Source: an uncultured Dongia sp. (GTDB lineage: Bacteria; Pseudomonadota; Alphaproteobacteria; Dongiales; Dongiaceae). Taken from it: a stretch of 41,321 bases of DNA. Under the pieces are notes generated by a model that had not been told where the DNA came from, did no database searches, and saw nothing but the letters and a program-made list of their open reading frames with translations. Below are positions 1-41,321 of this stretch, one piece after another (within the stretch, counting starts at the first letter, position 1; the number at the start of each line of letters is the position of its first letter). Position numbers and translations under genes: made by a program. Where the stretch lies: NCBI RefSeq assembly GCF_936916975.1, contig NZ_CAKZGO010000039.1:1-41321 (forward strand). The letters are read 5' to 3'.

Positions 1-155
1 TCCCATTGCTTCAGTTCGTCGCGCGAGAAGATGATCAGCCGTTTCGGCTTCCAGTCCTGGAGCACGCGCTTGATGAACGCCTTGCCGAACGAACCCGTCC
101 CACCGGTCACCAGGATCGATTTCCCGTTCAGGTCGGGAAGTGCCGTCTCAAACAT
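1..155 (-). CDS. pseB: PseB-like UDP-GlcNAc 4,6-dehydratase, N-terminal fragment
   Basis: Only the first 51 codons are present; the gene runs off the left edge. The visible protein starts MFETALPDLNGKSILVTGG and has the nucleotide-binding glycine motif GGTGSFG of extended short-chain dehydrogenases, followed by KRLIIFSRDELKQW. The FSRDELKQ segment is typical of PseB/FlaA1-type dehydratases. In that family PseB converts UDP-GlcNAc to a 4-keto-6-deoxy sugar, the first step of pseudaminic acid synthesis for flagellin or surface glycans. The ATG at 155-153 is preceded by a GGGG-rich stretch about 9 bases upstream. A related dehydratase such as a CapD-type enzyme cannot be excluded because the catalytic part is outside the window. 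Bases 156-374 upstream hold no gene that I can see. Confidence 0.75.
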   Translation of the reverse strand, partial: MFETALPDLNGKSILVTGGTGSFGKAFIKRVLQDWKPKRLIIFSRDELKQW

Positions 156-374
156 GTCCAATTGCCCCAAAATCAGGATGCCGGGCTTTGCCTGGCAAAA
201 TAAAAACCAAACAGCTCAATGGGTTGTCGGGTCGCCGCGCAATCCCCATTGCTGCCGGATCGCAGCAGGGGTTAACAGCAGCCAAGTCGCTCTGTCAACC
301 TGCCGTTGCAGGCGCCCGGACGTAAGGTTCCTGGCATTTTCGACAAGTCGCGGAAAGACTGGATTCGGGCCGTT

Positions 375-1259
375 TCAGCCGAAAACCGGTTCGGGCAAGC
401 CCTTATGGCCGGTTTTGACCGCAAACAGGCTGCCGGCGAGCGGCGCCTTGGCCAGCACCTCGGCACTGAGGTCGACCCTGGCGGTGGTGATGTAGAGCGT
501 GTCCAAGGCGTCGCCGGCAAAGGCGCAGGAGGTCACCTGCGGCACCGGCAGCTTGATGGAGATATCGAGCTTGCCGTTGGGCAGGAAGCGGCTGATGCGC
601 CAGCCATCCCAATGGCAGATCCAGACGCCACCCTGGGCATCCACCGTCATGCCGTCCGGCATGCCCTGCTCCTCGGAAAACTCGGTGAACAGGTGCTGAT
701 TGGCAAGCGCGCCGGTGGTGGGATTGAGATCATAGGCATAGACCTTCCGCACCATCGTATCCGAGAAATAGAGGATGCGGCCGTTGGGGCTGAAGCCCGG
801 GCCGTTACCGCAGGCAAAGCCGCGATCATGGATCTCGCTCTTGCCATCGGCGGTAAGGCTGTAGATGCCGCCGATCGGATCGGTTTCCTTGTTGTCGGAG
901 GTGCACAGCCAGAGGCGCCCCTGATGGTCCACCTTGCCGTCATTGAACATGGTGAGTTCGGCGCGGTCGTTGGGATTGACCCAGGGCGTCAGTTTGCGTG
1001 CCGCGACGTCGACCTTGAAGGTGCCTTCGCGGGCCGTGAGGATAAAGCCCTCCTTCGCCCGGACCAGGGTCCCCATGGGAACGCCCAGATTGAGTTTCCA
1101 AACATCGGCCGCCTTCGTGGCCGGGTCGTAAATGTGCAAGGCCGGGCCCTTGAGATCGAGCCAATAGATCTTCTTGTCGATTGGATGCCAAAGCACCGAT
1201 TCGCCCAGAATGGCGGGCGTTTCAACGACGCAAATCGGCGCAAGTGCTGTGCTGGACAT
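375..1259 (-). CDS. SMP-30/gluconolactonase family protein
   Basis: A 294-residue protein of the SMP-30/gluconolactonase/LRE beta-propeller family, the usual length. Family members hydrolyse sugar lactones using a bound divalent metal. Likely metal ligands are visible: Glu in GES near residue 19, Asn in CGNGPGFSPNG near the middle, and Asp in MPDGMTVD. The ATG has a GGAG ribosome site about 7 bases upstream. It has no signal peptide, so it should be cytoplasmic. It lies alone between pseB and a lipoprotein gene on the same strand. A gluconokinase gene lies at 9708-10205, which would fit a lactone-to-gluconate route, but the two are separated by unrelated genes and the substrate is not proven. 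Confidence 0.88.
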   Translation of the reverse strand: MSSTALAPICVVETPAILGESVLWHPIDKKIYWLDLKGPALHIYDPATKAADVWKLNLGVPMGTLVRAKEGFILTAREGTFKVDVAARKLTPWVNPNDRAELTMFNDGKVDHQGRLWLCTSDNKETDPIGGIYSLTADGKSEIHDRGFACGNGPGFSPNGRILYFSDTMVRKVYAYDLNPTTGALANQHLFTEFSEEQGMPDGMTVDAQGGVWICHWDGWRISRFLPNGKLDISIKLPVPQVTSCAFAGDALDTLYITTARVDLSAEVLAKAPLAGSLFAVKTGHKGLPEPVFG

Positions 1260-1325
1260 CGGTGACTCCGGGATATGAGGCGGTTTTATCCGATTGTCCC
1301 TATCCGGTGACCTTTAGCAAGCGCA

Positions 1326-1922
1326 TCAGTCTTCGGGACGCCTGAGATTGTCATCCGACCAGGAGATGAAGAACAGCAGCACCGTCTTTTCCTGATACGA
1401 CGACGCAGCTTCCGGGCGCGCGGAGGAGATGAAGCTGCCTTCCTTGGCGTCGTAGCTGGTGGCAGCGAATTTAGCGACACCCTGCTGCGTCTCGCTTTTG
1501 TAGAGCGCAATTTCCGGGAAGGTGAAATCGCCTGCAAGTGGGATCGGCAGGTCAAATTTAGGGATGCCGATCAAGGTCGCCTGCTGATCGACCGACAGGG
1601 CGCCAGAGCGGATCTCGACAATGGTCTCGGCCTGCGCCTTGTCGTCGGTGAGACGCAATCCCTGCCGCAGCACGTGGTCGCGGATGGCGCCGATCGCATA
1701 CTTGCTGTCATAGCCTTCAAAATTAGCGGGCTCGACGAAGACGCGCGTGCCTGCAGGAATGTTCAGGACCAGACTTTCCGCCGCCTTGTCAGCGGCAATC
1801 GACAGCAGCAATTGTTCGGTCGCGGTCCGCTCCGGATCTGTGCTGCGCATGGTCGTGCAGCCGGTTGAAAGAAGTATTGCCGTTGTCATCGTCAGGCATA
1901 GCGCCACCGTTCGAACCTGCAT
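1326..1922 (-). CDS. Predicted lipoprotein in the general stress regulon
   Basis: I call a 198-residue protein starting at 1922 (MQVRTVALCL), not the upstream start at 2021. The chosen ATG has a GAGG ribosome site about 6 bases upstream, and the N-terminus is then a proper lipoprotein signal peptide with lipobox LSTGC, so Cys22 would be lipidated. The rest is soluble, with a segment reading TRVFVEPANFEGYDSKYAIG and a conserved-looking end SWSDDNLRRPED. It resembles uncharacterised lipoproteins of DUF6655 type, though I am not certain of that family. A perfect EcfG-type promoter (1957-1982) sits 34 bases upstream of the start, so stress induction is likely. Function is unknown; membrane anchoring in the periplasm is inferred. 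Confidence 0.75.
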   Translation of the reverse strand: MQVRTVALCLTMTTAILLSTGCTTMRSTDPERTATEQLLLSIAADKAAESLVLNIPAGTRVFVEPANFEGYDSKYAIGAIRDHVLRQGLRLTDDKAQAETIVEIRSGALSVDQQATLIGIPKFDLPIPLAGDFTFPEIALYKSETQQGVAKFAATSYDAKEGSFISSARPEAASSYQEKTVLLFFISWSDDNLRRPED

Positions 1923-1956
1923 GCGGACCTCGATTGTATTGAAAGGGGTGTCATCG

Positions 1957-1982
1957 AACGACGACGCGCGATCGATCGTTCC
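1957..1982 (-). promoter_or_regulatory. EcfG-type promoter of the lipoprotein gene
   Basis: Read on the minus strand: GGAAC (1982-1978), 17-base spacer, CGTT (1960-1957). This matches the alphaproteobacterial general stress response consensus GGAAC-N16/17-CGTT exactly. The -10 element is 34 bases upstream of the lipoprotein ATG. Confidence 0.8.
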
Positions 1983-1989
1983 GCGTGAT

Positions 1990-2031
1990 GCACAAAAGAA
2001 AACGCACAAAAGAAAACGCACAAAAGAAAAC
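1990..2031. repeat. Three perfect 14-bp tandem repeats
   Basis: GCACAAAAGAAAAC is repeated three times without error (1990-2003, 2004-2017, 2018-2031). On the minus strand the repeats are T-rich. They follow the hairpin at 2032-2063 and come just before the -35 of the EcfG-type promoter at 1957-1982. They may serve as the U-rich part of the terminator and as an upstream promoter element. Confidence 0.9.
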
Positions 2032-2063
2032 GCTCTGTCACCCGGTGGGGCCGGGGACAGAGC
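2032..2063 (-). terminator. Probable intrinsic terminator after ecfG
   Basis: The arms GCTCTGTC (2032-2039) and GACAGAGC (2056-2063) pair perfectly. They are extended by CCCGG/CCGGG with one bulged base around a short G-rich loop. On the minus strand the hairpin is followed by GTTTTCTTTTGTGC repeats. It lies about 50 bases after the ecfG stop. Confidence 0.65.
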
Positions 2064-2111
2064 GAAAGGCTAGGCTACACGACGATAGACAGATTGAAGG
2101 ATCCGTCACCT

Positions 2112-2699
2112 CTAGCTGGCGGCGCGGAGAGCTTCCTGGTGATCGTTGGCAAAGCGCCGCTGGCCACGCCTGACCGTGCGGGCGGCACCGTCATCAGGCA
2201 CCGGCATGGCGATCTCGCCGGACAGCATGCGTTCAAGTTCGCGCCTGGCGCGGGCAAGGCGGGAGCGCACGGTCCCGATCGGGCAGCCACAGATCTGTGC
2301 CGCTTCCTCGTAGGAAAGATCCTGGCCCACCACCAGCAGCAGCACTTCGCGCTGATCGGGATTGAGGCCGTCGATGCCCCGAAACAGCTCTTTGAGGACC
2401 AGGCTGTGTTCCTGGTTAGGGGCGACACTCGCCAGATTGGGCAGGAGATCATCATCGATCTCGACCAGACGCGAACGCTGTCCGGCACGAATATTATTGA
2501 TGTGGATATTGCGCATGATGGTGAACAACCAGGCCTTGAGGTTGGTCCCCATGGCATAGAGGTCTTCCTTGCGCAGGGCGCGGAGCGCAGTGTCGTTCAC
2601 CAGATCGTCTGCCGATTGGCGATTGCGTGTGAGCATAACCGCAAAAGCCTTCATGGCCGGCAGCAATGCGACGAGTTGGTTTTGGAATGTATCGGCCAT
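2112..2699 (-). CDS. ecfG: EcfG-type general stress response sigma factor
   Basis: A 195-residue ECF sigma factor. Region 2 spans about residues 10-70 (SADDLVNDTALRALRK, then WLFTIMRNIHINNIR). Region 4 spans about 112-160 with the helix-turn-helix LSYEEAAQICGCPIGTVRSR. In alphaproteobacteria EcfG directs RNA polymerase to GGAAC-N16/17-CGTT promoters when freed from NepR, and a NepR-like gene lies immediately upstream. The start at 2699 is chosen because it has an AAAGGA ribosome site and a typical sigma N-terminus; the longer reading to 2828 adds a non-homologous, Pro/Arg-rich leader. After region 4 there is a basic tail of about 30 residues (VRRGQRRFANDHQEALRAAS). Transcription probably comes from the promoter at 3176-3201, with a hairpin between the two genes. 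Confidence 0.92.
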   Translation of the reverse strand: MADTFQNQLVALLPAMKAFAVMLTRNRQSADDLVNDTALRALRKEDLYAMGTNLKAWLFTIMRNIHINNIRAGQRSRLVEIDDDLLPNLASVAPNQEHSLVLKELFRGIDGLNPDQREVLLLVVGQDLSYEEAAQICGCPIGTVRSRLARARRELERMLSGEIAMPVPDDGAARTVRRGQRRFANDHQEALRAAS

Positions 2700-2753
2700 C
2701 GGTTGTCCTTTCGGTCGATTCAGTCGGGTCCAAGCGTCGAAGCGAGGCATCGG

Positions 2754-2773
2754 AAAAAGGCGCCACGTGGCGC
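2754..2773 (-). terminator. Terminator-like hairpin between nepR and ecfG
   Basis: GCGCCACGTGGCGC (2760-2773) is a perfect 14-base palindrome. On the minus strand it forms a 5-bp GC stem with an ACGT loop, followed within one or two bases by five T residues (2758-2754). It lies in the 176-base gap between nepR and ecfG, so it could attenuate read-through into ecfG. It might instead be a dyad protein-binding site. Confidence 0.5.
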
Positions 2774-2875
2774 TGGTTTCAAGATGGGGGTGTCCGGGTG
2801 ACAAGCCGAGCGACAAGGCGGGGCACAAGCTGTGACCGCGCCTCTCGATCCTAGGAATAAAAGGCTATTCTGGGA

Positions 2876-3124
2876 TTATTCGGTGATTTTGCCGTCCCGC
2901 TTGCCCATTTCACGATGAATGAGGTCGATCAGCTTCTGGTCGGGGGTGTGGTCGCAGGCCGCCATGAGGGTCTTCATCTGCCGCTCCAGCCACAGGTCGA
3001 AGGCCGGGGACGTGGTCATCGGCACAGCCCGCGCGAACCCAGTGACGGCCCCAGTGGCGGCCCCTGTGGCGGAAAGCTCGCCATCATTAGCTGGGCTGGT
3101 CGAATTGTTCCGTTTGCGCGGCAT
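2876..3124 (-). CDS. nepR: NepR-like anti-sigma factor
   Basis: An 82-residue protein with a disordered N-terminal half and the two-helix NepR core: SPAFDLWLERQMKTLMAACD, then TPDQKLIDLIHREM. In the family, NepR binds EcfG and keeps it inactive until phosphorylated PhyR captures NepR. No phyR or histidine kinase gene is visible in this window, so the partner switch must be encoded elsewhere. A GAGGAG ribosome site lies about 12 bases before the ATG, somewhat far but usable. The gene sits directly upstream of ecfG and downstream of a perfect EcfG-type promoter (3176-3201), which implies the usual positive autoregulation of the pair. Confidence 0.85.
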   Translation of the reverse strand: MPRKRNNSTSPANDGELSATGAATGAVTGFARAVPMTTSPAFDLWLERQMKTLMAACDHTPDQKLIDLIHREMGKRDGKITE

Positions 3125-3175
3125 CTGGTGGGGATACTCCTCAACGCCATTTCCGATGGCCCCTACGCCTTCGTT

Positions 3176-3201
3176 AACGACCGCTGAGAGCGCCTAGTTC
3201 C
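3176..3201 (-). promoter_or_regulatory. EcfG-type promoter of nepR-ecfG
   Basis: Minus strand: GGAAC (3201-3197), 17-base spacer, CGTT (3179-3176), a perfect match to the general stress consensus. It lies 51 bases upstream of the nepR ATG and predicts autoregulation of nepR-ecfG. Confidence 0.85.
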
Positions 3202-3232
3202 CCTGAGGCGCCCGAATCGGCGCAATACGGAG

Positions 3233-3664
3233 TTAACGGGTGAATTGGCGGAGGACCTGCTGCAAGAGCGCGTGGTCGAGGTCGGGACGGCTCTCCAGGA
3301 TGAAGCCGATGGCGCTGGCACCGAGCATAGCGCCCAGCGGATCGGCCTTCACCGCCGCGCTGGCGGCATCGCTGGCCATGGCGGCAAGTGCCGGTATGCC
3401 GGTGGCGACATTGCTTTGCGCCGCCTGGGCGGCCACTTTGCTCTTCTTGCCGCCCTGGGCGGCGACGGCGAGGATGAGCCCCAGGATGAGGAGCACCAGG
3501 GCCACCAGGCCCAGCGCCTGCGGCTGCGGCATCCAGTCCAGCAGCCAGTAATACAGCGCCGCCGCGGCCATACCGGCCGCGGCAAGCGATAGACAGGCCG
3601 ACATCACCAGCAGGATGGCCTGGCGTGCAAGTCGACCCGTCAGGCGATCAATCGATGCAAACAT
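3233..3664 (-). CDS. Small membrane protein, phage-holin-superfamily-like
   Basis: A 143-residue protein with two strong membrane segments near residues 16-40 (ILLVMSACLSLAAAGMAAAA) and 48-68 (QALGLVALVLLILGLILAVA). An Ala-rich, weakly charged tail follows. This resembles the putative actinobacterial holin-X/phage holin family proteins that often accompany DUF883 (YqjD/ElaB-like) proteins in proteobacteria; the assignment is by topology, not by clear motifs. The start lacks a strong ribosome site. It is last in a likely operon DUF1328 - DUF883 - this gene, with 29 bases separating it from DUF883. A role in envelope or stress physiology is inferred from context only. Confidence 0.7.
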   Translation of the reverse strand: MFASIDRLTGRLARQAILLVMSACLSLAAAGMAAAALYYWLLDWMPQPQALGLVALVLLILGLILAVAAQGGKKSKVAAQAAQSNVATGIPALAAMASDAASAAVKADPLGAMLGASAIGFILESRPDLDHALLQQVLRQFTR

Positions 3665-3693
3665 AAATCATGTCCCGCTGGTAATGATAAAGC

Positions 3694-3972
3694 TTAGCGC
3701 TGGGTGATCTTGCCCAGCATGATGCCGATGCCAAAGGCGAGCAGCAGGCTGGTGAGCGGGCGCGCGGTCACCTGTTCTTCGAGCACGCCGACGCCGGCCT
3801 GCACGCGTGCCTTGCCGCTATCAACTGCGTCGTTGAATTGCGCCGTGCCCTTCTTGGCCAGCAATTTGGCGATGTTCGACACGTCTTCCTTGAGCGTGCC
3901 GAGATCGTTCTTCAACACGTCGAATTCTTTATCCAGGCTGCGATCGACCATGGCGGCATTTCCTTCTTTCAT
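3694..3972 (-). CDS. DUF883 (YqjD/ElaB-like) inner membrane anchored protein
   Basis: I choose the start at 3972, giving 92 residues (MKEGNAAMVDRSLDKEFDVL). It has an AAGGAG ribosome site nine bases upstream, while the longer reading from 4005 would overlap the previous gene and has no such site. The protein has a long amphipathic helix with heptad character (about 10-60) and a single C-terminal membrane segment (PLTSLLLAFGIGIMLGKI) ending in basic residues. This is the architecture of DUF883 proteins, of which E. coli YqjD and ElaB are tail-anchored, ribosome-binding stationary-phase proteins. Its position in a stress island fits that role; ribosome binding here is not shown. Confidence 0.8.
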   Translation of the reverse strand: MKEGNAAMVDRSLDKEFDVLKNDLGTLKEDVSNIAKLLAKKGTAQFNDAVDSGKARVQAGVGVLEEQVTARPLTSLLLAFGIGIMLGKITQR

Positions 3973-3997
3973 ATTTTTGAACTCCTTGAGATAGACG

Positions 3998-4153
3998 TCA
4001 GACATAGGTGGCGACGAGGGAAACCAGGAACAGCACGATGAAGATCAAAAACAGGATCTTGGCGATGCCGGTCGCCGCCTGCGAAATGCCGCCGAAGCCG
4101 AACACGCCGGCTATGATGGCGACCACAAGAAAGATGACGGCCCAATAAAGCAT
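3998..4153 (-). CDS. DUF1328 (YtjA-like) small membrane protein
   Basis: A 51-residue protein beginning [20 protein letters not shown] and containing [15 protein letters not shown], then a second hydrophobic stretch [15 protein letters not shown]. This is the complete two-helix DUF1328/YtjA signature at the usual length. An AAGGAA ribosome site lies nine bases upstream of the ATG. It is the first gene of a likely operon with DUF883 and the holin-like gene. Function is unknown; in many proteobacteria these genes accompany CsbD and DUF883 in stress-induced clusters. The nearest recognisable promoter is the EcfG-type site at 4464-4488, which would give a leader of about 300 bases. Confidence 0.88.
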
Positions 4154-4463
4154 GCTCTGTTTCCTTCTGCCGATTGAACTCCGGCAAGGCGTGTTTCGCG
4201 CGCGTGCCAGGTGAAAATTTCGCCCCGATCAAGAGTGGCCCCGCGCACCGCAATGTCGTCGCCATACAACAGGGAGAAGTATGGCAACAAAATTGCGACA
4301 ACGCGGGGCCGTCCTAGGTGGCCGTGCAACCGGAGGGATGATCGCCGGGGGTCGTGTTGGCCAATTCATTGGATCGATGAATGGGCCTGCAGGGACTATT
4401 TGGGGGAATAGCACCTGCGGCGATCACGGGGTCGCTCCGGTCACGTCGCAACCACATGATAGA
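4154..4463. other. 310-base region without a convincing gene
   Basis: On the minus strand this is the predicted leader between the EcfG-type promoter at 4464-4488 and DUF1328. On the plus strand a 67-codon frame (4281-4484) starts at an ATG with a GGGAGA ribosome-like site; it reads MATKLRQRGAVLGG and has Gly-rich repeats resembling a glycine zipper, but the remainder is not protein-like and no promoter precedes it. I see no tRNA or recognisable RNA element. The region may hold a small RNA, a long leader or a decayed gene. Confidence 0.4.
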
Positions 4464-4488
4464 AACGCAGCACCCCAAATTTAGTTCC
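4464..4488 (-). promoter_or_regulatory. EcfG-type promoter upstream of the DUF1328-DUF883 operon
   Basis: Minus strand: GGAAC (4488-4484), 16-base spacer, CGTT (4467-4464), a perfect consensus match. The -35 overlaps the last codons of the disordered protein gene (CGG AAC TAA). The next clear minus-strand gene, DUF1328, starts 311 bases downstream. Confidence 0.7.
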
Positions 4489-4828
4489 GCGCTGGCTTGC
4501 GGCCGATTTCCTCAGCCCGTTCAAGCTCCTCGCCCTCCGGACTGTCGATCGCCCGCTTCGCGTCCTGGGCCTTGCGCTCGGTCCGGCCGGGGTTCTGGGC
4601 GGATTGCTGGGCGCCTTCGTTGTAATGGCGAGCGGCGGTCTTGTTACCTTCGCCCTCATTGGCCTGACTCGGCTGCCCGCCCTGCTGGCGCTGCTTGCCG
4701 CCGGCACCCTGCTGCTGCTGTGGCGACTTCACCGGGTCGGAGACAGTGTGACCCTGCTCGTGCTTTTCACCGGGCACTTCCATCGGGGGATTCTCGTTCG
4801 GGTTTTTTGGTGGGTTCTGGGTCGTCAT
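4481..4828 (-). CDS. Disordered, Gln/Pro/Gly-rich hydrophilic protein
   Basis: A 115-residue protein started at 4828 (MTTQNPPKNPNENPPMEVPG), where an AAGGAG site lies about nine bases upstream; an in-frame start at 4900 is rejected. The whole sequence is hydrophilic and low in hydrophobic residues. It has a Pro/Asn-rich head, a Gln/Gly-rich middle (SPQQQQGAGGKQRQQGGQ) and a charged helical tail (SPEGEELERAEEIGRK). It has no membrane segment or signal peptide. Composition is reminiscent of desiccation- or stress-protectant hydrophilins, but I recognise no family. It is the third gene after the two CsbD genes and is probably co-transcribed with them from the EcfG-type promoter at 5499-5523. Confidence 0.7.
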   Translation of the reverse strand: MTTQNPPKNPNENPPMEVPGEKHEQGHTVSDPVKSPQQQQGAGGKQRQQGGQPSQANEGEGNKTAARHYNEGAQQSAQNPGRTERKAQDAKRAIDSPEGEELERAEEIGRKPARN

Positions 4829-4872
4829 GATGCGAGCTCCTTGACTATGAGGTTTCGATGGATGGTCGCCCG

Positions 4873-5175
4873 TCAGGGTGCGACCACCTTGTTTTCCCAA
4901 TCCGTCACTTCCTTGTTCGCTTCTTCGACACTGATGCCGTAGAGCGCCTGGATACGGCCAACCAGTTGCTCACGCTGGCCTTGGATCTGCGCCAGATCAT
5001 CATCGGTGAGCTTGCCCCACTGCTCCTTGACCTTGCCCTTCAACTCAATCCAATTGCCTTCGATCTTGTTCCAGGCAGAACTTGTTTCGGTCGCAACTGT
5101 GCCTTCGGCCAACGCCATCGGCATCGTCGTCAGCAGGAAGGCGAGCGAACCCGCCACCGCAAGTGTCTTGCGCAT
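4873..5175 (-). CDS. CsbD-like protein with a signal peptide
   Basis: A 100-residue protein. Residues 1-23 form a clear Sec signal peptide (MRKTLAVAGSLAFLLTTMPM, then ALA before the cleavage site). The mature part has the CsbD core WNKIEGNWIELKGKVKEQWG followed by KLTDDDLAQIQGQREQL. CsbD proteins are small general stress proteins, SigB-controlled in Bacillus, normally cytoplasmic and of unknown biochemical role. Export is therefore unusual. The segment GKVKEQWGKLTDDDL is identical in the neighbouring CsbD (5251-5460), pointing to a duplication in which one copy acquired a secretion signal. The gap to the upstream csbD gene contains a terminator-like hairpin. Confidence 0.88.
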   Translation of the reverse strand: MRKTLAVAGSLAFLLTTMPMALAEGTVATETSSAWNKIEGNWIELKGKVKEQWGKLTDDDLAQIQGQREQLVGRIQALYGISVEEANKEVTDWENKVVAP

Positions 5176-5196
5176 GCTTCATCTCCTCTGATGTTC

Positions 5197-5228
5197 AAAA
5201 CCGCGCCGAGCTTCAAGCCATCGGCGCG
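5197..5228 (-). terminator. Hairpin terminator or attenuator between the two csbD genes
   Basis: CGCGCCGA (5202-5209) and TCGGCGCG (5221-5228) form a perfect 8-bp stem with an 11-base loop. On the minus strand it is followed by G then TTTT (5200-5197). It may terminate part of the transcription after the first csbD gene and lower expression of the secreted paralogue. Confidence 0.6.
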
Positions 5229-5250
5229 ATAAAGCCGCTAAGCGTGCGAC

Positions 5251-5460
5251 TTAGTTGCGCTTGGCGTAGCTGTGCTCGAAATGCTCAAGCTGCTTTTCGA
5301 CTTCAGCCTTGGCGATGCCATAGCGTTCCTGGAGCTTGCCGGCGAGCTGGTCGCGCTTGCCGCTGATCGTCGACAGATCGTCGTCGGTCAGCTTGCCCCA
5401 TTGCTCCTTAACCTTGCCCTTGGCCTGGTTCCAATTGCCTTCGATGATGTCCCAGTTCAT
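5251..5460 (-). CDS. CsbD family stress protein
   Basis: A 69-residue cytoplasmic CsbD protein, the usual size, starting MNWDIIEGNWNQAKGKVKEQ. The start at 5460 has a GAGGAG site about 7 bases upstream; the longer frame from 5499 overlaps the promoter and is rejected. The core includes WGKLTDDDLSTISGKRDQLA and the C-terminal helix KAEVEKQLEHFEHSYAKRN. It is the first gene after a perfect EcfG-type promoter (5499-5523), so it should be strongly induced in the general stress response. Biochemical function of the family is unknown. Confidence 0.92.
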   Translation of the reverse strand: MNWDIIEGNWNQAKGKVKEQWGKLTDDDLSTISGKRDQLAGKLQERYGIAKAEVEKQLEHFEHSYAKRN

Positions 5461-5498
5461 GGCGGTCTCCTCAGATGGTCTCGGATACTTGGGAGACA

Positions 5499-5523
5499 AA
5501 CGGGAACACGCGCCGAAGGTTCC
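5499..5523 (-). promoter_or_regulatory. EcfG-type promoter of the csbD operon
   Basis: Minus strand: GGAAC (5523-5519), 16-base spacer, CGTT (5502-5499), a perfect consensus match 38 bases upstream of the csbD ATG. The -35 lies in the centre of the inverted repeat at 5505-5533. Confidence 0.85.
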
Positions 5524-5533
5524 GGCGCGTGTT
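5505..5533. repeat. Inverted repeat over the csbD promoter
   Basis: AACACGCGCC (5505-5514) and GGCGCGTGTT (5524-5533) are perfect 10-base arms around a 9-base centre containing the EcfG -35. The site lies 48 bases past the stop of the MoaD-like gene, so as RNA it could be the terminator hairpin of the molybdoenzyme operon. As DNA it could be an operator. No T-run follows it. Confidence 0.6.
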
Positions 5534-5580
5534 GGTCTTATCCGCTTATGTCGTTGATAGTCGGAGCTTATCTACGCCAG

Positions 5581-5826
5581 TTAGCCGCCCTGCATGCGCG
5601 GCAGCAGGAAGACTTCGCTATCTGGCTTCAAGGGCTCCAGCCAGCCTTCGCGGTAGATGAGGCCATCGATCGACACGGACACGCCGCGTTTGATCTGGGT
5701 TTGCAGGCCCGGATAGGTTTCCCCCAGCCGGGCCAGCAATTCCTGAACGTTCCTCGCCTCGACCTCCACGGAGATCTTGCCGCCGGTATGCGGCTTCAAC
5801 GATCCCCAGAGGATGACGGTGGCCAT
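5581..5826 (-). CDS. MoaD/ThiS-like ubiquitin-fold sulfur carrier
   Basis: An 81-residue protein with a beta-grasp pattern (MATVILWGSLKPHTGG at the start, then the helix NVQELLARLGETYPG). It ends in a C-terminal Gly-Gly (FLLPRMQGG), the residue pair that MoaD and ThiS use as adenylated or thiocarboxylated tail. MoaD donates sulfur to molybdopterin; ThiS to thiazole. The gene follows the large subunit of a molybdenum hydroxylase by 22 bases and has a GAGGGAAG ribosome site, so it is the last gene of that operon. A dedicated role in cofactor supply or maturation for this enzyme is an inference; a general MoaD could be encoded elsewhere. Confidence 0.8.
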   Translation of the reverse strand: MATVILWGSLKPHTGGKISVEVEARNVQELLARLGETYPGLQTQIKRGVSVSIDGLIYREGWLEPLKPDSEVFLLPRMQGG

Positions 5827-5848
5827 GCGCTTCCCTCAGTGTGCTTCC

Positions 5849-8137
5849 TTAGGCTGCCTTCTTGGCACCAGCCTTCTTCGCATCCTCGATACCCTTGAGG
5901 ATACGCGGCGGCGACATCGGCAACTGCGTGAAGCGGACACCTGTCGCCGCGGCAACCGCGTTGGCGATGGCAGCGAGCGGCGGCACGATCGAGGTTTCAC
6001 CGACACCGCGCACACCGTAGGGATGGCCCGGGTTCGGGATCTCGAGGATCATCGTGTCGATCATCGGCAGATCCGAACAGACCGGAATGCGGTAGTCGAG
6101 GAAGCCCGCGTTCTGCAGACGCCCATCCTTGCCGTAGATGTATTCCTCGTTCAGCGCCCAGCCGATACCCTGGACGGCGCCGCCTTGGAACTGGCCTTCG
6201 ACATAGGCCGGGTGCACCGCCTTGCCGGCGTCCTGGATGACCGTATAGCGCACGATCTTCGAGGCGCCGGTTTCCTGATCGACCTCGATATCGCAGATAT
6301 GCGTCGCAAAGCTGACGCCGGCGCCATCGGCCGAATATTCGTGATGGCCGGCAATCGGACCGCCCGTGCCCGGCGACGCCGCGGCGATTTCCTTCAGGGA
6401 AAGCGGCGCAAAATCGCCGGCATTGGCACCGGCGGGCTTGGCAAAGCCCTTCTCCCAGGTGACCGCGTCTTCAGGGATGCCCCAGGTCGCTGCCGCGCGG
6501 GCGCACAGCTTCTTGATGGCGTCGCGGGCGGCGAGAATGCAGGCCATGCCGGTGGCAAAGGTCGTGCGGCTGCCATCGGTGACGTCGTTATGGCCGAGCG
6601 AGCTGGTGTCGGCGATGATCGCCCGCACCTGTTCATAGTTAATGCCGAGTTCTTCGGCCACCATCATGCACATCGACGCGCGAGAGCCGCCGATATCCGG
6701 CGAGCCCACCGACACCGTGATGGTGCCGTCGGTCGGGATATTGAGGCTGACGCAGGATTGGCCGCCGAAGTTGAACCAGAAGCCAGCCGCCATGCCGCGG
6801 CCCTGATTGGGACCGAGCGGCGCCTTGAAATGCGGATGGTTCTTGGCGGCTTCCAGCGTCGGCCCGAGGCCGATCGGGCCATAGACCGGACCGTAGGACG
6901 ATTTGGTGCCTTCACGCGCCGCATTCTTGATGCGGAAGTCGATGGGCGCCATGCCGAGCTTGTGGGCCAGTTCCTCGATGACGCTCTCGACCGCGAAATT
7001 GGCCATCGGCGCACCGGGCGCGCGATATGAAATCGTCTTCGGCCGGTTGCAGAGAACGTCGTAGCCAATGGCGCGGACGTTATCCAGATGGAACTGGGCA
7101 AAGGCGCTCATGGCACCGAATTCCGCCGGCGAGCAACCCGCGAACGGGCCACCCTGATAGCGGAAGGTGCCGTCGGCCGCTGTGATCAGGCCGTCCTTGG
7201 TGACGCCGATCTTGATATCCATCGAGGTGCTGGAGGTGGGGCCGGAGGCCTTGAAGACCTCGTCGCGGGTCATCACGACCTTCACCGGACGATTGGCCTT
7301 GCGCGAGAGCGCCAGCGCCACCGGCTCGATGAAGACGGTCGTCTTGCCGCCGAAGCCGCCGCCGATTTCCGACTGCGTCACCCGCAGGCGCGAGATGTCG
7401 ATACCGAGAATGCGCGCGCAAACGTCACGCACCATGTAATGGCCCTGGGTGCAGCACCATAGTTCCGCGGTGCCGTCCGGGGACATGCTGGCCAATGCCG
7501 CATGGGGCTCGATGTAGCCCTGATGCGTGGCTTCGGTCTTGAAGCTGCGCTCGATGATGATGTCGGCCTTTTTGAAGCCTTCTTCGACATCGCCATGGCC
7601 GAATTCGAAGCGGCGGGCGATGTTGGAAGCCTTCGTCGGCTTCGGATCGACACCGTCGGTGAACATCTTGCGGTTCAGCACCGGCGCGTTCGGCTTCATC
7701 GCCTCATCGACATCGGTGACATGGGGCAGAATTTCGTAATCGATCTTGATCAGCTTCAAGGCCTGGCGCGCAATGGCCGGCGTCGTGGCGGCTACGGCTG
7801 CCACGGCATGACCCTCATAGAGCGCCTTCTCGCGCGCCATGATGTTGTACATCGTGTCATAAAGCGCTGAATCGCCGTCCGTGTGATCCGGGAAATCATC
7901 CCGCGTGATCACGGCTTTCACGCCGGCGAGCTTTTCAGCTTTGCTCGTGTCAATGCTCTTGATCTTGGCATGGGCGTGGGGCGAGCGCAGGATGCGGCCG
8001 ACCAACTGGCCGGGTGCGGTGGCGTCGGCGCCGAATTTGGCACGGCCAGTCACCTTGTCGATGCCGTCCGGGCGCAGCGGACGCGTGCCGACGACGTTGT
8101 ATTTGCGCTTTGAATCGGGTGCGTTGTCGAGCGGCAT
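5849..8137 (-). CDS. Molybdenum hydroxylase large subunit, xanthine dehydrogenase family
   Basis: A 762-residue molybdopterin-binding subunit of the xanthine dehydrogenase family. The N-terminal a/b hammerhead domain (TGRAKFGADATAPGQLVGRI) is followed by the cofactor-binding domains. Glycine-rich segments such as SEIGGGFGGKT are present, and near the end is GVRGVGETS with the catalytic glutamate of the family. The CO-dehydrogenase active-site loop is absent; the corresponding place reads ISYRAPGAPMANF, so CO oxidation is unlikely. The subunit binds the Mo cofactor and the substrate, probably an N-heterocycle, aldehyde or aromatic compound; the sequence does not say which. Two bases separate it from the 2Fe-2S subunit stop. 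An AAGGGGG ribosome site precedes the ATG. Confidence 0.9.
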   Translation of the reverse strand: MPLDNAPDSKRKYNVVGTRPLRPDGIDKVTGRAKFGADATAPGQLVGRILRSPHAHAKIKSIDTSKAEKLAGVKAVITRDDFPDHTDGDSALYDTMYNIMAREKALYEGHAVAAVAATTPAIARQALKLIKIDYEILPHVTDVDEAMKPNAPVLNRKMFTDGVDPKPTKASNIARRFEFGHGDVEEGFKKADIIIERSFKTEATHQGYIEPHAALASMSPDGTAELWCCTQGHYMVRDVCARILGIDISRLRVTQSEIGGGFGGKTTVFIEPVALALSRKANRPVKVVMTRDEVFKASGPTSSTSMDIKIGVTKDGLITAADGTFRYQGGPFAGCSPAEFGAMSAFAQFHLDNVRAIGYDVLCNRPKTISYRAPGAPMANFAVESVIEELAHKLGMAPIDFRIKNAAREGTKSSYGPVYGPIGLGPTLEAAKNHPHFKAPLGPNQGRGMAAGFWFNFGGQSCVSLNIPTDGTITVSVGSPDIGGSRASMCMMVAEELGINYEQVRAIIADTSSLGHNDVTDGSRTTFATGMACILAARDAIKKLCARAAATWGIPEDAVTWEKGFAKPAGANAGDFAPLSLKEIAAASPGTGGPIAGHHEYSADGAGVSFATHICDIEVDQETGASKIVRYTVIQDAGKAVHPAYVEGQFQGGAVQGIGWALNEEYIYGKDGRLQNAGFLDYRIPVCSDLPMIDTMILEIPNPGHPYGVRGVGETSIVPPLAAIANAVAAATGVRFTQLPMSPPRILKGIEDAKKAGAKKAA

Positions 8138-8139
8138 GA

Positions 8140-8634
8140 TCAGGCCCCCTTACGGCTATTGGTTTTGCGCATTTCCTTGGCAGTGTCCTGCACGGCGCGC
8201 ACGATCTTGTCATAGCCCGTGCAGCGGCACAGATTGCCGGCAAGGCCAAAGCGGATTTCGGTTTCGGTCGGATCCGGATTCTTGTCGAGCAGCGACTTGG
8301 CCGCAATCAGGAAGCCCGGCGTGCAGACGCCGCATTGCAAAGCGGCGTGCTCGATGAACTTCTTCTGCAGCGGGTGCAGTTCCTCGCCATGCGCCATACC
8401 TTCGATGGTGCCGATATTGTGCCCTTCGATTTCGGCACCGAGCACCAGGCAGGAGCAGGTCAGGCGGCCATCGACGGTCACCGAACAGGCGCCGCAATCG
8501 CCGGTGCTGCAGCCTTCCTTGGCGCCCGTGAGGCCAAGGCGGTTGCGCAGCACATCGAGCAAGGTCTCATCCGCCTCGCAGATGAATTCAACCGGATCGC
8601 CATTGATCTTGGCGTTGACTGTAATGCCAGACAT
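8140..8634 (-). CDS. Molybdenum hydroxylase 2Fe-2S subunit
   Basis: A 164-residue small subunit carrying two [2Fe-2S] clusters. The plant-type ferredoxin cluster motif is EGCSTGDCGACSVTV with a further Cys in RLTCSCL. The second, alpha-helical cluster domain has CGVCTPGF and GNLCRCTGYDKI. It passes electrons from the Mo site to the FAD subunit. Length and motifs are complete. The ATG directly follows the stop of the FAD subunit gene with no gap, indicating translational coupling. Confidence 0.93.
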   Translation of the reverse strand: MSGITVNAKINGDPVEFICEADETLLDVLRNRLGLTGAKEGCSTGDCGACSVTVDGRLTCSCLVLGAEIEGHNIGTIEGMAHGEELHPLQKKFIEHAALQCGVCTPGFLIAAKSLLDKNPDPTETEIRFGLAGNLCRCTGYDKIVRAVQDTAKEMRKTNSRKGA

Positions 8635-9495
8635 TTACTTACCCCCAGCGCGCTTGCGCGCGATAACTGCGGCGCGGCGTGCGAGCACGCCAGCAACCTT
8701 GATGCGGAAATCGCGCGTACCGCGCTTGTCGTCGATCGGGCTGCAGGCAGCCGAGCAGGCCGCGGCCAGCGCATCCAATGCGGCCTTGTCCATCTTGGTG
8801 CCGATGAGCGCCTTGGCAGCGGCCGGCACCAGACGCACGGTCGGGGCCACGGCACCCAGCGCCACGCGCGCCTTGGTGACGACACCCTTGCCATCGAGCG
8901 TCAGGCTGACGCCGACACCGACCACGGCGATGTCCATCTCCGTGCGCGGGATGAAACGCAGATAGGCGTCACCCGATTTCGGCGGACGCTTCGGCAGCAC
9001 GATGCTTTCGATGATCTCGCCCTTTTTCAGCGAGGTCTTGCCGGGGCCAACCGGGATTTCTTCGGCGGCCACGGTGCGCTTGCCCTTGGGACCGACGATG
9101 ACGACCTTCGCGGCTGCAGCAACCAGCGCCGGGACGCTATCAGCAGCCGGCGAGGCATTGCACAGATTGCCGGTCATGGTGCAGCGGCCCTGCACCTGCT
9201 TGGAGCCAATGAGATTGGCGGCTTCGACCACCCCCGGCCATGCCTTCTTCAGCGCGGCATGTTCACCGAGTTCGGCACCGGAAACGGCGGAGCCGATCTT
9301 GAAGCCGGTTGCGGTCTTCTGGATCGTTTTGCTGCCATTGATGCTTTTGATATCGACGATCAGATCCGGTTCGATGAACCCGGTGCGGAGACGGACTAGC
9401 AGGTCGGTGCCGCCAGCGAGGATAAAGGCCTGGCCTTTTTCCTTGGCCAGCATTTGCGCCGCTGCCTTGAGGGTTGTCGGACGCTCGTATCTCAT
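8635..9495 (-). CDS. Molybdenum hydroxylase FAD-binding subunit
   Basis: A 286-residue FAD-binding subunit, first gene of the operon. It begins MRYERPTTLKAAAQMLAKEK and contains the FAD pyrophosphate-binding motif FILAGGTDLLVRLR and the second motif TMTGNLCNASPAADSVPAL. The start at 9495 fits the family N-terminus and has an AAGGAAG site; the longer frame to 9636 is rejected as unrelated leader. The subunit accepts electrons from the iron-sulfur clusters and passes them to the final acceptor. The 212 bases between it and the divergent gluconokinase gene should hold both promoters; I found no convincing boxes. Confidence 0.9.
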   Translation of the reverse strand: MRYERPTTLKAAAQMLAKEKGQAFILAGGTDLLVRLRTGFIEPDLIVDIKSINGSKTIQKTATGFKIGSAVSGAELGEHAALKKAWPGVVEAANLIGSKQVQGRCTMTGNLCNASPAADSVPALVAAAAKVVIVGPKGKRTVAAEEIPVGPGKTSLKKGEIIESIVLPKRPPKSGDAYLRFIPRTEMDIAVVGVGVSLTLDGKGVVTKARVALGAVAPTVRLVPAAAKALIGTKMDKAALDALAAACSAACSPIDDKRGTRDFRIKVAGVLARRAAVIARKRAGGK

Positions 9496-9707
9496 TCCTG
9501 GCTTCCTTTGGCTTGGAGGGCTGTTCGATTTACTCCGGCGGCACCCATTTGCACAATACCCCTGCTGGTGGATGGACGTTGATAAAGCCCCCTTCGCGCC
9601 GCAGGAGATGCCGCAGAAATCGGCTGTTTTCAGCACTAAGTTGCTGGTATGGGCCTAACACTTTGGATAATCTCAAAAATGCACGGCGAGGCGCATTTGG
9701 GGCGGCA

Positions 9708-10205
9708 ATGAGCGGAATGATCGTGTTGGTGATGGGCGTCAGCGGTGCCGGCAAGAGCACAATCGGCCGGGCGCTCGCCAATGCGCTGGGAGCCGAGTTC
9801 CTGGAAGCGGACGCGTTTCATTCCGACGCCAACGTCGCGAAGATGCAAAGCGGCGTGCCGCTCACCGATTCGGACCGCTGGCCCTGGCTGGACGCAATCG
9901 GCACCGCGCTCGACCAGGCGGTCCTGAAGGGGAGCAAGGTGGTGCTGGCCTGTTCCGCCCTGAAGCAGGCCTATCGCGACCGCTTGCTGACGGATGGCGG
10001 GCGACAGGGCCACATCGTGTTCCTGCAAGGCAATCCCGACCTCATCGCCGCGCGCCTCGCCGGCCGCAGCGGCCATTACATGCCGCCCACCTTGCTGCCC
10101 AGCCAATTGGCGACGCTGGAGCCACCGGGTGATGCCATCGTGGTCGATCTCAGTGACGAGCCGGAGGTCATTCTGGCGCAGATCCTGGCGAAGTTGCCGC
10201 GATAA
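9708..10205 (+). CDS. gntK: Gluconokinase
   Basis: A 165-residue P-loop kinase of the gluconokinase (GntK) family with Walker A GVSGAGKST near the N-terminus. The family segments EADAFHS, LTDSDRWPWL, VVLACSALKQAYRDRL and FLQGNPDLIAARLAGRSGHYMPPTLL are present. It phosphorylates D-gluconate to 6-phosphogluconate in the cytoplasm. The start at 9708 is preceded by a GGGGCGG stretch; an in-frame ATG at 9717 is also possible. Neighbouring sugar ABC transporter genes, the GntR-like LacI regulator at 15254-16270 and the SMP-30 lactonase suggest a gluconate-related pathway, but this gene is convergent with the transporter and separately transcribed. Confidence 0.93.
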   Translation: MSGMIVLVMGVSGAGKSTIGRALANALGAEFLEADAFHSDANVAKMQSGVPLTDSDRWPWLDAIGTALDQAVLKGSKVVLACSALKQAYRDRLLTDGGRQGHIVFLQGNPDLIAARLAGRSGHYMPPTLLPSQLATLEPPGDAIVVDLSDEPEVILAQILAKLPR

Positions 10206-10220
10206 TGCGGTCGCGGCAAA

Positions 10221-10273
10221 GCCCCCTCTCCCTAACCCTCCCCCACGTTGGGGGAGGGTTAGGGAGAGGGGGC
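10221..10273. terminator. 53-bp perfect palindrome between convergent genes
   Basis: Two perfectly complementary 25-base arms (10221-10245 and 10249-10273) surround a CGT loop. The arms are made of CCCTC/CCCTAACCC-type runs. The element lies 15 bases past the gluconokinase stop and 26 bases before the end of the convergent permease gene, so it can act as a terminator for both strands. CCCTCTCCC-type palindromes recur in many proteobacterial genomes and this is probably one such dispersed repeat. Confidence 0.85.
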
Positions 10274-10299
10274 GGTACGACTGGGTACAATCGCCGCCA

Positions 10300-11262
10300 T
10301 CAACTCACCTTCTTCTGCCGACCATAGATCAGCAGCATGCCGATGATGACAGCGCCGTAGATCAACTGCCGGCCGGCCTCGTCGATCTGCATGACCGAGA
10401 GGATCGATTGCAGCAGTGTGATCAGGATGACGCCGGCGATGGTCCCGATATAGGACCCGCGCCCGCCCAGGATATTGGTGCCACCCAGCACCACCGCCGC
10501 CACCGCCGGCAGCAGATATGGATCGCCCATGCTCTGATAGGCCTTGGTCGAATAGCCGGCGAGCAAGACGCCCGCAAAAGCCGACAGACCGCCCGAGGCC
10601 ATGAACGCCAGCATGATCACGCGCTGGGTCGGCAGGCCGGAGAGATAGGCAGCACGCTCCTTGTTACCGATCGCATAGACCGTGCGGCCGAAGGTGGTGC
10701 GGCCGAGCAGGAAGATGGTCGCCGCCCCGACGGCGATCCAGACGAACAGCGCATTGGGGATGTTGAGGATGCTGCGCCCGGTCGCCAGGAAATGCATCGT
10801 GTCGGTCGAATGATCCTGGGGCGCAAAGCCGCCGGTGCGCAACACCATCAATCCTTGCGCCACCGCATTCATGCCCAGCGTAAAGATCATCGAGGGGACG
10901 CGCAGATAGGCGACGCCAAAGCCGCTGATCAACCCCATGAACATACCGCAGGTAATGCCGAAGGGAATGGCGAGTGCCTCGCCCAGCGGCCCCCAGCCGG
11001 CAGCGGCGGTCGACATCATGCCGCCCACCGTCACCACCCATGGCACCGAGAGGTCGATCTGGCCCAGCAGCACGACCAGCATCATGCCTGTGGCGATGAG
11101 GCCCAGAAAGGACGCGACCTGCAATTGCTGCAGCAGATATTCCGGCGAGAGGAAGCTCGATGAATAGAGACTGCCGACCAGCAGCAGCACGATGATACAG
11201 CCGAAGGCCGCCAGGACCGGCTTGTCGACGCGTGCGAAAAAGGAGGACAAGGTCATGGTCAT
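10300..11262 (-). CDS. Sugar ABC transporter permease (RbsC-like), second copy
   Basis: A 320-residue permease of the ribose/xylose type (BPD_transp_2). About eight to ten membrane helices are evident, with the family motifs GQIDLSVPWVV, LRVPSMIFTLGMNAVAQG, GNKERAAYLSG and VLGGTNILGGRGSYIGTIAG. It is the last gene of a four-gene operon: binding protein, ATPase, permease, permease. The ATG follows the stop of the first permease directly. Two different permease genes imply a heterodimeric membrane channel, as in YtfT/YjfF-type transporters. Substrate is not readable from the sequence; the regulator suggests gluconate or another sugar acid or sugar. Confidence 0.9.
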   Translation of the reverse strand: MTMTLSSFFARVDKPVLAAFGCIIVLLLVGSLYSSSFLSPEYLLQQLQVASFLGLIATGMMLVVLLGQIDLSVPWVVTVGGMMSTAAAGWGPLGEALAIPFGITCGMFMGLISGFGVAYLRVPSMIFTLGMNAVAQGLMVLRTGGFAPQDHSTDTMHFLATGRSILNIPNALFVWIAVGAATIFLLGRTTFGRTVYAIGNKERAAYLSGLPTQRVIMLAFMASGGLSAFAGVLLAGYSTKAYQSMGDPYLLPAVAAVVLGGTNILGGRGSYIGTIAGVILITLLQSILSVMQIDEAGRQLIYGAVIIGMLLIYGRQKKVS

Positions 11263-11263
11263 A

Positions 11264-12244
11264 TCAGCCGAAAAGATCCAGGCGGTTCTTGATGCGCAGC
11301 AGCCGCAGCGACCCCAGGGTCACGGCACCCAATAGAATGACGCCCTGGAACAAGGGCTGCCACAGTGGGTCGAAATCGAACACGAACAGCAGATCGCCAA
11401 TGGTGCGCAGCACGAAGGCACCGAAGATGGCACCGATGGCGCTCCCTGCCCCACCGAACAGCGACACGCCGCCGATGACGACCGCGGCGATCGAGTTCAA
11501 GGTATAGGACCCGCCGATCGTGGCCGAGGCCTCGCCGGAATAGGTGATGAAGGTCAGCATCAACCCGCCGCAGGCCGAGAGCAGGCCGGAGACGATATAA
11601 GCCGTCAACCTGGCGCGGTCGATATTGACGCCCGACATGTAGGCCGCCGGTTCCGACGAGCCGATGGCATAGATGGCGCGACCCACTTCGGATCGGCGCA
11701 AGGGTATCCAGACTACCAGCACAATTCCCAGGAGGACGACCAAGGATGTCGGGATGCCGCCGGGCAATTGTTCGGTCAAGGCATCGGCCAGATCCGAATT
11801 GACGTCGCCGCCGGGGATCGGCCGCAGCCAGAGCGCGATGCCATAGAACATGGCGCCGGTGGCGAGCGTCGTGACGATCGGCTGCAGCCGACCATAGATG
11901 ACGATGATGCCGTTGAGGGCGCCGCAGATGACGCCGGCCAGCAGCACGACGACGACGCCGAAGGTGGTTTCCAGCGCCGAGCCGACCACCAGTTGGGACG
12001 CCAGGCAATTGGCCAGCACGAACACCATGCCGACCGACAGATCGATCCCGGCGGTGAGCACAACCAGGGTCTGCGCCATGGCAACCAGCGCCAGCAGCAC
12101 ACCTTTGTTGGCGGCGGTGGTCACCACCATGCCGCTGAAGCCGGCGGTGTGATTGCCGGTATAGATGCCGAACATGATGACGAACACGGCAACGGCAAGC
12201 AGCGTGCCCTTGTTCTCGGCCAGCCAATAGCGGAAATCACCCAA
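11264..12244 (-). CDS. Sugar ABC transporter permease (RbsC-like), first copy
   Basis: I propose a TTG start at 12244, giving 326 residues (GDFRYWLAENKGTLLAVAVF after the initiator). It has a GGGGGA site eight bases upstream and overlaps the ATPase stop by eight bases. The only upstream ATG reading (12343) would overlap the ATPase by over 100 bases and adds a non-homologous leader. Family motifs are present: LTAGIDLSVGMVFVLANCLA, GRLQPIVTTLATGAMFYGIA, GSSEPAAYMSG and VIGGVSLFGGAGSAIGAIFG. It pairs with the permease at 10300-11262 to form the membrane channel. Confidence 0.88.
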   Translation of the reverse strand: MGDFRYWLAENKGTLLAVAVFVIMFGIYTGNHTAGFSGMVVTTAANKGVLLALVAMAQTLVVLTAGIDLSVGMVFVLANCLASQLVVGSALETTFGVVVVLLAGVICGALNGIIVIYGRLQPIVTTLATGAMFYGIALWLRPIPGGDVNSDLADALTEQLPGGIPTSLVVLLGIVLVVWIPLRRSEVGRAIYAIGSSEPAAYMSGVNIDRARLTAYIVSGLLSACGGLMLTFITYSGEASATIGGSYTLNSIAAVVIGGVSLFGGAGSAIGAIFGAFVLRTIGDLLFVFDFDPLWQPLFQGVILLGAVTLGSLRLLRIKNRLDLFG

Positions 12245-13769
12245 GCTGAATTTCCCCCGGTTCTTGGATCCTGAAGGCGCTGCTGACCAGCGCGTGTTCG
12301 GTAATCTCGGCCCCCACCAATTCCCGCGTGATGGCGCCATCATACATCACCAGCACCCGGTCGCAGCAGCCGATCAACTCGTCATAATCGGTCGAATAGA
12401 ACAGGATCGTGGCGCCGTCATCGGCGAGCTTGCGCAGCAGCTGGTAGATTTCCTGCTTGGTGCCGACATCGATGCCCCGCGTCGGATCGTTGAGCAGGAT
12501 GATGCGGGGGGCGATCATCAGCCATTTGGCGATCACCACCTTCTGCTGGTTGCCGCCGGAGAGGGCGCCCACCGGAATGTCGAGATTGGCGGCCTTGATG
12601 GCGAGCAGTTTCACCATCGTGTCCACCGCATCCTGCTCGCGGCTGCGGTCGATGATGCCAAAGCGCGCCAGAGAATCCAGCGCCGGCAGAGTGAGGTTAT
12701 CGCGCACCGACATCGGCAGCATCAGCCCCTCGGTCTTGCGATCCTCGGGGATGAGAGCCATCGCCGAGGAGGACGCCTTGGCAGCGCGCGGACCGCGCGC
12801 GCGGCGCACCACGCCATTCACCGCGATGTCGCCGCTGACGCCGCGCAGCACGCCAAAAAGGGCGAGCAGCAATTCGCGCTGGCCTTGCCCATCAAGGCCA
12901 CCCAAGCCGACGATCTCGCCAGGACGCGCGGCAAAGGAAATGTCGTTGAGCTGATGGCTCCAGCAGAGGCCGGCCACTTCCAATGCCGGCGCGCCCTGCT
13001 TGGCCGCGTTCGGCTTGGGCGGAAAGACATGGCTGTATTCGCGCCCGATCATCAGCTCGACCACGTCGTTGCGGGATTTGCTGCCGGCCAGGTAGCTCGC
13101 CACATGCCGCCCGTTGCGGAAGACCGAACAATCATCGGCCAGTTCGTCGATTTCCTGCATCCGGTGGGAGATGTAGAGCAGCGCCAGCCCCTCGTCCCGG
13201 AGACGTTTGAGGACCGCAAAAACCTTGGCGACGTCGCCGGCGGTGAGGGCCGACGTGGCTTCATCCAATATGAGAATACGAGGCATTCTTGCCAATGCCT
13301 TGGCGATTTCGACCATCTGCCGGCGCGACAAAGGCAGGTCCTTAACCGGGGCCAGAGGGTGGATATCCTCGGCCCCCGCGCGGGCCAAAGCCTCCTCCGC
13401 AAAGCGCCGCTGCGCCCTTCGATCAATGAGACCGAAGCGGCGCGGCGGGTTGGCGATGGCGATGTTGTCGGCGACCGAGAGGTCGGGGATGAGCGACAAT
13501 TCCTGGAAGATGCAGGCAATCCCAGCCGCATTGGCGGCCTTGGGCGAGGGGAACAGGATCTTGGCACCGTCGAGGGCCATGTCGCCGGCATCCGCCTGGA
13601 CGACGCCGGACATGATCTTGATGAGTGTCGACTTGCCGGCGCCGTTTTCACCGAGCACGGCATGAATGCGGCCGGCCTCGACGCGCAGATGCGCTTCTTC
13701 GAGCGCGCGCACGCCGCCATAGCTTTTGGCAACGCCGTTCATCTGGAAAAGAGGAATATTGGCGTCCAT
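12237..13769 (-). CDS. Sugar ABC transporter ATP-binding protein (RbsA-like)
   Basis: A 510-residue double-domain ATPase of the sugar-uptake (CUT2) class. The N-terminal domain has Walker A GENGAGKST and Walker B LILDEATSAL. The C-terminal domain has the signature LSGGNQQKVVIAKWL and the usual degenerate Walker A (GLGGLDGQGQRE). It energises uptake at the inner membrane together with two permeases. The start at 13769 (MDANIPLFQMNGVAKSYGGV) has a GGGAAG site eight bases upstream; the frame continuing to 14036 is not homologous and overlaps the binding protein gene. It lies 79 bases after the binding protein gene and overlaps the next permease. Confidence 0.92.
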   Translation of the reverse strand: MDANIPLFQMNGVAKSYGGVRALEEAHLRVEAGRIHAVLGENGAGKSTLIKIMSGVVQADAGDMALDGAKILFPSPKAANAAGIACIFQELSLIPDLSVADNIAIANPPRRFGLIDRRAQRRFAEEALARAGAEDIHPLAPVKDLPLSRRQMVEIAKALARMPRILILDEATSALTAGDVAKVFAVLKRLRDEGLALLYISHRMQEIDELADDCSVFRNGRHVASYLAGSKSRNDVVELMIGREYSHVFPPKPNAAKQGAPALEVAGLCWSHQLNDISFAARPGEIVGLGGLDGQGQRELLLALFGVLRGVSGDIAVNGVVRRARGPRAAKASSSAMALIPEDRKTEGLMLPMSVRDNLTLPALDSLARFGIIDRSREQDAVDTMVKLLAIKAANLDIPVGALSGGNQQKVVIAKWLMIAPRIILLNDPTRGIDVGTKQEIYQLLRKLADDGATILFYSTDYDELIGCCDRVLVMYDGAITRELVGAEITEHALVSSAFRIQEPGEIQLG

Positions 13770-13848
13770 CAATTCGCTTCCCGAAAGATCACCGCCGCCC
13801 GGCTGGATCGCAGACAGGCGGCGGTGCAGCACATGCCGTCGTTGCGGA

Positions 13849-14997
13849 TTACTGATCCGTTTCCGACTGGCCCATGATTTCCTGGGCAGAGAAGTTGATG
13901 CCGCAGGTCGGGAAGGAGTTGCCGACGAAGAAATTGTCGGACTGGTCCTGGTAGAAGTTGTCGCCATCCTTGAAGTCAGGATCATTGACCTTGGCCAAAG
14001 GCAGGCGGATCGATTGCGGAACGACCTGCCCTTCAAGAGCCGCGATCGCGGTCTTGATGGCGACCGCCACCTGGGCCGGGCCGGTGCCGCCGGATGCGCA
14101 TTTCAGGCCTTCACCGGTATGCGCCGCACAAAGTTTGCGGAAGCCGTTTTCGGTTTCGCCGCCAACCGGCACGAAGGGATGGCCGGCATCCATCAGTGCC
14201 CGCACGGTCCCCGTCGAGCCACCCTGCACGGTGACGCCGACAAAGCTTTTATGGACGGCCACCGCATCGGCGGTCACCTTCTGCGCCGTGCCGTCATCCC
14301 ATTTGCCGACGACTTCGACGGTTTCCCACGGCTTGCCGGAAGCAGCGAGTGTTTCCTTGATGCCGTCATGGCGGTCACGGTCGACCGAAGTGCCCTCGAC
14401 GCCGCGCACTTCCAGCACCTTGCCGCCGCCGGGGATGTTGTCGATGAGCCACTGCGCCCAATAGACGCCGAGGCCCTTCTGATCGACGTTGACGTTGATG
14501 GCTTCGTCGGTGTCGAGCGTGTTGTCGAACGCCACCAGCACGATGCCGGCCTTGGCCGCGCGCTTGATCACCGGCTTGAAGGCGGCCGGGTTTTGGGCGT
14601 TGACGACGATCGCGTCATAGCCTGAAGCGATGAAGTTATCGACCGCCGCCAGCTGGGCTGCGAGGTCTTCGCCAGTCGAGACGACCTTGAATTCCTTGAG
14701 CTTGGCCTTGACGTCCGGCTGCTCGGCATAGGCCTTGGCCGTCTTGATCATCTGAATGCGCCAGGTATTGCCGATGAACCCGTTGGCCAGGGCGATCCGA
14801 TAGGGACCTTCCTTTTTCGGATACTGGAAATACTTGGTCTCGGGGGTCCAGGGGGCGAAGCATTCTGGCTCGGCGCCCGGGCCGGCCACGACTTCCTGGG
14901 CGAGGGCTGAGGTGGCAAGCGAGGTCGAGATGGCAGTGGCTGCCAGCAGCTTCAGCGCGCGCTGAAAGCTGGGCCGCCGGAATGTCGGCGTGAACAT
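13849..14997 (-). CDS. Periplasmic sugar-binding protein of the ABC transporter
   Basis: A 382-residue substrate-binding protein of the ribose-type fold (Peripla_BP_4). A Sec signal peptide covers about residues 1-33, ending in TSALA before QEVV. The mature protein has typical segments: YRIALANGFIGNTWRIQMIK, NFIASGYDAIVVNAQNP and KAGIVLVAFDNTLDTDEAIN. The start at 14997 has a GGGAGG ribosome site. It is the first gene of the transporter operon and is divergent from the LacI-type regulator. A sigma-70-like promoter with an overlapping palindromic operator lies at 15097-15125. The ligand is unknown; carbohydrate is implied by ATPase and permease class. Confidence 0.9.
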   Translation of the reverse strand: MFTPTFRRPSFQRALKLLAATAISTSLATSALAQEVVAGPGAEPECFAPWTPETKYFQYPKKEGPYRIALANGFIGNTWRIQMIKTAKAYAEQPDVKAKLKEFKVVSTGEDLAAQLAAVDNFIASGYDAIVVNAQNPAAFKPVIKRAAKAGIVLVAFDNTLDTDEAINVNVDQKGLGVYWAQWLIDNIPGGGKVLEVRGVEGTSVDRDRHDGIKETLAASGKPWETVEVVGKWDDGTAQKVTADAVAVHKSFVGVTVQGGSTGTVRALMDAGHPFVPVGGETENGFRKLCAAHTGEGLKCASGGTGPAQVAVAIKTAIAALEGQVVPQSIRLPLAKVNDPDFKDGDNFYQDQSDNFFVGNSFPTCGINFSAQEIMGQSETDQ

Positions 14998-15096
14998 GGT
15001 ATCCTCCCAAAGGTCATTCTTGATTTGAATTCCCAGTCCCGGGCGGATGGTGGCGATCAAGTCGCCGTTTTTTCCTGGGTCCGCCGCGGCGATTTA

Positions 15097-15125
15097 TGGA
15101 TACGGCGATATGACAGCGCTGTCAA
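15097..15125 (-). promoter_or_regulatory. Sigma-70-like promoter with a LacI-type operator
   Basis: On the minus strand TTGACA (15125-15120) is followed after 17 bases by TATCCA (15102-15097), about 100 bases upstream of the binding protein ATG. The perfect 14-base palindrome TGACAGCGCTGTCA (15111-15124), with the central CG typical of LacI-family operators, overlaps the -35 and spacer. Binding there would block the promoter. Confidence 0.7.
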
Positions 15126-15153
15126 TTGGTCCAATTGCCTGCTAAATAGGCAA
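15124..15153. repeat. Two further inverted repeats in the divergent control region
   Basis: AATTGG-T-CCAATT (15124-15136) and TTGCCT-N7-AGGCAA (15135-15153) lie next to the palindrome at 15111-15124. They could be auxiliary operator or activator sites for the divergent transporter and regulator genes. Confidence 0.45.
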
Positions 15154-15253
15154 CAGGGTAGGTTGCCGGCCATGAGGATGGACCGAGTCGGCCGAGCCGC
15201 CCGCAACCATCCCACCCCGCAAATCGGGGAAAGGCGTCATTTGGGAGGTTACC

Positions 15254-16270
15254 ATTCGCAGGAAGCGCAGCACGCTGGCCGATGTCGCCGGCCTCGCCGG
15301 AGTAAGCGCCGTGACCGTTTCGCGTGCCTTGCGGCGCCCGGACATGGTTTCGGCCAAACTCCATGACCGCATCCAGGCCGCGGTACGGGAACTGGCCTAT
15401 GTGCCGGATGTGGCGGCAAGCCGCCTTGCCTCGAACCGCACGCACACGATCGGCGTCATCGTCTCGTCGCTGACCAACGGCGTCTTTGCCGATTACATCA
15501 ACGCGCTCCACGACAATCTGCTGCCGGCCGGCTATCAGGTACTGATCCTCTCCACCCGCTATTCGGCGGAGGAAGAGGAGAAGGCCATCGGCACGCTGCT
15601 CGGCCAGCATCCGGAAGCGATCATCATTGTCGGCGTCGATCAATCGCCCCATGCCCGCCATCTGCTGGAACGCTCCGGCGTGCCGGTCGTGCAGACCTTC
15701 CAGCTGACCGATGACCCGATCGACATCAATGTCGGCCTCGACCAGCGCGAGGCGGCATATGCCGCCACCAAGGCGCTCCTCGACCTCGGTCATCGCAAGA
15801 TCGGCGTCATCGCCTCCAAGCTCGACGCGCGCGCTCGGGCACGTCTCGAAGGCTATGGCCGCGCGATGCACGAGGCCGGCCTCTATGATGAAAAATGGCT
15901 GGCGACGACGCCACAGCAGACCGCCGTCATCGCCGGCGGCCAGCTATTGGGCGAAATGATCGAACGTGGCGACCGGCCCGAAGCCGTGTTCTGCTGCGAT
16001 GATCTGCTGGCGCTCGGCGTGCTGTTCGAATGCCAGCGCCGTGGCATCGCGGTGCCGGAGGAGATGTCGATCATCGGCTTCAACAATCTGGAATTCGCCG
16101 CCTGCGCCTACCCTGCCCTCGCCACCGTGGTGACACCGCGTTACGAGATGGGGCGCCTCGCCGCGGAGATCGTGCGCAAGATCATCGAATCCGGTGAACT
16201 GCCGAGCGACAACCGCATCGATGTCGGCTTTTCGCTGGAGTTGCGTGGCAGCGTCCGGCGGCCGCAATAA
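15254..16270 (+). CDS. LacI-family regulator, GntR-like, with probable ATT start
   Basis: A 338-residue LacI-family repressor. The DNA-binding domain is RSTLADVAGLAGVSAVTVSR (residues 5-24), followed by the hinge helix region VAASRLAS and a ligand-binding domain (IGVIVSSLTNGVFADYINAL, then GHRKIGVI, FCCDDLLALGVL, IGFNNLEFA) like gluconate repressors GntR. No ATG, GTG or TTG exists in frame between the stop at 15173-15175 and the GTG at 15311, which would delete half of the helix-turn-helix. ATT at 15254 has an excellent GGGAGG site five bases upstream (GGGAGGTTACC-ATT), so it is the likely initiator. It is divergent from the sugar ABC operon and probably represses it. Confidence 0.85.
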   Translation: MRRKRSTLADVAGLAGVSAVTVSRALRRPDMVSAKLHDRIQAAVRELAYVPDVAASRLASNRTHTIGVIVSSLTNGVFADYINALHDNLLPAGYQVLILSTRYSAEEEEKAIGTLLGQHPEAIIIVGVDQSPHARHLLERSGVPVVQTFQLTDDPIDINVGLDQREAAYAATKALLDLGHRKIGVIASKLDARARARLEGYGRAMHEAGLYDEKWLATTPQQTAVIAGGQLLGEMIERGDRPEAVFCCDDLLALGVLFECQRRGIAVPEEMSIIGFNNLEFAACAYPALATVVTPRYEMGRLAAEIVRKIIESGELPSDNRIDVGFSLELRGSVRRPQ

Positions 16271-16500
16271 CGACATGCCCCACTAAAGACGCTCTGGTGC
16301 CACCGAGATGCCGCTTGGCAATAGGCCCGCAGACCGGATAGTCTCACGCCCATACTCCAGGTAGTAATTCTTCTGGCGACGGGTCCCACCGGTATGCGTT
16401 TGATATCCGAAGCGCTTTCCCGCTTTGCCCAGCCTGAAAAGTTGGCGAGGCACGCCTGAATCCTCTTCCTGGAGCGCAGCGCCGCGAGCTTCGCCTTCTG

Positions 16501-17271
16501 ATGGCCGGTGCGATTGTCGCCTGCCTCGTGACGCTTGCCGGGGCGCCGCCTGCGACAGCACAGGATGCCAAGGCAACCGTCGACCACGTTCTCGAAGATT
16601 CCGCCTATCAAACCGAATTCCCGGGCGATCCGCCGCCGCCCGCGCCGTCTGCTTCCCGTTCGACGACCAATCCGACCGTGCCGTCGACCCCCGAGAGCCA
16701 ATCGGAAGCCAGTGATCTTTCGCCTGAGCCTCCACCCGCCCCATTGGCCGAACCGTCACAATCGATCGACCCGCGATACATCTTGCTGGCGCTGGCGATC
16801 GGCTGCTTTGTCATCCTCGGCGGCTATCTGCTCTTCAGGAAACCGGCTGGGCAAGCGACCTCAGCCCCCGGTCCGGTTCCGATTGCAGCAACGGTCACGC
16901 GCAGGGAGCGCACCGAACCAGTCACAGATGCGCCGGCAGGTCCGATCGACGAGGCAGAGCGCCTCGCGGCCGCGGGTCGCTATGGCGACGCTATCCATGT
17001 CATTCTGCTACGCTTCCTGAGTGAGTTGCGCCATGCCGCGCATGTGACAATCACTGATTCCTCGACCAGCCGTGAAGTCCTGCGCAACGCTGCGGTGCCA
17101 CCCCATTTGCGCGGCGGCCTTGCCACCGTCGTAGGCGCGGTCGAGCTGTGTCATTTCGGCGGTCGCGATGCCGATGAAAAATTGTTTCGGCATTGCGCGC
17201 TGGCCTATCAGGCGACGAAAGGAACCGATACCGCACCACCCTTGGGGCCATCCTCGGGGCATCCGGCATGA
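16501..17271 (+). CDS. DUF4129 membrane protein, first gene of the MoxR operon
   Basis: A 256-residue protein. Residues 1-20 look like the hydrophobic part of a signal peptide (VACLVTLAGAPPATA). A Pro/Ser-rich periplasmic linker reaches about residue 90, one membrane helix lies near 92-112 (YILLALAIGCFVILGGYLLF), and a cytoplasmic DUF4129 domain follows near 150-240 (DEAERLAAAGRYGDAIHVIL, then DSSTSREVL). No good ribosome site precedes the ATG. Upstream in-frame codons encode RRELRLL, which would give the signal peptide its missing positive charge, so a CTG start at 16456 after GAGG is possible. Its stop overlaps the next gene by four bases (ATGA). The 230 bases between the LacI gene and this one have no clear gene. 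Confidence 0.78.
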   Translation: MAGAIVACLVTLAGAPPATAQDAKATVDHVLEDSAYQTEFPGDPPPPAPSASRSTTNPTVPSTPESQSEASDLSPEPPPAPLAEPSQSIDPRYILLALAIGCFVILGGYLLFRKPAGQATSAPGPVPIAATVTRRERTEPVTDAPAGPIDEAERLAAAGRYGDAIHVILLRFLSELRHAAHVTITDSSTSREVLRNAAVPPHLRGGLATVVGAVELCHFGGRDADEKLFRHCALAYQATKGTDTAPPLGPSSGHPA

Positions 17272-18491
17272 GACAGGATACGACGCTGTTCCGGCCGCGG
17301 CACTTGCTGATCCTCATCATGATCGGCCTCGTTGCGTTCATCGGCTCGACCTATCTGATGATCTTCGGCGAGAACCTTGTCTCGTCCGGCAGCAATACCT
17401 TCTCCCATTCAGCCATCGGCCACAAAGCGTTCCAGGAGACGCTCCGCCGGGTCGGCATACCCGTCAGCATCAGCCGCTTCCAATCGCTTGAGAAGGCAGG
17501 GCGTTCCACCTTGCTGGTGCTGGCAGAGCCGGACACCAGCATGGGTTCGCTCAATCTCCTCGACGGGTTGAAGGCGGAGGAAGTCGTCCTCGTCATCCTG
17601 CCGAAATGGTCCGGCCACGTCGACCAGCGGCACCCGCACTGGGTGGATGCGGTGAAGCTGCAGCGCATCGATGACGTCACCGGCATTCTGAACCGCGTGG
17701 TGCCGGGGGCAACCCTCGCTCGCCACAAAACCGCTGCCCCCTATGAGACGGGGTTGGGCTACGCGCCCAGCATCGCCGAGACGCAGTTGATCCGCGGCGA
17801 TGCGGTGTCGCCGATTGTCGCCTATCAGGAGGGGATCCTGCTCGGCGAGATCAAGATCGGCAGCGCCAAGGTATGGCTGTTATCCGATCCCGACGTGATC
17901 GCCAATGCGGGCCTCGGCAAGGGTGACAACGCGCAGTTTGCCGTCGCCATGATCCGCGCTTTGCTGCCCGCCGGGGGGTCGGTCATGTTCGACGAAACGA
18001 TCCATGGCTTCGAACAACCGCCCAACATGATGCGCACGGCGTTCGAAGTGCCGTTCATCACCGCCACGATCGCTTTTGCCATCGCCGCGATCACCGCCAT
18101 CCTGGCCGGCATCACGCGGCTGGGCGCACCGGTCCCGGCCACGGCGCGCCTTGCGGCTGGGCGCGAGACACTGCTGCACAATGTGGCCGAGTTGCTTGAG
18201 TATGGCCGCGGCGCCGGTGCCATCATGGCGCGCTACCCGCGCCTGGTGGTGGCAGATGTCGCGGCTAGGCTGAAGGCACCCAAGGTGCTGGACGAAAACG
18301 GGCAGCTTGCCTGGCTGGACCAGCGCGCCAGGAAATTGGGATTAGCGAAAAGCGCCAGCGATTTGCTGGCAGAAGGTGCCGCCCTGGCTGCCCGCGGCGA
18401 TCACGGCCGCGGTGCGGCAGAACTTGGCCGCACCGCCAATCAGTGGAAACAGGAGATGTTGCATGGGACTCGACGCCGCGCGGTCGATTAG
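17268..18491 (+). CDS. DUF4350 membrane protein of the MoxR operon
   Basis: A 407-residue protein starting at the ATG of the ATGA overlap ([20 protein letters not shown]); the longer frame from 17193 is rejected. An N-terminal membrane helix (about 13-35) is followed by a DUF4350 domain with segments like [51 protein letters not shown] and [10 protein letters not shown] second membrane helix follows near residue 270 ([20 protein letters not shown]), then a cytoplasmic helical tail. DUF4350 is a GATase-like fold of unknown function that commonly accompanies MoxR and DUF58. Its last codons overlap the MoxR gene by 29 bases, indicating coupled translation. Confidence 0.82.
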
Positions 18492-19419
18492 CGAGCGCCT
18501 CAAGACGGAAGTGCGCAAGGCGATCATCGGCCAGGATGACGCGCTCGACCTCATGCTGGTGAGCCTTCTGTCGGACGGCCATATCCTGCTCGAAGGTGTG
18601 CCGGGGACGGCCAAGACCTTGCTGGCGCAGGCCTTCGCCAAGGCCCTGTCGCTCGATTTCGGACGCATCCAGTTCACGCCCGATCTGATGCCGGGCGATG
18701 TGATGGGCACCAATCTGTTCAACTTTCAAACCAACGCCTTCACCTTCGTCGAGGGACCGATCTTCACGCAGCTGCTGCTGGCCGATGAAATCAACCGCAC
18801 GCCGCCCAAGACCCAGGCGGCCTTGCTGCAGGCGATGCAGGAACGCGTTGTCACCATCGACGGCAAGACGCATCCGCTGGGCGACGGCTTCATGGTGATC
18901 GCAACCCAGAACCCGATCGAGCAGCAGGGCACCTATCCCCTGCCCGAGGCGCAGCTGGACCGTTTTCTCTTCAAGCACGTGCTGTCTTATCCGAGCCGGG
19001 ATGAGGAGCGCAGCATCGTGCGGCGGCATGGCCATCGCACCACCATGCCGAATCTCGACGATCTCGGAGTCCGCGCAACCGTGACGCTGCCAGAGCTGAT
19101 GGATGTGCGGCAATCGATCGCCGCCGTGCGCTTGAGCGACGATATCGTCGATTACGTGGTCGACCTCATCCGGGCGACGCGCGAAAACGCCGCCCTCGAT
19201 TACGGCGCCTCACCGCGCGCTGCCAATATGCTGGCGACCGCTGCCAGGGCGTATGCGGGACTTGCCGGGCGCGACTATGTCATTCCGGACGACGTCAAAT
19301 TCCTGGCGGTACCGGCGCTCCGCCACCGCATCGTGCTGGCACCGGGGGCCGAGATCGAGGGCCTTAGCGCCGATCAGGTCGTTCAGCAAATCATCGATCA
19401 GGTGGCAGCACCCAGATGA
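18463..19419 (+). CDS. MoxR-family AAA+ ATPase
   Basis: A 318-residue MoxR ATPase. Walker A is GVPGTAKT (about 45-52), Walker [10 protein letters not shown] (about 104-112), with the MoxR signatures [17 protein letters not shown] and [20 protein letters not shown] and a C-terminal lid domain ([12 protein letters not shown]). MoxR ATPases act as chaperone-like factors in maturation of membrane or metal-containing complexes, usually with von Willebrand-type or DUF58 partners. The start at 18463 has an AGGAG site seven bases upstream. It overlaps DUF4350 by 29 bases and DUF58 by four. The client of this unit is unknown. Confidence 0.93.
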
Positions 19420-20729
19420 TCCGCCCGACCAAACGCGCTGCGGCCCTGTTGGCCATCGGCTTTCCCATCTGCCTGGTGCTGGGGATCGCCAATGCCGGGC
19501 TGTGGCCGCTGGGTGCCGGCTATCTGCTGGCAGCGCTCGCGATCATCGCGGCCGATGCGTTGATGTGCCTGCGAACTGATGAGCTCCGCGTCACGGCGGA
19601 CCCGGCGCGGGTCATCTATATCGGCGAGACGACGGATCTCATCGTTCATCTGGCATCGCCCCGAGCGCGGCCCGGCGTGGTACTGGAGCCCAGATGCGAC
19701 ATCGACCCGATCATCGTGCCGATGATGCCGGAGCGCGTCATCTACCAGCCGGGTACCACGGCCAACTTCGTCCTTCCGTTGCGACCGCGCCAACGCGGCA
19801 TCGGCCGGTTGCATGCCCTGTGGCTGCGCTGGGCGGGACCGCTCGGCTTGACGGTGCGCCTCATGCGGGTCGAGATCGGCCGCGACATCCGCATCACGCC
19901 GAATATCCGCGCGGTGCGCCAGGGCGCCATCAATCTCTCTACCCGCGACGCCTTCTTCGGCGCCAAGGCTGTCGACCAATCGGGCGATGGCAGCGAGTTC
20001 GATGCGTTGCGCGACTATACGTCAGGACTCGACCGCCGCACGATTGAATGGAAGCACTCGGCCCGCTCGCATAAACTGGTCAGCAAGGAGTTCCGCGTCG
20101 AGCGCAACCACCAGATCATCCTGGCGTTCGACACCGGCTATCTCATGCGCGAACCGTTGGCCGGCATGGCGCGGCTCGATCACGCCATCAATGCCGGCCT
20201 GCTGCTTACCTATATGGCGCTCAAAAGCGGCGACCGGGTCGGCATGTTCGCCTTTGCCGGCAAGCCTTATCTGTTCACGGCGCCCGGCGGCAGCATGAAC
20301 GCCTTTTCCCGCATGCAGCGCCTCTCCAGCGATCTTGCCTACTCGGCTGAAGAATCCAATTTCACCCTGGGCCTGACCGACCTTGCCGTTCGGCTCAACC
20401 GCCGCTCTCTTATCGTGCTGATGACCGATTTCGTCGATACCATCACGGCCGAGCTGATGATCGAGAATGTCGCGCGGCTGGCAACGCGCCATGTGGTTTT
20501 GTTCCTGTGCCTGCGCGATCCGCAGCTCGCCGCGACCTTCGACCAGGAAGTGGGCGACGTTCACCGCATGGCGCGCGCCACTGTCGCCTATGACATTTTG
20601 CGCGACCGCCAAATCCTGTTCGAGCGGTTGCGGCGCATGGGTGTGCACTGCCTGGAAGCGGAACATCACCAGATCGGCCCGGACCTCATCAACGGCTATC
20701 TCCATATCAAGCGCCGGGAGCTGATATGA
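19416..20729 (+). CDS. DUF58 protein (vWA-like) of the MoxR operon
   Basis: A 437-residue DUF58 protein. Two membrane helices lie near the N-terminus ([20 protein letters not shown] and [19 protein letters not shown]). The diagnostic DUF58 segment is [20 protein letters not shown] followed by [17 protein letters not shown]. Then comes a vWA-like fold with [11 protein letters not shown] and [10 protein letters not shown] replacing a classical metal-ion site. In other bacteria DUF58 proteins pair with MoxR ATPases as presumed substrate adaptors. ATGA overlaps at both ends show tight coupling with MoxR and the SpoIIM-like gene. Confidence 0.9.
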
Positions 20730-21829
20730 GCGAGGATACGCTGCTGCTCCAGGATATCGTTTCACCCGGCAAGGTGCCGGATGCGACCGATCGGGCCGAG
20801 GTCAAATCCGCGCCGCTGAAGAGCGCACAATTCCGGCGCGAGCGCGAGGCCGGCTGGCGCAACCTGGAAGGCTTGCTGGAACAGGCGGAACGAAACGGCC
20901 TGCGCAGCCTTTCGGGTGACGCGCTGTTGCGTCTGCCCAGCCTCTACCGCGCGACATTGTCGGCGCTGTCGGTCGCGCGCAGCATCTCGCTCGACCGCAA
21001 TCTCGTGACATATCTCGAGACCCTGGCGGCCCGCGCCTATTTTCACATTTACGGACCGCGCAAGGCGTTGTCCTCGGTACTTGGCACCTTTCTTGGCGAA
21101 ACACTGCCTAGCGCGATCCGGGACATGAAATGGCCGATCCTGCTCGCGGCCGCGGTGCTGCTTCTGGGCGCCGGCAGCGGCTTTGCCGTGACAATGGTCA
21201 ATCAGGACTGGTTCTATACTCTCGTCGATACCGATCTTGCCGCCGGCCGCACGCCCGCCGCCTCGACCGAGAGCCTGCGCGCGACCCTGTTCGATCCGCC
21301 GCCGGAGACGGATTCCCTTGCCATCTTCGCTTCCGAACTCTTTACCCATAACGCCAGGATCGCCTTGCTGTGCTTCGCCCTTGGCATCGCCTTTGGCATT
21401 CCCACACTGCTGCTTCTGTTCAGCAATGGCCTGATGCTGGGTGCCTTCGTCGCCCTCTATGCTTCGCGGGGCCTCGGCATGGAGATGCTGGGTTGGTTGT
21501 GGATCCACGGCACGACCGAGATCTTCGCCATCATCCTGGGCGGCGGTGCCGGTTGCGTCATCGGCGAAGCGGCCCTGTTTCCCGGTGACAAATCGCGCGT
21601 CGACAATCTCGCCCAGCGCGGCCGCCAAGCCGGAATCATCGCACTCGGCGCTGTCCTGATGCTGTTCATCGCCGGTGGCTTGGAGGGCATTGGCCGGCAG
21701 GTCATCAACGACACGACGCTGCGCTTTGCCATCGGCAGCTGCATGCTGCTGGGCTGGCTCAGCTATTTCAGTTTCGCCGGCGGCGCCAGGGACGCAGCGC
21801 CAGGGATGGCCGGGATGCGTGCGCCATGA
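20726..21829 (+). CDS. SpoIIM-like (DUF95) integral membrane protein
   Basis: A 367-residue protein. The first third is a soluble helical region (WRNLEGLLEQAERNGLRSLS, SLYRATLSALSVARS). The rest has several membrane helices with the DUF95/SpoIIM motifs FTHNARIALLCFALGIAFGI, LFSNGLMLGAFVAL and GWLWIHGTTEIFAIILGGGA. SpoIIM belongs to the engulfment machinery of Bacillus, but DUF95 proteins are widespread in non-sporulating bacteria next to MoxR, DUF58 and RDD genes, as here. No sporulation role is implied. Four-base ATGA overlaps join it to the DUF58 and RDD genes. Confidence 0.88.
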   Translation: MSEDTLLLQDIVSPGKVPDATDRAEVKSAPLKSAQFRREREAGWRNLEGLLEQAERNGLRSLSGDALLRLPSLYRATLSALSVARSISLDRNLVTYLETLAARAYFHIYGPRKALSSVLGTFLGETLPSAIRDMKWPILLAAAVLLLGAGSGFAVTMVNQDWFYTLVDTDLAAGRTPAASTESLRATLFDPPPETDSLAIFASELFTHNARIALLCFALGIAFGIPTLLLLFSNGLMLGAFVALYASRGLGMEMLGWLWIHGTTEIFAIILGGGAGCVIGEAALFPGDKSRVDNLAQRGRQAGIIALGAVLMLFIAGGLEGIGRQVINDTTLRFAIGSCMLLGWLSYFSFAGGARDAAPGMAGMRAP

Positions 21830-22815
21830 TCCGCGCCGCCCCCGCCGCCAGCAGCCCCGCAAACGCCGCCCTGCCGCGCGGCAAGCACCAGATCATGACG
21901 CCGGAAGGGGTGCCGCTGATCTTCGACTTGGCCGATGCCGGCGAGCGGGTCGGTGCTTTCCTGATCGACCTCTTTTTCATCGTGCTGGTGATCGTCGGCG
22001 TGGTGATCGCCATCGTGCTCGCCGCCTGGGTCGGGCTTTTTGCGACGCCGGGCAGCGGCTGGTTCATCGCCGCGCTCGTCATTGGGCTGTTCCTGGTGCG
22101 CACCTTCTATTTTGCATTTTTTGAGCTGCACTGGCGGGGCGCCACGCCGGGCAAACGTGCCATGAAGCTGCGCGTGATCGACCGTGCCGGCGGTCCCTTG
22201 GGGGCGGATGCCATTCTAGTGCGCAATTTGATGCGCGAGATCGAGGTGTTCCTGCCACTGACCGCATTGCTGGCGGGGCAAGGCAGCGAGGGCGACGAAC
22301 ACTGGATGACCCTGTTCATCCTGGCGTGGAGCGGCCTCTTCACCTTGTTTCCGCTGTTCAACCGCGATCGTCTGCGATTAGGCGATCTGGTCGCCGGGAC
22401 CTGTGTCATCGCAGCACCCCGCGCCATGCTGCTGCAGGATCTGGCGGCGCGCTCGGGCCAGCGGATACGGGGCACAAAAGACGATGCGGCGGCCCCGCGC
22501 TATCGCTTCACGCATGCGCAGCTCAATGTCTACGGCGTCATGGAACTGCAGACCTTGGAGGAAGTGCTGCGTCGCGATGACATACATGCGACCGCCACGC
22601 GCACCGAGGTGGCAAGGCGCATTCGCAAGCGCATCGATTGGCAGGAGGACACAGAAGCCGCGGCGACAGAGTTCGATGCCGGGGCGTTTCTCGATGCCTT
22701 CTATGCCGCGCAACGTGGGCGGCTGGAGCGGGACATGCTGTTCGGCGTGCGCCGCCGCGACAAGAACGACCGCGGCGAGGCGACGCCAAGAAAATATGAC
22801 CGCCGCAAGCAATGA
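21826..22815 (+). CDS. RDD-family membrane protein with long C-terminal extension
   Basis: A 329-residue protein. The RDD domain (about 25-200) has the start DLADAGERVGAFLIDLFFIV, the motif WRGATPGKRAMKLRVIDRAG and the end FNRDRLRLGDLVAGTCVIA. About three to four membrane helices are evident. A cytoplasmic extension of roughly 120 residues follows (YGVMELQTLEEVLRRDD, then TEVARRIRKRIDW and DAFYAAQRGRLERDMLFG), conserved-looking and rich in charged residues. RDD proteins have been linked to ion transport in some bacteria, but the function here is unknown. It is the last gene of the six-gene operon and faces a convergent gene 16 bases away. Confidence 0.88.
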   Translation: MIRAAPAASSPANAALPRGKHQIMTPEGVPLIFDLADAGERVGAFLIDLFFIVLVIVGVVIAIVLAAWVGLFATPGSGWFIAALVIGLFLVRTFYFAFFELHWRGATPGKRAMKLRVIDRAGGPLGADAILVRNLMREIEVFLPLTALLAGQGSEGDEHWMTLFILAWSGLFTLFPLFNRDRLRLGDLVAGTCVIAAPRAMLLQDLAARSGQRIRGTKDDAAAPRYRFTHAQLNVYGVMELQTLEEVLRRDDIHATATRTEVARRIRKRIDWQEDTEAAATEFDAGAFLDAFYAAQRGRLERDMLFGVRRRDKNDRGEATPRKYDRRKQ

Positions 22816-22831
22816 CTGGCGCGTCTACACG

Positions 22832-23605
22832 TCAATCGAACAGCTTGGCGATGTCCTCAATGTCCACGCCTTCCTTGTCGGCGCGCAGGTAGTAGTAGGT
22901 CACGGCGACGGCCACCGCCATATATGCGCCGATCGCGCTATTGACGACATAAACCGTGGTGGCGATGGCTACGGCGCCAAGCGCGCTCCCCAAAACTGCC
23001 CCGATAACATAATCGACGATAAAGAGACCGATGAAGATTATGAGGAGGATGGCGAAGATTTGCCATCTCTTGCCCTTGGTCAGTTCACGGGATCTTGCGA
23101 AGGCTTCGCTAATGCCTTTCTTTTCGGCAACGATCGCCGGCGCATAGAGCCAGAAGACGACATAGAAGATCACGCCGGGAACAATGAGGAGCACAGTTCC
23201 TATGCCGACCAGAATCCCCAAAACCAGAGAAGCGATCACGACCGCTGGCAGCACGGCTATGGCGCGGGCAAAACATTCGCCCAACCCCACTTTCTGCCCA
23301 CGAAGGTCCTGAAACGACCCATAGATGAGTGCCGCACTCGTGAGCCCGTTGGTAACCGCCGAGATCACCATCAGAAGCCCGAGATACGCAAACGTGCTCC
23401 CGAGCTCCGGCACGACAACAGTACCGGGATCGGTGGCAAAGTTGGGATCAAGGAACAACTGCGCCAACAATGTCGGCAGCTGCACAATGATCGTGATGAG
23501 GATAAAAGGCACAGCATTGTGCCCAAGAACCGACAGGCTGGTGCTCAACACCTTGCTGACCCGAAACTGCCCATCAGTGGCAGGCGATGATACTTCCTGT
23601 GACAT
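22832..23605 (-). CDS. Multi-pass membrane protein (YciC/GDPD-membrane-domain-like)
   Basis: A 257-residue protein starting MSQEVSSPATDGQFRVSKVL at 23605, with a GGGGG-rich ribosome site; the longer frame to 23653 is rejected. About six membrane helices are predicted from hydrophobic stretches such as FILITIIVQLPTLLAQLFL and VLGILVGIGTVLLIVPGVIF. It contains the segment IVAEKKGISEAFARSRELTK typical of YciC-like or glycerophosphodiesterase membrane-domain proteins, where VIFYVVFWLYAPAIVAEK precedes a conserved SRELTKG. It is convergent with the RDD gene and close to the MoxR operon but on the other strand. Function unknown. Confidence 0.8.
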   Translation of the reverse strand: MSQEVSSPATDGQFRVSKVLSTSLSVLGHNAVPFILITIIVQLPTLLAQLFLDPNFATDPGTVVVPELGSTFAYLGLLMVISAVTNGLTSAALIYGSFQDLRGQKVGLGECFARAIAVLPAVVIASLVLGILVGIGTVLLIVPGVIFYVVFWLYAPAIVAEKKGISEAFARSRELTKGKRWQIFAILLIIFIGLFIVDYVIGAVLGSALGAVAIATTVYVVNSAIGAYMAVAVAVTYYYLRADKEGVDIEDIAKLFD

Positions 23606-23684
23606 GTTCCCCCCACTCAACCGAAGATGGTCGCGTGGGTCAGGTTGCCGCATTGCCTGCGGTAACGCAAGCTGGGGAGTGGCC

Positions 23685-24707
23685 CTAGAATCCCACGGTC
23701 AGGTTGATGTTGGCGAATTTCGCCGCGTCGTCCTGGCCTTCGAATTCCTGGGTGCGGTAGGTGAAGCCGGCATCGAGCTTGATCGAATTCGACCAGAACA
23801 ACGCCACGCCGCCGGTGATGTCGCCGACGAAGATTTCCTTGTCGACCGAGCGGCTGTCGCGGAAAGTGTTGCCGTCCAGAAAGATGTTCTGGGCGACGGC
23901 GCGACCTTGGGTTCCGACATAGACGTAAAAGCCGAACGGGTCTTCGAGATAATCGGCGTTGAAGTAGCTGGTGCCAGACAGCGACGGCCGGATGCGGTTG
24001 GGGCCGTAATCGGCTTCGAGATTGCGGCCGAAGCGCAGCATGGTGCCGATTTCGCCATAAGTCATGACATTGCCCAGCGTGACGCCGGCTTCAGGAATGG
24101 CGTCGATGGCAAAGCCACCGACCAGCGGCTGGATGAAGCGGTATTTCCGCTCATAGCTCAGCATCAGGCCGGGTTCGTTGTGAATCTGGTGGTCCCACCC
24201 TTCAGCATCATCGACGCCGATGAACTGATGCCAGTCATTCTGCGCCGGCCGTGCCTGCGCCGCGGGCCCAACGATGCCGATGAGCAGTTCGAGATTATCG
24301 AGCCTGCGGCGATCCGTGTCCTGCACCCAGCTCACGCCGCCATAGGTCCAGCCGGCATAGGGACGGTCGTCGGGATCGGGATTCTCGACGCTGGTATCTT
24401 CGGGGGTGAAGATGCTCTGCCCGAAGATGATCTGGTAGCGCCGCGAGACTTCGGCGCCCGTATCGAACAGGCCGATATTGGCAAACCCGTCAAAGGGTGC
24501 CGCCCAGCCGCTCTCCGCTGCGACATCGGGGCCGAGATAGTTGAACTCGAAACCCTGTGTGTAGGCTTGGTCGTCGTTGAAATAGATCGAATCGTTTTCC
24601 TCGGTCAGCGTCACGCGACCGAAATCGTCGGCCTGGGCGGCGTGGGCGATGAAGAGCGCCGCCGTCACAGCCAGAGGGCGCAGCAAGCGGAAGGGGAATT
24701 GAGGCAT
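23685..24707 (-). CDS. lpxR: LpxR-like lipid A 3'-O-deacylase, outer membrane
   Basis: A 340-residue outer membrane beta-barrel of the LpxR (DUF2219) family. A signal peptide covers about residues 1-26. Family motifs are TLTEENDSIYFNDDQAYTQG, DDRPYAGWTYGGVSWVQDTD, RRLDNLELLIGIVGPAAQA and GWDHQIHNEPGLMLSYER. The His and Glu of the last motif and the Asp of END correspond to catalytic positions known from Salmonella LpxR. It ends in Phe, as outer membrane proteins do. LpxR removes the 3'-acyloxyacyl group from lipid A. It stands alone; a degenerate EcfG-like site lies 46 bases upstream. Confidence 0.87.
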   Translation of the reverse strand: MPQFPFRLLRPLAVTAALFIAHAAQADDFGRVTLTEENDSIYFNDDQAYTQGFEFNYLGPDVAAESGWAAPFDGFANIGLFDTGAEVSRRYQIIFGQSIFTPEDTSVENPDPDDRPYAGWTYGGVSWVQDTDRRRLDNLELLIGIVGPAAQARPAQNDWHQFIGVDDAEGWDHQIHNEPGLMLSYERKYRFIQPLVGGFAIDAIPEAGVTLGNVMTYGEIGTMLRFGRNLEADYGPNRIRPSLSGTSYFNADYLEDPFGFYVYVGTQGRAVAQNIFLDGNTFRDSRSVDKEIFVGDITGGVALFWSNSIKLDAGFTYRTQEFEGQDDAAKFANINLTVGF

Positions 24708-24752
24708 TTTTTCTCGACAGAATGATCGGGATGAGAAGGAAGCTCACACCTA

Positions 24753-24777
24753 AACCTTCAGCCGGCACAAAAGTTCC
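24753..24777 (-). promoter_or_regulatory. Degenerate EcfG-like promoter upstream of lpxR
   Basis: Minus strand: GGAAC (24777-24773), 16-base spacer, GGTT (24756-24753). One mismatch in the -10 from the CGTT consensus. The position, 46 bases before the ATG, is suitable, but the match could be chance. Confidence 0.3.
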
Positions 24778-24853
24778 GGCGGGTGGTCAGTTGCCCGTCA
24801 GATAGCCCGAGCGCCCTGAAATTAGCAATTCACATCAACGTGCTGTGCCAATC

Positions 24854-27800
24854 TCACCCATGCGGCGAAGACGCTAGCGGGACCGCTTCCGGGATATTCT
24901 TGGGCTTCTTGGCGAAGCGCCGCACGACGACATAGAAAGCCGGGGTGAAGATCAGGCCAAAGAAGGTGACGCCGATCATGCCGTAGAACACCGCCGTCCC
25001 CAGCGATTGGCGCATTTCGGCCCCCGCCCCCTTGGCCAACACCAAAGGCAACACACCCAGGATGAAGGCGAAGGAGGTCATCAGGATCGGCCGAAGGCGC
25101 GATTGGGCGGCCTGCGTCGCCGCGGCAAAGCGATCGACGCCCTCATCCTCCGCCTGCTTGGCGAATTCGACGATCAGAATCGCGTTCTTGGCGGCAAGGC
25201 CAATGAGAACGACGAAGCCGACCTGGGCCAGGATGTTGACCTCGATGTGGCGGAACAGCAGGCCGCTTACCGCGGCCAGCAGGCACATCGGCACGATCAG
25301 CACCACCGAGAGCGGCAGCGACCAGCTTTCATACTGTGCCGCCAGCACCAGGAACACGAACACCACGGCGGCGCCGAAGACCAGCAGCCCGGTATTGCCG
25401 GCCAGCTTCTGCTGGTAGGCAAGCTCGGTCCATTCGAAGCCGAAGCCGTCGGGCAGGTTGGCGGCGGCGAGTTTTTCCATTTCCTCCAGCCCGTAGCTGG
25501 CCGAATAGCCTGGGGCCGTACTGCCCTGAATTTCGACAGCGGGATAGAGATTGTAGCGCGGGACACGGTAAGGGCCGGTCATGTCATCGAAGGCCGCTAC
25601 GGAGCCCAACGGGACCATGTCGCCGGCTGCATTGCGAGTCTTGAGATTGGCGATGTCGTGGAGACTCTGCCGGAACGAGCCGTCGGCCTGCGCCGTCACC
25701 CGATAGGTGCGTCCGAGATAGTTGAATTCGTTGACGAAACTGGACCCGACATAGACCTCCAGCGTCTGGAAGACATCGTCCGCCGAAACGCCCAGCATCT
25801 CTGCCTTGGCACGGTCGATATCGGCATAGATCTTTGGCGTCTTGGTGTTGAACAGGGAGAATACGCCCATGAGGCCCGGTGTCTGGTTTGCCGGCCCGAT
25901 GATGCCGTGCATGGCATCCTCCAACGCCTGCAGGCCACGGCCGCGGCGGTCCTGCACCATCATCTTGAAACCGCCGGCATTGCCGATGCCACGGACGGGC
26001 GGCGGCGCGATGACGATGATAAAAGCTCCCTGCACCGCACCGAGGTTCTTCTGCAGCCTTTGCGTCATCACGTCGGCACTGAGGCCCATGGCGGCACGCT
26101 CCGCGAAGGGAAGCATCGGCACGAAGATGGCACCGGCATTGGGTGCGTTGGTGAAGGTGGCGCCATCGAAGCCGGCAAACTGCACGGCGTGAGCGACACC
26201 CTCGGTCTCCTGGATGATCTTTGCGGCCTGCCGTACCACCTCGTCGGTCCGTGCCAGCGAGGACCCCGGCGGCAATTGGAGGACGGTGATGAGATAGCCC
26301 TGGTCCTGCTGCGGAATGAAACCGGTCGGCGCCCGGTTGAACTGCCAGCCGGTCAAGGCAATAAGGCCGGCATAGACAATCAGCATCAGCACCGATAGGC
26401 GGACGAGGCGCCGGGTCAGGCTGCCGTACCCACCCGACAGTCGATCGAAGACCGCGTTGAAGCCACCGAAGAAGCCTCGGACGCCACGGGTGAGGATATT
26501 GCCGCGCGGCGGATGATGATCATGCGGCTTGAACAGTACGGCGCAAAGCGCCGGGCTCAAGGTCAGCGACACAAAACAGGAAATGAGCGTGGCGGCAGTG
26601 ATGGTGACCGCGAATTGCCGGAAGAACTGGCCGGAAATGCCCGTGATGAAGGCCGCCGGCACGAACACCGCGGTCAGCACCAATGCGATGGCGACGAGCG
26701 CGCCACCCACCTCGTCCATGGTTCGCTTGGTCGCCTCCCGGGGCTTGAGGCCGAGGCGCAGATTGCGTTCCACGTTCTCGACCACGACGATGGCGTCGTC
26801 GACGACGATACCGACCGCCAGCACCAGTCCGAACAGGGAAAGATTGTTCAACGAATAGCCGAGAGCGGCGAGCACGCTGAACGTGCCCACCAGCGAAACC
26901 GGAATGGCCAGGATCGGGATGAGCGAGGCGCGCCAGCTCTGCAGGAAGAGGATGACGACGATCACGACAAGGATCACCGCTTCGTAAATCGTCTTGATCA
27001 CCTCTTGCACCGATTCGGCGATGAATTCGGTGGGGTTGTAAACGACGCTGTGCTTGAGGCCGACCGGGAAACTCTTGGAGAGTTCCGTCATTGTCTTCAG
27101 CACGGTTTCCGCCGTGGCCAGCGCGTTCGATCCGGGTCGCTGGAAGATCAGCAACGCCACCGCCTGGCGGTCATCGAGATAACTGTTCGTGCTGTAATCC
27201 AGGGCGCCGATCTCGACCCGGCCTAAATCGCGGACGCGCGTAATGCTGCCATTGGGCTCAGCCTTGACCACGACATTGCCGAACTGGCGCGCATCCGTGA
27301 GGCGCCCCAGGGTCTCGATATTGAGCTGGAAGGCACCCGGAATCGGCACCGGGGGCTGGTTGAGGACGCCGGCTGCCACCTGGACGTTTTGCGCCTGGAG
27401 TGCAGCGACCACTTCACCGGCCGTGAGATTGCGCGCGGCGATCTTTTCGGGATCGAGCCAGACGCGCATCGAATAGTCGCGCGCGCCAAAAATGCGCACG
27501 TCACCGACGCCGTCGAGGCGCGCCAACACGTCCTTGATCTGCAGGGTGGCGTAGTTCGACATGTAAAGCTGGTCGCGCGATTCATCCGGCGAGGTGAGAT
27601 GGATCACCATCATCAGATCCGGCGAATTCTTGCGCACCGTGACGCCGATGCGGCGCACCTCTTCCGGTAGGCGCGGTTCCGCCGCAGAGACGCGGTTCTG
27701 CACCAGCACCTGGGCGATGTCGAGATTGGTGCCGAGCTTGAAGGTCGCGGTTACCACCAGATTGCCGTCGGCAGTCGCCTGCGACGTCAAATACAGCATG

Positions 27801-28027
27801 TTCTCGACGCCGTTGATTTCCTGCTCGAGCGGAGTTGCCACCGTGTTGCTGACCACTTCGGCGGAAGCGCCGGGGTAACTCGCCCGTACCTCGATGGTCG
27901 GCGGTGCGATTTCGGGATATTGCGCGACCGGCAGGGTGAAGTAGGCCGCAGCACCCACCAGGGTGATGAACACCGAAAGGACCGTCGCGAAGATCGGGCG
28001 ATCGATGAAGAAATGTGAGAAGCGCAT
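24854..28027 (-). CDS. RND efflux pump inner membrane transporter (HAE1 family), first pump
   Basis: A 1057-residue RND transporter of the hydrophobe/amphiphile family (AcrB/MexF type), full length. It starts MRFSHFFIDRPIFATVLSVF, has two large periplasmic loops and twelve expected membrane helices. The proton-relay segment GIVVDDAIVVVENVERN in TM4 carries the Asp pair. The C-terminal half has LAAQYESWSLPLSVVLIVPM and GLAAKNAILIVEFAKQAEDE. It should export drugs or other amphiphiles by proton antiport together with the adaptor encoded 12 bases upstream. No outer membrane factor gene is adjacent. It is homologous to the pump at 33546-36713 but clearly diverged, so not a recent duplication. Confidence 0.94.
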   Translation of the reverse strand: MRFSHFFIDRPIFATVLSVFITLVGAAAYFTLPVAQYPEIAPPTIEVRASYPGASAEVVSNTVATPLEQEINGVENMLYLTSQATADGNLVVTATFKLGTNLDIAQVLVQNRVSAAEPRLPEEVRRIGVTVRKNSPDLMMVIHLTSPDESRDQLYMSNYATLQIKDVLARLDGVGDVRIFGARDYSMRVWLDPEKIAARNLTAGEVVAALQAQNVQVAAGVLNQPPVPIPGAFQLNIETLGRLTDARQFGNVVVKAEPNGSITRVRDLGRVEIGALDYSTNSYLDDRQAVALLIFQRPGSNALATAETVLKTMTELSKSFPVGLKHSVVYNPTEFIAESVQEVIKTIYEAVILVVIVVILFLQSWRASLIPILAIPVSLVGTFSVLAALGYSLNNLSLFGLVLAVGIVVDDAIVVVENVERNLRLGLKPREATKRTMDEVGGALVAIALVLTAVFVPAAFITGISGQFFRQFAVTITAATLISCFVSLTLSPALCAVLFKPHDHHPPRGNILTRGVRGFFGGFNAVFDRLSGGYGSLTRRLVRLSVLMLIVYAGLIALTGWQFNRAPTGFIPQQDQGYLITVLQLPPGSSLARTDEVVRQAAKIIQETEGVAHAVQFAGFDGATFTNAPNAGAIFVPMLPFAERAAMGLSADVMTQRLQKNLGAVQGAFIIVIAPPPVRGIGNAGGFKMMVQDRRGRGLQALEDAMHGIIGPANQTPGLMGVFSLFNTKTPKIYADIDRAKAEMLGVSADDVFQTLEVYVGSSFVNEFNYLGRTYRVTAQADGSFRQSLHDIANLKTRNAAGDMVPLGSVAAFDDMTGPYRVPRYNLYPAVEIQGSTAPGYSASYGLEEMEKLAAANLPDGFGFEWTELAYQQKLAGNTGLLVFGAAVVFVFLVLAAQYESWSLPLSVVLIVPMCLLAAVSGLLFRHIEVNILAQVGFVVLIGLAAKNAILIVEFAKQAEDEGVDRFAAATQAAQSRLRPILMTSFAFILGVLPLVLAKGAGAEMRQSLGTAVFYGMIGVTFFGLIFTPAFYVVVRRFAKKPKNIPEAVPLASSPHG

Positions 28028-28039
28028 GTGCTGGCGCCG

Positions 28040-29299
28040 TCAGTTCGCGGTCACGGCTTCGATCTTGCCGGCCGTCGGCGCCACCTTGGCCCCCGGTCGC
28101 GCCCGCAGCAACCCGTCAATGACGATCTCGTCATCGCCGGTCAACCCCTCGCGCACCACGCGAAGACCCTCGATCAAGGGACCGGGCCGGATGACCCGCG
28201 GCTCCACCACGCCATCGGCTTTCACGATCATGACAATTTTCTGGGATTGATCGGATAGAATGGCGCTGTCGGGAATGAGGACCGCCTTATAGAGGTCGGA
28301 TCCGGGAATACGGATGCGGCCGAACTGGCCCGGCGTGATGAGAAGGCCGGCGTTGGGAAAGATGGCGCGGGCGCGAATGGTGCCCGTGGTACGGTCGACT
28401 TCGTTGTTGACGAAATCCATGCTGCCCGCCAGCGACCACACTTTTTCATCGGTCAGATGCGCGGAGACTTTGAGCTTCTCGTCGCGCGCCGAGGTAAGCC
28501 TGCCGGAAGCTGCCGCGCGTTGATACGCGAGGAAGTCGGCCTCGCTCACGTCGAAGCTGAAATGGATCGGGTCAAGCGAAACGATCGAAGCAAGCGGCAT
28601 GGCACCACCGCCATCGCCACCGGTGATCAAATTGCCGACGCTTACCTTGTGATTGCCGATACGGCCGGACATGGGCGCCAGCACGCGGGTGAAACTCAGG
28701 TTGAGTTTGGCCGAAGCAATGGCGGCGTTAGCGACCTCGGCATCGGCGGATGCGCTCAGCATTTCCTGCGTGCGTTCATCGAACGTGCTTTGCGAAACGA
28801 AGTCGGCCTTCTTCAGCTTGTCGGCACGTTCCAACTGCTGCTTGGCGAGATCGACGCGCGCCTGGGCGGAATTGAGTGCCGCCTGCGCCGAGGTCAGGGT
28901 GATTTCAAACGGGCGCGGATCGATGACGAAGAGCAGGTCGCCTTCCTTGACGATCTGCCCGTCAGTAAAGTGAATCGATTCCAGATAACCGCTGACACGG
29001 GCGCGGATTTCGACAGAATCGACGGCTTCAAACTGTCCGGTGAATTCGTCCCATTCCACGATTTCCTTGACCAACGGCTTGGCGGTCGTCACCGGTGCAG
29101 GCGCCGCCGGTGCTGCCGCGGCCGACTGGACCGCAGCACCTTCGTAATGCTGGAAATACCAATAGCCGCCGCCAAAAACCACGGCCCCGATCAGCAACGC
29201 GGTCAGTAACCAGCGCGGATTGCGCGGCGGATGCGGCGGAATCGGCGGCAAGGTTTCGGGTGCTACATACGGATTAGGTGCGCTAGCTTGATCCGACAT
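28040..29299 (-). CDS. RND efflux periplasmic adaptor, first pump
   Basis: A 419-residue membrane fusion protein. The start at 29299 (MSDQASAPNPYVAPETLPPI) lies after a GGGGGCAG stretch. A Pro-rich cytoplasmic head is followed by a membrane anchor (about 30-50, WLLTALLIGAVVFGGGYWYF), not a lipobox. The lipoyl-type segment EFTGQFEAVDSVEIRARVSG, then YLESIHFTDGQIVKEGDLLF and VIDPRPF, is typical of MexE/AcrA adaptors, followed by a helical hairpin and beta-barrel. It connects the inner membrane pump to an outer membrane channel encoded elsewhere. No regulator gene lies next to this pair. Confidence 0.92.
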   Translation of the reverse strand: MSDQASAPNPYVAPETLPPIPPHPPRNPRWLLTALLIGAVVFGGGYWYFQHYEGAAVQSAAAAPAAPAPVTTAKPLVKEIVEWDEFTGQFEAVDSVEIRARVSGYLESIHFTDGQIVKEGDLLFVIDPRPFEITLTSAQAALNSAQARVDLAKQQLERADKLKKADFVSQSTFDERTQEMLSASADAEVANAAIASAKLNLSFTRVLAPMSGRIGNHKVSVGNLITGGDGGGAMPLASIVSLDPIHFSFDVSEADFLAYQRAAASGRLTSARDEKLKVSAHLTDEKVWSLAGSMDFVNNEVDRTTGTIRARAIFPNAGLLITPGQFGRIRIPGSDLYKAVLIPDSAILSDQSQKIVMIVKADGVVEPRVIRPGPLIEGLRVVREGLTGDDEIVIDGLLRARPGAKVAPTAGKIEAVTAN

Positions 29300-29453
29300 A
29301 CTGCCCCCATATCTCACCTGACCCATCATCATCTCAGGCAAGCGTCGCGCGAGTCAATCCGATCAAGGACCTAGGTGACCCGTGCCCTGGATATTACCGC
29401 CGCAATCATCCACACAGAAGCGAGGGTTAAAGATTTCCGCTAAAGGGCGACCG

Positions 29454-29960
29454 TCACAATCGGCCTAGATAGTCGAGTTTACCGATCTCAACGCCGTTAT
29501 GCCGCAGGATGTCGTAGGCGGTGGCAATGTGGAAAAAGAAATTCGGCAGGACGAAATTGAACAGATAATCGGCGCCGGTGAAATTGGCCTCGCGCGTGCC
29601 CAGGTTGAGCGTGATCATGCGGTCTTCGGCGCCTGCCAATTGCGCTTCCGTAACAGCGCGCAGGAATGTCACGGTCTTGGCGATGCGGGCCTGCAATTCG
29701 GGAAACGTCTTCTCGGTATCAGCGAAGCTGGGGTTTTCGATGCCGGCCAGCCGTGCGGCACAGCCCTTGGCGCTGTCCGAGGCAAGATGCACCTGGCGAA
29801 AAAGCGGGTGCATGTCCGGCGCCAACCGCGCGCCCGTGAAGATAGCGGGATCGATGTTGCGCGCCGCCGCATGGGCCTCCGCCTTCGCCAGAACGGCGCC
29901 AAGATTTTCGAAGGCCCGGATCAGGACCGGAATCGAGGCGCGATAGATCGACAGGCTCAT
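29454..29960 (-). CDS. DUF1993 family protein
   Basis: A 168-residue DUF1993 protein, the usual length, starting MSLSIYRASIPVLIRAFENL. Family features are the helical region LAKAEAHAAARNIDPAIFTG, then ARLAPDMHPLFRQVHLASDS, and the C-terminal segment FVLPNFFFHIATAYDILRHN. The fold is a four-helix bundle related to DinB/YfiT proteins. Function is unknown. It lies 110 bases downstream of the MexS-like oxidoreductase gene on the same strand and may be co-transcribed with it. The ribosome site is weak. Confidence 0.87.
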   Translation of the reverse strand: MSLSIYRASIPVLIRAFENLGAVLAKAEAHAAARNIDPAIFTGARLAPDMHPLFRQVHLASDSAKGCAARLAGIENPSFADTEKTFPELQARIAKTVTFLRAVTEAQLAGAEDRMITLNLGTREANFTGADYLFNFVLPNFFFHIATAYDILRHNGVEIGKLDYLGRL

Positions 29961-30051
29961 GGCAGGGCTTTCTTCTGAGGTTTTTGCGAGGGGCGACTCT
30001 GGAGGATCAGGCCAGAATCGGCGAGGATCGGACGATGTCGGCGGCAGCAGG

Positions 30052-30080
30052 CGACTTATATCCTGTCGACTTATATCCTG
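30052..30080. repeat. Short tandem duplication at the oxidoreductase stop codon
   Basis: CGACTTATATCCTG occurs twice (30052-30065 and 30067-30080) with one T between. On the minus strand the second copy contains the stop codon of the oxidoreductase gene; the first copy is downstream of it. A 15-base slip duplication is the simplest origin. Confidence 0.9.
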
Positions 30081-31090
30081 ATGACCACGCGGCCGAGAGA
30101 GGGGAAGGCTTCAAGATGGCGATGCGCCTCGACGAATTCGTCGAAGGCGAAGGTGCGGTCAATGATCGGGCGCAGCAGGCCCTGCGCCGTCATGCGGTTG
30201 ATTTCTTCGAGCGCCGCCTTGACGGCGACGTCGTCGGCCTTGATGCCGAGTTCCGAATGTCCGGTAAAATCCAACAAGGAAAAACGGTGAAACTGGAGAT
30301 GTTTGCGAAACGCCGCCCAGGCCGGGAAGGCCGTGTCGTTGCCGCCATCCAGCCCATACAGAATAAGCTTGCCGCAGGGTGCTGCCACATCGCCCAGGAG
30401 CGCCATCTGATGCCCGCCGCAACCATCGACCACGACCTCGACACCCTTGGTATGGGTGAAATTGCCGACGGCGAGGCTGAGATCCTGCTCCTCGGTAAGC
30501 ACGACCTTGTCGGCACCGAGCTTGATCAGCGCGTCATGGGGTTCGGCCGTGCGCGTCGCCGCCACCACATGGGCGCCAAGGGCCTTGGCCATCTGCACCA
30601 TGGCACCGCCGATGCAGCGCGCCGCTTCCGTCACCAGGACGGTCTGGCCGGATTTGAGGCGGGCAAGATTGGCCAGCGCAAAATAGGCGCTCAGCGCCGG
30701 GGTGTAGTGCGTGGCGGCTTCGGTCGCGGTAAATTCGTTGGTGGCCGGATAGCGCGTCAACGCCTCGCGCGGCATCAGCACATGATCGCCATAGGCCGGA
30801 TAGCGGTTCGGGGTATGCGCCTTGAAGCTCGCGACCTTGTCGCCTATGTCGAGGTCGTCGACACCTTCACCGATCGCCTCAACCTCGCCAGCCACCTCAG
30901 ACCCGATGCCAGCCGGCAAGTTGGCCTGTTCGGTCGCCAGATTTTGACGCCACAGGACGTCTTCCCAGCTGACCCCAATAGCCTCTGCCCGAATAAGGAC
31001 TTCACCAGCGGCCGGTTTTGGGGTCGGCACCTCTTCACATGTGAGTACTTCAGCCTCACCAAAGCGGTGGAAGCGGATCATTCGGGACAT
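30071..31090 (-). CDS. mexS: MexS-like MDR oxidoreductase
   Basis: A 339-residue medium-chain dehydrogenase/reductase. It starts MSRMIRFHRFGEAEVLTCEE at 31090 with a GAGG site six bases upstream. The GroES-like N-terminal domain lacks the usual catalytic zinc Cys-His set (SWEDVLWRQNLATEQ), and the Rossmann domain has GQTVLVTEAARCIGGAMVQM in place of a strict GxGxxG. It is divergent from a MexT-like LysR gene that is followed by a MexE/MexF-like pump, exactly as mexS (a quinone-oxidoreductase-like gene) lies in Pseudomonas aeruginosa. There MexS is thought to remove a metabolite or redox signal sensed by MexT. That role is inferred from gene order. Confidence 0.8.
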   Translation of the reverse strand: MSRMIRFHRFGEAEVLTCEEVPTPKPAAGEVLIRAEAIGVSWEDVLWRQNLATEQANLPAGIGSEVAGEVEAIGEGVDDLDIGDKVASFKAHTPNRYPAYGDHVLMPREALTRYPATNEFTATEAATHYTPALSAYFALANLARLKSGQTVLVTEAARCIGGAMVQMAKALGAHVVAATRTAEPHDALIKLGADKVVLTEEQDLSLAVGNFTHTKGVEVVVDGCGGHQMALLGDVAAPCGKLILYGLDGGNDTAFPAWAAFRKHLQFHRFSLLDFTGHSELGIKADDVAVKAALEEINRMTAQGLLRPIIDRTFAFDEFVEAHRHLEAFPSLGRVVIRI

Positions 31091-31188
31091 ACGCAACCTC
31101 GGCGACAGCGCCAGCAACAAAAGCGCCCTGGGACATTCCTGGGACTATGACGCAGTTCATATCTAAGGCCGACAGAGAGCCATAACTA

Positions 31189-31212
31189 TTCACCCCGGTC
31201 GATAGTTGTCAT
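31189..31212 (+). promoter_or_regulatory. Candidate MexT box in the mexS-mexT control region
   Basis: TTCA-N5-GTCGAT-N4-GTCAT resembles the MexT binding consensus ATCA-N5-GTCGAT-N4-ACYAT as I recall it from P. aeruginosa. The central GTCGAT is exact and there are three mismatches outside it. It lies about midway between the divergent mexS-like and mexT-like genes. Confidence 0.5.
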
Positions 31213-31287
31213 GCCCGAATCTGATAAGAGTGTTGGAATGATCGCCGCATCCGGGCATTATTTTGCACTGCAACCACGGATTACCTG

Positions 31288-32205
31288 ATGAACCGAAACG
31301 ATTTGCGGCGCATCGACTTCAATTTGCTGATCGTGTTCGAAACGCTGATGCATGAGCGGAGCGTGACCAAGACGGCGGAGAAATTGTTCCTGGGCCAGCC
31401 GGCGATCAGTGCCGCGCTGGTGCGATTGCGTACCCTTTTCAATGACGAATTGTTCGTCCGCACCGGCCGCAGCATGGAGCCGACCACCCGTGCGCTGGAG
31501 ATCTTCAGCCTGCTGACCCCGGCCCTCGATTCCATCTCGACAGCGCTCAGCACCTCGCAGGAATTCGACCCGGCCACCGCCACCAATACCTTCCGCGTCG
31601 GCCTTTCCGACGACGTCGAATTCAGCCTGCTGCCCCTGCTGTTGCGCAGGCTGCGGGTCGAGGCGCCGGGCGTCATCCTGGTGGTGCGCCGGGTCAATTA
31701 CCTGCTGGCGCCGGGCATGCTGGCCTCGGGGGAGATCTCTGTGGCGGTCAGTTATCTCGACGAATTGCCGGCCAATGCCAAGAAAAAGACCGTGCGCCGC
31801 ATTCGCGCCAAGATGCTGCGTGCCGATACCGCGCCGGGCAAGTTGACCCTGGATGAATATTGCGCGCGGCCCCATGCGATCGTGTCTTTCGCCGGTGACC
31901 TCAATGGTTATGTGGACAATGAACTGGCCAAGATTGGCCGGACGCGGAAGGTGGTCTTGGCCGTCCCCCAGTTCAACGGGCTGGGCAGCCTGCTCGCCGG
32001 CACCGATATCCTCACCACCGTGCCGGATTATACGGCCCAGTTCCTGGCGGCGAGCGGCGGCTTGCGGATCGAGGAGCATCCGCTGAGCCTGCCGCCCGGC
32101 AGCCTGTCGATGGCCTGGCGGGGCGCCCAGGACAATGATCCGGCTGAAAAATGGCTGCGGTCGCGCATCACCATGTTCGTGGGCGATGAGGAAACATCAG
32201 GCTAG
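31288..32205 (+). CDS. mexT: MexT-like LysR-family regulator
   Basis: A 305-residue LysR regulator of the NodD/MexT/LeuO type, which have the N-terminus LRRIDFNLLIVFETLMHERS. The winged helix is SVTKTAEKLFLGQPAISAAL followed by VRLRTLFNDELFVRTGR. The effector domain follows (FRVGLSDDVEFSLLPLLLRR). In P. aeruginosa MexT activates mexEF-oprN and mexS in response to redox, nitrosative or antibiotic stress. Here it sits between a divergent MexS-like gene and a downstream MexE/MexF-like pump, so activation of that pump is the natural inference. The gap to mexE (32206-32325) holds a palindrome suitable for a LysR protein. Its own ribosome site is weak. Confidence 0.85.
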   Translation: MNRNDLRRIDFNLLIVFETLMHERSVTKTAEKLFLGQPAISAALVRLRTLFNDELFVRTGRSMEPTTRALEIFSLLTPALDSISTALSTSQEFDPATATNTFRVGLSDDVEFSLLPLLLRRLRVEAPGVILVVRRVNYLLAPGMLASGEISVAVSYLDELPANAKKKTVRRIRAKMLRADTAPGKLTLDEYCARPHAIVSFAGDLNGYVDNELAKIGRTRKVVLAVPQFNGLGSLLAGTDILTTVPDYTAQFLAASGGLRIEEHPLSLPPGSLSMAWRGAQDNDPAEKWLRSRITMFVGDEETSG

Positions 32206-32223
32206 CCTTCAGTTTTCCTCCAC

Positions 32224-32242
32224 ATATCACTCTCAGTGATAT
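32224..32242. promoter_or_regulatory. LysR-type palindrome upstream of the mexE-like gene
   Basis: ATATCACT-CTC-AGTGATAT is a perfect inverted repeat with 8-base arms. It contains ATC-N9-GAT, the core recognised by NodD-type LysR proteins, and part of a MexT box (ATCA-N5-nnnGAT). It ends about 84 bases upstream of the mexE-like ATG. Confidence 0.6.
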
Positions 32243-32325
32243 TCATCTTCACCTCGTTCTATTCGCTCCTGGTGCTGCACCTGCGCACATTGCCCCGATA
32301 TTAGAATCATTCGTCGGAGCTGAGC

Positions 32326-33534
32326 ATGAATTTCCCCTCAAAGCTTGTGTATATTGCCGCGGGTTTTGCCGCCCTTGTGACCCTCAGCGCCTGCGAGAAG
32401 CCGCAGGCGGCGCAACAGGAACGGCCACTCACCAAGGTAAGCGTCGCTGAGGTCATTCAGCACCCGGTCAATGACTGGGACGAGCTCACCGGCCGCCTCG
32501 AAGCACCCCAATCGGTCGTGATCCGGGCCCGCGTCTCCGGCTATATCGACCAGATCGCCTTTCAGGAAGGTGAACTGGTCAAGAAGGGCGATCTTCTCGT
32601 GCAGATCGATCCCCGCCCGTTCGCGGCCGAGGTGAAACGCCTCGCCGCGCAATTGGACCGCGCCCGTGCCACCGCCAAGCGCGCCGACAGCGAAGCCAAG
32701 CGTGGCGAAACGTTGCGCGCCGGCAAGATCATCGGTGGCGAAGAGGCGGACGCGCGCAACAGCACCGCCGCGGAAGCCAAGGCGGCCGTGGCAGCCACAC
32801 AGGCGCAGCTCGATATTGCCAATCTCAACCTCAGCTTCACCGAAGTGCGCGCGCCGATCGATGGCCGCGTCAGCCGGGCGGAACTGACCATCGGCAATCT
32901 GGCGCAGGCGGATGAAAGCCGCCTCACCAGTGTCGTCTCGACCGACAAGGTCTATGCCTATTTCGACATCGATGAGACTGTTTATCTGAAGTACGAGAAT
33001 CTGACCCGCCAGGGTGACCTCACCGCGACGGCGCCGGTCTATCTTGGCCTCTCCAACGAAGAAGGCCATCTGCACCAGGGCCAGATGGATTTCATCGACA
33101 ACCAGGTCAATCCGACGACCGGCACGATCCGCGCCCGCGCTGTCTTTGACAATACGGATGGGATCTTCACGCCGGGTCTTTATGTCCGCGTCAAGCTGGT
33201 CGGCAGCGCCAATTATGTCGCGAGCCTGGTCAATGATGCCGCCATCGGCACCGACCTTGGCAAGAAGTTCGTGCTGGTGCTCGACAAGGACAACAAGGTC
33301 GCCTACCGCGCGATCGAGATGGGGCCGAAGCTCGAAGGCCTGCGCATCGTCCGCTCCGGTCTTGCACAGGGCGAGAAGATCGTCGTCAACGGCCTGCAGC
33401 GCGTGCGGCCCGGCATGCCGGTCGATCCGCAGCTGGTGCCGATGGCCGATGAGAAGACCTTGGCCGGGTTTGCCACTTCCGCCGGCCCCAACCAGATCGC
33501 CGCGAAGCTGGCGGCTGAACCTGCCGCGAACTGA
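32326..33534 (+). CDS. mexE: MexE-like RND periplasmic adaptor lipoprotein
   Basis: A 402-residue membrane fusion protein with a lipoprotein signal (MNFPSKLVYIAAGFAALVTL, lipobox ending LSAC, Cys23 lipidated). The lipoyl-type segment ELTGRLEAPQSVVIRARVSG, the helical hairpin around LAAQLDRARATAKRADSEAK and the beta-barrel segment FIDNQVNPTTGTIRARAVFD are complete. It links the MexF-like pump to an outer membrane channel. A GGAG site precedes the ATG. It is the first gene after the MexT-like regulator and 11 bases upstream of the pump gene. Confidence 0.93.
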   Translation: MNFPSKLVYIAAGFAALVTLSACEKPQAAQQERPLTKVSVAEVIQHPVNDWDELTGRLEAPQSVVIRARVSGYIDQIAFQEGELVKKGDLLVQIDPRPFAAEVKRLAAQLDRARATAKRADSEAKRGETLRAGKIIGGEEADARNSTAAEAKAAVAATQAQLDIANLNLSFTEVRAPIDGRVSRAELTIGNLAQADESRLTSVVSTDKVYAYFDIDETVYLKYENLTRQGDLTATAPVYLGLSNEEGHLHQGQMDFIDNQVNPTTGTIRARAVFDNTDGIFTPGLYVRVKLVGSANYVASLVNDAAIGTDLGKKFVLVLDKDNKVAYRAIEMGPKLEGLRIVRSGLAQGEKIVVNGLQRVRPGMPVDPQLVPMADEKTLAGFATSAGPNQIAAKLAAEPAAN

Positions 33535-33545
33535 AGGATCACCCG

Positions 33546-36500
33546 ATGAACTTTTCGCAATTCTTCATTCAGCGGCCGATCTTTGCGGCGGTGCTGTCGC
33601 TCATCATCCTGATTGGCGGCGCCATCTCGCTCTTCCAGCTGCCGATCAGCGAATATCCGGAAGTGGTGCCGCCCACGGTCGTGGTGCGTGCCAATTTCCC
33701 GGGCGCCAATCCAAAGGTGATCGGCGAAACGGTGGCGTCCCCGCTTGAGCAGGCGATCAACGGCGTCGAGAGCATGCTCTATATGTCCTCGCAATCGACC
33801 GCCGACGGCAAGATGACGCTGACGGTGACGTTTGCCCTGGGCACCGATCTCGACAATGCGCAGGTCCAGGTGCAGAACCGCGTCACCCGCACCTTGCCCA
33901 AGCTGCCGGAGGAAGTGCAGCGCCTCGGCATCACGGTCGACAAGGCGTCGCCCGACCTCACCATGGTGGTCCATCTGATCTCGCCGGATGAACGCTATGA
34001 CATGCTGTATCTCTCCAATTATGCCCTGCTCAATGTGAAGGACGAGCTCGCCCGCCTCGATGGCATTGGCGACGTGCAGCTGTTCGGACTCGGTGATTAT
34101 TCACTGCGGGTCTGGCTTGACCCCAACAAGGTGGCGTCGCGTGGGCTGACCGCGACCGACATCGTCCGCGCCATTCGCGAACAGAACCGCCAGGTGGCGG
34201 CCGGCGCCTTGGGCGCCCCGCCCTCCCCCGGCGAAAATGCGTTCCAGCTCTCCATCAACACCCAAGGTCGCCTGGTCACGGAAGAGGAATTCGAGAACGT
34301 CATCATCGATGTGGGCGACAATGGCGAGATCACGCGCCTGCGTGACGTGGCGCGGATCGAGCTGGGTTCCAGCCAGTATGCGCTGCGCTCGCTCCTGAAC
34401 AATCAGCCTGCCGTCGCCATTCCGATCTTCCAACGCCCGGGTTCCAACGCCATCGCCATTTCCGACGCGGTCCGCGCTAAAATGGCCGAGCTGAAGCAGA
34501 ACTTCCCGGAAGGCGTCGATTATTCGATCGTCTATGATCCGACCGTGTTCGTGCGCGGCTCGATCGAGGCCGTCGTTCACACGCTCCTCGAAGCCATCGC
34601 GCTCGTTGTGCTGGTGGTCGTCCTCTTTCTGCAGACCTGGCGTGCGTCGATCATTCCGCTGGTCGCCGTCCCGGTGTCGCTGATCGGCACCTTCGCGGTG
34701 ATGCACTTCTTCGGGTTCTCATTGAACGCCTTGTCGCTGTTCGGCCTGGTGCTGGCGATCGGCATCGTGGTCGACGACGCGATCGTCGTGGTGGAGAATG
34801 TCGAGCGCAACATCGCCCTTGGCCTCAAACCCGTCGACGCCACCAAGCGCGCCATGCGTGAGGTGACCGGTCCGATCGTCGCCACGGCACTGGTGCTGTG
34901 CGCAGTGTTCATTCCGACGGCGTTCATCTCCGGCCTCACTGGCCAGTTCTATCGCCAGTTCGCGCTTACCATCGCGATCTCGACGGTGATCTCGGCCTTC
35001 AACTCGCTGACCCTCTCCCCCGCTTTGGCGGCTTATCTCCTCAAAGGCCATGGCGAGAAGAAGGACGGTTTCTCGCGGCTGCTCGACTTCATCTTCGGTC
35101 GCTTCCTGTTCCGCCCGTTCAACTGGTTCTTTGAAAAATTGAGCTTTGGCTATGTCGGCACCGTGCGGCGCGTGCTGCGCGGCTCGGCCATCGCCCTCAT
35201 CGTCTATGTGGGTCTGGTGGCACTGGGTTGGACCGGCTTTTCCAACACGCCGACAGGTTTCGTGCCGCAACAGGACAAGCAATATCTGGTGGCCTTCGCC
35301 CAGTTGCCCGATGCGGCAACCCTCGACCGCAGCGAGGCAGTGATCAAGAAGATGTCCGAGATCGCCCTCAAATACCCGGGCGTTCTCGACACGGTCGCCT
35401 TCCCCGGCCTCTCCATCAACGGTTTCACCAACAGCCCCAATAGCGGCATCGTCTTCGTCTCGCTGAAACCCTTCGAGGAGCGGCGTGACCCCAGCCAATC
35501 GGCCGGTGCCATCGCGGGTGCCTTGAATGGCCAGTTCGCCGGTATCGAGGATGCGTTCATCGCCATCTTCCCGCCGCCCCCGGTGCAGGGCTTGGGAACC
35601 ATCGGCGGCTTCCGTCTGCAGATTGAAGACCGCGGGCAGCTTGGTTACGAGGAGCTCTATAAGGAAACCCAGAACATTCTCGCCAAGGCGCAGACTGTGC
35701 CGGAACTGGCGGGGCTCTTCTCCAGCTACCAAATCAACGTGCCGCAGATCGATGCCGATATCGACCGCGACAAGGCGAAAACGCATGGAGTGCCCATTAG
35801 CGATATCTTCGACACGCTGCAGGCCAATCTTGGCTCGCTCTATGTCAACGACTTCAACCGGTTCGGCCGCACCTTCCAGGTCAATGTCCAGGCAGACCAG
35901 CAGTACCGCTTGGAGCCGGAACAGATCGGCCAGTTGAAGGTGCGGAACGATCAGGGCGAAATGGTGCCGCTCTCGACCTTCGTGAAGGTCAAGGACAGTT
36001 CCGGTCCCGACCGCGTCATGCATTACAACGGCTTTGCGACCGCCGAAATCAACGGCGGGCCGGCCCCCGGCTATTCATCCGGCCAGGCGCAGGCAGCGAT
36101 CGAGAAGCTGCTGGCGGCGGAACTGCCCAACGGCATGACCTATGAGTGGACGGAAATCACCTACCAGCAGATCCTGGCCGGCAATACCGCCCTCTTCGTC
36201 TTCCCGCTTTGCATCCTCTTGGCCTTCCTGGTGCTGGCGGCACAATACGAAAGCTGGGGCCTGCCGCTGGCAGTCATTCTGATCGTGCCGATGACGCTCT
36301 TGTCCGCCATCACCGGGGTCATTCTCTCCGGCGGCGACAACAACATCTTCACGCAGATCGGTCTCATCGTGCTGGTGGGTCTAGCCTGTAAGAACGCGAT
36401 TCTGATCGTCGAATTCGCTAAGGACAAACAGGAGGAAGGTATGGACCGTCTCGCGGCTGTGCTCGAAGCCTGCCGCCTGCGCCTGCGGCCCATTCTGATG

Positions 36501-36713
36501 ACCTCGATCGCCTTCATCATGGGTGTCGTGCCGCTGGTGCTCTCCACCGGGGCGGGTGCCGAGATGCGCCATGCTATGGGTGTCGCCGTGTTCTCCGGCA
36601 TGCTGGGCGTCACGTTCTTCGGCCTGCTGCTGACACCGGTCTTCTACACGCTGATCAAGCGCATCAGCGAAGGCCGCCGGCCAGTGGTCGTTGCCCACCA
36701 GCCGGCGGAGTAA
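33546..36713 (+). CDS. mexF: MexF-like RND efflux transporter
   Basis: A 1055-residue RND transporter of the MexF branch, full length. It starts MNFSQFFIQRPIFAAVLSLI with a GAAGGA site upstream. The TM4 proton-relay segment is GIVVDDAIVVVENVERN, and the C-terminal half has FLVLAAQYESWGLPLAVILI and GLACKNAILIVEFAKDKQEE. P. aeruginosa MexF exports chloramphenicol, fluoroquinolones, trimethoprim and quorum-sensing precursors; a similar range is plausible. The OprN-type outer membrane gene that follows in Pseudomonas is absent: the next gene is a convergent dehydrogenase starting four bases after the stop. A TolC-like protein from elsewhere must be used. Confidence 0.94.
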   Translation: MNFSQFFIQRPIFAAVLSLIILIGGAISLFQLPISEYPEVVPPTVVVRANFPGANPKVIGETVASPLEQAINGVESMLYMSSQSTADGKMTLTVTFALGTDLDNAQVQVQNRVTRTLPKLPEEVQRLGITVDKASPDLTMVVHLISPDERYDMLYLSNYALLNVKDELARLDGIGDVQLFGLGDYSLRVWLDPNKVASRGLTATDIVRAIREQNRQVAAGALGAPPSPGENAFQLSINTQGRLVTEEEFENVIIDVGDNGEITRLRDVARIELGSSQYALRSLLNNQPAVAIPIFQRPGSNAIAISDAVRAKMAELKQNFPEGVDYSIVYDPTVFVRGSIEAVVHTLLEAIALVVLVVVLFLQTWRASIIPLVAVPVSLIGTFAVMHFFGFSLNALSLFGLVLAIGIVVDDAIVVVENVERNIALGLKPVDATKRAMREVTGPIVATALVLCAVFIPTAFISGLTGQFYRQFALTIAISTVISAFNSLTLSPALAAYLLKGHGEKKDGFSRLLDFIFGRFLFRPFNWFFEKLSFGYVGTVRRVLRGSAIALIVYVGLVALGWTGFSNTPTGFVPQQDKQYLVAFAQLPDAATLDRSEAVIKKMSEIALKYPGVLDTVAFPGLSINGFTNSPNSGIVFVSLKPFEERRDPSQSAGAIAGALNGQFAGIEDAFIAIFPPPPVQGLGTIGGFRLQIEDRGQLGYEELYKETQNILAKAQTVPELAGLFSSYQINVPQIDADIDRDKAKTHGVPISDIFDTLQANLGSLYVNDFNRFGRTFQVNVQADQQYRLEPEQIGQLKVRNDQGEMVPLSTFVKVKDSSGPDRVMHYNGFATAEINGGPAPGYSSGQAQAAIEKLLAAELPNGMTYEWTEITYQQILAGNTALFVFPLCILLAFLVLAAQYESWGLPLAVILIVPMTLLSAITGVILSGGDNNIFTQIGLIVLVGLACKNAILIVEFAKDKQEEGMDRLAAVLEACRLRLRPILMTSIAFIMGVVPLVLSTGAGAEMRHAMGVAVFSGMLGVTFFGLLLTPVFYTLIKRISEGRRPVVVAHQPAE

Positions 36714-36716
36714 GCC

Positions 36717-37490
36717 CTACCAGCAGGTATAGCCACCATCGGCCAAGACGATGCTGCCAGTCATCAGGCTGGCAGCATCCGAGGCCAGGAACAGCACTAC
36801 CGAGGCGATCTCCTCGACCTCACCCAGGCGCGCCATAGGCGTGCCGCCGATCCAGGCGTCATACATAGCCGGGTTCGACTTCACGAAAGCATTCAAGGGC
36901 GTGTTGATATAGGTCGGTGCCACGGCGTTGACCCGAACACCGCGCGTGCCCCATTCGGCGGCCAGCGATTTGGTCAGATGATGCACCGCCGCCTTGGAAG
37001 CATTGTAATAGCTCTGCGCCTGCGGCTTGTTGACGATGAAGCCGGACATGGAGCCGATATTGACGATGGCGCCGGATTTCGCCTTCAGCATGTGATTGCC
37101 GAAAGCGCGGCAGCACCAGAAGGTGCCGTTGAGATTGACGTCGATGACGTTGAGCCAATGTTCGTCGGCGACCGTCTCCGCCGGGGTCTCGCTGCGGGCG
37201 ATGCCGGCATTGTTGACCAGGATGTCGATCTTGCCGTGGCGCGCCACGATATCGTCGGCCACCTTGTTGACCTGGGCGGTGTCAGTGACATCAAGGGAGA
37301 CCACCTCGACCGCGTAGCCCTTGGCCTTCATTTCGGCCTGGCCTTCGGCTGCCACCTTGGCGTCGTGATCGGCGATGATCACCTTGGCACCGGCTTCAGC
37401 CAACGCTTCGACGCAGGCAAGGCCGATGGCGCGGCCACCGCCCGTCACCAGGGCGACGCGGTTGTTGAGCTTGAACTTGTTCAAATACAT
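36717..37490 (-). CDS. Short-chain dehydrogenase, galactitol/arabinitol dehydrogenase-like
   Basis: A 257-residue SDR. The cofactor motif is VTGGGRAIGLA, with Asp in IIADHD favouring NAD(H). The catalytic Ser-Tyr-Lys are in IVNIGSMSGFIVNKPQAQSY, then YNASKAAVHHL. The C-terminal residues DGGYTCW match the end of Rhodobacter galactitol dehydrogenase and related arabinitol dehydrogenases, where the tail takes part in metal binding. The gene is last in the polyol operon, after smoS with a 43-base gap. It probably oxidises a second polyol imported by the same transporter, in the place where other genomes have mannitol dehydrogenase. Confidence 0.82.
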   Translation of the reverse strand: MYLNKFKLNNRVALVTGGGRAIGLACVEALAEAGAKVIIADHDAKVAAEGQAEMKAKGYAVEVVSLDVTDTAQVNKVADDIVARHGKIDILVNNAGIARSETPAETVADEHWLNVIDVNLNGTFWCCRAFGNHMLKAKSGAIVNIGSMSGFIVNKPQAQSYYNASKAAVHHLTKSLAAEWGTRGVRVNAVAPTYINTPLNAFVKSNPAMYDAWIGGTPMARLGEVEEIASVVLFLASDAASLMTGSIVLADGGYTCW

Positions 37491-37533
37491 GCTGCTTCTC
37501 TCTGATAGGAACGCGAGCTGCGGGCCTTGCCGC

Positions 37534-38315
37534 TCAGCTCATCCAATTACCGCCATCGACATTGAGGGTCTGGGCGACGATGTAATCCGCATCCGCCGAG
37601 GCCAGGAACACGGCGGCACCGGTATGGTCCTCCGGTATCCCCATGCGGCCAAGCGGCACGGCTTCCCCGACCAGGCGTTTCTTTTCTCCCAAGGGTCGTT
37701 TTTCATATTTGGCGAACAGCGCATCGACCTCCGCCCACATCGGCGTATCGACCACGCCGGGCGCGATACCGTTGACATTGATTTTGTGCTTGATGAGATC
37801 GAGACCGGCTGATTGCGTGAGACTGATGACCGCGGCCTTGGTGGCACAATAGACCGAGACCAGCGCCTCACCACGCCGCCCAGCCTGGCTTGCCATGTTG
37901 ACGATCTTGCCGCCGCGATTCTGCGCGATCAGATTCTGGGCGATCATCTGCTGCGCCACGGATTGCAGGGTGAAGAACAGGCCCTTGGTGTTGACGGCAA
38001 ACTGCAGATCCCAGCTTTTCTCCGTCACCTCGACGATGGGGGCGAGGTCGAACACAGCTGCGTTGTTGACCAGGATATCGATGCCACCGGCCTTGGCGAC
38101 GACCTGCTCGACCATGGCTTTGATCGAGTCCAGCTTGGTGACATCGAGCGGCACAGCGAATGCCTCGCCATTCAGTTTCTTCGCCAGCGCCTCACCATCC
38201 GCTATGGCGAGATCGGCAATGGCGACGGTGGCGCCTTCGGCGACATAGCGTTCGACGATGGCGGCGCCAATGCCGCGCGCACCGCCGGTCACGACGGCTA
38301 CCTTGCCGGCGAGCT

Positions 38316-38319
<4 letters not shown>
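37534..38319 (-). CDS. smoS: Sorbitol dehydrogenase (SmoS/PolS-like)
   Basis: A 261-residue SDR of the sorbitol (L-iditol 2-) dehydrogenase group, starting with GTG at 38319 in a four-base overlap with smoK. The cofactor motif is [11 protein letters not shown] with Asp in AIADLA; the catalytic residues are in [20 protein letters not shown] followed by K. The tail DGGNWMS is typical of PolS. It converts D-glucitol to D-fructose with NAD. The loop [15 protein letters not shown] contains a five-residue repeat encoded by an imperfect 15-base tandem duplication, making the protein slightly longer than the usual 256 or so residues. Confidence 0.9.
37918..37947. repeat. Imperfect 15-bp tandem duplication inside smoS
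   Basis: ATTCTGCGCGATCAG (37918-37932) is followed by ATTCTGGGCGATCAT (37933-37947), 13 of 15 bases alike. It keeps the reading frame and encodes the repeated IAQN in the SmoS loop. Confidence 0.8.
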
Positions 38320-39320
<1,001 letters not shown>

Positions 39321-39345
39321 GCTTAGTACCCCTTGAGTAGCGTTG

Positions 39346-40176
39346 TCATTTAACCGCCCCGAAGGTCAGGCCGCGGACGAGTTGCTTCTGGCTGAACCAG
39401 CCGAGAACGAGAATGGGGGCGATGGCCAAGGTCGAGGCCGCCGAGAGCTTTGCCCAGAACAGCCCTTCCGGACTGGAATAGGAAGCGATGAAGACCGTGA
39501 GCGGTGCCGCTTCCGAGGTGGTGAGGTTCAAGGTCCAGAACGCCTCGTTCCAGGCCAGGATGAAGTTCAACAGCAAGGTCGAAGCGATCCCCGGGACCGC
39601 CATCGGCGTCAGCACATAGACCAGTTCCTTGCCGATCGTGGCGCCGTCCATGCGCGCCGCCTCCAGAATATCCTTGGGGATCTCCTTGAAGTAGCTGAAC
39701 AGCATCCAGATCACGATCGGCAGATTGCCGAGGCAGAGGATAAAGATCAGACCACTCCGGGAGTCGAGCAGGCCGAAATCGCGGAAGATGAGATAGATCG
39801 GCACCAGCACGCCGACCGGCGGCAGCATCTTGGTGGAGAGCATCCACAGCAGGATGTCCTTGGTCCGATGGCTGGGCGCAAAGGCCATCGACCAGGCGGC
39901 CGGGACGGCGATCAGCATGGCGATGAGCGTCGAGCCGCCGGCGATGATGATCGAGTTCATGGCGTGGTGCAGATAGTCGCTACGCTCCTGCACCGTCGCA
40001 TAGTTTTCTATGGTCCAGTCGAAAAACAGGAAACTGGGCGGAATGGCGAAGGCGTCGAGCTCGGTCTTGAAGCTGGTCAGCACCATCCACAGGATCGGGA
40101 AGAAGATGATGAAGCCGACGGTCCAGGCCGCTGCCGTGTTGACGATCTTGCGCTGGGTGGAGACTTGGCGTGCCAT
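39346..40176 (-). CDS. smoG: Polyol ABC transporter permease SmoG
   Basis: A 276-residue inner membrane permease of the MalG type with about six helices. The EAA loop that docks on the ATPase reads [20 protein letters not shown]. Other typical segments are [20 protein letters not shown] and [26 protein letters not shown] site precedes the ATG; one base separates it from the smoF stop. Order and sequence match the smoEFGK transporters of alphaproteobacteria. Confidence 0.92.
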
Positions 40177-40177
40177 C

Positions 40178-41050
40178 TCAAGCCTCCAGATTCCGGCCGA
40201 CGATGCGGACCAGGAAGAATGCCAGGATGTTGGCGATGACCACGGCGATCAGGCCGCCGGCCGAGGCGCCGCCGATGTCATATTGGATGAGCGCCTTGGA
40301 ATAGATCAGGAAGGCGATGTTGGTGGTCTGCAAACCTGGGCCGCCGCCGGTGGTCACAAAGATCTCGGCAAAGACTGTCAGCAGGAAGATGGTCTCGATC
40401 AGAATCACCACTGTGATCGGCCGGGCAAGATGCGGCAGCGTGATGTAGAAGAAGATCGAGAGGCTGCCGGCGCCGTCCATCACCGCCGCTTCCTTCTGTT
40501 CCTCATCCAGCGATTGGAGCGCGGTCAGTAGGATGAGCGAAGCGAAGGGCAGCCATTGCCAGGCAACAATCACGATCACGGAAAAGAGCGGCGCCTGGGC
40601 GAACCAGTCGACCGGCGTGAAGCCGAAAATGTTGGCGATCCAGGCGAACAGGCCGGAGACCGGGTGCATCAGCAGGTTTTTCCAAACCAGCGCACTCACG
40701 GTCGGCATGACGAAGAACGGGGCGATGACCATCAGCCGCACGATGCTCTGGCCATACATGACCTGGTCGAGCAGCAATGCCACCAGTGTCCCCAGGATGA
40801 TGGTGATGCCGAGGACGGAACCCACCAGGATGAGCGTGTTCTTGAGCGAGGCGAAGAAGGCCGGTTCGGTCAGGAAATAGTAGTAGTTCTCGAACCAGAC
40901 AAAGGTCTCCATGCCCGGGTTCAGGAGGTTATAGTTGAGCGTCGAGAAATAGATCGTCATCGCCAAGGGGACGATCATCCAGAACAACAGCAAGGCGACT
41001 GCCGGAGTAAGCAGCACGCGGCCGACGACTTTGGTCTGTTGTGTGGCCAT
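40178..41050 (-). CDS. smoF: Polyol ABC transporter permease SmoF
   Basis: A 290-residue permease of the MalF type with about six helices. I start at 41050 (MATQQTKVVGRVLLTPAVAL) because GGAGG is then five bases upstream; the adjacent ATG at 41053 is too close to the site and the longer frame to 41188 is not homologous. The EAA loop reads KEAAVMDGAGSLSIFFYITL. It forms the membrane channel with SmoG. The substrate-binding protein gene (smoE) should precede it but is not present in the remaining 270 bases, so it is beyond the contig end. Confidence 0.9.
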   Translation of the reverse strand: MATQQTKVVGRVLLTPAVALLLFWMIVPLAMTIYFSTLNYNLLNPGMETFVWFENYYYFLTEPAFFASLKNTLILVGSVLGITIILGTLVALLLDQVMYGQSIVRLMVIAPFFVMPTVSALVWKNLLMHPVSGLFAWIANIFGFTPVDWFAQAPLFSVIVIVAWQWLPFASLILLTALQSLDEEQKEAAVMDGAGSLSIFFYITLPHLARPITVVILIETIFLLTVFAEIFVTTGGGPGLQTTNIAFLIYSKALIQYDIGGASAGGLIAVVIANILAFFLVRIVGRNLEA

Positions 41051-41098
41051 CATTTCCTCCGGCCCATAGGCCCTGGAGCGCATCCCGGTAAGGAAGGT

Positions 41099-41131
41099 GA
41101 CCATCGGCTCCCGCATGAGGAACCGATGGTC
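41099..41131 (-). ncRNA. Intergenic hairpin upstream of smoF
   Basis: GACCATCGG (41099-41107) and CCGATGGTC (41123-41131) are perfect 9-base arms, extended by wobble pairs around a short loop. It lies 48 bases before smoF, where a stabilising or attenuating hairpin is common between a binding protein gene and its permease gene. No T-run follows, so it is more likely an RNA-stability element than a terminator. Confidence 0.55.
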
Positions 41132-41199
41132 GCAGTTATCGGGACTAGGAACGATCAGGTGTTTGGGGAGGTCACCATCCTCTGCCATGATCCTCTGTC

Positions 41200-41321
41200 G
41201 GGGGGGGGGGGGGGGGGGGGAAGCAGCGGGGGCCCCGGAAAAAAAGAGAAGGCGAAAAAGAAAAAAAAAAGGGCCGGGGGGGGAAAAAAACCCAAAACCC
41301 CGAGGAGCGCGAGACCCCCCC
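41200..41321. other. Low-complexity contig end, probably sequencing artefact
   Basis: A run of 21 G (41200-41220) is followed by runs of A, G and C with no coding character. This is unlike the rest of the window and typical of poly-G read ends that were assembled in error. I would not interpret bases after about 41199. Confidence 0.85.

Follow-up and report, generated by a model that had tools for sequence, protein, structure and literature searches.

The window analyzed here, a 41,321-base stretch of a Dongia genome (contig C39), harbors a gene pair, nepR2-ecfG2, which by sequence is a second, paralogous NepR-EcfG pair and not the main general-stress locus of the genome. We propose, with a probability of roughly 0.6, that this pair possesses its own promoters, that NepR2 restrains EcfG2, and that release is probably independent of PhyR in those Dongia in which this protein was not found. 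PhyR is the usual release protein of the stress switch; the general stress response (GSR) of Alphaproteobacteria is regarded as centered on the PhyR-NepR-EcfG switch.

EcfG-type promoter motifs and the genes of the cassette

Exactly four matches to GGAACN{16,17}CGTT were recovered in the window, all on the minus strand. These are the four sites listed in the first-pass annotation, whose statement that fewer than one such match is expected by chance also held, the expectation for GGAAC-N16/17-CGTT in the window being 0.50 and a count of 4 being reached in 0 of 100 shuffles. Relative to the genome-wide rate of the strict motif (78 sites in 5.48 Mb), four motifs in 3,567 bp, an interval picked after the fact, correspond to a Poisson P of 2.7e-7. 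Motif 1 (N17; 1957..1982) is located 34 nt upstream of the start of a lipoprotein gene, motif 2 (N17; 3176..3201) precedes nepR2-ecfG2 with 51 bases to the nepR2 start codon, motif 3 (N16; 4464..4488) adjoins a candidate structured RNA and lies 310 nt upstream of a DUF1328 gene, and motif 4 (N16; 5499..5523) precedes csbD by 38 bases, each distance being counted from the edge of the -10 element to the start codon. The adjacency of the motifs to named genes, as originally described, was retained for nepR, csbD, and the lipoprotein gene, but not for motif 3, which overlaps the end of a gene for a disordered protein and is far from DUF1328.

Motif conservation was scored in seven loci, comprising the window and six orthologous loci. 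Motif 2 was present in all seven (five strict, and two, those of G002 and G005, with TGTT in place of CGTT at the nepR2 promoter), with an identity of 0.95 in the core and 0.40 in the spacer. Motif 4 was likewise present in 7/7 loci (six strict, one TGTT; core 0.97, spacer 0.43) and, in G001 and G006, where csbD is missing, it precedes the disordered-protein gene. Among the same seven loci, motif 3 was strict in four and of the form GGTT in two, and it was not found in the G012 locus. Across the orthologous loci, the promoter cores before nepR2, csbD, and DUF1328 thus showed identities of 0.94 to 0.97, versus 0.34 to 0.43 in the spacers. For motif 1, the lipoprotein gene behind it does not occupy that place in relatives: in G001, G002, G005, and G006, the gene calls from ecfG2 to the SMP-30 gene include no such lipoprotein, and the G003 contig stops short of this position. 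The designation of the motifs as EcfG-type promoters before the named genes is upheld, with three of the four being kept in relatives, and a chance origin is ruled out by the shuffles, by this conservation, and by the genome-wide promoter positioning of the motif. In an alphaproteobacterial metagenome-assembled genome (MAG) with an EcfG2-like sigma factor (L116), the 10.5 kb available contained no EcfG motif and no tblastn match at an E value of 0.01 to nepR2, csbD, DUF1328, the DUF883-like protein, or the disordered protein.

A whole-genome scan for the strict motif and the genes behind it, as suggested in the first-pass annotation, found 15 of the 74 sites outside the window to be promoter-positioned, versus 0 of 30 control-spacing sites (30 read out of 47), with genes for a trehalose-phosphatase, a hemerythrin, and a PRC-barrel protein among those downstream. 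This result rules out a purely local regulon such as had been put forward; the pair does have motifs before the genes named beside it, but it represents a paralogous second copy, and the regulon is not only local. The strict motif was not over-represented genome-wide compared with a backwards-pattern control of different make-up (78 versus 196). In Dongia mobilis (G005), 12 of 38 strict sites were promoter-positioned, versus 2 of 33 at other spacings (Fisher P 0.007); of these 12, two are those of the EcfG2 locus, and a further two share one downstream gene.

The genes of the cassette are all encoded on the minus strand. The lipoprotein (1326..1922), which was found at this place only in this genome, belongs to the DUF6655 family (Pfam 42 bits, cut-off 27) and has a lipobox, LSTGC, recognized by eye. 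It is followed, beyond nepR2-ecfG2, by a small membrane protein (3233..3664) with a weak resemblance to holin superfamily III (PF07332, 15.9 bits, below the cut-off of 28.4), a protein (3694..4005) which we take to be DUF883-like, and a DUF1328 membrane peptide (3998..4153; PF07043, 57.8 bits). The DUF883 label given earlier finds no backing in a Pfam family match, and the place of this gene in the gene order is kept in five Dongia relatives. Further along lie the disordered hydrophilic protein (4481..4828), whose gene is overlapped at its 3' end by motif 3, and two CsbD-like proteins (PF05532), one at 4873..5175 (67.3 bits; signal-peptide-like start by eye) and one at 5251..5460 (80 bits). 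The disordered protein was matched in 9 of 190 alphaproteobacterial genomes, two of them Dongia. The earlier view that it could not be assigned to a stress function needs qualification, since its C-terminal module recurs in Alphaproteobacteria, with a strict EcfG motif just upstream of the module gene in four of seven non-Dongia loci.

The NepR2-EcfG2 pair and the distribution of PhyR

The product of ecfG2 (2112..2699, minus strand) is an ECF sigma factor of the EcfG clade. Its profile (A1) matches PDB 5uxx_A at 3.5e-45, and in the tree EcfG2 forms a clade (99/99) nested in the EcfG clade (100/98) and separate from the phyR-adjacent Dongia EcfG1 clade. Of the 21 rows carrying a phyR-adjacent label, 19 fall in the EcfG clade and two are different ECFs from the same loci. 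As is characteristic of EcfG (ECF15), EcfG2 contains Pfam sigma regions 2 and 4, falls in the EcfG clade, and has a nepR-type gene upstream and an EcfG-type promoter before the operon; a phyR gene in the same locus, which is usual for the primary copy, is missing. The main general-stress locus (phyR, nepR, ecfG, and a HisKA_2 kinase), with the one full PhyR of the genome, is located on contig C25. The earlier remark that no phyR is nearby is accordingly correct for the locus but not for the genome, in which a complete phyR locus is present on another contig.

The gene nepR2 (2876..3124, minus strand) encodes a putative, divergent NepR-type anti-sigma factor with a disordered N-terminus and a lost EPxP loop. 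Profile-profile comparison (hhalign) with canonical NepR returned a probability of 94.5% (P 7.6e-8), whereas none of 40 column shuffles exceeded 7.1%, and the canonical NepR profile in turn matches PDB 3t0y_B, named NepR, at 8.5e-10. The AlphaFold2 model of NepR2 (mean pLDDT 67, pTM 0.32) contains helices at residues 40-57 and 63-75 with a pLDDT of about 90, i.e., two helices after a disordered N-terminus, as in NepR. Single-sequence searches gave no NepR family match in Pfam (E 10) or NCBIfam, and the NepR2 profile retrieved none of the NepR chains in the PDB at E 10; the label nepR therefore stands at the profile-profile level, but not by direct match to Pfam or PDB NepR.

The EPxP motif was intact in 0 of 7 NepR2 proteins versus 11 of 12 PhyR-linked NepR proteins of the family, the exception (G012) having EELP. 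Because this PhyR-linked NepR is altered, an altered loop alone is no proof of lost PhyR control. These counts were made on the profile-found NepR set; a first regular expression for NepR was too strict and matched nothing in the relatives, and a PxP-demanding pattern could not detect NepR2. Since the canonical NepR set A3 (11 rows) was gathered with a pattern demanding PxP, its PxP invariance is not independent evidence.

PhyR was found in 12 of the 17 family genomes searched (this genome and 11 others) and not in G005, G002, G010, G011, or G014. Canonical NepR was present in the same 12 genomes, and NepR2 in seven, in all of which it lies directly upstream of ecfG2. Five of the seven NepR2 carriers have PhyR; the only two in which none was found are D. 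mobilis, an isolate whose genome is rated 100% complete, and G002, a Dongia MAG. In both, neither PhyR nor canonical NepR was found, though NepR2-EcfG2 and its promoters are kept; in each, the contig runs on past the left flank of the GSR block into other genes, and a gene belonging to its far side is missing. As NepR2 is devoid of the conserved loop and the pair is kept in these two Dongia genomes with no PhyR found, release there is probably not achieved by the PhyR partner switch. D. mobilis encodes another EcfG-like sigma factor (G005:C3, 41% identity), with no NepR beside it, which could be the user of its scattered promoters.

In the proposed working of the module, EcfG2 would recognize GGAAC-N16/17-(C/T/G)GTT promoters and so activate its own nepR2-ecfG2 operon in a positive feedback, the csbD/disordered-protein group together with the lipoprotein, and the structured RNA, with or without the DUF1328, DUF883-like, and holin-like genes. 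Promoters of this kind across the genome are probably served by EcfG1 and EcfG2 alike. NepR2 is presumed to restrain EcfG2, and release would probably follow a non-PhyR route, at least in D. mobilis and G002. A fuller version is offered only tentatively: the Dongia module may have been cut loose from PhyR, with NepR2 being relieved otherwise and EcfG2 driving the local cassette and scattered stress genes, such that it forms the sole remaining NepR-controlled stress response in D. mobilis, accompanied in four PhyR-bearing Dongia genomes by a novel regulatory RNA, structured and with C-rich loops.

The pair might instead be an accessory branch of the PhyR switch, whereby PhyR-released EcfG1 would transcribe nepR2-ecfG2 and PhyR would also free EcfG2, the D. 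mobilis copy being a leftover. Hierarchical EcfG paralogues are known, according to the parts consulted of PMC7083833 (Sphingopyxis) and PMC3892343 (which cites Caulobacter SigT/SigU), and this explanation agrees with the presence of PhyR in 12/17 family genomes and 5/7 NepR2 carriers and with the altered loop of the PhyR-linked NepR of G012. However, it is at odds with the loss of an intact EPxP from all seven NepR2 proteins and with D. mobilis, where promoters and gene order are kept and the excess of promoter-positioned motifs persists with no PhyR found, and we consider it rather unlikely. Use of the four motifs by EcfG1 only, with EcfG2 reading another promoter class, is improbable; Rhizobium etli EcfG paralogues favor their own promoters (in the sections seen of PMC3892343) and EcfG2 shares about 45% identity with EcfG1, but the GT(V/I)(R/K)SR stretch of region 4 is kept in EcfG2, and motifs before nepR2, csbD, and DUF1328 persist in D. 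mobilis and G002, in neither of which a phyR-linked EcfG1 locus was detected. A PhyR-binding decoy role for NepR2, without anti-sigma activity, has a precedent in proposals for NepR paralogues of Methylobacterium extorquens, two of which bound PhyR while binding to any EcfG was not found (in the part consulted of PMC4814048); it is very improbable given that NepR2 lies just upstream of ecfG2 in 7/7 genomes and no PhyR was found in two of them. The reading of NepR2-EcfG2 as a pair with its own promoters and, in the Dongia genomes with no PhyR found, probably its own means of release is thus preferred.

A candidate structured RNA downstream of motif 3

Motif 3 appears to start a structured RNA (4236..4456, minus strand; about 220 nt) that is conserved, shows covariation, and is predicted to contain two domains with C-rich loops, which represents either a candidate EcfG-dependent RNA or a structured leader of DUF1328. 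The predicted fold of 4200-4460 has a z-score of -7.03 (0 of 200 shuffles as extreme), and 15 of 64 pairs show changes on both sides across four genomes (0 of 500 shuffles). An RNA model matched strongly only at its four source places (132-162 bits, versus 17.7-33.5 bits on the opposite strand there), all other places in the 27 sources searched having E values of 0.16 or worse; nothing was therefore found in the G002, G005, and G012 loci, which were also covered by blastn. A coding function of this stretch is ruled out by indels whose lengths are not divisible by three. Rfam yielded no family above chance, a match to SNORA84 (E 0.69, below the gathering score) being taken as chance.

It is quite possible that the DUF1328 mRNA simply has a structured leader here and that there is no separate small RNA, as DUF1328 lies downstream in the same direction, and as in G002 and G005, where the RNA model matches nothing, the motif stands about 100 and 50 nt, respectively, before DUF1328. 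Conversely, conservation is poor in the stretch that separates the covarying part from the ribosome-binding region and the start codon of DUF1328, as if this part were a separate unit, and its loops are C-rich. An EcfG-type promoter, GSR genes close by, and a C-rich loop, which are features of GsrN-like RNAs, are discernible in the sequence and predicted structure, and for this candidate RNA we infer a regulatory function.

Comparison with known general stress systems

Dongia species in which PhyR was not found, but which retain a nepR-ecfG pair and its promoters, offer a natural experiment: their comparison could ask whether NepR-type anti-sigma control operates without PhyR, and which NepR residues are required for PhyR. 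Few small RNAs dependent on the GSR have been described, and the covarying RNA that follows an EcfG promoter here would be a further candidate. The open literature searched held nothing on EcfG in Dongia, and a nepR-ecfG pair in a PhyR-less species was not described in the portions consulted, including those of PMC3892343 and PMC5830050.

The Dongia module resembles the PhyR-NepR-EcfG (ECF15) system of Alphaproteobacteria in its EcfG-clade sigma factor, its upstream nepR-type gene, its GGAAC-N16/17-CGTT promoters, and csbD as a putative target, csbD being a direct GSR target in Sphingopyxis (as given in the part consulted of PMC7083833); it differs in that its locus contains no phyR, its NepR2 is without EPxP, and in two of its carriers no PhyR was found. 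Sphingopyxis granuli, R. etli, and M. extorquens similarly possess an extra ecfG and/or nepR beside the canonical set, but all three have PhyR, according to the portions of the sources consulted, whereas none was found in the two Dongia carriers. The candidate RNA shares with Caulobacter GsrN and the GsrN-like RNAs of Rhizobiaceae (PMC5869019, in part) an EcfG-type promoter, nearby GSR regulators, and an exposed C-rich loop, and it differs from GsrN in its length of about 220 nt, its two domains, and its lack of an Rfam match above chance, the likeness being one of anatomy.

Promoter motifs at the second nepR-ecfG locus

The minus strand of the window carries, in order, csbD (5251-5460), another csbD whose start is signal-peptide-like (4873-5175), a gene for a disordered protein (4481-4828), DUF1328, a DUF883-like gene, a gene for a holin-like membrane protein, nepR2, ecfG2, and a DUF6655 lipoprotein gene; the window genome and its close relatives belong to the genus Dongia. 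The first-pass annotation had described four perfect EcfG-type motifs (GGAAC-N16/17-CGTT, here termed strict), and the window yielded exactly four, each of them minus-strand, at 1982-1957 (before the lipoprotein gene), 3201-3176 (nepR2), 4488-4464 (RNA/DUF1328), and 5523-5499 (csbD). Its estimate of fewer than one chance match per window was borne out, 0.50 being expected and none of 100 shuffles reaching four. The genome-wide scan it had called for returned 78 strict matches in 5,477,478 bases, versus 47 with a control spacing (N19/20) and 196 with the pattern read backwards; by this last yardstick, whose make-up differs, the genome as a whole shows no excess of the strict motif. At the genome-wide rate, the Poisson probability of four motifs in 3,567 bp, an interval picked post hoc, is 2.7e-7.

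Conservation of the motif slots was counted over seven loci, i.e., the window and six orthologous loci, of which five derive from the same genus (G001, G003, G006, the Rhodospirillaceae MAG G002, and Dongia mobilis CGMCC 1.7660, G005) and one from another genus of the same family (G012). No EcfG of more than 48% identity was found in G004, which is of the same genus. Motifs were present in all seven loci both before nepR2 (five strict, two with a TGTT -10 form) and before the csbD/disordered-protein group (six strict, one TGTT), csbD itself being absent from the G001 and G006 loci. The slot before DUF1328 or the RNA was occupied in 6/7 loci (four strict, two GGTT), with no motif found there in G012; GGTT is given as an accepted -10 form of Methylobacterium extorquens in passages of PMC4814048. 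For the nepR2, csbD, and DUF1328/RNA slots (7, 7, and 6 sites, respectively), mean pairwise identity across the nine core bases was 0.95, 0.97, and 0.94, against 0.40, 0.43, and 0.34 across the spacers. The comparison covers these three slots, since G001, G002, G005, and G006 do not have the lipoprotein gene at the corresponding place and the contig of G003 stops there. At the G003 locus (L067:2935-3066), the signal-peptide csbD is seemingly shortened, a 43-residue frame being the only one called.

A candidate structured RNA downstream of the third motif

The stretch from just past the third motif to about position 4236 is conserved in four Dongia genomes (the window genome, G001, G003, and G006), with a mean column identity of 71% over the whole alignment, the indels of which speak against a shared reading frame. 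The fold of positions 4200-4460 was far better than those of shuffles (z of -7.03; 0/200). Among the four sequences, 93.3% of cells pair and 15 of the 64 pairs carry changes on both sides. The covariation score, obtained from four sequences with a structure derived from the same alignment, was reached by 0/500 shuffles, and sliding the partners cut pairing to at most 45.2%; the count of further pair types did not exceed that of shuffles (122/500). The predicted RNA has two C-rich loops, UUCCCCCAA and CUCCCU. The traits given for GsrN-like RNAs in PMC5869019 are an EcfG promoter, an exposed C-rich loop, and proximity to genes of the general stress response (GSR). A search of 27 sources with the RNA model returned no copy at the G002, G005, or G012 loci. 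The candidate RNA was thus seen in the four Dongia genomes that possess PhyR alongside NepR2, and was not found at the locus of the two without PhyR. Because the four carriers also form one EcfG2 clade, this co-occurrence does not count as independent support for a link.

NepR2, EcfG2, and the canonical phyR locus

The window genome encodes one full PhyR, on contig C25, adjoining its own nepR and ecfG (nepR1-ecfG1, the canonical pair) and a dCache/HisKA_2 kinase; the other match above the PhyR family cutoff, a 185-residue frame on contig C40, looks like an ordinary ECF. In a 120-row tree, EcfG2, its six orthologues, and one MAG protein form a single clade (99/99), which is apart from the phyR-linked Dongia EcfG1 but within a clade (100/98) containing 19 of the 21 rows labelled phyR-adjacent, the remaining two being different ECFs on the same loci.

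By profile comparison, NepR2 is a predicted NepR, matching canonical NepR with 94.5% probability (P of 7.6e-8), with 7.1% at most in 40 column shuffles. Single NepR2 sequences are scored weakly by the canonical-NepR model, that of the window lowest (3.4 bits). In the PDB, the canonical profile finds chain 3t0y_B, which is named NepR (8.5e-10); the NepR2 profile matched no PDB NepR at an E value of 10. The AlphaFold2 model of NepR2 (mean pLDDT of 67; pTM of 0.32) comprises two helices (pLDDT of about 90) preceded by a disordered N-terminus. An intact EPxP loop occurs in none of the seven NepR2 proteins and in 11 of the 12 PhyR-linked NepRs from the 12 PhyR-bearing family genomes, the exception (G012) reading EELP; the first canonical alignment, gathered by a PxP-demanding pattern, was left out of this count. 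Remnants persist in NepR2 as EP (G001 and G006), EP shifted by one position (G002), and PxP (G012). Weak third NepR-like matches with intact EPxP lie away from both nepR loci at L283 (G006:C2:303875-303994) and L284 (G013:C10:186567-186692).

At the canonical loci, a near-palindromic GGAACC...GGTT(CC) element lies between nepR1 and phyR (L064:7595-7621; same place in L073-L076, L078, L079, and L083). In these 8/9 loci, it can be read as an EcfG-type promoter in either direction with a 2-base offset, the -35 of one direction overlapping the -10 of the other (one side TGTT in L079); it is absent in L081. An extra EcfG-type motif (CGTT or TGTT) directly precedes ecfG1, downstream of nepR1, in 4/4 Dongia loci read (L064:7056-7080, L073:7668-7692, L074:3332-3356, and L075:8347-8371) and 0/5 other canonical loci, and EcfG1 may therefore boost its own synthesis without that of its inhibitor. 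In other family members (L077, L078, and L079, from G004, G009, and G007), genes that were named by eye as csbD, DUF1328, DUF883-like, and holin-like are grouped with either the canonical or a different EcfG locus, hinting that this cassette once adjoined phyR.

NepR2 without PhyR and a probable wider regulon

Within the family, PhyR was detected in 12 of 17 genomes, by full-length query and by a profile of its sigma-like half (at least 154 bits), canonical NepR in the same 12, and NepR2 in seven. The full-length query found no PhyR in G005, G002, G010, G011, and G014, returning receiver-domain matches only; the sigma-like-half profile likewise found none in G005, G002, G011, and G014 (the ECF-like matches there did not exceed 40.1 bits) and had zero matches in G010. 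G005 and G002 possess NepR2, with neither canonical NepR nor PhyR found, and neither canonical NepR nor NepR2 was found in G010, G011, and G014. Both G005, an isolate genome of about 10 contigs rated 100% complete, and G002, rated 98%, have the left flank of this GSR block inside a contig, followed by other genes, and a gene from beyond phyR and the kinase is absent from both. It is from co-occurrence and the lost motif that we propose that the NepR2-EcfG2 module may function without PhyR. EcfG-clade sigma factors are present in G010 (L055) and G014 (L059), in which no NepR or PhyR was found. In another family, a nepR-ecfG pair of G030 (L080:7367-8808) adjoins a divergent single-domain response regulator, with no PhyR match within the 16 kb read.

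In D. mobilis, strict spacings account for 38 of the first 100 of 137 N14-N20 matches (P of 0.026 versus equal spacings), the backwards-pattern control giving 379. Among the matches listed, 12/38 strict versus 2/33 other spacings lie between genes and no more than 300 bp from a gene start (Fisher P of 0.007). Of these 12, two belong to the EcfG2 locus itself, and two stand before a single gene for an unnamed small protein. This gene is among the predicted targets of the window genome as well, with 73% identity across 79 residues. As D. mobilis encodes a further EcfG-like sigma factor, with no adjoining NepR, these scattered promoters need not be those of EcfG2.

Outside the window, 31 of the 74 strict sites of the window genome are intergenic, 15 of them with a start within 300 bp, versus 5/30 and 0/30 control-spacing sites (Fisher P of 0.004); the 30 controls read, out of 47, were those that come first in contig order, and the strict count on the contigs they span (C3-C22) was 11/51. 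A Pfam scan of genes at 8 of the 15 promoter-positioned sites named six (trehalose-phosphatase, hemerythrin, Ysc84, DUF305, PRC-barrel, and endo/exonuclease/phosphatase) and left two without a family. The C-terminal module of the disordered protein has matches in 9/190 alphaproteobacterial genomes, two of them Dongia; a strict motif lies within about 110 bp upstream in four of the seven non-Dongia loci, a TGTT form in a fifth, and none in two. In G141, the module lies in-frame near the end of an open reading frame judged superoxide dismutase-like by eye (L201:907-1668), which has a TGTT-type motif upstream.

Additional copies of EcfG and NepR are well documented (PMC4814048, PMC7083833, PMC3892343, PMC8103513, and PMC5830050), and NepR2-EcfG2 is thus a variant of the same kind.
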